DNA of 64,000 bases from Hypomesus transpacificus (Eukaryota; Chordata; Actinopteri; Osmeriformes; Osmeridae): assembly GCF_021917145.1 (NCBI RefSeq), contig NC_061061.1, positions 9,619,390 to 9,683,389 of the forward strand. The letters run 5' to 3'. The first letter of the stretch is position 1; each line of letters begins with the position of its first letter. The position numbers and the translations under genes were made by a program. Below are positions 1 to 64,000 of this stretch, piece after piece. The notes below the pieces were generated by a model, which searched no databases, was not told the origin of the DNA, and saw only the letters and a program-made list of their open reading frames with translations.

Positions 1-363
1 TTTATGATAATAATTTATTTAAGTACCAAAATTATGTCACAGTATATGTATCAATTCTATAAAGAATTGTGCTTAGACTTGCTTTTTAGACTGTTGTTGA
101 ACTGGGTAAAAACACTCGAACGTGTAATACTACAGTACCCATGCCGCACCACGCCCCTATGTTAACCAGAAGCTAGCGACGCATGGCACTTGACACTACA
201 GACTTCAGTAGGCTACAGCAGCTAGCTGCGTGCAGAAACAGCAGCAGCTAGATAGCTTTTAGCCTTCAAGTCCTGGGAGCGTGCAAACCTAGCACAACAT
301 CAAAGCCATTCAAGTTGACCACATTTACGACTGTCATCGCCTTTAAAACCATCGATGCCAAGT
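1..363. promoter_or_regulatory. 5' flank / 5' UTR region of prune1
   Basis: This is the stretch upstream of the prune1 start codon. No TATA box stands out. The sequence just before the ATG has no strong coding signal and is probably promoter plus 5' UTR, but the transcription start cannot be placed from sequence alone. Confidence 0.4.
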
Positions 364-3300
364 ATGGAAACGTTTCTGCAGAGCTGTCATGGTGCACTGA
401 AGGTACGTACAATGACTGTATCCGCGTGTGGTTGGTTTTGTTTCATCCATTTTTTTTTATTTTATATTTTTCTCTTACGAATATTCTACGTCGTCTGTAA
501 AATAGTTTCTGGAATTGTCTAATCATAATTGTTATGTATGTTGAATAATATGCGAAATTGTTTTGTCATGTCCAAAACAACAACTCATGCAGAACATCTC
601 GTGCAGCATATTGACGAGGTGCTAATGTTGGTGAACGAAAGTTTTAGCATGTCAGCTAGCTAGCTAAAAGCAAATGTCCTCATTATTTTGTTGTTTACGA
701 CAACCTGTCTCAACCATACAAAATGGTCTCAACAGGATCGTGCCTATGACTGCCGGCTAGTTAATTAGTTTGCTATTGGTATTGATTTCAAAATGTGAAG
801 CAAGGTATTTAGATAATACAGCCGACCCGTCTGTCTTGATCGTCCGGTGTTACAGTGAGCTCAGCAATAGAAATATCACGTGCATTAAGGGTACATTTAA
901 ACGACTAGTGCCCGTGATCCAGTCGATATGGGTTATATATTAGTGACACACAAACACAGAGATTCCTGGTGTTATAGATCAGTGGTTCTCAATCCTGGTC
1001 CTCGGGACCCCCTGCCCTGCATGTTTTAGATATTTCCCTGCTCCAACACACCTGATTCAAATAAATGGGCTCGATAACGACCCATTAAATTGTAATCAGG
1101 TGTATTTGAGGACCAGGATCGAGAACCACTGTTATAGATAACTAGTGTACAGTGCCTGTGATGCAGTTGGTGCTTAAGATGTTAGTGAAACACACAAATG
1201 CAGATTACTTTTATAGATAATGCACAGTGGCCGTGAAAAACATGGTGGCACACACACAGAGATTCGTGGAATTACAGATATGGCACAGTGCCCGTGTAAC
1301 GGGTGTGAACCGGTAAAACTCATTCCTCAAATAGGCCACCCGCGTCAACGAAGAACTAGCTTTTCTATGGCGTAGTTGGTAGTGGTCGCACTTGGCAAGT
1401 CAAAGGTCGTGCGTTCGAGCCCAGCGGGTGGCTAATGACACCTTGTTGTGACGGAGCGTGGCTACGTCTGTTACATACTGTCACCTGATGATGTTAGTGC
1501 AGTGTTTCCTACACATAGACTAATTTGTGGCGGTGCGCCACAGAATCAACACCGGTCGCCACACATTGCGTTTCGTAAAACTTTTTTTTTTATCGCTATT
1601 TAGGTTAAAACACGCAGCGTATTCGTTCAGCTGCATTTCCTCTCCCATTCTCTCTCTCTGTCACTCATGCGTCTTTCTCACATATGCACACAGACACAAC
1701 GTCAGCACATGTTAGCAACAATGCATACATATGCCGTTCTAGTAAGACCGACAGCTATATCAGCAAGCCTTCAGCATTAGTGCCGTACCTAAAAGTCGAG
1801 GAAAGTTGAGGCTACTTTTCGCTAGGTACCTTACTCACATTTACATTTAGTTATTTAGCAGATGCTCTTATCCAGAGCGACTTACAGTACTCGAAGTTTC
1901 CCCTTCGTTCTTTTGGTGAAAAGTCTCAAGAGCTAGCTACTTACCCGGCGTCATGGAGCCGACCAGTTAAATAGTTGTTTAGCACTAGCGTTGCTACATG
2001 CTTAATGCAGAAATTATATGTTAGTTGTTGTTAATTTGTGAAGGTGTGAATCATTTTGGATTAATATTGAATGTAACAAATTATTAACAAATTAACTGTG
2101 TAACGAATTATTAACAAAGGAATTATTACGACCCCCCCCACCCCCGGTCTGACAACCCCCACCCCTCCCCGCCACAATTAGATTTCTAATCTGTGGGAAA
2201 CACTGTAGTGACACACAGATTTCTGGAATTATAGATAGTGCAGTGTCTGTGATGCAGCTGGGGATGACAGTGCTTCTCGGTGGCGTTGGTACCTATATTT
2301 CTCAGCTCACAATTGGGATTCTGTCATCTCTGAAGTACTTGTTCAACATCCATTCCAGGCACTTATGCACATCATAAAAGCAATTTGTCATTATTTTAAG
2401 CAAATTGCCAATTCTAGTACATTTATGCAGATGATAATGTAGCCTTGATTTGTCTGCAGTTTTTTATTATCAATTGCTTATGTTATGTTGATCAAAATGT
2501 ATTATATTGGTGCTCTGTTAAATTGTCTTACCACCACAAACATCTAGATATTTAGTTCATAACAGAAATTATTACATGCCAGGGTTTCCCACAGCACTTT
2601 TCACAGTTAACAAACGGCTGCCGCCTTAACTACGTAAAAAAAGAAGAAAAAAAAACTATGCGCCGTTGTCCTGTTTTCTCCATTCCAAACCGTGACCATC
2701 CCCCCCCACCCCCCCACATTAGTCTATCGCACAAACTAGCCCCCCTTTGGATTATTAATAGGACACCTGCAAAATATAAACTTTGCAGTGCCCGGTTCTT
2801 GAGATGCTCGTAGGAAACAAAACCCATTGTAATTTGTACACACAGATACACACAGACAGTGATTACTGTTATTATGAGAGAGATACAGAGCTTGTGATTT
2901 TTGTTCCTGTTATGCAGCTGCCGTTTTTATCGGTTACTTTTGTACCTACATTTCTCAGATTACAATAGAAATTCTCAAAACTTCTTGTTCAACCTCCACG
3001 TCATGTATGTCATGTATGTATATCATACAATGAATCACTCATTCTTATGAACTATATTTTTGCATGATTTGATCAAGTGATGGGTTTTTTCCCAGGTAAT
3101 CATTGTATGGTGTTTGTATGAATTTTTGTATGACACCGAAAGTGGACTGGAGTATTTTAAATTCCGATGTTTTCTACGATACATATTGTACCATTTTTGT
3201 ATTGCGATATTGTTCCATGATATATTGTTCCACCCCTACTGTAAAGGTTTTTTTATTCAGAAATTGTTACAGATATTGTTACTGTTACACCAAGTTATGT

Positions 3301-4097
3301 TCACCGTGACATGGTAAACGTAACTAGCTAATTAACAACTAGCTATATTCAGAATAAGTCACTAACCATTTGCTCTGAATGTTGTAAACACACCTTGCTG
3401 GCCTTGTCCTCGAGGACACCAGGTGGAGCTTGTTTTGAACCCAAACAGTGTGGGGTAATGTTAGATTAGTGAGATTAAAGAGCTTCTCATTGAAGCAGAG
3501 ACCACACACTCAACACACACAAATACACCAGTCCACACACTTAAGTGCTTTTAGTGCAAGTGTATCAGTCCAGTGTGTCTACATTGGGGATGGAAAAAGA
3601 GCATACAATGAGAGAGATGAGTGAAAAAGGAAAGATGTTAGGAGCTGCATTGAACCATGATGCAATGTGGCATCCTCCTTTTCTTTGCTATCCTTGCTGG
3701 TTTGAGAACAGACACCACAGCTCCTTGCTGTCCAATCTTTTCTCATCGGTAGGTTTGATCTTTCTGAAAAGCTATTTTTGACAAGATTATGCAAATGTGA
3801 AGGAAGGGTGTAAGTAAGAGCAAGAGAGGGAGAAAAAGAGGTAGGCTAGAACGAGTGAGATTAATTAATGGAAAGGTGAAAATGTTTCCTCTATTTCTGT
3901 TTGTATGTGTGAGAGAGGGAGGGACTCTGTGTGTGTTTGGGATGCATGTTTCTTTTTAATTCCTTCTCTGGTTGTGTACACGGCAGGCCGTAGTAGACAG
4001 GCTAATGATCACAAGGGGAGCTTTTGTTATTGTCACAGTCTCTGATCTGCACCCCACATCCCTACTCTGCCCATCTGTGCTACACAGATCTCTCTCA

Positions 4098-4131
<34 letters not shown>

Positions 4132-7100
4132 CAACCCTGTCCAGAATACTCTCATAATAGCTGTTTGAAAAAAATGAAGCACTGTGACTATGTTTTCCGG
4201 GAGTATGTTTTCCCGTGTATTCCGGGAGTACAATGGTATTTAGGAATGGTTTGCTGAACCCAACGCTAGTTTCCTCAAGGTTCACAATGACTCTTGCTTA
4301 GACTGTTGCTCTTGTTGGTTAGTGGTAGCTGATTTAAACTGTTGTATTCTTTTTTTTTTTTTTTTTTTTAGTTAATCCTATTTTTATTGCTTTCCTACAG
4401 GTACACCTGCACTTAGAGATTAATGTTGTGTAATTTTTTAACTTGTTTAACTACATGCTCTTATGGTTTCTTCCCTTTAGCACTATTTTTTGGTTGTTCA
4501 CAATATGTACTTCTTGTTTTTGACTACCCGCAATGCTGTGGGGCTATCTTGTTGTTATTATCAGTGACCTATGCACTTTGTGAAGCTCTCTCTTGGAAAT
4601 CGCTTTGGATAAGAGCGTCTGCTAAATGAATAAATGTAATGTAATGTAATGTAATGACTATGTCACTGTATGTGCCATTGTGTTCATCTAGCTTACTGTC
4701 TGAGGTCATGGCAGAAGTTAGCCAAAAGCAGTTTGACAATGGTCCATATTCAGTGGGATAAAGCCTTGAAGCATGAAATAGGAGCCAGAAATAGTCTAAC
4801 CACTCAGAACTAAACAGGAGGCCTCAAACTCCATTTGTGGAACCTCATCGAATTGGAGCAGTATCTGATAGCCCACATTAATTTAATCAGCTACTAGTAG
4901 AGAGCGTTAGTAAAATGGTTTTCTTTGCAAATGGCCTCTTCCTTTATTCCCCTGTGATCTTGGACACATTTAAGTTGATATTCAAAAAGGGTCTGATCAA
5001 AGGATAGGAGTTATTATGAAATACAAGTTATAAATGTAGCTGCCTCTTACCTTGGAGATCAGTATTTTTCGTATTGCCTTAGTGCTTTTTATAATTTTTT
5101 TGCTGGACATTACTCACCCTATGCCATTCTCTGAAGTAGGCTAGTAGCTTGGTACAGTATCCTGTCTGATGCAGTGAATGTTTCATAGTTGCATCCCATG
5201 ATGGATGTAGGTTGTCACTTATCCCCTATGTAATTGATTTGACTAAAGCCAACTACACTATGCCCTTTAAAGATAAAGTTTTTTGGTAAAGAGTGGCAGG
5301 TTTGTCCATGTGTATTCACTTTGGGGTTTCCTTAAACACTTAAAGTGATACCTGAACTCAGCCAATGATCAGACACCTCCCTTATCCTTCCTGTGATACG
5401 TCATGAGTACCTCGAAAAGTTACTCTTACCTAACAAATTGTCTACAGTTTTTGAACACCAGGATTGACCCCAGAATTATTTCAAATAACACGTAACTTTG
5501 ATTTGTTGGAATCAAGACCAGAATTGTTAAGTTTGGCCGTGTGTGAGTATCAACTATGGGGATTGAATAAAAAATTGTTTAGTAACTCTTCAATTAGATT
5601 ATGAGTAATCTAACTTACATATGCACACACACTCTCTGTATGGTTCTAGTGATGTATGGTTGGCCTCTATACAGTTGTCCAATGTCAAGCTTACAAAGTG
5701 TATTACTTTCTTTTCTCCCAGGAAGGAAACTCAGATGGAAGCCCAGGGTTCCACGTGGTGTTGGGGAACGAAGCCTGCGACCTTGACTCAATGGTGTGTG
5801 CCTTGGTGTATGCCTACTTCTTGTCCAAGGTGAGAGTCAGACCCCGCTCACCCACCCACAGTGTTGACTTGGAATCATAAAAGAAAAAGCTGTACTAACA
5901 ATCAATGACCTAAAGTACAAGTTCATTACTTACTGTTCACAGGGCTCACACAAATATCATGTGTAACAGTTGGATTTCTCTGAAATGTAATGAAATAAGA
6001 GAGAGAGAAAATATTGAATGTGGAACACACTCTCTTTTTACAGTATAGAATAGAATGCCACCGACAAACACCTCAACATCTCACTCTCCCTCCCCAGACA
6101 CTTGACTCTGGGAAAACTCCTCTGGCCGTCCTGAACATCCCCAGGGCAGAGTTCCCGCTGCGGACGGACAACGTGTTCCTGCTGCGTGAGAGCGGCCTCT
6201 CCCAGGACTACCTGGTGTTCCGGAACGAGCTGGACCTGGCGGCCCTGCACCGGGCCGGGCGGCTGGACCTCACTCTGGTGGACCACAACTTGCTCCCCAG
6301 GTCTGGCTGGAGATATCAGGCTGTGTGTTTGTGTGGGTGGTTTGTGTGTGCGTGCGTGTGTGGATATATGTGTCGGTGTGTGGATGTGTGTCGGTGTGTG
6401 TGACCCCCCCCCCCCCCCGCACATCCACGTGTGTATCTGCACACTTGTGCTTGGAGGAACCTGTTCTCCAGTGCTTTATCATGAATCATAATCATGTTTA
6501 TCATTCATTTGGTTAACAAATCTAATCATGAAATCCTAAACCTCTTACCTATTAGATCACGTTTTTCCTCTTGCAGTTCCGACAGTGACCTAGAGAGGGC
6601 AGTAGTGGAGGTGATTGACCACCACTTGGTGGAGAGAGCTTCGTCCCCCTCCTGCCCCATTACCGTGGAGACGGTGGGCTCCTGTGCTACACTTGTGACT
6701 GAGAAGATTTTCCAAAAGGCTCCTGATGTCCTTGACCAACAGGTGGCGCAACTGTTATATGGTAAAACTCAACTAATACAGTGTGCACAGCACAGCAACT
6801 AATAACATATTCCCTCTGTACAGATGAAGTAGAACTCTTTCACAACATAATGCAACTTGTGCTTGGGTTCCATATTGTATGAACAAAACAGGATTCTATT
6901 CCACTGTACCGTACTCTACCACGGTCTACATGTTGTCCTCTATGCTCTGAACTGTGTGTAATGTATGCCTCTGAAAATGTAATTTCATATAGTTTTAAAG
7001 CCAAGTCATAGATACTATTGTGCTTATTCTTCTGCTACAAGTGCCCTTTAGCTGAACTAACTGTAGAATGTCTCATCCTCATGTAAGTAGACACATAATG

Positions 7101-8841
7101 CAAGGCATAATGCAACCTCATGTTTGTTTGAGGCCAGGTACCATTGTACTAGACTGTGTCAACATGGCTCCGGAGGCTGGGAAGGTCACCCCCAAAGACA
7201 GACAGTATGCAGCGCTCCTGGAGACACGCTTCCCCAGGCTGCCACCGAGGGCTGCTCTTTTCCAGTCCCTGCAGAACGCAAAGTTCGATGTGTCAGGTAA
7301 CAGATCTCAAAATGTATACCAAATTTGGACCTTCATCAGTGTACTTTTAATCAAATGCTTGTTTGTAACAGCACTGTATAGCCTACAGAAACATTTTCAA
7401 CTGTAGAAAGTTTAAAATGTGACTTCTGAGGTGCTTTATCTATACTGTACATACCCGCCATTCATGTTTATTCCCACAGTGAATCCCCACCTTTTCTCTA
7501 TCTCTCAGGTCTCACTACAGAACAGATGCTACTGAAAGACATGAAGGCAGCGTCTGGTGAAGACCTGAAACTGGCCGTCTGTGTCATTTACATGACAATG
7601 GAGGTCCGTGTACAACCACTGGCATTCAGTTTGAAATGCTGTGCTGCGTAGCTGCATGGTCCAATGACACTTCTTTTTGCTACACACAACAGGCACACAC
7701 ACACCCTTAGACAAGAACAAGGTTCAGCGCTGGAATGTCCCCAGTTACATTGTAATGGACTCATACCACATGTCAAGTCTGCCGGAACCACCCACAAACT
7801 CAAGAGGCGTCTCAGGGTTTTCTCATGCGAGATTCAGACAAGAACAGCAAGCGAAAATCTATTTATAAAATGTCCACATCATTGTAAGGCTTTCTACAAG
7901 ATGTGGCACATTCACACAATACAATTGGCCATCAGAAACAAACAAAACAAATGATCTGTCACTATATTGTTTGTTATATGTCATCCATGGACAGTGTTTT
8001 TTGAGTTCTTGAGGTTCTGGAGAGTGAAAAAGATGCCACATGCAACAAATGCCCAACCATTGTATTTTAAATATTGCCGGCAAGTCATGTTTGCTCTCTG
8101 CTGACATTTTAAAAAGCGATCAAACTAATAGTACATGTAATGAATTTGTATCCATCAGGAGTTTCTCCAAAGACAAAGCCTAGATCAGGAGCTGTGCGCC
8201 TTCTGCCGTAGAAATGGCTACGACCTGCTGGTGGCTATGACCATCTCCTTTCGAGACAACAAGGAGCCCTTCAGACAGATAGCCATCTACAGCTCCAGCA
8301 CCCTCTACAGGGAGGAGGTACAAACTACACCTTCTGCACATTACACCAACAAAATGTTTTTGAAGCTTTTGAAAGGGTTCTCCGGAGATGTTTTAGCCAT
8401 ATTAGCATTGACAGTTCACTAATATGAATGTTAATCCAATCATCCTTTTTGTTTATCATTGATCTATTTGTGCCCTTGCAGATAAGTCAATCGTTGGAGC
8501 AGGCCCGGAACCCCAGCCTAAGCCTCTGTCAAATGAGCAGCCCCTATTCCCACATCAAAGCCTATCTCCAAGGCAACACCTTGGCCTCCCGCAAGAAAGT
8601 CCTGCCTATCATCAAGGACTTCCTCAGGGACAGAGAGCACAGAGGAGGGTACTGTGGCAATGCTGAAGACATTGCTGGGGAGGCTGGGATAGATGAGGAC
8701 TCCATGGTGCCCCCGACTCCCATGAACAGTCTGGTGGAAGGCTGTCCCCTTGACAACGGACTGCCCAGGATCAGCGCTGAGGCGCTGGTGGAAAAGTTTA
8801 GCAAATTGGCCAATGAGGCTGAGAGCACGGGGGGGCAATGA
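364..8841 (+). CDS. prune1: Prune1-like exopolyphosphatase/phosphoesterase (DHH superfamily), 8 coding exons
   Basis: Exons: 364-402, 5722-5829, 6098-6300, 6577-6761, 7138-7296, 7509-7603, 8159-8317, 8482-8841; phases agree at every junction and give 435 aa (human about 453). The family hydrolyses short-chain polyphosphate and cyclic nucleotides in a metal-dependent way, and the human protein binds NME1 and GSK3. Visible motifs: NEACDLDS at residues 29-36, DHN at 111-113, DHH at 131-133, and LDCVNM near 184 (DHH-family metal ligands). The C-terminal DHHA2-like part holds FDVSGLTTEQ, HIKAYLQGNT and the conserved tail block PPTPMNSLVEGCPLDNGLP. I chose the ATG at 364 (METFLQSC) because it aligns with the human start MEDYLQGC; an in-frame ATG at 355 is an alternative. 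Intron 1 is 5.3 kb and repeat-rich; the rest are short. The second metal motif is DHH, whereas I recall DHR in human. The identity is very secure. Confidence 0.95.
850..1310 (+). repeat. Degenerate tandem repeat in prune1 intron 1
   Basis: A motif of about 60-90 bp is repeated several times: an ACACA/CAGAGATTC element, then TTATAGAT, then CAGTGCCCGTGATGCAG. Further diverged copies lie around 2205-2350 and 2838-2995, each followed by TACCTAYATTTCTCAG and CTTGTTCAACMTCCA. Two transposon insertions, at 980-1131 and about 1500-2205, interrupt the array. It looks like an old minisatellite with no coding content. Confidence 0.6.
980..1131. mobile_element. hAT-type MITE, 152 bp, with 8-bp target duplication
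   Basis: The ends are inverted repeats: CAGTGGTTCTCAATCCTGGT at the left and its near reverse complement ending GAGAACCACTG at the right. The element is flanked by identical 8-bp copies of TTATAGAT (972-979 and 1132-1139). The 8-bp duplication and CAGTGG terminus are typical of non-autonomous hAT elements. It landed inside the tandem repeat of prune1 intron 1. Confidence 0.85.
1366..1436 (+). repeat. tRNA-like segment with A/B-box resemblance (possible SINE head)
   Basis: TGGCGTAGTTGG resembles an RNA polymerase III A box, and GCGTTCGAGCC about 40 bp downstream resembles a B box. GCCACCCGCG upstream pairs with GCGGGTGGC downstream. There is no convincing full cloverleaf, so I read it as a SINE-derived or decayed tRNA-like sequence and not a functional tRNA. 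Confidence 0.35.
1500..2205. mobile_element. hAT-like non-autonomous element
   Basis: The left end is CAGTGTTTCCTACACATAGA and the right end is the inverted match ATCTGTGGGAAACACTG. TTTGTGGCGG near the left pairs with CCGCCACAA near the right. Flanks share TAGTG but a clean 8-bp duplication is no longer visible. Internally it has C-rich stretches (2131-2170) and an antisense L2-type tail. A related fragment with GGGTTTCCCACAG lies near 2583-2720. Confidence 0.5.
1838..1888 (-). repeat. L2/SINE 3' tail fragment (antisense)
   Basis: Read on the minus strand, the sequence is the conserved fish tail CTCTGGATAAGAGC...CTGCTAAAT. That tail is shared by L2-clade LINEs and their SINE partners in teleosts. 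It matches the sense copy ending at 4657 and the SINE at 50951-51127. Confidence 0.7.
4100..4129 (+). repeat. (AC)n microsatellite
   Basis: About 15 AC dinucleotides in prune1 intron 1, preceded by a short TCTC stretch. Confidence 0.9.
4440..4657 (+). mobile_element. L2-clade LINE 3' end with (TGTAA)n tail
   Basis: The segment ends with TCGCTTTGGATAAGAGCG, then TCTGCTAAATGAATAAATG, then about four copies of TGTAA. This is the conserved 3' stem-loop and tail recognised by L2-type (UnaL2-like) reverse transcriptases in fish. The upstream 150 bp resembles untranslated LINE 3' sequence; no ORF remains. The 5' limit is approximate. Confidence 0.7.
6312..6419 (+). repeat. GT-rich repeat followed by a poly-C run in prune1 intron 3
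   Basis: A degenerate (TG)n stretch starts about 12 bp after the exon 3 donor at 6301 and ends in a run of about 16 C at 6403-6418. Intronic GU repeats beside a donor can modulate splicing, but nothing here proves that. Confidence 0.8.
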
Positions 8842-9522
8842 TGTTGATTTAATTATTGTATACAATTCAGTTAGATCATCCACACTCCCTGATCTCAAGA
8901 ACATGTAGAGAGCCAGACAGTTCCTAACCAGATAAGGATGGGTCTATCCAGAGTGTTTCCTGGTTATGAAGGAAAACTTAAGATTGAATAGTTTATCCCC
9001 TTGAAGGAACGACTGGTTGGCATGTGCTTCCTGTCATACAGAGTGAAAACGTTCAGAGCGTCCATCCCATTAAAGACAGTACACAGTCACAGGATTGTGT
9101 AGAAGTATTCAACAGGGGTTTCACAGATCTCAAAAGATATTTTGAAGTTATAAAAATAGTATATTTTGATATAAATATATATATATACTTGTTTTGTAGT
9201 AGAATGCAGTGATGATACTAATTCATCAAAACAAGAATCACAAATCGTTTCCAATGCACTTGAGCAGCTATTAATCTTAAAAGACAAAAGAAAAAGCTAA
9301 ATGGTGGCACTTTAGGTATGCGTTGATTTTCAAACCACCTACTTAACCTTGAGACATAAAGGTTAAATTTGTTTGTAATTAGTGGTGTTTTGCAGTGGTT
9401 TGTTGATAAATATGATAGGGTTGGCTTTCAATGAGTGAGGTGTTGAAAGGATCCATTCGCAATTCATAGTTTGATTCACAATTACTTTCATTTTTGCATT
9501 ACTTCAGGTTAGATTTTGGTCA

Positions 9523-9528
9523 AATAAA
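9523..9528 (+). terminator. Candidate poly(A) signal of prune1
   Basis: Canonical AATAAA on the sense strand 680 bp downstream of the prune1 stop codon, in AT-rich sequence. Transcript data are needed to confirm its use. Confidence 0.4.
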
Positions 9529-10159
9529 GTACACAAATGAACAGTATGACACACTTTTACATGAAATGTCTTTTTATTAATTCATGTGAAAATACATGTT
9601 TAATTTAAAGTACTATTGAAGATAAAGCATGGTAGCTTACTTTGTCAGTAAAAAAAAAAAAAAAAGCACTTAATCTAAAATAGATTTATAATGAAGATTT
9701 GGAGCAATGATGGCTAACTCTTAAGGTTATATATATAATTATTGACAAATGGTTGGTTGTGATGATGGTCCCCCATATCCTGATAATTGCCAAGAAGAAT
9801 TGTTTATTTGTGTGTAAAGTTATTCTCTAAAGGTTTAAAAATTGGTTTGTTGAGTTTTATTTCACTATGTTGTAAAGAAGTACAATCAGGAGAAAGTGTA
9901 AACAGTGATTTTCTTTTCATATTTTAAACTAGTAGAGAGAAATAAGTTTCTGTTTTTAAAATGAACTGAATGGTTAAATACATTTCAAAATGAGTATTAA
10001 AACAACATATGTTATTTAATGTATTTCATCTCAAATGTCTATGCTTTATTAGCTTAGATTTATGTCTTAGCTTTACTTCTATACTGTGCTTTCGATTTAT
10101 AAAAAATATTACATTTTTGTGTAGCATTTTTAATGCTATATTGTACAGTTTAGAAGTGA

Positions 10160-10243
10160 CATGTGATGGGACAGACAGGGTGAGAGAGAGGGGAAGACAT
10201 GCAGCAAAGGGCCACGGTCAGATTTGATCCCAGCTGCTGCGGT
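10160..10243 (+). repeat. tRNA-derived SINE-like fragment
   Basis: Contains GAGAGAGGGGAAGACATGCA, then GCAAAGGGCC, then a B-box-like GATTTGATCCCAGCTGCTGC. This block recurs widely in teleost genomes as part of a SINE. Only this portion is recognisable. Confidence 0.5.
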
Positions 10244-10658
10244 AAGTCCTCAGTTTAAACTTTTAACATGACTCAATGCAGCATCATATTTAGACACATT
10301 TAGTGAGAACACAGGCACTTCTTTAAAGAGACCCCTCGGTGCACATGCTTTAAGTTACCATTAAGTGCTGACACACTTAACCAAGGCCCAGGTAAGCTGA
10401 GCCAATAGGGAGGCAACCACAACAGGTTGTACTGAAATGCAGAAAAACCTGTAGGGACAGGGGAGAGGGAGAGTCTACTGACAGCCGCACAGCAAGGCAA
10501 ACACGCTCTGTCACACGCACACACACACCCATATCAACAGGACTTCCTCAGGAGCAATGCAGATGAGCTGTTGCAGCAGGCTTAGTTGCTGAAGAAACAA
10601 CAGTTCCTTAATGTGTCATTTGTTCAACGGACAATACTGATTGCTTCGATTTGAAGAC

Positions 10659-13600
10659 ATGGGAACCTACTCCGATACAAGAGAACAGTACCTGACAAAT
10701 GGGTAGGTCCTTTCTACAAAAGGCAAACCTAAGGCTTGAGTAGATGCTTTGAATTCGCACTTCTGATTTGCCTGAAATGCAGTGTTGATTTCCTGATATA
10801 CAGTACACAGGAAATAGTGCTAATATATTTGAGCTAATTTCAGAATGGGCCTGTCACAAAAGTTGCCTGAGGGCAAGTTAGATCTAATGATACTCTTGAA
10901 TGGAGTTTACTATTGTGTTTTGCATGCATCTTTTACATGACTCTGTTGATGGGCCGTTCTGTCATGTGGCCAGTGAAAGAAGGAAGTGAAGAATCAAAAG
11001 TCACTGGTCTTGCGTAACAAGACACTATGTGAGGAGAAAAGGGGGACTCTTCATTCATCCAGGAAGTCTCAACTGACTATAAACACTCATCAGTATCATC
11101 CCTAGACCTCCAGGAGGACTACAGAAGTTTGAGTTCACAGCAATTGAACATGCCAATGTAGTTGCAAAGATCAGGCACTTTGTGTTACTTTTCACAAGGA
11201 ACAGTTGGACTTCAGTTTAGCAAAGGTTATGACAGTTATAGAAAGTGTCACAGCACTCGGCTTCTGGCATCCTGGCTCCTGATTGGGTGGCTAAAGGTAT
11301 AGCATCACATGACTAGCTAGAATGATGGCATGAGAGCAGATCTCATTACTCAACATTGTTATGTATTGAAATGGCACCCCTTTCCCAAGGCCAGTGAATC
11401 TACTTTTCTACACTTGGAATATTCAACGTGAATCGTTGTCCCAATAATGTACCATTCCTTTCATTCAGTCAATCAAATTACGATAAGCTTCAGGTTAAAA
11501 CATGAATTTGGCAGAGATAGGTGCTTTTACACCAAGACAAGATATACTAGTCTGTCTCTTTCTCTGTTGGCCTCCAAACTTATATATCTCAATATCTCAA
11601 TCACGTCGAGATAGTTTCTTTCTACAGCTTCCAATACTGTCCCTCAAATAGGCTCAAGCTACAAAAGACAGCCTCAAAATAGTCTGCTGCCTTTACATGC
11701 TCAAGTTTCCTGAGCACAGAGCACAAAGGGGGCAGAGTAACACCCATGTCGTGCTTCGACAGGCATACCAACAATGGAGAGGTCTTCTGTTCTGAGTCCT
11801 TTCCACTCAGGATCAAACTGTGGGCTCAGGTCCTCATCATGTGTTCAAGCCATTCAGATATAGTATTCTTTAGCAACGTAAAAACAAAGTAATGGTTTGG
11901 GTTGGTCATGGCTGTCCTATGCTGTGTGTGAACCATGATCATGTGAATGCCTGTGGTTGCATGCGAGATTTACGGATTGTGGTAGTAATCTAAATTAAGG
12001 GATTGTGAAATGTGTCTGGATCCAGGGTGTGTGATCAAGCTAGGGATTAGTGAAGTGGGCTCTTGCACAGAGGAATTGCTTAGCACCCCTTTCTGCAGAC
12101 ATTGCCAGTCCGAAGAATTACTTGTAATACCTTTTAGTTACCCTCAATAGGTGTTCTGTTGTCTAAGTATACAAGTATTTGTGTGACGTATGTACAGTGC
12201 GCCAAACTAACATGTGAGAAGAATCCACAATAAGAAACCAAACAAGATTTACAGGTATCTGAATAATTGTTCATAATGAAGACAAGCCCTTTTCCAAAAT
12301 GTAAAACAGATCACATGCAGTCTGTTTTCCTCTCTTAATGTATGTATAATAAACTACACGCATTTGCTGGACAAATCAGCCTATAAGTTGAATTTACATA
12401 GAAATTAAGACAAAATTGTAAAGATGTTTTGTTCCAGTAGATTCTTTTACGATAAATTGACCCCTGCAAAGTGGAATCTCAGGTGTTACGAACGCGTCAA
12501 CAAGCAGCAGGTGAAATGCCCACTCATTGGCCAATCGACACTCCCCGTGTATCTTTTTCATAGTTCTTGTTCGTGCACAACTTGCATAGTTAACTGTATC
12601 CTATTTTTAACTTAACCTACCGAATTCATAAACGTATCAGTCTGTATCTGTATATTCAATCAATTCAGTGGAATAGACACATTTTACTTTGTGTTGAGAG
12701 GGAATTTATGAAAACAGGTAGAGGAACAGGTATGTCGCATTTTTTTATCTGTATTTACATTCGGAAACCACACAAATAGCAATGTAGGTTAGCGGTTAAA
12801 ACGGGAAGAAGTATTTAAAGAAGTATAAAATGGCTTTTTATTATAATTTGTAATAAATATATTTTCTTTCATGTAGCCTACTACAGGTATTTAAATCGTA
12901 AAAATACTGTTCACGAAAACAGGCGTATCCTATACATTGCCTGTTATGTTACACACACAAATACAATAATTGGCCAACTAGAACATCTAATTTGACTGGC
13001 AAACCTCCATCAAATCTGAACCATTTAGTTATCTCATCCCCATTTTTTTTATTTAGATCTGATTCCTTAACATTGTCCAGCTACTTCTTAGTGTGTAATC
13101 AATCCGTTAATAAATGGGCAACCATACGCCATAATTAGACCATCTATTAATCAATTGATGAGATGGTACCATTAAGGGGGACAGGGCATGGACCAGTCTT
13201 TCCTAAATATGTGGAAATAGTCCTAGTAACATAGGGTGCTGTTGAATTCTTAGCTTTCCTGAAATCTTGTCATAAAGTGACACACTGGCAGTTGCTCAGG
13301 CCAATGACAACCAGAGGACATGCTTGATGTAAGATAATTTGTTTAGTGTGTGTGTACGTGTGTGTGTACGTGTGTGTGTTGTCTTTATGCTGCACTTGAT
13401 TGTGTGTGTTTCCGTCAGTATGCTCTTACCAGCCACTTTGGAGTTAGGTGAGGAGGAACCAGAGGGCTCTCCTGAAAGGGGAAATATATCTTTTTTTTTG
13501 TGAGATCATGTGACTGTGTGCATGTACATGTGTCTTTGATAAGGGTTTCAAAAAAGCCTTTTTGCTCATTTCAGTTAATCAGGTGAACATGATTTAACAT

Positions 13601-16600
13601 TTCACTTTGATGCCAAACTTGGCATAGCTTGTGTCAACTTGGCATGTCACCTTGGTTTCTCTAATTATGTCAATACTACAATATGACCGTTTGACAAGCC
13701 CAAACTGCTTGCTGGGATTGTCTAATTCATTCAGGTAATGTTTGTACAGGTAGTGAAAAGTACCTTACTCACTCCTTTTCCCTATGTACTGTGGTATATG
13801 TGGAAACTGTACTGACCACAGGGATTTCTGCTATAATGCATCACTGCCCCACACAAGTTGTCATGATGTTTCTATATGTGTTTCACTAGGGAAATGAGCT
13901 TTGTGATGAAATAACGTCTGATATGGTACTATTTAGCCTTGTGCCATGGTAATATAAAATGCATTGTGTGATGTGGTATATTCATCAATGCCAAATATTT
14001 TCTAGAAAAATAAATACCTGTCCTTACATCGGTCAATAAAAATAAGAAACGTAAGTATTACAGAAAAATAAATGGTGTTTTGTGTCTCTGATCCAAGGCA
14101 TTCCGAGGGGGCCAAGGTAGCAAACTACTTCCAGGATATGGAGCTGAGGGAGGAGTGGCAAGACGAAGACTTTCCCAGGTCAGAGGTTAACTGGTTCTTG
14201 ACCTTTACCCTGTGTGGTATAAATGTGTGCACAACATATTTCTAACTTTGAAGAAGAATATTATTTTCTTATATCAGATTGAATTAGAATTCGAATGAGA
14301 ATATGAGTGATATTGAAAGTACTTTGACTACCACACATACTGTCAATGCACATTATTCAAGAAGGATTTACTTCCTGCTTTAGACCTCTGCCTGAGGATA
14401 CTAACAGCCCAGAAGACGAGCAAGAGAGTCAGAATGGAGAAAGACCAGGTAAAGCCGAGTTGCAACGCTCTATGCCTTAAAAGACTTGGCACACAGCAAA
14501 GTCAGCTGTCACACTTTCCCTGGAAGTCTCCTGTTATTATTATGTGTACAACAAAGATTGAAGGAACATTTGACTGAAATAAAAGTGTATATTATTAATA
14601 CAATGTTACTGTCAGAAAATTATGTTGGATAGGATATCATATAAAGGAAAATACATGTACTTTTTGCATTAACTGTAATAAAGAAGTAAATATACTGTAA
14701 TACCGGATAATAATGGTAAAATATCGAATTATTGAGTAAAACATGCTGTACTATATTCTTCCTCTCTTACACATACTCTTCATATACTCCATCCCTCTCT
14801 TTCCTTGCCCCAGCTCCGCCCACCAGCTTGGCGCTCTCGGGTAACGGCATGAGGAAGAAGCGTCTGCTGGCGCCCGCCCTGAGCCTGACCCTGGAGAGCA
14901 CCAATTCGCCGGACCGCAGCGTGGTGTCGGGGGAGGAGGGCTACCTGGCCGCCGGCCTCTCCCTCTCGCACGACGACACTGAGATGGACATCAACCTAGA
15001 GGCCATGGATACGCCGTCGGACAGCGAGTCCTGCACTTTCCCTGACAGCATGCACGAGCTGGAGTGGGAGGGTGAGAGGAAGGGGAAGGGAGGGAGGTTC
15101 AAGGAGTAAGAGAGTGAGGGAAACAAACTGATGGAAAGAAGCTCATTTTTGTGTCACTGTTTCATTTGAGCAACTCTCTTATATAGTATACAGTGTCATA
15201 AAAGGGGCTTTTGACAGTCAATGAGACAGTTCAAATCTGAAGGTGAAGACTGATATCTAGAAGGACAAGAAATATAAGTCAACTTGAGAGAAACAATGAA
15301 ACGTTAAGCCAGGTACTATAATGAGACAAACCCGTGAATCAGCACAATAAACGATCCACTATTTAAACCCTCCAACCTACTTCAAATACTGTATATCTAC
15401 CTGACTGACAGCACCTTATGTTGACCTCCAGATGACCTGCCACGTCTGGGCCGAGGGGAGAGCGGGGTGTCCAGCGCAGCAGTGGAGCAGGCGGAGATGG
15501 GTCCTATGGACCTCGACCAGGTCGACAGCAGGGGGCGCCGGTGGAGGCGTTTCTGCATCGCTGGCCAGGAATACCATGTCAACATGAGCGTTCTGGAGCC
15601 CTACCTGCAGGTGCTCTCCCACGGAGGTAAGGTCTGCCAGCACTGGGAAGTACCCTTGTTCAAATTAAACCATTGGAACTGAATTGACCTATGGTGCCCG
15701 TGCTTCACATGTTTTGTTTTGTTCTTAGAATGTGGGAGGATGACACACTCACTGTTTCTTTAAAGTAACATAAAACATTCTTTAGACCTCCCAGCCTCTC
15801 TCCAACTGGTTTTCCACCCTTTGATCGCTCTGAAGGTTACTATGGTGAGGGGATGAACGCCATCATCCTGTTCTCCTCCTGCTATCTACCGGAAAACACG
15901 GTGGAGAACTATGAGTATGTCATGGATAACCTTTTCAGGTCAGTATGTTCTACAGTGTCTACAATCTGTGTGATAAGTTACACATGCAATTGTGCATAGA
16001 CACTTTTGGTCAAACATTACTATGTACCATGAGTTTAGAAATCTCAGAACAAAAAATATCAAGTACTAGTACTTTGTGATTTAATTAATGTTTGGCTGAC
16101 GATTTTGATCTTGGTTGCTGTTTGGTAACTCCTTCACAAATGTACAGGATGTTGAGAGCTGTGCAATTGGGAACTGTGTTGCAACAGTGTGTGTGTATTT
16201 GTCTGCTAGATTGAGTGTGCATGCGCGTGAGTGCTTGGATGTGCGAGCATGTCTGTGTGAGGATGTGCTTTTTTGTGTTGCATGGACACTTCCCTTTGAA
16301 AAACAATGTTCCCTTTAAAAGTGTTGACATTAAATATTCTTCATGCCAACACCTGACCTAGCTGCCACACAGACTACAGATCAAATTGTTATCCTGTTAC
16401 AGACACAACCACCAAAGCATTTCTCCATCCAGTTGACTGGTCAGTGCTGACCCATAGCTCATGTCATGTTGTGACAGGTACATCGTGGGGACGCTGGACC
16501 TGATGGTGTCAGAGAACTATGTCCTGGTGTACCTGTGTGGCATGGCTCCCAGGAACAAAATGCCGACTATCAAGTGGCTGCGCCAGTGTTACACCTCCAT

Positions 16601-19029
16601 TGAGAGAAGGTAAGGGAACTCCCAATATAATAGCTGTCGCACTCCTGACATTGTACAGTATGTACTGTAACTGTCCACAGTCTTGTATGAGCCTGTGAGA
16701 GCTGGAGGCCAGGGTTGGCATTTCTAGGAATTTCTAGGGATTGCTTTGTGTTAGGTCCATTATGCACAGGTTAAGTATTTTGATGGTGTTCAAATAAAAA
16801 GGTCATCTATCTCCGCTGTGTAGAGTGAGAAGTGTTTTAAGCAAGATATTTTAACAAAGGTTTTGCCATGCATCAGACACTCAACAGCTTTAGTCTTGGT
16901 CCATTAGAAAATCTTGTATTGGCTAGTATTTCTTCCTGTTGAATCTTACATATTAATCACCCCAACTTTTCATTCTAATACACAGTCAGGAATGCTCAAA
17001 GTGGGACTAAAATTAGGTGTATTTTTCATATTCTTCAGAAGGGGGCGCTACAATCATTTTTTCTCTATATTCGACGCTTTCTCTGTCATACTGTAGGTGT
17101 CATAGCTACTAGTTGGAATGTGAGCATCAGATGCCCATTTAGTATATGAGGCTCCTCTGTCTGCCCTCCTTGCCTCTCCTGTGAAATATGACAGGAATGC
17201 TGTAATGATCGAGCGCTGCGAGGAACTGGAGTGTTATCGTTAGGGAAGTGCTCTCTCCCCGCATTCCTCAGATAACCTCCTAACCCCCTGACTGTAGTGG
17301 GCAGGGCTCAGCTGTGGGTGTGTGAACAAGGTGGTGAAAGTGTGTGTGTGTGTGTGTTTCCCTTGTTGTAAACTCTTTTGTTGAAGCTAATTTTGAATGT
17401 AGTATATTACCAGAACACAGTCCTTGTTGAAAGTGTATTGGACTCAGTGGTGTTTATTGGACTTCATAGTCAGTCCTGTCTTACAGTAGGTTCCCAAACT
17501 AGCTCATGTTCAGTTCTCAGTTTATTTCTCAAATACCACATTTCCACCACTGTTGAAATCTAGTTTTACTCACTGTAGTACCACATTCGACTTTGATACT
17601 TAGTGTGTGTGGCTCCCATTTTAACCAGGGAGGCAACCTTATCTCTGAGGCAATGTGTTTGTATAGTCCATATAAAGGCAGCTCAGTTTTCTTTCTCCCT
17701 CAGTGGCTGGCTAGCAGCTACACTTACCACAATCTAGCCTTTACCCACACCTCCTCCACTCTGACCTCCCTAATTAACATGACATCCCTTTATATCCCGT
17801 TACGTTTATGAAAAACAACAGCACGTTCAAGATATAAGACGGATAAACAAGGATAGTCAAATATCACTAAGGATCAGTAAACAGTTAGCTCTGACCAAAG
17901 TCAGTGCACAATGTCTTCAGATGATCCCAGAACAACAATATGTCTGATTTTGTGTGGCATCAGTGAATCATGCATTTCCTATCAATGCTGTGCTCTGAGG
18001 AGCGTTCGATCCTGTCCGTACATAGTGTGGGAAAGGTAATAGTCATGTTGCGCACTTGGGGTAGATTTCCCTCCCACTTCATCGTAGACATCAAAGGGTT
18101 TGGGATGGTTATGACAAAACACCCATCATCCCTCAGACGTTACCTCACATGTTACCTCACCTTTTTGCAGTGACCTGAGCCTACAGTTCTTCCTCTAATT
18201 GGATGTGTAATGGTTTGATAGTTTCAATCATGTTCTCTCCTTTATAAACGTTTCCTGTACATGACCAGTTGATAGTCCTGATCAGTGTTAAAAAAATTCT
18301 GTGTGTGTCTGCTCTCCTCTTATAACCAGGCTAAGAAAAGACCTTAAAGGTCTGTTTGTGGTCCACCCTGCCTGGTACGTCAAAGCCCTGATAACCGTTG
18401 TCAAACCTTTCATTAGGTAAGGACTGAATTTCATTTTCTGTATCAACAGTGACTGTTCTTCATTTCATTGTGAAGGCATAACATTTTTCACGCCATTCAT
18501 TACTCCTCTTTTGACTGTGTGTTCTTTGCAGTGAAAAGTTCAGCAGGAAGATCAGGTTCATTCACAGCTTGCAGGAGCTGTCTCAGTACATCCCCATGGA
18601 ACGCCTCCAGATTCCTGACTGCATCAGAGAGTAAGTTTACCCCTTCTCCACCTGCCTTTGGCTCTTGGCAACAGGATACATTAGGATGCATAAGGTGTTC
18701 AAATATGGTTACAGTTCTATGAACTCTCCACTGTACAATAAGCTGCAGCAATCCATAAAGTTATTTACCGTGGCCAGATAGTTGTTCCTTCTGGGAGCCC
18801 TGTCCCACAGGAAGTAGACCACTTGATGTGTTTGTTATACACTAAAGCTGATTCACAAAAATGGAAGAACCCATCTAACAATGCTCCGTATATAACCACA
18901 GAATCCCACAGACTATTAATACCAAGCAATAATAAAACTATTTTCACTCCCATAGAGTAATGGCATTATTCCTAAAATGTAATGATTACTCTTTTCCCTT
19001 TTAGGTTTGATCAAAAGACAAACAGGTGA
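10659..19029 (+). CDS. bnipl: BNIP-2-like BCH-domain protein (BNIPL orthologue), 10 coding exons
   Basis: Exons: 10659-10702, 14098-14178, 14384-14448, 14814-15071, 15432-15626, 15836-15938, 16478-16609, 18330-18416, 18532-18630, 19005-19029; every junction is phase-consistent, giving 362 aa (human about 357). The start MGTYSDTRE shares the MGT opening of human BNIPL, and MELREEWQDEDFPR matches its conserved N-terminal block. The middle is acidic and low-complexity (SHDDTEMDINLEAMDTPSDS). The C-terminal half, from GRRWRRFCIAG (about residue 183) to IPDCIREF, is a BCH domain, a CRAL-TRIO-like fold that binds Cdc42, RhoGAP and partner BCH proteins; VYLCGMAPRNKMP and LFVVHPAWYVKAL are diagnostic. 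BNIPL is linked to cell-cycle arrest and apoptosis in mammals. The stop falls only 8 codons into the last exon, so the tail is shorter than in mammals. Intron 1 (3.4 kb) and intron 7 (1.7 kb) hold no recognised gene. Confidence 0.94.
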
Positions 19030-22000
19030 GGCACGTTTTGGCAACCACCAATGTACATGTGGAGTTACTGAGGAGCAGACATTTGGAAAGGAAAGGTGGA
19101 GGTTGGGTCTGCAAGCCGGACAACGAAGGGAATGCTAAATCACCTTAAAAAGTAAACAAACATTAATACAACCTTGCAAGAGCACATGGGCATCTTGTTA
19201 AACAAGACCAGACTTGTATTCCATGAATTATTTATTGATCATTTCTTTGAATGTCATGGGAATGGGAATTGACGTCATTGCATGGCAAAAAAAATAGGAA
19301 AAATCTCACTATTCTTAACTTGCTTCGTCAAGTTTACTACTCCATATTTCACTATCACTCAGTGCTTTAGAGTGCTGAATCTCCACTGTCTGTTACAGCC
19401 CACTAATACATACCGCACTACTGGGTAATTCTGTTTTGTAAAAGGAGATTTGTCAGAGGTTGATATCCTACTTTATCTAGTGGAAGCACACATCCCACTT
19501 GTTGTCTTTTTGCTACTGTCAAAAGCTTATAACTCTTACTGAAATGCAGCACCACCATAGTATATACTAATGGAAGTTTGGTTAATACACCAGCAACCAA
19601 CAGCTAGTGTGAGGCCACTGAGGTACAACTAGAGTTAATTAAAATAAATATATAGTTTTTTGTTACTGTTACCATTATGATATATTTTAGGACTGCTAAT
19701 TCTTCTGTATGAAGTTGCTTGAGTAAAGTTTCATCTGTAAGACTGTTTTACAGAGGACAATTACTTTTTATTATTTATACTTGAAGTAAAATAAGGAAAT
19801 TATGAAGCAAAATGGATAAAACACATTTTCAATACATCATGAATGCCTAGTTATAATGTTAAAGGTTGTCACTGGTTAGCCTTTCCGCAGAGCAGATATT
19901 TATTAGACACAATCTATAACTAATTCACCAGGCAAATATTAAGTCATCCGGAAGTACAGTTTGAATTTGTGCTATGTCTTCCAATTCTAAGAGACGAGAT
20001 TGTTTATACTGTCTGCAAAAAGGACTTTATATCCCATGCAAGCCTTGAATGAAGAACTGTCACCATGGAAATATTAGAGACTCAGGAAACAAGTCCTTGA
20101 CAGCCACAGGAAGTGAGGTAATCAAGGAGGAAGATTACTGCCAAAGACTCTCCAGTTTACTATTTTCTGTTCAGTAATCTATATTTACTGGGACTCTTGA
20201 TCTGGAATCTCGATAATTCGGTTCATAAACAATAAACCAGTGTGATGAGTATTTTAGAATATAACGCATACTGGAAACCAAAGATATTTAAAGTGTTTTG
20301 TGCATAAAGGAATGCATTACATTTCTAATATTGAAGTATAATAAATCACATTTGTGTTAAAATCATTTTTTTTGCTACTCTTTGGCTTTGGTAATAATAG
20401 TAATAGTAAGATGTGCATATTTAATGTAACACTGAATTGTCTGCACAATTAAAAACTTTCCATATAATACTGAGATGTAGAACTACTGTACAAGAAGATA
20501 AGTTTTACTTTAACACAGAAGACATTGATCTAATGCATCTTGATAAAAACTAAATATCTCTAACATGTCCTGATATTGTAGATTCTTAACACCATTTTGA
20601 AAAGGTTATAGTTTTCCAGTGCAAGATCTATTGGTCTTTTTGATGGGTGTAATTAGTATGTGAATGAGTGGTTGGCTAGGCTAGACTCTGAACAAATTAA
20701 GAATGTGTAGAACATTCGATTTGATTCACAGATGGCTCCATTCAAAAAATGTTTGAAAGTTGGAGCATGGCCATTGCACCTGCTCATTCACAATTTCTTT
20801 TTTTGTTGCCATAAAGCCATTCTGGCAAATGTCATACACTATATATGGAGGTGGTACACAAACGTTCAAACATTTTACTTCCCAGTGAAGGAAAAAGGAA
20901 AGTTCTCAGAAATGACTTTGTATCAAAATGTTTTAACAAGTTTTGATTTCATAAAATGCAAATGGTATAACATGATAATTATACAACAAATGTGGTGTTA
21001 ATTTAGTTGACAAGACAATATGCTGTACAGTTTATATGAACACTACATGATAAACAAAGGCAACACATCAGTCATCCTCAACTTTAGGGAAACTATAGAC
21101 CCAGTGAATTCAATCTATGGATTAACATGGCTTTAGATGACAAACACATAAAAACACTGTTAAAATGAATGCCAGGCAACAGGAACGACAGGACTGGTTA
21201 TTCACAACGTACAGCCATCGTAAGGTGCAACACAAAAACAAACACTTTGAAAAAAAAACAGCCCATATAAATCAAGAAACGTAATTGTCATATCAGTGAC
21301 ATACTATTATTAAAATAGCTATCTTAGGCATATGAAATATGCCATATTTGGTTCCCCCCAAGAGAGCTAGAGTTGACACTGTGTGAGTGGGAGGCCCGGT
21401 AGAGCTGACAGAAGGAATGCACAGTAAAGTGCTAGGAATTTTCCACTCTCATCAAGGTGGGGGACATCCTACAATCCCCTGCTCTTTAAAAACGCCTTCA
21501 AGGAATGTTCCTTCAGTGTCCTGCAAGGATGATTCTTTAATAACTGGACAGGCTCATAATGTTTCCAAATTGATTTTCAGGAGAGAATCAGATCCTGCCC
21601 TTGGACACCATCTAAATCGCAGGACTTTGATGTTAAATCAATTAAAGCGTATTCCATCATGGGTGGACAAAAACATTTAATTGAAAAAGAGAATAAACAT
21701 TTCTTAGCTGGCCTAGGTGATAGACGTTTGATCTTCTATCCTGCTTGGATAAGCAGTAAGAATATAGACTGGGACATTCAGATGTTTTTTAAACAAATAT
21801 AAACATGATATTAGTCTTATGGACATCTCCAGAACCAGTCATTATTTGCAGTATGCAAGTTCAGCAGCTCATGCACAGACAAAAATACAAAGGTGCTCAA
21901 TGGCTGAAAATCCATCGGTGGGACAAATCTAACAAAAGAGATCCTGTGGAACCCACAGAAAAGCACAAACTTCCCAAATGTTTTCCAGTTTTGCAAAGCA

Positions 22001-22270
22001 TAAGGAGCACAGCTATCTCATTGGACAAGGAAAACATGAAGAAGGCCATCCAATGATCCTCTTCACCTGTGAAACCAAAATGAGTTTTTTGGGGGTATAT
22101 GAATAACAAAAATGAGACCCCAGGTCAAAAGAATTTCATTTTCTGATTGATTTACTTTATGTGCCATTCAAGTTTCTATCGCTGTACAGAATAGAAGTAG
22201 TCCATGGATATCATAGCAGTGCAGACATTTACTTCACCTACCATTGCTGGAGGTACACAGTAGCAAACAG
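19030..22270. other. Convergent intergenic region: bnipl and cdc42se1 3' UTRs
   Basis: AT-rich sequence between the bnipl stop (+) and the cdc42se1 stop (-). AATAAA at 20231-20236 on the plus strand is a candidate bnipl poly(A) signal. The part adjoining 22271 is probably the cdc42se1 3' UTR on the minus strand. No further coding exon or RNA gene is recognisable. Confidence 0.5.
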
Positions 22271-25200
22271 CTATGACATGCTTCTACGTCCATTGGAACT
22301 GGGGCCTTTAGATCTCATCTGCTCCTGGACTGACCCTGACTGCCAAAAAGAAAGAAGAGTCCTTATCAAATCAAATCAAATCAAATTTATTTGTATAGTT
22401 TATGTTTCTGTTGGCATTTTTTGTAGATGATCATTTTATTTGAGAGCTCAGTAAATAGATACTAAGAGACGGTATTTACAGGATATCCATGTGAACAGTA
22501 CACTGTCCAAGTGTCACATATGTGTGTTGATACAGCGTCTCCTATTCTGAACACTGAAACGGAGTGATTTCATCTACAGGACTAAAGTGATTTAAAACCA
22601 TGTTTTTGGCCCATCGTATGCGATATAACGTTCTGGTTCTATGGTTTACATGAAATATGAGCCTATTTGGAGCCCTGACAATGTTTTCCATCTTAACTGG
22701 TTCCATATGGTACCAAGCTCAACTTATCATTTGTGAGTCATTACTATTACATAACACCAATGGAGATGGTATGATTTCATTATTGAGGGTTAGACAATAA
22801 ACATTGCCCAGTATGCTCCACTGTGGGTTGAACTCTGTATTTATGTCCCATATGGGTTACAGATTATTCCCTAAACCATTGTCCTCTGACAGAGTCATTT
22901 TAAGGCATTGAAATAGCTCAGTGCAGACAAACAATGCACTGCTATCTTTCAGGAGGACAATGGCCCTTAGCTTGCCTTTTAGACTATCGCTAATGGGCTA
23001 TGGCCTGGTTATTGTGAAGGTCACATTGGTTTTCTTCAGCTATCTTTCATATATTTTTCACTATACTAGCTACCCTGGATTGCCGAGTATAATCCATAGC
23101 TGGTTTAAAATGAAGAGCTCATACAAGCATTCAGGCACCGGCAGCATTGATCAAATACAAACATGTACAAAATGGGCACAAATTGAGGCATCATACTGAG
23201 TAACAGTACATTTTAATTTGGACTGAAACAAATTGTGCTATACAACCCTGTATTAACATCAAAGAAACCTGACTCTTTTCAGAGGCATTGGGGAAACTCA
23301 AAAACCCGATGGTCTCTGCAACCTTTTCCTTCACCAATCATTTATGCAGTTTCTTAGTACTTCCCCATTTCTGTGTGCAGAGAAATTTGAAACTGATATC
23401 AAATTTGTGCCATAATACTTTCAATTCCTATGGTAATAATACAATTATGAATGAGTGTGCTTTATACAATAATAATCAATTGGTTATAGCACTGGACCTT
23501 GTGGAATTTATATAATAATTTCTTGAGCACCTTGAAATACCTTGAAAGGAAAGTATGTTTCACAAGTGTCACATAAACGTCCTTAAAGTACATACTGTAC
23601 TAGCATACAAGGATATTCTTATTTTCACAATTTGCTTCTCTATCTTACCAGCTGGAGTCCGTTGGCCATCTCTCCAGAGCCTATGTGTGTCAGGTGAACA
23701 AAGTTTGTGGGCTCGCCAATCATGCTGCAATCAATTTTCCTCCGCCTTTTCCTCTGTAAACAAAAATAAATGCAGATTCAAGTTTAGATGACAGATAAGC
23801 CTGTTTTTGATTTCGAGTATGCAATTTAGCAATGGCATCAATACTTCGCTGTCTGAAAAACTATCAGACAATGTTGCTCCTTTTCAACTAAGACTCAACT
23901 GAACTAGTATTGACGTAACATGGGTGCTTATGAAATCATCAACTACTCGTGACGTTACAACTTTTCCCAATATTGTTGTGACTTCCATGAGAATTTGGAG
24001 AAGGTGAATATCCTCTCTCTTTATTATGCATGTCACACTCAATGGAGAGTCTGATCACTTCATTACCGTCCTCTCCCCATACTTGTTTTATTAGATCAGT
24101 GCAAGTTCCTCGAACAACATGTCATCACATGCCACAGTGTGCTGCATGCAAACCAGGTATTACAACCCAGTATGCTGTGGCGGTATTCACTCAGAACAGA
24201 TCAGAGACTGATCATTCACACAACACCATTTGGAAAAAACATGAACACATATTAACGACACAACCAATCCAGCCATTACCAATGGATTGACAAGCACCAT
24301 ACTCTATATTTTTTATAACCTTTACAAACTACACTTTTCTCCACAAATCCCGCACAAATCAAACTTAGCTGGGGAGTCACTTGTTACAACACATAAACTA
24401 TTTCCATAACAGTCTGGGTCTCTCTCCACCCAACAATAGAACAAACAAGAACCTAAAAATATAGAAGAGGAAGGAGGAAGGAGGGAGGAAAGAGAATGAG
24501 CTCACATTAGCAGCCAAGATGAAAATCCCACTTCCCCCTCAGAGAGACTACTCATTGTTAAAACAGGGACCTGTACAAGGGTCAGGGGTGGGTAGGGGGA
24601 CGTTACTATGGAGACATGCTTCAGAAGGTCAAAAACTTAACATGTCTTTTCTAACCCTAATTTATTAAACTGAATCAATGTATCAGATCTGTGGAAAAGA
24701 CCAAAACGATAGTTCAAACAAGGGATTGTAAACATGATAAACCTCAAGCCAACCAATTACTATGCTACATTTGCTGCCAAAGTTACTGCCCTGGTCCTTG
24801 TTTGTACACTGTAAATATTGGACTTTTGCTAATATAAATGCAACTCAGTACTTGAACTGAAAAAGGTTGTACTGGAAGACAAATTTGCAAGTGTGCCAAG
24901 AAGTTTTTGTGTCATAAACTGTAAATTTCATTTAAATTATTCTAGGTTTTAAAAACTCTACAGTATGTCAACCCCGTTGTGACCTTCATAATCACTGTCC
25001 ATGTCTTGGAAATCCTGATTCTGCATCTTTGGCCACCAATTAGTATGTAATAGGCAATGACAGAGCTGTCTTTGTTTTTACATGCCTCGTGTCTGAGCCA
25101 CTCTCCCAACGACACAGAAGTCTACCCTTCTTGACTGTTGAGGCCCTCTCGTGACTACAGTATGTGGGTCAACCACTCGAGCAGAAAAAAATAAGTAATT

Positions 25201-25578
25201 TTCCTCGTTCAATTCCCCTTGTATTAGCCTGACCCATTTCTGACACACTTGTGCTGTAACATAGGACCCTCCTTGCTTGTTGTCTGTGAGTGACTGAAGA
25301 GAGTGAGCTAATGAGTTCAAAACCAATGTTAACTGCACGAGGCAACAGTTGGATGGCCTTAATACTGCACAGACACCAAGAAGGTTCTTCTGTGGGGTCA
25401 ATCTAATATATATCTAATCTAAAAGTATGTACACATTTTAATCAAGTCATAAGAACCCTTTGAATGTCAGACAAGCAGGTCAACGGTCTTTCCCATGATT
25501 CCCCTGGAAGGGTGAAACACTCACCGGCGGAGGTTTGGCCACAACGCAGCAGCCGATCTTGTGCCAGAACTCACTCAT
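22271..25578 (-). CDS. cdc42se1: CDC42 small effector 1 (SPEC1), 3 coding exons
   Basis: Minus-strand exons: 25578-25525, 23753-23649, 22339-22271; all junctions are phase 0, giving 75 aa (human 79). It begins [13 protein letters not shown], almost identical to human SPEC1. Cys10-Cys11 are the palmitoylated pair that anchors the protein to membrane. RKRRRKID is the basic stretch, and [14 protein letters not shown] (residues 30-43) is the CRIB motif (I..P..F.H..H.G) that binds GTP-Cdc42. The tail [12 protein letters not shown] is conserved, then diverges to NGRRSMS. The family links Cdc42 to actin at the plasma membrane, in T cells and phagocytes. A separate non-coding 5' exon probably lies upstream on the minus strand (25.6-27.4 kb) but I cannot place it. 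A SINE-type (TCAAA)n repeat sits immediately upstream of the last exon's acceptor. CDC42SE2 is the alternative; gene order and the initial residues favour SE1. Confidence 0.92.
22365..22398 (+). repeat. (TCAAA)n pentanucleotide with fish repeat head
   Basis: Four TCAAA units followed by TTTATTTGTATAG. In fish this combination is a common dispersed repeat terminus. It begins about 25 bp upstream (in minus-strand sense) of the cdc42se1 last-exon acceptor. Confidence 0.6.
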
Positions 25579-28054
25579 CCCAGCTGTCCTGTTGGTGAAA
25601 CTGTACTGGAGACCCTGGGTCTCTCTTGATGCCCTGGAGGCAGACGAGTGCTTGCCGGAGTACAAGGGTGAAGCTTGGGGGGCAATTGTGAAAACTTTCC
25701 AGTGACCCAACTATTCCAGGAAAAACAAGAGGTGTCCCGCAAGGTCCTGTACACAGACCGGATGTAATTCTCTCAACTTTTAAGAATTGGCCTGTTCTCC
25801 CCCTTTCTTGTGCAGGTTTCCCATGGGGTTTGGTTTTTCTCTAGAGTCAGACTACATCTGTTGGGCCTGTTGAGACAATATCAGATTCCATTACCTGAAG
25901 TCTGACAAAAAACAAGGAAGGTGAAATAGTTACACAATCTCCACCTGCAACAAATGCACATACCTCTTTCACATTGATATATACACAAAAACCTAAATCA
26001 ACATCAACAACCCTAAACAGGGTTTAACCGTTTCCCTCAACTCTTCACATTCGAAAGAACACATTTGAAAGGATCCCTTTTAGCAGAATCAAGTATTTAA
26101 AAGTTTGACAGATTTCAAACTCTTTTTGGACTTTATTACTTTTTAGTCATGCTAAATGGAAAGTAAAGATAATAGCCACTAAGTCAGGCACAACTGTATT
26201 TGCACTATGCTGCAGAGACACATGGTGAAGAAGCAATCGATGATATCACACCCCTCAAGACATTAATTAGGCCTAATTTAGGAAGGGAATGTTCCTTTAA
26301 CTGAGGGGAAGACATTGAGTCTGTTTACATCAACATGTGTTGGAAGAGAGTGTTTGGCAGTGCCAAGATGAAGACAAACATTGCACAGAACAATCTTTGG
26401 CCAAGGTTAGCTCCCCAGTGGTCCACATGTCCTAATTGCAACCATAGAGGATAAATGGGTAATTATTTTGTTGTATTATTGACATTATAGTTGCAATTAA
26501 ATGTGTTTACATGTAAAGTTACATCTATTGAACAACATACAATAGCAAGCATTAGTTTAAATATATCCCTCAAGCAAGGCAGATTAAATATATTTGGTTC
26601 AAATATACCATATTTCTACACTAGCTGTCACATTAGGTGTCAGCATGCTATGTGTCTGTGACACAGCATGCAAGAGGAGACACTCAAAATGTAGTGGCAC
26701 AGTAGCCTGCGTTTTTTAATTAAATCAATAGCCTACACCCTTTACCAAGGTCTACTAGCCCTATGCTGGTTTCTAAACGTTTCCCTAATTCAGAGCTGAG
26801 AGCATCATAATTAACATGGACAACACATTCCCTCAAAGCAAAGCCAAAGTCAAGTTATTTTGTTTCTCATATACACCGTATGTCCTAATAAGGATAAATC
26901 TTGTATGAAATAGTAATTTGTGCAAAACGGAGAGCGAACTTATTTTTGAAGAATGTTGATAGTGATAGTTCAAACTGTAGGATTTATTTAATCTACGAAG
27001 CCAATTATGCGTGTCAACCGAGAGAGAGAAAAAAAGACACACCTTTCATATCCTACATTAAGACAGACATACAGAGATGGTGTCTGCTATTACAAAAATA
27101 AAACGGTTACTTGGTTTATCTTTAGCATAAGAAAAACACAATACGAACTATTTACCTACTTACCAACTGAGAAGCCGACAGGCAATGGTCTGTCTTAAAC
27201 GAATACATAGACAAAGAATTAAACCATTTTACTAAGAGCTCGATAAAAGTACTGTCCTTCGGCAAAAATCTTAGACGAACATGGACAGTAACACTACAGC
27301 GATACTCATGTCGTCGCCGTTGGGCTGAACAACTAACCGTTGTCTACACAGATTGCCTTCAGAAAAACGGGTTGATGTGTATTTTTATTGTAGGCAGCGT
27401 CAGAGCGCCGCTTTCCGGTAGCTCTCAAAATCATATATTAGGCCATGCAGTGCAGAGGTATTGCCTTAATAACTGATTTCCCATAGCCTACCCTACTCGA
27501 AGCAAGATAATATAGTAACATGTGAATAAAAACATTTGGCAAGATTTCACATTTCTGTAAAATAAAAGAAAAAAAAGGCTTTTCATGTATTTATTCAAAA
27601 GTTTTTCCAGTGATCACCTGTAGTCTTGAAAACAATATTTTGCATGCAGATGAAGTCTGGTATCTGGACTGAATTATTTTCCACGTCACTCACTGCTCTC
27701 TTGCGACACCTGCCTCGTTGCTTTTAGGTGAAATAAACAAACTAAAAACGTCAAAGATGTTAGTCATGAAAAGAAATGCTTTTTCATCTTAAAGAGTTAT
27801 ACTTACACTCTGCTTGTGTTCTTCATCTGTCCAGCAGATTGCGCTGTTTTCTTATGTTGGGAATCTCATAATTTATGACCTCCATAAAGAGGTAATTGTG
27901 TCTACCTGGGACAACTGATTGTTCAAGACAATTATTAACTTTGTTCAACACTCCTTCCCACAGATTCTGAGTACATGCACAAAACCAGTATCATTTGCCT
28001 CTTACAGAGAGTTCAAGTGATCAGCTCGGTTCTGTCATAGTCTTTTTCGTCAAA
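25579..28054. other. Divergent intergenic region between cdc42se1 and the finTRIM-like gene
   Basis: Should hold the cdc42se1 5' UTR and promoter (minus) and the finTRIM-like 5' flank (plus). 27240-27430 is less AT-rich and could be the cdc42se1 promoter/first exon. I see no tandem repeats, RNA genes or clear coding exons. Confidence 0.35.
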
Positions 28055-29331
28055 ATGACTGAGGCCATGGACTCAATCAGTTGTCCCATTTGTATAGATC
28101 CACTGAAGAATCCAGTGACTATTCCCTGTGGTCACAGCTACTGTATGGAATGTATTGTGTACTACTGGGATCAGGATGATCAGAAGGGAGTCTGCAGCTG
28201 CCCCATCTGCCAAGAAAGCTTTATCCCAAGGCCTGTGCTAAAGAAAAACACTGTGCTTGTGGATCTGGTGGATAAAATTGAAAAGATGGGATTTGAGTCT
28301 GCTTCTACGTCTAACTGTTATGCTGGATCTGAAGATATAGATTGTGACGTCTGCACTGAGAGAAAGCAGAAAGCCCTCAAGTCCTGTCTGGTGTGTCTGG
28401 CCTCTTACTGTGAGGCTCACCTCCAGCCTCACCATGAGTCGCCTGCCTTTAAGAATCACAAGCTGGTCAAAGCCTCCTCAAACTTGCAGGAGAAGATCTG
28501 CTCTAGTCACAATAAACTGTTGGAGGTTTTCTGCCGTACTGACCAGAAGTGTATTTGTTATCTATGCTTCGTGGGTCAACATAAAGACCATGAGACAGTT
28601 TCAGCTGTAAGAGAAATCAAAGAGAAACGGGTGAGAATCTAAACTTTCATTAATTGACTCTGATTAACGTAGAAAAGAAGGCATGGCCCAGCAGTAGGTC
28701 ACTGCAAAGTACATTCTGTACTCCTTTTTGATTGAGAGTTGGATAGAGCAAAGGTTACACTACCCAGAGCCATAGAAAAAGAGGTAGGGCAAGTGGAAGA
28801 GAAATGTACTTGTCCCGCTGGACAAGTTAAACCTCAAACAAAATAAAATGTCCAATGTTATGTTCCACTATAGGCTACGTCTAGTTAACCCATTTTAAAA
28901 TAGCTAGCTAGCTTTTTTCCTCTGTTTCGGTGAAGTTGATACTTTGATCTCGTAGAATTCTACAGCAAAAAGGACAAGGAGGACAACCTTTAAGACAGAA
29001 AGCGATTCCCCATTGATTTGTCGCATCAGAATTTTGATTTGGGTCACGAAAGTCTTGAAATTTTAGTGAGAATGCGTCGCCCGCATAGTCTTAGGCGGCA
29101 GCCATTTCTGGGACCCCGTTACACTGTTTTGACGTTAGCCTTAGGCCGAATGCCAATACTCCCCCTTACCCTTGGCCCTCGAAAGTAAGGGGTAAGGGCT
29201 ACATAGCCCTAGGAAATGGGACGCCACTTGGTTACAGGTACGTCATCTAGCACGTATCGATATCTCCAAAGCAAGTAGCGTTATGCACTGACATTAAACG
29301 AAATTCGCTGCTAATGGAGTTTACTTAGAAC

Positions 29332-31748
29332 CAGTGGCGTAACTATAGGGAGTGCAAGGAGTGCAGCTGCACTAAGGCCTAGTGATGTGTCGTTCGTGAA
29401 CGATTCGTTCATTTTGAACGAATCCTTATAAGGACTCGGGAGTAACGAGTCCTCTCAACGAGTGATTCGTTCATTTCCCGACTCGGTCTTTCTACGAGTC
29501 TTTGGATCATTTTTCACGTGACCTGCATAGGCTCTGTAGCTAGAGGAAACGAACGATTCGTTCCTTTCCCGACTCGGTCTTTCTACGAGTCTTTGGATCA
29601 TTTTTCACGTGACCTGTATAGGCTGTAGCAAAAGGAAACGAACGATTCGTTCCTTTCCCGACTCGGTCTTTCTACGAGTCTTTGGATCATTTTTCACGTG
29701 ACCTGCATAGGCTCTGTAGCTAGAGGAAACGAACGATTCGTTCCTTTCCCGACTCGGTCTTTCTACGAGTCTTTGGATCATTTTTCACGTGACCTGTATA
29801 GGCTGTAGCAAGAGGAAACGAACGATTCGTTCCTTTCCCGACTCGGTCTTTCTACGAGTCTTTGGATCATTTTTCACGTGACCTGCATAGGCTCTGTAGC
29901 TAGAGGAAACGAATGATTAGTTCCTTCCCCGACTCGGTCTTTCTACGAGTCTTTGGATCCTTTTTTCACGTGACCCGCATTGTATTTTTTAGTAGAGGAA
30001 ACAGTTTCCTTATTCCCTTTCGCGTGGCCGCTGTTTTAGTAAGACGTGAATGAATGATATTCGCTCAAGTCATCATACTGACTGGTTTTGTTATTTTCAC
30101 TTTACATTTACACTTACAGTTTAGTGCAGTGTAATTGTTTGACGTGATAATTAAATGCTAGTGTGATAATACATGACCAAATCATACAAACTCATGATAC
30201 ATTATTTTAATGCAGGAATTTATTTTGAAATAGTATTTGCTGGTGCACATGTCATGCACTAACCTACAGTGGACGTATAGGGGCTATACGTCCTTTGCAG
30301 TGGACGTATAGCCCCCAACCCCCCCCCCCCCCCCCCCCCCCCCTGAAATGAACAAATGACTCGAAAAAAGATTCGTTCATTTTACTGAACGAGATTCAAA
30401 GAACCGAATCAGTAAAAAGAACCGAACTTCCCATCACTACTAAGGCCCGTGGCGAAAGGGGGCCCTTCCTCGATCTCACCGTAAAAGTGAGACAACCTGA
30501 CCGGGCCGGGCCGGGCCGGGCCCCTTAAGGTAATCTGACCGTGCCCCTTGCACTGCTGTAAACCCGCACGATTTTGATCACATTTGATCCACTCTTATAA
30601 ATTCGCCAACATTTCTCAATTATGGTGTGTTATTCAGAATTATGAGCTATCACCTGCCCAATAAACATTTTAAAAACAGTCAGTGTTAACAACAGCAAAT
30701 AATTAATTTTTCCTCATTTGCCTTTTGCTGAATGAAACAAATGTCGTTTTTATTAAGTAATATTGCCCTCGAAAAATAGCAAGGATGTCTGGGTAATATT
30801 GTTGTCAAAGATTCCCGCCCACCCACACAGTATTGTTCCCATCCAGTTGTTGGAATACCACAGACAGTTGTTGTTGGGATACTACAGTTGTGTTGCATTA
30901 GCGTTTTGAAGCGAATTAGGCTACCCCATGCCATGCCCTTTAACATAAAAGTGGCTGCAGAAAACGGCAGGAACGAAAAGAGCAAGATGTAAGGGTGGCA
31001 AAGCTGTCAAAACTATCCTCATTTGGATTTGTGGCTAAGCGTGTTGAAGAGGACGCTACGTCTGACCCCCAGCCCGGCAACATCAATGAGTGTGAAACTC
31101 AGCCACCAGGGTAGGCTAATAATTAGCTACATAACGTTTACTGTCTGATGTATGCAGTTGACATGGCTATTAAACGTCATAAAAATGCACATATAGGCCT
31201 AGGCTACCAGGCAGCGGCCAGGTTAGATATAGGCCTAGTAAACTATGTGCAGGATGTAGTCGGAAAATAGCTAAAGCTAGATAGACTAAATGTAAACTAG
31301 CATATCTAACGAACATAAAATCAAATATTCACCATCGAAGTGACTGTTTTTTTTACTAGTACCCAGATAGCACACATGACAGATCGAAACGTCATTCATA
31401 ACGTCGGATAAGCCTTGGTAAATGATCAGATTTTCTTCTCATCTCTGTGCTCTATTTCAAACGTCGCAGATACGTCGGCTCATGACTGACTGTTCCATTA
31501 TGCTCATTCCGTGTTGTAGCAAGCATAATCTAGAGCCAGAGACTCGCAAATCAGAGCCGTTCACTTTTTAAACCGTCATCTATCTTCACATAGAGCAGTC
31601 GTTACCCTTAATTGTACATCATGAGTAGCCTAAATTTCCTTGCGCATCGCTAAGCTGAAAACTCAATAATTTCGCCTGACGATAGGTCGGTAAGGGGCCC
31701 GTTGGTGAGATCTGCACTCGGGCCCGCCAAGTCCTTGTTACGCCGCTG
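29332..31748. mobile_element. hAT element 1 with 8-bp TSD, itself carrying foldback copy A
   Basis: Termini CAGTGGCGTAAC and GTTACGCCGCTG are inverted, flanked by identical CTTAGAAC (29324-29331 and 31749-31756). Remnant coding sequence near 30995-31110 reads VAKLSKLSSFGFVAKRVEED, like the N-terminus of ZMYM1-type hAT transposases, and ends at a GT. Most of the transposase is missing. CCGGG repeats occur near 30500. It is interrupted at 29380-30439. Confidence 0.85.
29380..30439. repeat. Foldback hAT MITE copy A with 91/89-bp minisatellite
   Basis: Starts TAGTGATGTGTCGTTCGTGA and ends GAACTTCCCATCACTA (inverted TAGTGATGGG). Flanking 8-bp duplications CTAAGGCC (29372-29379, 30440-30447) show it inserted into hAT element 1. 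It holds an array of units bearing GACTCGGTCTTTCTACGAGT, CACGTG and CGAACGATTCGTTC. Six CACGTG sites (29515, 29606, 29695, 29786, 29875, 29967) are spaced alternately 91 and 89 bp. A run of about 26 C lies at 30319-30344. No ORF. Confidence 0.88.
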
Positions 31749-32171
31749 CTTAGAACTGTAGACATGCTAGTCAAAGAAATGCGGGACTGTTGTGCAATTC
31801 AGAACTGTAACATTATCGTACCAAACTAGCGATTTTTAGAAACGTTTCAATTAGGAAAATGGTTGCAAATATATATGTTCATGACCAGGGCCGACGGACT
31901 AGGTAGACAAGTGCTACAGTTGTGGGGGGGCCCAAGGCAGAGAGGGGCCCATGGGAAGTTTAGATTTTGGTTTTAAGTAGCCTATTTTTTGGTTTTTGTT
32001 CAAATGGTTTAAATACATAACTACATGTCACGATGAATATCGATCTAAATGCAAGCTTTGCGTATTAATTTAGTACATTATTGTATTCCAAAATTCTAAA
32101 CACCCCTTGCAAAAATCGCATAATGGTTCAGTCCACACAACTGATTTCACAGCTCGATTGGGTATTCCGCC

Positions 32172-32266
32172 TAGTGATGGGAAGTTCGGTTCTTTTTACT
32201 GATTCGGTTCTTTGAATCTCGTTCAGTAAAATGAACAATCTTTTTTCGAGTCATTTGTTCATTTCA

Positions 32267-32318
<52 letters not shown>

Positions 32319-33070
32319 CTATACGTCCACTGCAAAGGACGTATAGCCCCTATACGTCCACTGTAGGTTAGTGCATGACATGTGCACCAGCAAATACTAT
32401 TTCAAAATAAATTCCTGCATTAAAATAATGTATCATGAGTTTGTATGATTTGGTCATGTATTATCACACTAGCATTTAATTATCACGTCAAACAATTACA
32501 CTGCACTAAACTGTAAGTGTAAATGTAAAGTGAAAATAACAAAACCAGTCAGTATGATGACTTGAGCGAATATCATTCATTCACGTCTTACTAAAACAGC
32601 GGCCACGCGAAAGGGAATAAGGAAACTGTTTCCTCTACTAAAAAATACAATGCAGGTCACGTGAAAAAAGGATCCAAAGACTCGTAGAAGGACCGAGTCG
32701 GGGAAGGAACTAATCATTCGTTTCCTCTAGCTACAGAGCCTATGCAGGTCACGTGAAAAATGATCCAAAGACTCGTAGAAAGACCGAGTCGGGAAAGGAA
32801 CGAATCGTTCGTTTCCTCTTGCTACAGCCTATACAGGTCACGTGAAAAATGATCCAAAGACTCGTAGAAAGACCGAGTCGGGAAAGGAACGAATCGTTCG
32901 TTTCCTCTAGCTACAGAGCCTATGCAGGTCACGTGAAAAATGATCCAAAGACTCGTAGAAAGACCGAGTCGGGAAATGAACGAATCACTCGTTGAGAGGA
33001 CTCGTTACTCCCGAGTCCTTATAAGGATTCGTTCAAAATGAACGAATCGTTCACGAACGACACATCACTA
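32172..33070. repeat. Foldback hAT MITE copy B, inverted relative to copy A
   Basis: Same family as copy A in opposite orientation: begins TAGTGATGGGAAGTTCGGTT, ends ACGACACATCACTA. The 8-bp duplications are ATTCCGCC (32164-32171, 33071-33078). It has four CACGTG sites (32658, 32750, 32839, 32930), one 180-bp dimer fewer than copy A, and a run of about 52 G (32267-32318). Outside the array and homopolymer it is nearly identical to copy A. Confidence 0.88.
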
Positions 33071-33740
33071 ATTCCGCCCCCAACGTAAGGCATTCAGTTG
33101 GGAAGGCTACGTGCGCCGCAAAAGACTTTTATCTGGATGGAGATGCGGCAACATGTCACAACTACAGAAGTTAAAGTCTGGCTCTCAGAAGCGAAAGGAA
33201 AAGAAAGAGAGGGAGAAAAAACAAAAAGAAGGAAGTCAGGTTCTGACTAACTTCTTTACAAAGAAAGGTGAGCACAAAACGTTTAACCACACAAGGTGAA
33301 ACCCCATTCTTAAAGTATCGTTTTTAAAATGAACAGAGACAAGTTAGCAAGCAGACAATAGGCTACACTTTCAATTAAATGAGGCCTCCCTTGGTTAGTA
33401 TGTTAATGGATAAATAAAGTGTACGGTAGGCTAATATTGCAATAGCAGGCTACTGATTTGAAGCAAGCTAATATCAAATTAATACTAAGCCGTTATTAGG
33501 CTACTACATGATAAATAATAACCTATGGCATATAGGCTATAGTTAGCCCCATAAGTCATGACATGACACAATGGCTATATCATCCTAGCTGCCTGCTAGT
33601 AAAACTTAATTTGTGAAACAAATTACAGAAACTGTCACAGAAAGTGGACCAGCAGCAACAACCCCCTCATCCTCCTCTGATGCAGACTTGAGACAAGGTG
33701 AGCTTAGTTCAACATGAAAGCAGAAATAAACTAGTTTGAC

Positions 33741-34232
33741 TTGAATGACTGTAGCAACCTTGTAGCAACTTTTGGACCGATTCTGAAGTTTGCTGATATG
33801 TCAGAAGAACAAACAAAAGTGTCATGCCAGACTCTTACAAGAGCATATCCAAAGGATCTCACAGCTGGATTCGAGGAGGAAGTTTTGCACCTGAAAAAAA
33901 TACATCAGGCAACATTTCCTCAAGACCTGTCACCTCTTCAGCTCCTTAATGCCATTTATAATCTCCAACTACAGAGCATTTTTGGAGAAATCTGTATAGC
34001 ATTGAGGATTTTCTGCACCCTACCCGTAAGTGTTGCTGGCGGAGAACGGGCTTTCAGCAAAATGAAGCTAGTCAAAAACTACCTGAGGTCCACCATGTCC
34101 CAGGACAGACTGAACAGTCTTGCTCTTCTCTCGATTGAAAGCCAATTGGCAAGAGCATTGGACTTTAAGGACCTTATCAGGGATTTTGCCAACAAGAAGA
34201 CCCGTCAGTGGGCATTTTCTGCGACTCAGTGA
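33741..34232 (+). pseudogene. hAT transposase C-terminal fragment (ZMYM1-like dimerisation domain)
   Basis: An open frame of 163 codons inside hAT element 2, with no ATG start. It contains the C-terminal hAT dimerisation signature: LPVSVAGGERAFSKMKLVKN, then LRSTMSQDRLNSLALLSIES. The upstream RNase-H-like catalytic part is absent, so this is a truncated relic and not a host gene. Confidence 0.85.
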
Positions 34233-35424
34233 TATGTTTGGGTATGGCCCTGGGGGGGGGGGGCCCTTCCGGACTTCTTGTATAGGGGCCCAGAATTTGG
34301 TGCTACGGCCCTGTTCATGACTGTATACAACACAAAACAAGACTGTCATAATTTTTTTATCAATTAATTAAGCCGATAATATAACATTTATCGGACTCTC
34401 TGGATGATTTGGTCGCCATTGTTGCCGGTCGCGCAGTTTTCACATAGCCCTAGGTTTCAAGTAAGCTCCCGATCTTACTTGGTTTTAAAGGGTGTATACC
34501 CCTTAGTCTTAGCCCTTCCCCTAGCTCCAAAAGAGTATTGGGACACCACTAGCTCTCACGGGAACGCGCAAAACTAAGGGGAAGGGGGAAGGGGAAGGAG
34601 GAAGGGGTAAGGGCAAGTATTGGGATTCGGCCTTAGTCAGACTCGGGTCACTCACTGGCAGTGAGTGTGTTCACAATGTTGTATTTCACTCCATTCTACA
34701 CCAAAAACGTCAGGCTCGTATCTACAAAAAGCAGTTGTATCTACAAAAAGCAGTCCTCCTTGATGTTTTTGTGTGAAACAGTGTTACGGGACGCAGTCTC
34801 ACTCAGATTGCCAGTTTTACACACATCACAAAAATAATCGGACCAGCTGGACAAAAGCACAATTCCGATATTTCTTGAAAGCTGCCCTGCTTTACTTTTT
34901 TGGTGTAGAATTGACTGTAAAACTGTAAAATTATTAACTTTGTGACATGACGTGAAAACATGGCTGCCTCCTATGCGATCTACAGGGCGACATTCTCACT
35001 CAAATTTCAAGACTTTTGTGACCCAAATCAAAATTCTGATGTGACAAATCAATGGGGAATCGCTTTCTCTCGTGAAGGCTGTCCTCCTCGACCTTTTTGG
35101 TATTTTTTTATCGAACTATTTGTATAATCCATGTAATTCTCTAGCCGTTATAAATGCTATCTTTTCCCGGTTTTCTGGCACCATGCTGCGCGCGCATCCC
35201 GAATGTTTACAAACAAATAATTGGTCTATAGGTCGCATGTGACAAGCTTTACTTCCGCATTCCTCGATAACAATGGGAGTCTATGGAAGTGTCGCAACTC
35301 TCTTTTTCTATGTTTTTTTATTTGTATTTGTATTTATTTAGTTTATTTTTACAGGGACAGTGCACATTAATCAACGTTTTAATTAACAGTGCGCTGGGAT
35401 CCTGATGATAGTGTGGAAGCACCA

Positions 35425-35580
35425 CCACATCGTCCCCATCCTCATATCCCTCCACTGGCTCCCAGTCTCAGATTTAACTCAAAATCATGTGCTAACCTTC
35501 AATGGCATCCAGGGAACCGCACCCAACTACAACCTCAAAGAGCTCTCACCCCATAATTCCGCCCACCTCCCTTACAAGTA
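35425..35580 (+). mobile_element. L2/Rex-like LINE ORF2 C-terminal fragment
   Basis: One frame reads IVPILISLHWLPVSDLTQNH then GIQGTAPNYNLKELSPH, matching the conserved region after the reverse transcriptase of fish non-LTR elements (usually ...LHWLPV..RI.FK.LL..YKAL.G.AP.YL..LL.P). It is a short 5'-truncated relic. A separate dispersed repeat (ACAGGGACAGTGCACATTAA) lies just upstream at about 35350-35385. Confidence 0.75.
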
Positions 35581-38500
35581 ACAGTTTCCTCCTTCACGCC
35601 TATCAAAGCGTAATGGCAGACTGTATTATTATACATTTTCTATATAAAACACATACAATTATGTACTGTGACTATGATTCTATACTTACATTTTCAATAC
35701 AAATTATATTCCTAGTAGACCGTTTTATCCAAAGCAATGTAAAAATTGTGAAAACAGAAAGTACAGCAGAAGATCAAGGATTAGAAGTGCATAGTTCTAC
35801 AGTGTTTCAGGGGTCAGAGTCAAACAGTCTGTTACCGGTCACATTGCAAAGTCACCACATCTCAGCTCCTAGGCACGGTGAACAAAACAGTGTGACAATT
35901 ACAATTAAGTACATTTGTTCCGTGTACTTATATGTTAAGTTAAGTCTGCTTGCGTTGTCTTGTCTTAAGAATTTCAGTGCCCAGTCTAACCTTGTGTTGT
36001 TCTGTGCATCTGACTAATAAAAGACTTGAACTTGAACTAAGTACTTGGATACGGTGCAATGACATCTCAATTAATCATAAGATCTCAATTCTTCAACTAC
36101 AGTCTAAAAATAACATCTCAATTATGGAAGTATTCTAATGTCCTATTCTGCCTATCAAACAACCACTGTTGATAAAGGATATTTATTCATAGATGGAGCT
36201 GGGTTTGAGTCAGCAAAAACTGCAGCAGACAATCCAGGAAAGAAATAAGGAGCAGAAGGAGCTTCAACAGGCTGTGATGTCTTTCAATGTAAGTGTATCC
36301 AAAGAAAACAAATATTTTGTCTGTTGCTGTACATATGTGTGTGTTTGCAAAATATGTGGTTTGTCCCCTTACAGCACTCAGCACAAGAAGCAGAAAAGAA
36401 CAGTGAGAGGATCTTTAATGAGCTGATCCGCTCCATTGAGAGAAGACGCTCTGAGATTAAGAAGCTGATCAGAGCCCAGCAGAGGGCAGCAGTGAGTCAG
36501 GCTGAAGGACTCCTGGAACGCCTGGAGCGCGAGATAACTGAGCTGAAGACAAGAGATGCTGAATTAGAGAAGCTTTCCCTCACAGAAGATCACATACTCT
36601 TTCTCCTGGTAATTCTACTTACCTTCTATCTAGAACAAAGAAGTAACTGACAGTTCAGCTAACCTATTGTTTTGTCCTCCCCCCCCCGTTTTTCAGAGAT
36701 ATCCATCTCTTTCCAGTCTATCTTCAGACTTACCCATCATCCTAGTCCCTCCTCCACTGTACTTTGGAGATGTGACTGAGGCTCTGTCTGAGCTGAAAGA
36801 GAAATTAGAGAACCTCCTTAAAGGGGAGTGGCTTAACATCCCAACCAAACGTAGGTACAAAACTAGACCTATGGGTGGATCACACAAGCACTTTTAAATT
36901 ATGACGATATGCCTCATGATGTGATTTGAATGCCTCCATTTGAATGTGTTTTTGTGTCTTTAGTGAGTTTGGTTGATGTTGTACTGCCACTCGAACCTAA
37001 GACGAGATGATTTCTTAAAATGTAAGTTTCTATGTAACTGTGTGTCTCCACTGACACTACATATTAAGACTGAGACAAACATAGACATGGAGGGGAAGTA
37101 ATAGGCTACTGGATCAAATCTGCATATACAGGATCTCTCTTGATTTGTTCCTTGCTCTTTTCCCAGATTCCTGTTCCCTCACACTGGACCCAAACACAGC
37201 ACAGAAACACATTCGTCTGTCTAATGGGAACAGAAAGGCAGAATGTGTGTGGCCACAGCCTTATCCCAACCATTCTGAAAGGTTCTATAAATGTCTGCAG
37301 GTGCTGTGTAAAGAGGACGTATCTGCACGCTGTTACTGGGAAGTAGAGTGGAGTGTTTTAGGGGTTTATATAGCACTCTCCTACAAAGATGTAGGGTGCA
37401 ATGCTGACTGTGGATTTGGATGCAATGACAAGTCCTGGAGCTTGCAATGTTATAATGGTGGTTATAGTTTCAAATACAATAATGTTGCTACTGCCTTGTC
37501 AGGCCCCATGTCCTCCAGGGTAGGAGTGTACCTGGATCACAAGGCAGGTACTCTGTCCTTTTACAGCATCTCTGACACAATGACCCTCCTGCACCAAGTC
37601 CAGACCACATTCACTCAGCCACTCTATCCTGGGTTTGGGTTTGGGTTTGTTTCTTTGGTACGTGGGTCCAGTTTTGAACTGTGCTAGATGGATTCTAATT
37701 TTGTAATTCAGAAGATGATTTACAATACAATATTTTCTCTATTGTCAATGTTGTGTAGAAATAGAAACTAGATTATCTATTTTAGGAGCAAAATTCATTC
37801 AGGCCATTGATTTAGATTTTACTCAAATGCAATCAGAGCAATGAAGTGGCGGTAAGGATATTATTTTTGAAAAATTAGATTAAATTCATGAGGGAAAGTG
37901 TTGATTGGGCTATTGTTTTGGATTTTGTGTACCTGCACCTGGAAGAACTTAAATAAACCTGTAAGTTATTTTGTGGAGAAACATATCTGTTGATTTATTC
38001 TCATGTAAACTTGTGTGGGAGCGTCTGAGCTGGTCTCTCCTCCTTCACTCTTCCTGAGTTTGTTCAGGTGACCTGCCACGTGCCTAGGGCTAGGGCTACT
38101 TCAAGAACCCCTTGACAGCAACCTTGACATTGATCTTATAGAAACAGACCTGAGGCCAGTAGTAAAGTCAGACAAGGTGTCTGACAGCAGGGGGCGCAAT
38201 ACAACAGCCAGAGAAAGGGGTGGAAAAGCAGACGGTTTGCCCCCTAGCTAATTTAAAGTCCAATGTATCCATTGATGATCTATCATAGCCTTTAGTTGTT
38301 CTGTATGTTCATGTGCAACATTTGGATAGCCTAATTACTCTTTATCCACTTACCAAAGGACAACATTAACTTTTAGCCCAACAAGCCAACCCAATTATTT
38401 CCCATGTTGGCTATAGGCTACAGAAGGAGAGATAGCTGTTTCATTACATCATACCCAATACGACCCATATACGACCAATCGTTAATCATAATTGTTGAGT

Positions 38501-38622
38501 TTGATTCAGAGGACCATTTTCAGTAGCACATGTTGCACATCTTTAACCAACGATTGGTCGTAAGGTATGTTATTATTGAGGGTCATGTTCTGGGTACCAA
38601 TGCCACTCCTACCGAAAAACTA

Positions 38623-38639
38623 CACGAGGTGTTCACGCG
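38623..38639 (+). promoter_or_regulatory. Carbohydrate response element-like double E-box of txnip
   Basis: CACGAG-GTGTT-CACGCG: two E-box-like hexamers separated by exactly 5 bp, about 360 bp upstream of the txnip ATG. The mammalian TXNIP promoter carries CACGAG-n5-CACGAG, bound by MondoA/ChREBP with Mlx. CCAAT boxes at 38656-38660 (inverted) and 38690-38694 lie just downstream, as expected for NF-Y sites that assist the response. Confidence 0.7.
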
Positions 38640-38798
38640 CACTTTCTGAAAGTGGATTGGCTATAAGTGATACAACAGTGCCATGTTGACCAATGACAGC
38701 ACTGTACTCAGTTCACTCATTTCCCAGCCGCATGCACCGACTGTAACGAGATGCTAGTGTGAGTAATAAGTGGCTATGGGATGCCCAGACACCATCCA

Positions 38799-38805
38799 TA
38801 TAAAG
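38799..38805 (+). promoter_or_regulatory. TATA box of txnip
   Basis: TATAAAG, about 188 bp upstream of the start codon and 160 bp downstream of the double E-box. This places transcription start near 38830. Mammalian TXNIP also has a TATA promoter. Confidence 0.6.
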
Positions 38806-38986
38806 CCCATGCAGACTTCGAGTAAATGTACGCCAGCTTCAAAACCTACACAATATTAAAATCAGACATAGAGAAGGTCCATTGTGTCAGCGTTTGCTGC
38901 AGTAAATCATTTAACTAGCTAAAGAGCTGATACAACAGATACATTTTGTTTTTCCTTATCGGCTGTAATAAACGGTAATATCTAAA

Positions 38987-41105
38987 ATGGTTATGACGAA
39001 GAAATTGAAGACCTTTGATATCATTTTCCATGACCCTACTAAGACTTATTGCAGTGGTGACAAAGTAGCCGGGAATATTGTTGTTGAAGTGTCGGAGGTG
39101 ACCAAGTTATCCGCTATGCGAGTGTTTGGCATTGGATGCGCCTATGTGGGATACACAAAAGGAAAGCAGAGATGTCATGAAGAAATCGATTATCTTAAAT
39201 ACGAAGACACAGTTCGGCTAGATCGTGAACTAAGAGGTAATATTTTGAACTATAGCTAAATTGAGATTTATTTTGTCTACCCAATGCGTGTGACCTTTTT
39301 TCTATCAGCGGTTTTTACTGCAGTGTGCGAAGGCGGAACACTGCACAAAAATATTTGAGTGCTTTTTTATATTTTTTACAAAATGTTAAAAATATTTTTT
39401 ACGAAACGTAGACATGCATTTTGAAACTAACTATTAATGACAATAAGGACGACGTGAAGCATACGTGAGAATTGTAGGCTACTTCTCAATAATCAATAAT
39501 TAAGTGCTTTCTGTGTTTTTAATTTGACCTCAGATGCTGATGGTTATGTCACTCTGCGACCAGGAAACAGATACGAGTTCATGTTTGCATTTGAATTGCC
39601 CCAGTCAGGGTAAGCATTCGATCGTTGGGCTGTGACCTGGCTGTAGCATAGCCTACACATATAATTGTTTACTTAGGGTTAGAAGATTTCATCTGACTTT
39701 TCGTCCACAGGCAACTAGTATCCTCCTACAAAGGTAAATTTGGTTACGTACAGTATTATGTGAAGGCAGTGATGGAGAGGCCTTCCCAACTGGCCTTGCA
39801 GTGTGAACAACCTTTTGAGGTGGAGGAGCCTCTGGATGTCAACACACCTGACCTCCAGGTACACCAGCAGACCTCAAGAAGGACCTTTCACTACCACACT
39901 ACTATGGAAACATCAAAGATTTTACATTTCATTACTACAGCAGTGAATTTCATGATTTTTTTGGAATTTAGATTTTGGAATTTTGGAACTTCCCAAATGC
40001 CAAAACCCTCCACAGTAATAATAAAAATGAGGAATAAAGAGACGTGTCCATATAATTCAGTTCTCACTCACTCGCTGCCTCTTCCCCCCACGTAAATCCA
40101 GATGCCAGCCGCTGGGCAAAAAGAGAAGAGGGTGACTTGCATGTTCATTCCCGACGGCCAGGTGTCCATCAGCGCCAAGATCGACCGCAAGGGCTTTTGC
40201 GAAGGCGAGGAGATATGCATAAACGCCAAGTTTGAGAACAAATGCTCGCGCATCGTGGTGCCCAAGGCGGCCATCATAGCGAAGCACAGCTACCAGGCTG
40301 GCGGCAGGACCAAGGTGTTACGGCAGAAGCTGTCGGCCGTGCGTGGCGACCACATCATCTCGGGCATGTGCGATATGTGGCAGGGCAAGACCCTCCGTGT
40401 GCCCAAACTTAAACCCTCGTTGATGGGTTGTGACATCATCCATGTTGATTACACTCTCATGGTGAGCAGTACTGGACTCCCCAGATGAGCTCTTTGTGAA
40501 CGTATCAGCTGAGCTGTTAATGTCCCGCACTCATTTTTACTTTAAACTAGTTGTTCAGAATTGAAACAAAGTCGTAAAGCCACTCATTGTAACCATATCT
40601 CGCTCTCTCTTTGGTCCCTTGTCATTCCTCCAGATCTACCTCCACATCCCCGGTAGTGATAAACTGATCATGGAGTTGCCCCTGGTCATCGGCACCATCC
40701 CCTTCAGCGGCTTCGCCAGCCGCACCAACAGCATGAGCAGCCAGGCCGGGTCGCTCGCCAGCCCCTCCAGCAGCTGGGCGTCTATGAGGCTCCCCTCTGC
40801 GCCCCCAAGCTACAGCAACATCTCCCGCGACCTGCGCATTGACAGCCCGCTCACCCCGCTGCTGGATGATTGCAACATAGACGAGGAAGACGGTCTCTTC
40901 ATGAGGGCGCCGGCCCATCCGTACCCCCCACCCCCGGCGTACTCCGAGGTGAGCTGTGTGTCTGTCACAAGGCCGGGGTCTGAGAGGGTAGCAAGACCAT
41001 GTTCAAGAATTTGAAGTATTATACTTTCTCTTACATTTTGTGCACGTCTTTCCACAGATTGTTGAGGAGGTCAACGGCAGCAACCATGTTCTTCAGCCTT
41101 GCTGA
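38987..41105 (+). CDS. txnip: Thioredoxin-interacting protein (alpha-arrestin), 6 coding exons
   Basis: Exons: 38987-39236, 39534-39609, 39711-39858, 40102-40461, 40634-40948, 41058-41105; phases consistent, 398 aa (human 391). It starts MVMTKKLKTFDIIFHDPTKT like human MVMFKKIKSFEVVF. Arrestin-N domain covers about 8-155 and arrestin-C about 170-300 (CMFIPDGQVSISAKIDRKGF is nearly identical to human). Cys248 in SGMCDMWQGK matches human Cys247, which forms the disulphide with thioredoxin. PPSY (335-338) and PPAY (378-381) match the two PPxY motifs that bind Itch/NEDD4 ligases. TXNIP inhibits thioredoxin, drives GLUT1/GLUT4 endocytosis and is induced by glucose; the ChoRE-like promoter element here agrees. 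Exon 6 encodes 15 residues and the stop. Paralogous txnipa/txnipb copies exist in teleosts; I cannot say which this is. ARRDC proteins lack this match. Confidence 0.95.
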
Positions 41106-43387
41106 AGTCACAACCTGTCGACTTAACCAAAGTGTGTGCTGTCTGTTGCAAGACTAGAGGTCAGACTGTAAAGTTGTAAAAGGGAAGCACAGCTGTGAAA
41201 TTTGGAGAAGCGGGACCATAACCCCAAAACAACAATGGAACAGAGACTAAGATTTTGGTCTCAGAACAGGTTAATTATACTCCGGTCTCAGCTATTCTCA
41301 CAATCTCCAACGTTGAATGTAAAACCTCAATGTCATATAAAATCCTCACAGAAGTTCACATTTTGCGGCATTGAGACATATTTGTAAGTTATCTGACCTT
41401 AACCCCTCAAGTCATTCCACGTTAGTTCTGTACTTGAGTGTTGAGCAGTCAGAGAGTTGCTGTGTTAGACTCACGACTGATGCAACATTAGAATTGTCAC
41501 CCACACTTAAAATTGGGCACAGCAGCCACTGTTTGTAGAAACCAGGCCAATGCAAGACTATGCAGTCAGACATATTGTGTTGTTGCACTTTTTGTGGTGG
41601 CAGATTGCTATACAAGTAAAAATGATAATGTATTTTTTTAAGGTCCTTCCTTGGTAGTTTTGACTATGTTTTGAATGTACTGTAGATTCCATGTGTTCAA
41701 AGCACAAACAAGCTGATTGAATAGACTACACTAATGAGAAATCTAAATTATGTTTTGAAACTGTATATAGAAATTCAATACAAAGAGTATGATTTTTTTC
41801 AAGATTAATTTTTTATATGCAAATAAAATTTGACAGAACAGATCATACTGAATATGTTCTCGGTACTTAAATGAATATATGAATGAACAGTTCCGCACGG
41901 CTTGACCTATTTGAGCCAAGCCAAAATACTGTTCCAACAACAGGTGTAGGCCTACTGTGATTCAAGAACAGTTAATTGCACTACACCAGCCTCAACCATA
42001 AACAATAATATTTATATGGTGACGCTTTAGTGCATATAAGCCATATCATGTGTTGTGACAGACCTTGACACCAGTAAAAAGTCCTTATGACACCAATTCA
42101 GTTGACTATTATCAACATGTTGCCCTATAGTTCAGTCAGTTGAGGTCAAGGCAGAGCCATGTTTACACAAGGATGTACAGAGGGTAAAAAGGTGAAGACA
42201 CAGTTACTATGAGCATCAGATATTTCTGAAACTTGTGTGAAATGTCTCTATTTAGTACTCAAGAGCTGCCTCTTTCAAATTCATCATTATATCTCAATAC
42301 CTGTCTGCAGGGAGCAGGTAAACAGAATATATCTTCTAAATGACCTGATTCAATATCTGTGTAGTTCTGCACATGTTTACATTATGTATGTACATTGTGG
42401 CAAATGAAAAACAACTCAGGGTGGATGCAGAGAAAAGTCTGTTAGTAAGTGGGGGAAAGGTTGATTGGCATGTTTCTACGTAGAGCCATGGAAGTGACCA
42501 GATGAGAAGGACAGGCCAAAATGACATGAGAAACTGACAAACACCTGTTTCCATGGGAGCGTGCATGCCTGCATGTGTGTTTGCTTCATATCTACTTTTG
42601 AATTGGGAAACAAATTTAGGACAGACCCTGGGAGGATTTTATTACAACACGTGGGCATGGCAGAACCAATGGAGGTGGTCTTGGATGGCAGTGAGGTAAT
42701 GTATTTAGTAGTCTTCAGTTACTTGATAGAACATGTTAGTTGCTTTGCCTGTGAAAGTCCATATTGTTACGTACACAAGCGCACTCAGACATCATATTTT
42801 TCCATGGAACACAGATGTACGGAATGTATCGGGATGAGTCTGGAAGGTTATAAATGCATTCAGATGTAAGTCCACTGAAATTTAATGATACAACCAAGAT
42901 TAAAATTTAACTTTTGTATGAAATTTAGATGGATTTCCATCCATCAATAAATTGCATGAGTGTTTTTGCACCATGTTCTATTTGACAATATACGTGGGGC
43001 ATTAGCTTACAGCAATGGGCTGTGTATTGTACATTGTCAGCTCCCCTGACACCTGCAGCCTCATGTCATACTAAAGATCACACTTACATCTGAAACTTGT
43101 AGTACTTGTTACATATTTCTATGAATTATCCAAGACATTTCAATAAAAGTTAACCTTTCTCTAACAAGGTTGACTAAGTGTATATTCTGTTGCAGCTTGA
43201 AAAGGATCAAACATGGTGAAGGGATTGGAGAAGTGAGATGGGTTGGGGGTAGGGTGGTACATCATTGGCAATGACAACCTCACCAAGTTGGGTAGCGGCA
43301 ACTCCCACCAGAAACCCAATGCTGTTGTTTACTAGCGTCTGCAGCTGTTCCCAACAGGGCCTTCTCTCCTCCCACCAGTCCTTACCA

Positions 43388-43388
43388 C

Positions 43389-43419
<31 letters not shown>

Positions 43420-43436
43420 ACTCTCACTCTCTCTTC
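43388..43436 (+). repeat. (CT)n microsatellite
   Basis: Imperfect CT/TCTC tract of about 50 bp in intergenic sequence. Confidence 0.9.
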
Positions 43437-43983
43437 CACCCTCCCTCCATCCCTCTATCTTTCTACCTAATTCCAAGCTGCCTTCTCTAAAAGTCTACTG
43501 AGGCAGCCAACATATGTACACAAACAGTAGAGCTGGCCTGACAGACAAAGCCAAGTAGGTCTTCCATGTTGATGCTTGCACTCCTAACCCACCCACCTTG
43601 CCGTTACCATGCAGTTACGTAAAGTTGGCATCTGTGGGAACTGTCATTGCAGATAGACAAGACTAAGGTTCTGGAAAACGAAGACCAAGTCATTTCAACT
43701 GTCACACACAGAACTGCTACTGTAGTTCCTGCTCCCTTCTTACAATTTCTTACAATCTGATGGTAATCTCAGAACTTGTGAATACAAAGTAAACTATGGA
43801 ATAACTATTGCAATAGTTTTATTGCAATATTGTATTTATTAATTGTAGTAGTAGAATGCAATTTTTATTTTTGAAAAGTGGGGTTACAATGAAATATTGT
43901 TGTTATGGCCACAGCAGTTAAACCCTTGAGTTGTTTCAGCAGTAAGACATTGGCCCAGATTCGTTGAGAAGCTCTTAACGCTG

Positions 43984-44036
43984 AGATCTTCTTAGGAACG
44001 TTCTACAGCGCTCTTAGAACGTTCCTAAGAAGATCT
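43984..44036. repeat. Perfect 21-bp inverted repeat (hairpin)
   Basis: Arm 43984-44004 (AGATCTTCTTAGGAACGTTC plus T) is the exact reverse complement of 44016-44036; the loop is 11 nt (ACAGCGCTCTT). Likely the core of a small palindromic MITE; a hairpin RNA is possible but unsupported. Confidence 0.85.
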
Positions 44037-45177
44037 TAGTTTAAATTGTACCCACCACTCAACTCAAATCAACTCAAATTAGGCTATTTATAGGCCTATT
44101 CTAAAGCCATGATTGGTTGGTGTTGAGTAAAGCAATGAGTGTTTGCACATGTGAGGAGTTAGTGTAAGGCACTGATGAAATAGTGTGTAATTTTGATTGG
44201 TTGTGTTTTAAAAAGGAAATCAAGATGCTTCCTGTTAGAATTGTGTGTGTTACGTGGAGAATTGTGTGTTATGTTTTGAAAAAAGTGTTTTATGAAATTG
44301 AAAATTTCAAAAATGTGCGTATGGTTTTGCAGATTTGAGGTGTGGTTCTGGTGTTTGAGTGTCAGGTTTCAGAAATTGTGTGAAAAGTAAGGAATCTGGG
44401 AAACCCGGCCATTGTGAGAATAGCTGAACAGCATTGTGGAGTGGTAACAGGTGGCCACTATGTGGAGTGCAGGAGACATACAGTGGTCCCAAGTTCAAGT
44501 TAAGATATGCAGAAATGTTGACTCAAACAGCTACCTTCGAATGAAACTTGAAGCTTGTTTGCATTATTTAGCATTATGGTACAGTACTGTAAGAACTTTT
44601 GATTAAACTGAACACTGAGGATATGATTTATTTTTTAGGAAGACAATGTACATTATGTTGTGGCCTGTTGCCGTCATAGGTCAGTGGACGTGAACTTTGT
44701 GGTGCCTCTATATCAGTGCTCAATACCAAGAACTTATTAGCCACCTGCTACTAAACCCAAATGTGCTGACACGAAAGGCCACTTTTGGTAACCCAACCCA
44801 GGCTGGTCCAGTAACTGAACCAAAATCAAAACCAAAGGCCAAATAAATTAAGACAAGGCTGAGGTGGTCAAGTCCTCTTAATAAATCACAAAAAATGTTT
44901 ATGTTATCTACAAAGGTTGGTTGGCTTTTTAAACCTTTTCTTGTAGGAGTAATATTTGGGTCACCTATTTTCTATTAAAAGTGGACAGGGAAAAACTAAT
45001 AGGGATGTAGCACCTTAAGATGCATTGTTCATCCACCAGAAACTTTCCCCAATACCTCTTCTCACTTCCTCATTTCCTGCTCATGTCCAGTTTGGATTTG
45101 CTGAAGTATCCCCTCTGTGTTCATGGCTACATGTGTATCAGACTGGGGGCACATTGAAATTGAGTATGTTATCTAAT

Positions 45178-45214
45178 CCTTCCAATTACATGCACCAGGC
45201 ATGTAATTGGAAGG
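45178..45214. repeat. Perfect 16-bp inverted repeat with 5-nt loop
   Basis: CCTTCCAATTACATGC (45178-45193) and GCATGTAATTGGAAGG (45199-45214) are exact reverse complements around ACCAG. A direct repeat AACCATAGATG occurs twice immediately downstream. Confidence 0.85.
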
Positions 45215-46558
45215 AACCATAGATGTCAGGCATGTCAGAAACCATAGATGAATCATAAATAATTTATAGCAAGTTTGTCAACAAGAGTCTTTGTGGGTAC
45301 AAACCCTTAAAATCACTCCAAGATCAATAAAAAACTCCAGTGTTTTCCCATTTAAATGTTTTTTCAGAAATGGTCCCAGCCCAGTTATTATATGCTATGA
45401 CATAATAGTGAACTTTCGAAGTTTATTTTTAGTGATGATTCAGTATGCATTTGGTTATCCAACACACTCACCCACAAAAGGTCACAATGATCAGCATGTC
45501 TTCTTCAAGTCAATGAGATAAAGGCATAGAGAAGCAACTGGGCCAATAGTCGACCACATTGGCACTTTCCATTGATTACCGGATTGCAATGAGATGGCAA
45601 AGGTTATGAAAGAAATGTTGCAAACAGAGCTACATTTCTGTCTATTCAGCACTTTTTGCATTCTTCTCAAATATGTACCTGTGAACACAACATTTTGCAG
45701 GACAAAAAGAACTCACATAAGCCATAAGAGCGTGCGACTCGAAGAATAGTGAAGAAGTCGGGGGTAACTGCTCAGTCAAGCATGTGATCCATTTGTGACA
45801 TCTGTGAAATCTCAAGAGGGTGAGTGTAACAAGATGCTGGTGGGATGCACTTTATGTTTCCGCTGACTCACTGTGTCTTCTGCACAGGGATCACTGAAGG
45901 GGAATGGAGGGGGCAGGATGTGGAACGGAGGGGGCTGGAGAGGGAAGGGGTGGGATAGAGCTGGCAGGGGTTTATATGGTGGCTGGCAGGATTTCAAAAG
46001 TATCATCTCCATATTAGGAGCTGAAGCCCACTAGTCTTTTTGGTCACAAAAACCTTTTTGATGTCAGTTCAAACTTCAGTGTTACGGACATGAAGGAAAT
46101 TGTGATTTGTTTTAAACTACAGGACTGTAAATTTGGTTGACTACACTGAACCAAGCATCCACTCAACTCATGGTGTGATACATTACTGTACTGTCCATAA
46201 TCAGATGAAATATTACAATCTGTCATTGCAAACTTCTGTAACACATTTTGGTCAAAACGTTGTGCATATGTGTGCACAGTGTGTGTATGCTGGGTGCATG
46301 CTGTACATGCACTGTCCATGTGTTGCATTGTGTATCAGCTTTCATTAAGACTCTGGTTTGACCCCATGTGTGTGTACAGACTGCAGAGTGATACATCTGT
46401 ATACAGAATGAGACTCTCTTGGGCTCTTTTTGAAAGATAGTCTTAAGAAACATGTACTGCAGGCAGACGGGAAACCAATTGTACATCATTATCAGTTTTA
46501 GTAAGAGTTTTAAATAACAGTTTATATCACTCGTCAGAATGAGTGGATGAGTTCTTGT

Positions 46559-48103
46559 TCAGGGGGGGGCGTCGATGTTAGCAGGCTTTTGCAGAGCCGA
46601 CCTGGAGTCAGCACACTTCCTCACCCACGTCACGCACATGACAATGCTGAGAACCATCACAGTCATCACCATCAACACCACTGAGCTGGAAAGGATGGTC
46701 AGACGATGTTCACGTGAAAACTCAGGTTGCCAGCTGATGTCCAGCCTGTTGTCCATACTGAGGTGAGAAGCGGTGCAGGTGTAGTTGTGTCTCTCTCTCA
46801 GCTCCTTGGAGGTGATGTCCAGGGTCTTCCTGACTTGGTACAGTCCATTCATGTTGGGCAGCACTGCCCCCCCTGTGAGCTCCTGCTCTGCTACAGCCTG
46901 GCCGTCCCTCAGCAGGGTCAGGTTGATGTGTCGGGGGTAGAAGTCAGTGGCCAGGCAGCTCACCTGAGCCCCTCCAGGGACTGCCTTCGTTATGAACCTG
47001 ACTCTGGGACACACCCTACAAAGCACCAATTTCTTTTCTTTTTTTAGTAAATATTTCAGACCCTTTACACAAGCGGGTAAGTGGAATGTTTGTGTAATTT
47101 TTTCATGAATGAACTCTATTTCATTGAATTGCAACTGCAATATTGTATTTCCAGTAGAGTATGCATAGTGTGTCATGTTGTAATGAAATCTATCAACATC
47201 AATTCCATCACAAGCATCTCCTGCCATTAGGGCTTATGGACTGTTGTTCATTATTTCACATCCTGCTATTCTCTGATATACATGAATCCCTGTGGTCAAA
47301 TTAAAGCTTTGTGTTAGAGAACTCATTCTTTCTTGCATTGCAAAGTAATGGTAATTTAATGCATGTACTCCATCCTGAAGTATGTGCTTTTCCTTTTTGG
47401 TTCCTTCTTGTCTGAAAAAAACTAGCTTCTCAACTGATGAGTCAAAGTAACCAATTTGAACATCATCCAACATCAATGTAACAGTAAATTCTGGAAATGG
47501 TGTCTCTCCTGTGATATGTTGCCAGTATCAACAGAGAAAGTCTTCCAGAACCTGAAAAACTGAATATAAATATATTAGATTGTGTTGGATGTTGTCTACA
47601 GTATGACTCCAGAAAAACCTTTTTGCTATCTTTTGACACTTTTCGAAGTTGTAACACTTACACCCACAGATAATGTTTTGTAAAACCTCAAAACAAGGAG
47701 AAAACTATTACTACAGTAGGTATCTTCAACATGTCCTGGCTTAAGTTATTTCAATATGGCAGTTGACATACTTTAAATGGAAAAGCAAAACTGACAACTA
47801 ACATGAAACTAACTTTTCATCAAATATAAAATACCTATGTTCACTAGCATTTCACTATTTACTGTTTACTGTGCATATGGCCACTATATTCACAAATAAT
47901 GACAGGACTGTAGGTATAATAATGTACCAGTAGTGCATGTCAAAGAGCCTATTCTATCGCTCTACCATAATATGGCTGATTGTCATATACAAAATCAGTT
48001 GTTTCATAAGATAGTATAAAGTACATAGTCCATAAGGTTCTTACCTGCAATCACAATGGTGCACAAAGAAAGAATTAATAAAAAAGACCCAGAAGGTCCC
48101 CAT
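46559..48103 (-). pseudogene. Broken MHC class I gene (teleost L-lineage-like)
   Basis: Minus strand. A leader-like exon at 48103-48045 ends in a good donor (GCAG/GTAAGA); the main exon runs 47551-46559. The main exon is colinear with the intact gene at 48731-50129: alpha1 (LMLDDVQIGYFDSSVEKL), alpha2 (DACDGIDVDRFHYNMTHYAY), alpha3 (VSCLATDFYPRHINLTLLRD), a transmembrane helix (SSVVLMVMTVMVLSIVMCV) and a short tail. It is disabled: relative to the intact copy a 2-nt loss after LATY shifts frame in alpha1; a nonsense TAA replaces a serine codon after CEIMNNSP; and the leader's signal-peptide frame (FLLILSLCTIVIAG) is out of register with its ATG. The alpha3 block is identical in DNA to the intact copy over about 265 bp. 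A transcript might still exist, but no full class I chain can be made. Confidence 0.85.
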
Positions 48104-48730
48104 GTTTTTTTTTAAGTGTTCACTATTTTGAAGCCTTCTGGGAATGTTTTCCGAAGAACATTGTTGAGCCAAACATAAGCCTTGATAGCTCACCTCTTAA
48201 TGTTGTTGATCCAGACAAACCAGTTCATATGGCCTGTCTCCAGGTACATTCCACCATCACAAACTGACTATTGAATTAATCTGGAGCTTCTAGATCGGTT
48301 CCCATGAACAAAACATTTGCAGAAACCTACTTTGCAGTTGGCCATATTTTATTCAGAAACCAGCTGAACTGGACATGGTACGTATATCTCACTACTTATA
48401 TTTTTTGTGAATGTTTTGTGAATTAGGAACAAATAACCATTGAAAGTAAAGGTGTAATCCTTAACATCTTTAAAATAACCGTAACTCATTAATCAACTCA
48501 ATTTACACACTGTAGATTTTGGCGGCAGCCTCCCACAAACAGTTAAAGCATACTTATTATTTGCATTGTATTACCATACAGGATGCTGTTTGTTCATTGG
48601 TTTTAGTTCCCATCAGAGACAAGCTTCCTGATGTTATTTGATTGGTTGAATAACTTTCACATGAACAAGGAACAATAAGGGTGAAAGTGAAAGGAGGCAC
48701 AATTACTACGACTAGGAAAATAGTCTAAAA
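48104..48730. promoter_or_regulatory. Bidirectional promoter between the two MHC class I copies
   Basis: 627 bp separate the leader ATGs of the divergent genes. On the plus strand a perfect interferon-stimulated response element lies close to the intact gene. CCAAT (Y-box-like, read as ATTGG) sites lie at 48596-48600 and 48641-48645, the latter within TTGATTGG, resembling the SXY module of class I promoters. Confidence 0.5.
48683..48692 (+). promoter_or_regulatory. Interferon-stimulated response element (ISRE)
   Basis: GAAAGTGAAA matches the IRF/ISRE core GAAANNGAAA exactly and lies 39 bp before the ATG of the intact MHC class I gene. Class I promoters typically carry an ISRE close to the start site, so interferon inducibility is likely. 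Confidence 0.65.
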
Positions 48731-50129
48731 ATGCGTTTTGATCTTTGGTTTTGTCTTTCTTTCTACACCATTGCAAATGCAGGTACGATAAGAATGACTA
48801 ATGATTAAGTTGTATTTGTTTGACTAACGTGAACATTTCCAGAAATTCTTTATGAACATTTTTATGCACATAGTTGTCATTCATCTAACCTTGTTATAGT
48901 CTGCTATCAGTTCAATTACATTTGGTATAATGTTTTCAAACTGAATTACATTCTAAACATGCTGAATTAAAGAGCTGAATTGTGTAAAAAACTAAACAAA
49001 CAACAGTACATAAATAAGACTAGTAATAGATTGTGATGTTTTAGATCTTGTTTTCATTAAGGAGGAGCTTAGTTCCATGCCTCTTTCAGGTTCTGGAAGA
49101 CATTCTCTGTGGATGTTGGCGACATACATCACAGGAGAGACACCCTTTCCAGAATTCACTGCTGTACTGATGCTGGATGATGTTCAAGTTGGTTACTTTG
49201 ACTCTAACATCAACAAATTAGTTCAATCCAGGCATTCAGCAAACACACATCCCAATGACATCGCTCAGGACGGAGTTTTTGTTTTAAATAACATGTACAT
49301 TAGCATGAAAAGAAGATTGAGTATTGTAAAACAGCGCTTTAATCTGACTACAGGTGTCCATGTCCAGCAGAGAAAAGCAGGTTGTGAAATTTTGGACGAT
49401 GGAGAATCAGCCCAGATGATGTTCAGGGATGCTTGTGATGGAGTTGAAGCTGATGGATTGGTTTACAACATGACAGAGTATTCATACTCAACTGGAAATC
49501 CTTGGCAGTTGCAATGGGATCAAATGAAGCTTATTTATGTCAAAATGCGCTATTCAACCTTTTATCTCCCTGTTTGCATTCAAAAATTAAAGTATTTCTT
49601 AGAAAGAAAAAAGAAATTGGTGCTTCGTAGGGTGCGTCCCAGAGTCAGGTTCATAGAGAAGGCAGTCCCTGGAGGGGCTCAGGTGAGCTGCCTGGCCACT
49701 GACTTCTACCCCCGACACATCAACCTGACCCTGCTGAGGGACGGCCAGGCTGTAGCAGAGCAGGAGCTCACAGGGGGGGCAGTGCTGCCCAACATGAATG
49801 GACTGTACCAAGTCAGGAAGACCCTGGACATCACCTCCAAGGAGCTGAGAGAGAGACACAACTACACCTGCACCGCTTCTCACCTCAGTATGGACAACAG
49901 GCTGGACATCAGCTGGCAACCTAAGAACTCACACAAACATTCCATATCCATGATCTTGTGTGTCTTGGTAATCATACCAATTTTGAGTTTTGGGGGGATT
50001 GTTTCCGGCCTCTTCCTATTTATTAGGAGGGTAAGGAGACGTACTGACTCCAGGACAACTCTGCAGCAGCCGGCTAATGTTGATCAAGAGAATGTGCAAC
50101 TGAATCCATTACCTCACTCTGACAGCTGA
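48731..50129 (+). CDS. MHC class I heavy chain, L-lineage-like, nearly intronless
   Basis: Exon 1 (48731-48782) encodes the signal peptide MRFDLWFCLSFYTIANA; exon 2 (49090-50129) encodes everything else, so alpha1, alpha2, alpha3, transmembrane and tail share one exon; 363 aa. Ordinary class I genes split these domains, whereas the teleost L lineage is known for processed (intron-poor) genes, which is why I suggest L. Alpha1 starts GSGRHSLWMLATYITGE; alpha2 has FRDACDGVEADGLVYNMTEY; alpha3 has the Ig pair Cys (VSCLATDF ... NYTCTASH) and NLT and NYT glycosylation sequons. The transmembrane segment is at about 303-328 (MILCVLVIIPILSFGGIVSG), then a basic stop-transfer RRVRRR and a tail ending NPLPHSDS. 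The classical peptide-anchor tyrosines are not evident, so a non-classical role is likely. It should pair with beta2-microglobulin. The exon 1/2 join is phase 1. Confidence 0.88.
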
Positions 50130-50950
50130 TATTAGCTTTCTTCCTCTTGTTGGGATTACTGATGGCAAAACAATTAGCCTGTAACCACCCCAGATAACAT
50201 TGTATTTTAGTGTATATTCAATACATTCAAGAGGATGTTGTTGCATTTGTTATCGCTTATTTGAGTCCATTCTTCTATAATTTTCTAATTCTCTTTTCTT
50301 TTTTCTTTTTTTTCTGTTAATGAGTTTGTGTCATCTCAGATGACAACTGATAGTTTGCTATTGCCAGTAATCTGTATGGAATAGATGGAGGTTTTTAGAC
50401 ACAACATTTCACATTTGGAAGATCTACACAGGTCTACACCAGGGCAGAAATGGTATACCAGGCTGATTTTATCATCAGTATTTTCTGTTTGGTTGAAGTT
50501 TTACGCTGACACAGGATAATGAGAATAATGTTTCTTTCATTTTACACTTTTGTAATGCTAGTACAAGATGAATTGAGGATTTAATGTATTTTTTTACATA
50601 ACAAATGTAATGTTATGAATCTCTTCCAATGAGTCATTGCTCAGGAAGTGACTTCTTACCCTGTACAAAAACACAAACAAGGGATTCAGGGACCAGCTCT
50701 CAGACAGTGTCCTCATAAAATATTGATGATCAAAAAACTGAATCCATCCTTTTGTTCTGACACCTGGTTTATGTGTTTTCTCGATGATACCTTCTAATAG
50801 ATATTGACAAAACCATTTTTTGCACCACATCAACAATAAAAATGTGACTTATTCTAAAATCTGTTTGAGCTGACTATGTCTCCAGTTTACTAACTTGTTG
50901 GGATCCAAGCAGCAAAGCTGCGGAAGCACCCATTGAGTTTCTCCCTCTTA

Positions 50951-51127
50951 TTACATTTAAGTCATTTAGCAGACGGTATTATCCAGACCGACTTACAGTA
51001 AGTACAGGGACATTCTCCCCGAGGCAAGTAGGGTGAAGTGCCTATTCCAAGGACACAACTTTATTTGGCACGGCCAGGAATCGAACCAACAACCTTCTGA
51101 TTCATAGCCCTACTCCCTAAGGCATGA
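50951..51127 (-). mobile_element. tRNA-derived SINE with L2-type tail
   Basis: Read on the minus strand it has a tRNA-like head with the B box GGTTCGATTCC, a body GCACTTCACCCTACTTGCCT, and the L2-type tail GTCTGGATAATACCGTCTGC then TAAATGACTTAAATGTAA. The tail matches those at 1838-1888 and 4657. Confidence 0.8.
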
Positions 51128-51830
51128 TTATCTTCTACTTCTGACATTGAAGTCTGGAAGCCTTCAGAACCGTAAGGTAAACATGTTAGACATTTGATTG
51201 GGGACAGTCCCTTGATTCTTTTCACTAAGTTTCATGCTTGAAACTATTAACAATGTGTTGTTGGTGTGGTCTTTAAACTAGAAATACTGGACTATGGTGC
51301 AGTAGTAATAAGTAGATTTACAGTTGAAAAGAGTGAAAACAGCTGCTTCCATTCATGCAGTGTAATGTTTGCAGTTTGCCACTATGTGGAGTACTGGAGA
51401 CATTTTCTGCAGCACAAAGTTTTATTGGAACTGAAAAAAAATAGTGGGATGTCTGATACACTTTTTATTTACTTTACTAAATCCTAAACATCATAAATGC
51501 ACAAAGATGTTGGTAGATTTCAACATGGACAGCAACATTTCAAAATTGAATAATTTTCCCATTTTCTTATGCTTTCTTGCCATTGACCAAGTACATGAAG
51601 TTGTAACGCATTTAGGCTATTTATTTTTATTTTGTTGCAACATATTTTTGAATAATATAAATAGTGCAACTACATTTGACGACTAATCTCCTTTCAGATA
51701 ATCTGTATATCTGATGGTATTTTTTATGTATGTTTGTATGTATGTATTTTATGTATGTTATGTATGTATGTTTATTATGAAGTTTTCGCATATCTAGTAT
51801 GTGAATATGTATTTACAGTACATAGATATT

Positions 51831-52220
51831 TATACGGTGGCCCTGAAGTGCAAATGACACCCCCTAATATGAGTACATCCCCCAAATGAAAACACTCCCC
51901 CCCAATACGAGTCAACTCCCCCCAAATCGGATGACTTGTTCTTCTCCCCCCAATACAAAAACACGCTCCCCCAAATGGAATTCTTCGATATCCAAACAAA
52001 TTTTCTGGTGCATGTAACTCTGCCAGGCTATGGCATTTTGTACTTCTGTCGATCAATTTAATATTTCTTGTTAGTTAGCCTACTGCATCCATCCGTGTTG
52101 GGGGGAGGTGAACAAGTCATCCGATTTGGAGGGAGTTGACTCGTATTGGGGTGGAGTGTTTTCATTTGGGGGATGTACTCATATTAGGGGGTGTCATTTG
52201 CACTTCAGGGCCACCGTATA
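51831..52220. mobile_element. Foldback MITE with long terminal inverted repeats
   Basis: The left arm (51831-about 51945) and right arm (about 52100-52220) are inverted over roughly 115 bp: TATACGGTGGCCCTGAAGTG at the left, CACTTCAGGGCCACCGTATA at the right. The arms are rich in CCCCC and alternate with AATATGAGT-type spacers. No coding sequence. Flanking TA on each side may be the target duplication. Confidence 0.85.
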
Positions 52221-52907
52221 TTTTGGCTCCATACATGCATTCAATATACTTCTGTTATGCATATGCACCATTTATAGATTTTCACTGTTGATGTAACAAT
52301 GCAATGTTACCTGATCAATTAACTTCAATAAAGTTGCTATAAATGAAGTTCCTATCGTAGTCCATCCCATCCTTGCTGGTGATTGAGAAGGTTTGACCCA
52401 TGGTGTCATGTTTAACAGATCATCCAGGGCCACAATATACTGTAGTATATTTAGAGAGAATATATAAATAGAGATCATGTACAGTAACACCAAAGTGTGT
52501 GTCATGGAGGTGTGGCTCAGGGAGCTCCCTCTGAACAGGGTGTGTGAGAGAGCGTTCAAGACATTACCCTTCTCCTGCTGTTTACTCTGATTATACTGTT
52601 GTATTGCACAAGTAAATGTCTGAGAATGACAGAAAAGTAAACTAGATTATTGGGTCTAAATGGGTTATTTCAGGTGTTTCAAGTGATGTCAATATCTGAA
52701 ATGATTCATTTTCAACTAATTGATTTAGCTCCTTTAAACTCATGTTGACCATACAAAATATTTGGAAATATTAGTTTCAAGAATGAAAAATCCACTTTGC
52801 AGAGGACAGGTGAGAGACTCTTTTGAGAGACCAAAGAATCTTGGTGGCAGATATTATGGCAGAGCCTGATATTTAAGTGCATCAGTCCTGCATTTTTTAC
52901 TTTCACT

Positions 52908-52937
52908 ATCCTCTCTCTCTCTCTCTCTCTCTGTCTC

Positions 52938-52992
<55 letters not shown>
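52908..52992 (+). repeat. Long (CT)n microsatellite
   Basis: About 85 bp of almost pure CT repeat with few interruptions, followed by further pyrimidine-rich sequence to 53095. Polypurine/polypyrimidine mirror symmetry could permit triplex DNA. Confidence 0.95.
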
Positions 52993-52995
<3 letters not shown>

Positions 52996-55400
52996 ACCTC
53001 TCTATATTCTGTCTCAGGTAGTATTTCAATCTTTCTCTCACTTTCTCTCGCTCTTTCTAACGCGCTCTTTCTCTCTCCTCCACCTCCCTCCCTCATTCTG
53101 TCACTGAGGCATCTCTGCCAGCTCTAGTTTCAGCCCAGCTCGGCGTTAGTAATCTTCCACAGCACTAAGCTGTTTCTGTTTCTTAGCATGAGCTCTGATG
53201 TGTGTTCCAGACAGACCTCACTGAGAGGAGTGTTCGTCTGGGAATGCATCGCAGTGCTAGGCTCTGGTTTGCATGACTTGTCTTGTCTCACTGTTTGCAG
53301 AATTTTTTGGCAGCCCTTTTATTTTCACCTGTTTTTTGCAGCTCCTTGTCTCCATGTCATGTATACACTCTGGGGAACCTCTGGGGGGCACTTTGAGGAA
53401 AGTAGTCCCTTCATATTAATGCTATCAATGCATGAAAACATTCAAGGACATATATCATAGAGACGTATTTCAGTTACTATTAAAGAATTATCAGAATTGA
53501 TGAGACACTTGAGAAATGTCTTCACAAGGATTCATTATCATACCATTTGTTAGAATTACAAATCAATCCGAGGTCATTGTGAACATCTCTACCCAAAATG
53601 CTACAAATCCACTTAAATCAAATCATATTTAGTGGGGCCCTTTTGTCTAAAGGTCACTCTTCTCTTACAATGGCACTTACTGAGGAAGAGTCCTTCAGAC
53701 AGACCATCAAAGAGATAGAAGTACCTTCTCCTGTAGCAGCGAGAGTCCCTGCAACGCTCAGCCCTTGAAAAGAATGTTTAGTTCTCAGTCCAAAGCCCTT
53801 TTTAGGAAGTAGGACAAAGATCACACACAAGGGGACATTGCCTCTATATTTTCTCTAAGTGGTTTGCCATGGCCACAGGTTATTTGGGGCCAAACATGTT
53901 CAAGTGACCTTTTCTCATCACTTTGCCATTGCTCTACGACACCATCTAAACAAAACCCTTAACCAAATAGCCTTGGGCATAAGTACAAAGGTATCAGAGC
54001 AAAGTAACCGTACCCATCCAACGAAAGCAGTTGTGCAGTCTAAAATCTTCTGCAAGAGCCCTTCCATTGAAGGGTTGAGTTATGAATCCCAGTTGAGGGT
54101 TGCCAATAGAACCTGAGACTGAGCCCTGGCAGATATACAGTGGGATCAATCAGACCATTTAATCTAGGTCTTGCGCTTGATCACAATGTCCCCCCACAAG
54201 ATGTTCAAATGTATGCCCACTTTGTAGCGGCTCTCTCCAGGTAAAACCTATAGTACTCAATGTTAGTTTCTGTGCTTCTTCCCAGCACCATGACGATGGC
54301 TGGTGTATCAGCAACATCTGTAAGCCTGTCACACACTATTTACACTAGACTGCCCACATCACTGCATTTATTTGTCTCAAGAGCTTCTTACATAAAATCG
54401 ATTCCTGCCCCCTCTATGTATTCTTGCCACTGGTGGACTCAATCGCTCCCGATACCCCCATGTTGGGAAACAATGCAGAAAAAGGGACCTCTTAGATGCC
54501 CTCTGTGGTAGATGAACGTGATAAAGTGCCCTCTTTGGCGGCTCAGTGTGTGCAAGATGTGATAAAGTACCCTCATGGCTGCCCTTCCAGTGAAGAAAAC
54601 ATGATGCGATGCAATCTAGGGTGCCCCTATGTGCAAAAAAACCTTGAATGATGAATTTCAGTTTAGGAGGAAGTGTATACTTTATGTAATCATGAGTCAT
54701 TTTGGATTACTATAATAAAGTAGTGGTTGCTATGTAAACATGGTGTATTGACAGTGGTTTGTTTTGTCTTGAGCTTACGCATATCTCTGTATGACGCCAC
54801 CTATTGGTAAGAGCACTTGTGTACGAAGGCTTTGCTTCAACAAGAGAAATATCTCAAAATCATTAAGAATTAGCTGCCATTTTTTATATACATCTTTCTT
54901 GAACAAAGAAAGTATGTGCATGATGTAAATGTCTTATATCACCGCACAAATGTTTTTAAACATTAAGATTAAGACAACATTAATATAAAACTCTTACAAA
55001 ATGTTGTAAAATACAGAAATATAGACATACGCGACACAATAAAACATTGACGGGACATCTAAAACATTTAGCTTTGACCCTCTTTTGGTCTCAAAACAGA
55101 CTTGAAAACAGTAAAACTCTAAAAAACATAGTGCAAAAGTTTAAATTGACAATGAATGGTGATCGCTTATAGAAAAGATGTTGGTGTACCAAAATTGATA
55201 CCTATTTTTCCCCATTGAAAATATACCATCCCACAATTAAAAAAAAAACAACTAACATTATAAAACATTACAAGTCATGTAAAAACCTACAATCTTACAA
55301 AAATAAAACAATAACTATAATAACTCTGTTCTGGAGTGTCACATGTTTTCCCCTCACAGGAGTCATTGAGTAACGTCATGCTTGGTGCCCAGTTATTTCA

Positions 55401-58321
55401 TCAGTAAATAGCCTCATCCATGTTGTCATCGCTGTCCCCCCCAAACTCCTCTCCGTTGTCAAAGTAGGACATGATATAATCGGTCTCCTATGGGGACAAG
55501 CGATTTATTAGGACACACTCAGGAGTAAACAAAGATGCTCACCACACAGGTGAGAACCACAGAGGTAACTTCTGTATGGAGGTTTAACACAAATCCTGCA
55601 TTGCCTATCAAACAGTATTCATATGAAAATGCACCCACAGTTCTCAAAGGGAGGAGGTTAACCTGAGAGTTTATTTCCCAAACTCAGATTAAGTCTGGTC
55701 CAAAGCATAAACAAATGTGATTAGGTTTTCAGATCTAATAAGTAGAATAATATATGTAAAATATGTAAATTTACATCACTTTTGTAATCCAAGATATCTT
55801 GAATAGTGCCTGGTCAATAAAAACTAAAAGTAACACTTTAGTTGGGGGTTTGGCTAAGGTCACGAAGATAAGGTAAGGTATGTAAACAAGTTAGGGTGCA
55901 CACCTCTTCAAACTCTTCCTCGTCGTACACATTATCGCCCTCCTGCACCTCCTCCTCTTGCTTTTTCTTCTCCCCCTCTTCATCATCCGAGCTCACCTCC
56001 TCCTCTTTCTTCTCCAGCTTCTGAAAACACATGAAGCATTGTGTCTGCGATGCTTTCAGTTTTTACCAAGAGCTTCTCCCATAATCGTGTACTTTGCTGC
56101 ATGCCAACAGAACACAAGGCTCGGTATGTTTCTGCTGAATGCCCATGGCCAAGTGATGAAGAAACTGTGGCAGCTGCAGTGAGGACTAACCTCCAGTTTT
56201 AATATGATCTCTTCCTTGTCCACTCTGGATTTTTTACTAGGTTTGGGTCCCACTGGAACCTCCACAGTAAGGAAGGTGTCTGTGAAAAAGGTATAAAAAA
56301 GGAAGATAAGAGAGCCATTAGGGAACCAAATTTCCATCATCTATCCCCACCCCTCCCCCAGTCTTCCTCCATTCCCTTCAAATGCCACTCATTCACGACA
56401 CTGCTCTATATTTAGCCCCACAAATAAAAAGCGGATAATTTTTTCATGAGACGGAAAGTGTCTTTGTCGTCTGCCTGCGACGGCTTTATCTTATCTCTCC
56501 TTTCACATGGAAAGCAGAAAGGCAAATGGATTCCCTTGTGTCTCTGGAGAAAGACCATGGGTCACACACACACAGCTCCTCTCAAGACACCTGTGTCTGT
56601 GCCATTTCACCCATACAATGCAAGATGCACAGAACTTACAGAGCAAGGAGGACCAGAGGTACATTTGCTAGCTGAGGCAGACCAGGCTAATAACTTAAGA
56701 CAGAGAAATATTGATCATATTTACTGTATTCTGTTTAACTTGCATACAAGCATTTTATTCCTTCAATAGACACAAATGAGGCAAAATATCAGTAACACGA
56801 GTGACAGAGAAGACCAGGCTTTTAAAGTGTACAGAATAAAAACGTAAAAATGTATGTCAATCAAGGTAATGTTAATTAAATTTACATTATTTGGGAAATA
56901 AAAGTTCACTTACTCTCTTTCTGGGGTTTTCTCACCCGTATTCGAAGCTCTTTAGGCAATCTTTTCCAGTCTGCAATGATAACAAAATACACATTCTTGG
57001 ACAGTGACAAAACTTCAAACACAGCAGAGACCTTCCCAAAATGATGCTTCAGCATATCTCCATCAAATCCAGTTTGGAGACTGCAGCCACACATTGTTAC
57101 CTAACAAGGCTCAGAGTGACAACTTTAATTTTCACAATTTTACATGGTTTGGATCACCTGACAACTTCAATCAGGCTGTTTCACACTCTGTTACATCGGA
57201 TACATCTGGGAAGGACCAGCGAATGATTTCATGCTCTTTATGGGATTATATTATTGACTTCATTAATCTTTGTTTAACTACATTATGCTGGTAATCAGAT
57301 AATGCTGGCTACTCCTAGTCCATGCTGAGCTGTTTCTCTCCTGTTTTGTCTCGGCTCCCCCTCACCCTGTTTAAACGTTCACCATGCTTGGCATCATCAT
57401 GAATAATGAGACTCATTGTCCAGGTTTTTGTGTTTTCTGATTTGTACATTTGCCAACAAATAGTTTCTTTGAGCAAATGTTCTGTGTGGCAGTTTGTTAG
57501 GACGTAAACCGTCTTTTTCGGAAATAAAGCCGCGGCCTGTACCCCGATTTTACTGTTTTCTTGTGGTTGTGCGGCTTATATTTTGAAGCAGGTTATAGGT
57601 TTTAGAACTAAAAAGTGTCTTTGTCCCAAAATCTCTACAGACCGTGCAGCTAATTCAATGCTCAACACTTGAACGGGGGCTTATTACTTGAAAGAAGAAG
57701 AATTTACTGTATCGTTACACTATCAGGGCTTGGAAATAGTGACTTGCTAAAGTAGGCAAATGGATAGTAGAACATAACATTTCATAATAATTTCAGAAAA
57801 TCAAATAGCTGCAAGACCCAGTGAAATGTTATATACAGCTACTGTAGCAAACTAACGTTAGCTAGCATCGCTAACGACGGTAGTGTAACCGAGCTCTTTG
57901 AAGGTTCGTTTGAGATATATTTCATATGGTTGGATTGGATCATTTTTCACGTGATCTGCATAGGCTCAGAAGAGGAAACAGAAAGGATTAGTTTACCTCG
58001 TTCACTTTTGCGTGACTAGGTTTAGTAAGACGTGAATGATATTTGTTCACAAGTAATGATTACAGGTTTTGTTATTTTAACTTTTTTGTACTTTACTTAG
58101 AGTTCAGTGTAATTGTTTGCCGTGTTAATTAAATGCTAGTGTGATAATAAATGACCATTTCAAATCATCCAAACTGTCATGATGCATTATTTTAATGCAG
58201 GATTTAAAAAAAAAATTGTATCTGCTAGTTTACATGCACTAACATATACATGAGAATATGATAAATGTTTGCAGTGTACGTATTTAGGCCAGGGAATTGG
58301 CTATAAAATGTTGAGCAACAC

Positions 58322-58354
<33 letters not shown>

Positions 58355-59678
58355 TCGCTGTTGAAATGAATGAATGACTCGAAAAAAGATTAGTTCATTT
58401 TACTGAACGAGATTCAAAGAACCGAGTCAGTAAAATGATCCAAACCATCACAACTGGATATACTATCCACAACCGAAGTGTGTTACACAATACTGTAAGA
58501 TCGCCTACACTCGTGCATTGGTTGGTATTGTAGCAACAATGCTCTTGGTACCCAGAATGCCCCACGCCAAGCTGAAAAGCTACAAAGTTTAGGGCATTAG
58601 CTTAGTTAGATAAGCATTGTTCGGAGTTATATTGTTGTCCTTGTTCTGTTTTGATATGTGTAATGCTATGTATGGTCTGTAGTTAGATCACTTGAGTGTT
58701 CACCCTGATTGTGAATGTTGTCTAGTTAGATGGCTATCCAAGCTGTCCTATGCAAAAGTAGTGCTGGGTAAATACACAGTCGGCCTATATTCCAGTGTGG
58801 CATAGACTCCAATTTACAAACAGAAAGTTCCAATTCTGGTGGGATGCGGCTTATAGAAATGCAGCCAATTTTTCGTAAAACACGCTAATCACTGTGGTGC
58901 AGCTGCAAGAATGAGCATCCTGGTCCTGGATCTCAGCACCATGAAAGGTTAATTAAACTTTGCTGCACTGCAGACTCACCAGGGTTCCACTCAATAGTAT
59001 TGTCCGTAGGCTCGTTGTTCTGGTACTTATCAGAATAACGTTCCACATCTGTAAATTAAAGAGATAAGTATTGGGACAGAACCATCCGGACCCTCTACTT
59101 TCATACCTCAAGTGTTTACCTGATCACACTCCTTCAAAGGCAAGCACTATAAAACTATGACAAAACTACTATCAAACGATGGCACTAAAATATGTTTGTT
59201 TATCTGGAAAGCGTTCATGTATAACATTCTGAGTTTGTGATTCGGTCTATGACACATTCATGTCATAGACATGCCAAGCAGACCTTTTTGTGGGGCAGCA
59301 GGACGGATGTAAAATGGCAGGGTCTTCATGGCACCTCTGAACTCCTGCTTCAGGGCTAGCATGTACTCTAAGTCCTCTCCCATCACCAGAGGTACCGGCT
59401 TGTGTTCCATAGGCTACCAAGGCATAAATATACTCACTTTAGCCTTTCTTATCTTTTAATTATTCGTTCCTAACACATAGCGCTTTGTAGTCAGATATTA
59501 TTGTGGCAAATACATGAGAGGGATCAAATACACGTCACAGATGACAGAATAAACTTACGGGGAAAAGAGGAGTGGGCTGGAGAATGGATGGGGGCAAATT
59601 TTCCCCTTTCCCAATCCCGACTGCCTCCACACTGAAGCTCATGTGGCCCCTTCCCCGCCCACGTCCCCTACCGGCCAT
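55401..59678 (-). CDS. polr3gl: RNA polymerase III subunit RPC7-like (POLR3GL), 7 coding exons
   Basis: Minus-strand exons: 59678-59559, 59413-59284, 59048-58980, 56970-56914, 56279-56191, 56020-55904, 55487-55401; phases consistent, 222 aa (human 218). The protein starts MAGRGRGRGRGHMSFSVEAV, the glycine/arginine-rich head of RPC7 proteins, then GIGKGENLPPSILQPTPLFP. LALKQEFRGAMKTLPFYIRP and VERYSDKYQ are the conserved core; DWKRLPKELRIRVRKPQKE follows; the C-terminus is acidic (KKEEEVSSDDEEGE) and ends YFDNGEEFGGDSDDNMDEAI then Y. POLR3GL and its paralogue POLR3G are alternative subunits of the RPC3/6/7 heterotrimer, which aids Pol III initiation at tRNA, 5S and U6 genes. Vertebrates express GL broadly and G mainly in stem or tumour cells. 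Choice of GL over G rests on the adjacent txnip, as I recall for human. Intron 3 (57-59 kb) carries repeats. Confidence 0.94.
57881..58452. repeat. Foldback hAT MITE copy C (old, single array unit)
   Basis: Homologous to copies A and B: GGATCATTTTTCACGTGATC with one CACGTG (57948), TTAGTAAGACGTGAATGATA, a run of about 30 C (58323-58352), then GAATGACTCGAAAAAAGATT and CATTTTACTGAACGAGATTC. Termini are worn (TAGTG... / CCATCACA). It sits in polr3gl intron 3. The surrounding intron has two GCGGCTTATA motifs (near 57570 and 58845) from another unidentified repeat. Confidence 0.75.
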
Positions 59679-60537
59679 TATGGAACAATAAACTTGGGAT
59701 GGGGAAAGAAGAGTAAAACGGAGATGGTTAGTAATTGTCCGTAAACATGCCAACCAACTATCGAGACAAATCCAGGGCAGTAGGCTATTACAGAAATCAG
59801 GTTATGCGACATAACTGGGTCGCATAACCTGCTTTCTGTTACCTGGTAATGCACATACTTTCAAGATGCACAAACGTGCGAATACAAATGATCTAGAATA
59901 TTAAACAATGAAATGTTGAAATGGAGACTATATTTTCCCTCCCATTTTACCTTCTTAAAAAACTTCACGTACAGCTTAGCAAGGCTTTGAAAGATGCAAG
60001 CAAAACACAACTGGAGTGTTTCTCATTAAGCGATATCCAAACAATTTGGATCGCTGGAAACCCGTGCAATTCCTTGACAACTGTCCATTTTAAAAATCCA
60101 TCAAATCTGAACTTTAACTGTAATATTTTGCAAACATCTGACTGAAGACAAGTGCCTTAAGTTGGTGGTCAATATTCTTTGTTTACATTATCTCGATGTT
60201 CTCTGCAAATGCAGTTGTGACACTATTGATTCACTGCCCCCTGGTGTTTCGGAGCTTTTTAGGAGTACTGAGACACTGTGCGTTCCTTACTAATGTTGCA
60301 ACGGACATTCACGACAGAATTAATAGCGATGCTCCATCGTCTTGTAAATTGTTATAAGCCAAAACATTTAAGACTGCGACTTAGTTGGACTTCAGTGATA
60401 GCTTGCGTCTGTTGCTCTACTGGACGTATGGACGTACCTTGGATCACAATGGGCAGCTCGAGCAGTTACAGTCTTTGAGATCTTCAAAGTACAGCTATTA
60501 CTGATAGACTTGTATCTGCCTATCTTTCAAACATGGA
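59679..60537. other. Upstream flank of polr3gl
   Basis: Holds the polr3gl promoter/5' UTR (minus) and the hairpin at 59790-59839. No coding exon is recognised; the remainder to the Tc1-like element is unassigned. Confidence 0.4.
59790..59839. repeat. 21-bp inverted repeat with one mismatch, 8-nt loop
   Basis: Arm 59790-59810 (ACAGAAATCAGGTTATGCGA plus C) pairs with 59819-59839 except at one position; the loop is ATAACTGG. It lies about 110 bp upstream of the polr3gl start codon. Confidence 0.8.
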
Positions 60538-60718
60538 CAGTTGGGTCATAAATATTTGGACATTAACACACGTTTAGTTGTTTTGACTCTTCAAGGCCGT
60601 AGCCATGGAGTCAACATCGGGGGGGACGAATTACATTTGTTGTGATAATTTCGGACCATGTGGGTGGTTTGCCTGTCGTTGCGTAGCACATTTATATATA
60701 TTTTTTATATATAAATAT

Positions 60719-60766
<48 letters not shown>

Positions 60767-62358
60767 TTTTACCAGATTTGAATATTATATAAAAATACAT
60801 ATTATGATTACGGCCTTGGTTTATCAAAACATATTCAAGAAACAGTTAAATAATTACTATTGGCTGTGTCTGAGCTTCAATTTGAGGGTATTCTCAAATT
60901 GGAGGGAGGCAGGGTTTAGGAATTCCAGCTCTATAATATGTCAACTTCCCCCTTGGTCCCCCTTCTTTTCAAGGGACCAAGAGTAATTGGACAATCGACT
61001 CAAAACCTATTTCATTGACAGTGTGGGCTATTCTTTGTTATGTCTTCATCAATTAAGCAGGTAAAAGGTCTGGAGTTGATTTCAAGTGTGGCATTTGCAT
61101 TTGGAAGCTGTTGCTGTGAAGCCACAGCATGCGGTCGGATTAGCTCTCAATGCAAGGGAAACAGGCCATCATGAGGTTGCAAAAAATAAGAAATCCATCA
61201 GAGAGATAGCAGGAACACTAGGAGTAGCCAAATCAACAGTTTGGTACATTCTGAGAGAAAATAATGCACTGGTGTGCTGAGCAACACAAAAGGCTGGACG
61301 TCCAAGGAAGACAACAGTGGTGGAAGATCACAGGATCCTTTCCATTGTGAAAAAAAAACCTTCACAGCATCCAGCCAAGTGACAAACACTCTCCAGGAGG
61401 TAGGCATATCCTTATTCAAGTGTACCATAAAGAAAATATTTCACTAGAGCAAATACAGAGTGTACACCACTAGAGTCAAACCATTTATAAGTCTCAATAA
61501 TAGAAAGGCCAGATTAGACTTAGTCAAAAAACATCTAAAAAAGCCAGCCCCAGTTCTGGAACAGCCTTCTTTGGACAGATGGAACTAAGATCTCAGATCT
61601 GTATCAGAATGATGGGAAGAATAAAGTATGGAGAAGGCTTGGAACAGCTCATGATCTGAAGCATACCACATCATCTGTTAAACACAGGGAGGCAATGTAA
61701 TGGCATGGGCATGCATGACTTCCAATGGCACTGGGACACTTGTGTTTATTGATAATGTGACAGAAGACAGAAGCAGCCGAATGAATTCTAAAATGTATAG
61801 GATCTATTGTCTGCACAGATACAGCCAAATTCAGCAAAGTTGATTAGATAGTACTTCTCTTTACAGATGGACAATGACCCAAAACATACTTCAAAGCAAC
61901 CCAGAAGTTTTTTAAGGCACTGAAGTGGAATAATCTGCAATGGCCGAGTGAATCACCTGATCTCAACCTGATCGAGCATGCATTTCACCTGAGGAAGACC
62001 AAATGTAAGGCAGAAAGACCCACAAATAAACAACAACTGAAGACAGCTGCAGTAAAGGCCTGGCAAAGCATTACATAGGAGGAAACCCAATGTTTGGTCC
62101 ATGGTTTCCAGGGTTCAAGAAATCATTACCTGCAAAGGATTCTTGACAAAGTATGTTTGTTTGATTTATGATTGTTAATTTGTCCAATTACTTTTGAACC
62201 CCTGAAATAAGGTGTATGTGGTTGCATACCTGAACTTTTCGTACAATATTTTTGTTCAACGCCTTGAATTAAAGGTGAAAGTCTTCACTTTCATTTCAAA
62301 TCCATTGTGGGGGCTGACAGAGACAAAATTACTGTCCAAATGTTTATGGCCCTAACTG
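60538..62358 (+). mobile_element. Decayed Tc1-like transposon
   Basis: Terminal inverted repeats: CAGTTGGGTCATAAATATTT at the left; the right end reads AAATGTTTATGGCCCTAACT then G, its inverse. On the plus strand a transposase relic is visible in several frames: KKSIREIAGTLGVAKSTVW (DNA-binding HTH, about 61180-61250), GRPRKTTVVED (about 61296), MDNDPKHTSK (catalytic D region, about 61867) and WPSESPDLNLIEH (third catalytic region, 61941-61979). Stops and frame changes make it inactive. A smaller repeat is nested near its left end. Confidence 0.88.
60592..60818. repeat. Small repeat nested in the Tc1-like element, with 43-bp poly-G
   Basis: CAAGGCCGTAGCC at the left and GATTACGGCCTTG at the right form inverted termini; typical Tc1-like sequence resumes afterwards. 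It contains AT-rich palindromic sequence and a run of about 43 G (60722-60764). Target duplication is not obvious. Confidence 0.55.
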
Positions 62359-62599
62359 TATGTATTTAAAAGATGGTGTAAACAAATACAGAGAGATATA
62401 CTGCAACAAAATTGCTGTGCATTAATACATACGTCTGTTGGGTGGGATGCTATGTCTGGCTTGTACAAAGAAGATTCAGGTTATAGTTTAAATCCTAGTC
62501 ATCCTTAGCTCAGCATCCTGATGTAGCTTACTTGGGGATGATTTTGCACCTTAATGATCGGTAAGACTTAACTTGTCAGTCAGACAGATATTGTCAGCC

Positions 62600-62668
<69 letters not shown>
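62600..62668 (+). repeat. (TG)n microsatellite
   Basis: About 34 TG dinucleotides followed by GAGTGTGTGTGTG. It is among the longest simple repeats in the window. A shorter (TG)n tract lies at 63038-63052. Confidence 0.95.
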
Positions 62669-62669
<1 letters not shown>

Positions 62670-62670
<1 letters not shown>

Positions 62671-64000
62671 TGTGTGTGTGCAAGAGAGAAAGCGGGAGTG
62701 CGCACACATGTCACCGTGGGAACGCTTCTGTAGGAATCCAGTAAATCAGTTGCCATAGAAACTGTGTTCCATAATAGCAACAGTCACTGAATTAGTATTT
62801 TATTTAGTCTGGGTACAAGTACTTTCTCCTTCCGCAGTTGTTTCAAATGAATTGGGAGCATGTATATTTCTTCTGTTTCAGATGAGTTAATGAACTTAAG
62901 ATAATTTTTTATTTTGTTTTGTTTCTTTGGTGCATATATTCAAGCTAAATTATATGAACACTTCTTAAAATGCTGAAACTGGTTTTGCAATGAGAATATC
63001 CAACATCAATCATACAGTAATAAAGTGCATCAGCAGTTGTGTGTGTGTGTGTTTGTCAACTTATTCATAAGACCTTAAATATACATTCAGGAAGTCAAAA
63101 ATATATTTTTTGAAGGTGGGAAAACAAATGTAAGCCTACATAATGTGCCTGTGGTTTAGGTGTGAAATCTTGTTGTAGATGCAACCTATGGGCAGGATTT
63201 AAATGGCCTGCCTTTCATCACCTAAAATGCAACTCTAAAACGTTTTCAGATGTTCACTTGACATCCAAACAGCCAAGTTTAAACAGAAGTAGGCCACCCT
63301 GCTAAACGGATCGAGCTGACCACCGACTGTCTAGAAGACTCAGAAAACAATCAGTCTTGGTGTAACAGCTTTTCTTTAGTCTTTCACACACATCTTTTGG
63401 TGGGGGTTTTGGTGATCAAATAGCCTAATTGAACACTTCATGTTTTACATGAATTTACATAAGTTTATGAACCTGATTGTCGAACTCAACGGCATCTTGC
63501 TTAACATTCTGCTACCTTGCTGCTGAACAGTCAGGTTATAGCTTTCCCTCCACCCCCTCTCTCCCTCTCTCTCCCCATCTGCCTGTCAAACTCTGGGATC
63601 ATCTGAGCGTGTCGTCTGCTCTCAGCATCTTCGCCGCGTTCTTTCCATGTGAATTCGATGAGTGGGAGCGCGAGAGCATCTCTTCTTCTTTCCAACCACG
63701 CGGCCCACTCCCGCCCCCGCAGCGAAGCTCCGCATCTTCTAAACTCGTGGTGGCTCGAGAAGAGGGGGAAGGGGAGGCAAGCTGGCTCAACGCAGAATAT
63801 TTGATTTGCGGAGCATTTCACATATTGGTTTATAGAAAAGCCAAATGCCAAATGAATCCAAATTAAACGTTTTGCACTCCCTATGGTAAGAACCTGTTTT
63901 TAATTTACCAGAGCATGTTGTCAGCAATTATTTGCATAGCAGCCTAGCTTACATAAAAAACTGTAACCAAGCCTACTGTTGTTCTAGTTAAGCCAATGCC
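62670..64000. other. Terminal intergenic stretch with a GC-rich exon-like segment
   Basis: Most is AT-rich and unassigned. From about 63540 to 63780 the sequence is GC-rich with several CpGs. ATGGTAAGAACC at 63883 offers a consensus splice donor. This could be a non-coding first exon and promoter of the next gene to the right (human order suggests ankrd34a or lix1l), but no conserved peptide is visible. Confidence 0.35.

Follow-up and report, generated by a model that had tools for sequence, protein, structure and literature searches.

Two old, head-to-head MHC class I duplicates in a fish genome, clearly diverged over most of their length, share an alpha3-coding segment of 265 bp that is identical to the last nucleotide, an identity very probably produced when one inverted exon recently underwent interlocus gene conversion by the other. 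Such conversion had been proposed in the initial annotation of the sequence, and we judge it the best explanation of the tract. The pair lies in a window of 64 kb, by which we mean the whole stretch of DNA analysed. The broken copy on the minus strand is referred to below as copy A and the open copy on the plus strand as copy B.

An intact MHC class I gene and its decayed neighbour

Copy B is probably a two-exon gene, to judge from its reading frame and splice signals, with a leader exon and a single exon for the remainder of the protein. The predicted leader exon (48731..48782, plus strand, 52 nt) is signal-peptide-like and directly followed by a GT donor, the putative intron (48783..49089, 307 nt) ends in a pyrimidine-rich CAG, and exon 2 (49090..50129) encodes all three alpha domains together with the transmembrane part and tail. 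The predicted spliced frame is open over 363 amino acids. The gene had initially been started with a 350-amino-acid frame at 49077; we set this model aside in favour of the leader exon upstream, since the ATG at 49077 directly precedes the splice acceptor. The assignment of the pair to MHC class I is borne out by Pfam, which finds in copy B both the MHC_I domain of alpha1/alpha2 (33.2 bits, cut-off 28.3) and the C1-set domain of alpha3 (46.3 bits, cut-off 21), the combination expected of a class I alpha chain. The best PDB match of copy B by sequence is the MHC class I antigen 5h5z (E 8.9e-30), presumably from grass carp. A structure prediction for exon 2 of copy B made without an alignment reached a mean pLDDT of 40.9 and was left out of account.

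Copy A follows the same plan on the opposite strand, with a leader-like exon (48045..48103), an intron of 493 nt and the remains of exon 2 (46527..47551), which begin at 47551 and end at a stop codon position aligned with that of copy B, and it has decayed into a pseudogene. Four lesions are known: the leader-like exon has its ATG in another frame than the reading that resembles a signal peptide, two nucleotides are deleted from alpha1 in the alignment (47515..47516), a TAA stop in alpha2 (47234..47236) replaces the TCA found in copy B at 49407, and the tail contains a probable frameshift, visible as a 1-nt alignment gap beside a run of C (46564..46572). As the leader and tail lesions adjoin homopolymers, they could be base errors, an explanation that hardly suits the TAA, which arose by substitution. 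The possibility that copy A is a live, N-terminally shortened gene with a 222-amino-acid frame was considered and rejected, as such a gene would have no leader and a broken alpha1, and GAAANNGAAA, the looser form of the ISRE described below, is absent in either direction from the 500 bp before the ATG of copy A. The earlier description of an inverted pair, with one copy broken and the other open, thus holds.

Identity confined to alpha3

The initial annotation had put the identical alpha3 block at about 265 bp by eye, and the match proves to be exactly that: the tracts at 49658..49922 (copy B, plus strand) and 46724..46988 (copy A, minus strand) are exact reverse complements with no difference in 265 positions, and at both ends the very next base already mismatches. 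The divergence of the remaining domains, likewise noted before, is substantial. In a pairwise alignment of the homologous exon, with gap columns left out, the copies differ in 71 of 262 columns of alpha1, in 82 of 296 columns of alpha2 as far as the tract, and in 87 of 197 columns of the transmembrane part and tail. When identity is plotted base by base along copy B in 50-bp windows, as had been suggested, it is far from uniform and peaks at the alpha3 tract: the eleven windows from 49091 to 49640 range from 23/47 to 43/48 matches, those covering 49641–49890 have 48/50 and then four times 50/50, the one at the 3' edge has 43/50, and the four from 49941 to 50140 fall to between 17/41 and 34/49. 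Of the 1022 aligned columns 240 are mismatched; the longest unbroken run of matches spans 265, and 20,000 permutations of these columns produced none longer than 61.

One rival explanation does without conversion and ascribes the identity either to purifying selection on the surfaces that bind beta2-microglobulin and the co-receptor or to a young duplication of the gene. In salmon L genes, alpha3 is indeed the domain with the strongest conservation, according to the accessible text of PMC6797598. However, the tract comprises 88 codons with 63 synonymous sites (NG86), none of which has changed, as the initial annotation had anticipated, and protein constraint therefore cannot account for its identity; moreover, one of the two copies is a pseudogene. 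A young duplication, for its part, is at odds with the 153 of 558 differing columns in alpha1 and alpha2 taken together and with the even more diverged tails. The corresponding NG86 estimates are dN 0.29 and dS 0.56 for alpha1/alpha2 (183 codons, one codon with a stop having been dropped) and dN 0.64 and dS 0.95 for the tail (63 codons). We give this explanation practically no credence.

The identity of an antisense frame across the tract had also been adduced as support. This frame is identical in the two copies, yet it carries no weight of its own, and we reject it as a gene: when the tract was resampled synonymously 2000 times, an antisense frame of the same length or longer persisted in 772 cases under the codon usage of the segment itself and in 49 of 2000 under that of the whole gene, and the frame matches no Pfam family at E 0.01.

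Searching the genome for alpha3 with the best 21 candidates scored, a setting in which a further distant copy could be missed, yielded five matches at E <= 0.001: copies A and B themselves, at 100% and 98%, and a further three at only 31–36%. Copies A and B are thus each other's only close partners among these 21 candidates, and no better donor or recipient for either was found there.

The sharp contrast between the tract and its surroundings might also stem from the assembly, if similar though non-identical alpha3 segments had been made alike during consensus building or polishing. Some base errors are possible, given that homopolymers adjoin two of the four copy A lesions. Against this, the window contains no N and lies within a 17.2-Mb contig (the assembly comprises 437 Mb in 376 contigs), and mis-polishing requires copies that are nearly identical, which, with flanks of 56–73% identity, would itself imply conversion. 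An artefact therefore appears unlikely to us.

Edges, age and direction of the probable conversion

Differences had been said to appear at once outside the block. This is true of the 3' edge, which is sharp and coincides with the end of alpha3 (after SWQP), the adjoining 50-bp window (49941–49990) having only 17 matches in 41 columns. It does not apply to the 5' edge, which is graded: the 54 bp at 49604–49657 contain six differences, with none at a third codon position. Over the codons at 49605–49658, 5 of 18 residues differ and 0 of 18 third positions, whereas across the bulk of alpha2 a third position differs in 32 of 79 codons (Fisher p 0.0005). The last 47 bp before the tract (49611..49657 in copy B, plus strand; 46989..47035 in copy A, minus strand) hold four of these differences, again none at third positions, and the pattern is suggestive of a second layer, in that this segment may belong to an older or longer conversion. 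The four differences, taken as three events, all fall within the first 47 of 312 bp, for which the chance under an even spread is about 0.003. At two sites in this segment copy B has CGT and copy A has TGT, which fits CpG decay of an unconstrained copy. At the first of them, chain 3p73 (Rfp-Y class I) has R in the PDB alignment, as does copy B, and with this one distant sequence as the basis the state of copy A is probably the derived one.

The absence of differences in 265 bp places the 95% upper bound of the age of the tract at 0.57, 1.13 or 1.88 million years under assumed rates of 1e-8, 5e-9 and 3e-9 per site and year, respectively. The age limit thus ranges from about 0.6 to 1.9 million years, depending on the rate assumed.

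The course of events that we infer would begin with an old duplication (alpha1/alpha2 dS about 0.56), after which copy A would have decayed. Where the two exons are most similar, a break or strand invasion could then have been repaired from the neighbouring copy, with some 265 bp of alpha3 replaced non-reciprocally. At the 3' end copying would have stopped for want of pairing in the diverged transmembrane part; the 47 bp preceding the tract may have been left by an earlier or longer event. The sequence being identical, the direction cannot be read from the tract. A transfer from B to A seems somewhat likelier than the reverse, because copy B is intact and presumably under selection. Copy A has only its four known lesions, all of them outside the tract, and the lesion-free state of the tract consequently proves little about direction.

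The third codon positions of the tract are richer in G and C (67 of 88) than those of the remainder of exon 2 of copy B (108 of 247; p 1.3e-7), a difference that fits both biased conversion and an inherited property of alpha3. We do not regard it as proof of long-lasting conversion, since it is unspecific: of two class I genes located on contig 4, one (L003) has a less pronounced increase (64/91 in alpha3, 52/92 in alpha2) and the other (L004) has none (51/94 in alpha3, 57/95 in alpha2, 66/90 in alpha1).

The geometry of the pair raises the further possibility of crossovers. The inverted arms, which also speak for gene conversion, measure 351 nt, are 95% complementary and enclose 2533 nt. A crossover within the alpha3 arms would flip 2.67 kb and swap the tails, with recurrent pairing maintaining the identity. 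The interval enclosed by the arms indeed contains the promoter region and, for each gene, the leader and alpha1/alpha2, with the tails lying outside; the greater divergence of the tails (87/197 against 153/558 columns for alpha1/alpha2) and the elevated GC3 of the tract would also agree with such flipping. However, a single orientation is seen in the one assembly, and the GC rise is as unspecific here as noted above, so we hold flipping as the source of the identity to be highly improbable. A broader version, in which the arms form a standing recombination device that keeps alpha3 matched between the live and the dead gene and occasionally flips the 2.67 kb, is in our view very unlikely; if true, it would give the live gene, with its interferon-driven alpha1/alpha2, a choice between two distinct transmembrane tails. 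Gene conversion between the inverted exons remains by far the preferred reading.

Likely affiliation of copy B with the teleost L lineage

Gene organization, hydropathy and anchor residues together make it likely that copy B belongs to the L lineage of teleost MHC class I genes. According to the accessible text of PMC4364491 and PMC6797598, most salmonid L-lineage genes consist of two exons, whereas zebrafish members keep the traditional organization. With its predicted leader exon and one exon for the remainder, copy B resembles most of the salmonid genes, its splice sites being deduced from the sequence. The GRAVY value of its alpha1/alpha2 (179 amino acids) is -0.336, close to the mean of -0.352, a high hydropathy, given for the lineage in the available part of PMC4364491, where scale and domain limits may differ from ours. 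Compared with 5h5z, copy B is changed at seven of eight positions (7, 59, 143, 146, 147, 159 and 171), with only R84 kept. We take these eight to be the classical peptide-anchoring residues, and their near absence is again a trait of the L lineage. In contrast to the salmonid L genes, we are dealing here with one inverted pair of which one partner is dead. Seventeen pattern matches in viral contigs and 29 in prokaryote contigs provided no confirmed relative.

The region upstream of copy B is also reminiscent of L genes. An ISRE, GAAAGTGAAA, is located 48 bp before the ATG (48683..48692, plus strand); on the two strands of the 64 kb there is no second exact copy of this 10-mer, and the looser GAAANNGAAA is present eight times. 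Two ATTGG motifs (inverted CCAAT) lie at 48641..48645 (-90, plus strand) and 48596–48600 (-135). Copy B is thus probably interferon-inducible, as far as expression can be predicted from promoter motifs. Its ISRE falls within the 627 bp between the two ATGs, and the promoters of copies A and B are therefore not fully separate. The salmon LIA promoter, as described in the accessible portions of PMC11695323 and PMC6797598, contains two ISREs of the form GAAA-gt-GAAA and a CCAAT box. Copy B is similar to Sasa-LIA in the form of its ISRE and in having a CCAAT box near the ATG; it differs in possessing one ISRE, salmonid LIA having at least two, and in that TTCAGAA, reported as a GAS-like element 2–9 bp from the ATG of LIA (PMC11695323, available text), occurs in copy B only at -379. 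A simple X-box-like pattern, admittedly a crude test, was not found, in agreement with L promoters being reported to lack the SXY module in the portion of PMC6797598 available.

Precedents for alpha3 homogenization

Homogenization of alpha3 is an already known phenomenon, of which the present pair is a new and very clean instance. Within-species homogenization of alpha3 (exon 4) in primates and rodents, with gene conversion as the proposed cause, is reported in the accessible text of PMC1403747. As here, alpha3 is alike between loci and alpha1/alpha2 are apart; however, the primate and rodent pattern is patchy and involves several functional genes, while we observe a perfect 265-bp tract in an inverted, intron-poor pair with a pseudogene as one partner. 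Species-specific similarity of alpha3 has also suggested interlocus recombination among teleost U genes and cavefish Z genes (PMC4364491, available text). Those cases concern different lineages and were deduced from trees and similarity, whereas the exact tract described here links two named copies. Judging by their titles, the papers retrieved on the L lineage, on alpha3/exon 4 homogenization and on interlocus conversion in teleosts do not describe this pair.

What makes the case clean is that no other close copy was found, that the tract is perfect and that one of its edges is sharp and the other graded, and the dead partner allows selection on that partner to be left out of account. The pair would thus allow conversion rate, tract length and direction to be measured in a fish MHC family. 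It also suggests that two-exon, ISRE-bearing L-type genes exist in this small-genome fish.

Other class I genes and the surroundings of the pair

A genome search with Pfam MHC_I, in which 15 candidates were scored, gave 13 matches by exon. Contig 4 accounts for ten of them, and contigs 22, 7 and 2 contribute a single match apiece, that of contig 2 being copy B. In this search copy A stayed below the threshold. The match on contig 22 (L010, 1958550–1959062) is a class I sequence with alpha1 and alpha2 in one intronless match of 115 bits; it has one TGA within the matched stretch, and alpha3 follows in later frames.

Three tandem class I genes on contig 4 (L012, L013 and L014, at about 1837555–1859003) display the opposite pattern. 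Compared with the first gene, identity of the second and third amounts to 97.8 and 96.7% in alpha1 and 97.5 and 96.8% in alpha2, and alpha3 is the least alike domain, at 85.5 and 83.9% (248 aligned columns). Class I copies of this genome thus do not share identical alpha3 domains as a rule. The pattern of the trio may reflect a separate conversion or exchange.

A Pfam search covering 12 of the 16 open reading frames of at least 110 amino acids in the window recognized BNIP2, RING/B-box, PRY-SPRY, hAT and arrestin domains in addition to the MHC pair. The genes reported beside pike and salmonid L genes, including VWA8 and F5 as well as FAH and ARNT2 (PMC7853315, accessible text), are not among the domains of these 12 frames, a comparison based on the domain list. 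Upstream of the MHC pair, RING/B-box and PRY-SPRY coding regions at 27995–28642 and 37145–37687 are TRIM-type-like. An open reading frame at 33741–34232 contains a hAT-family dimerisation domain and represents a transposon remnant or member. Finally, an inverted repeat of 126 nt (51831–51956 and 52095–52220), 96% complementary and with a spacer of 138 nt, is perhaps a mobile element.
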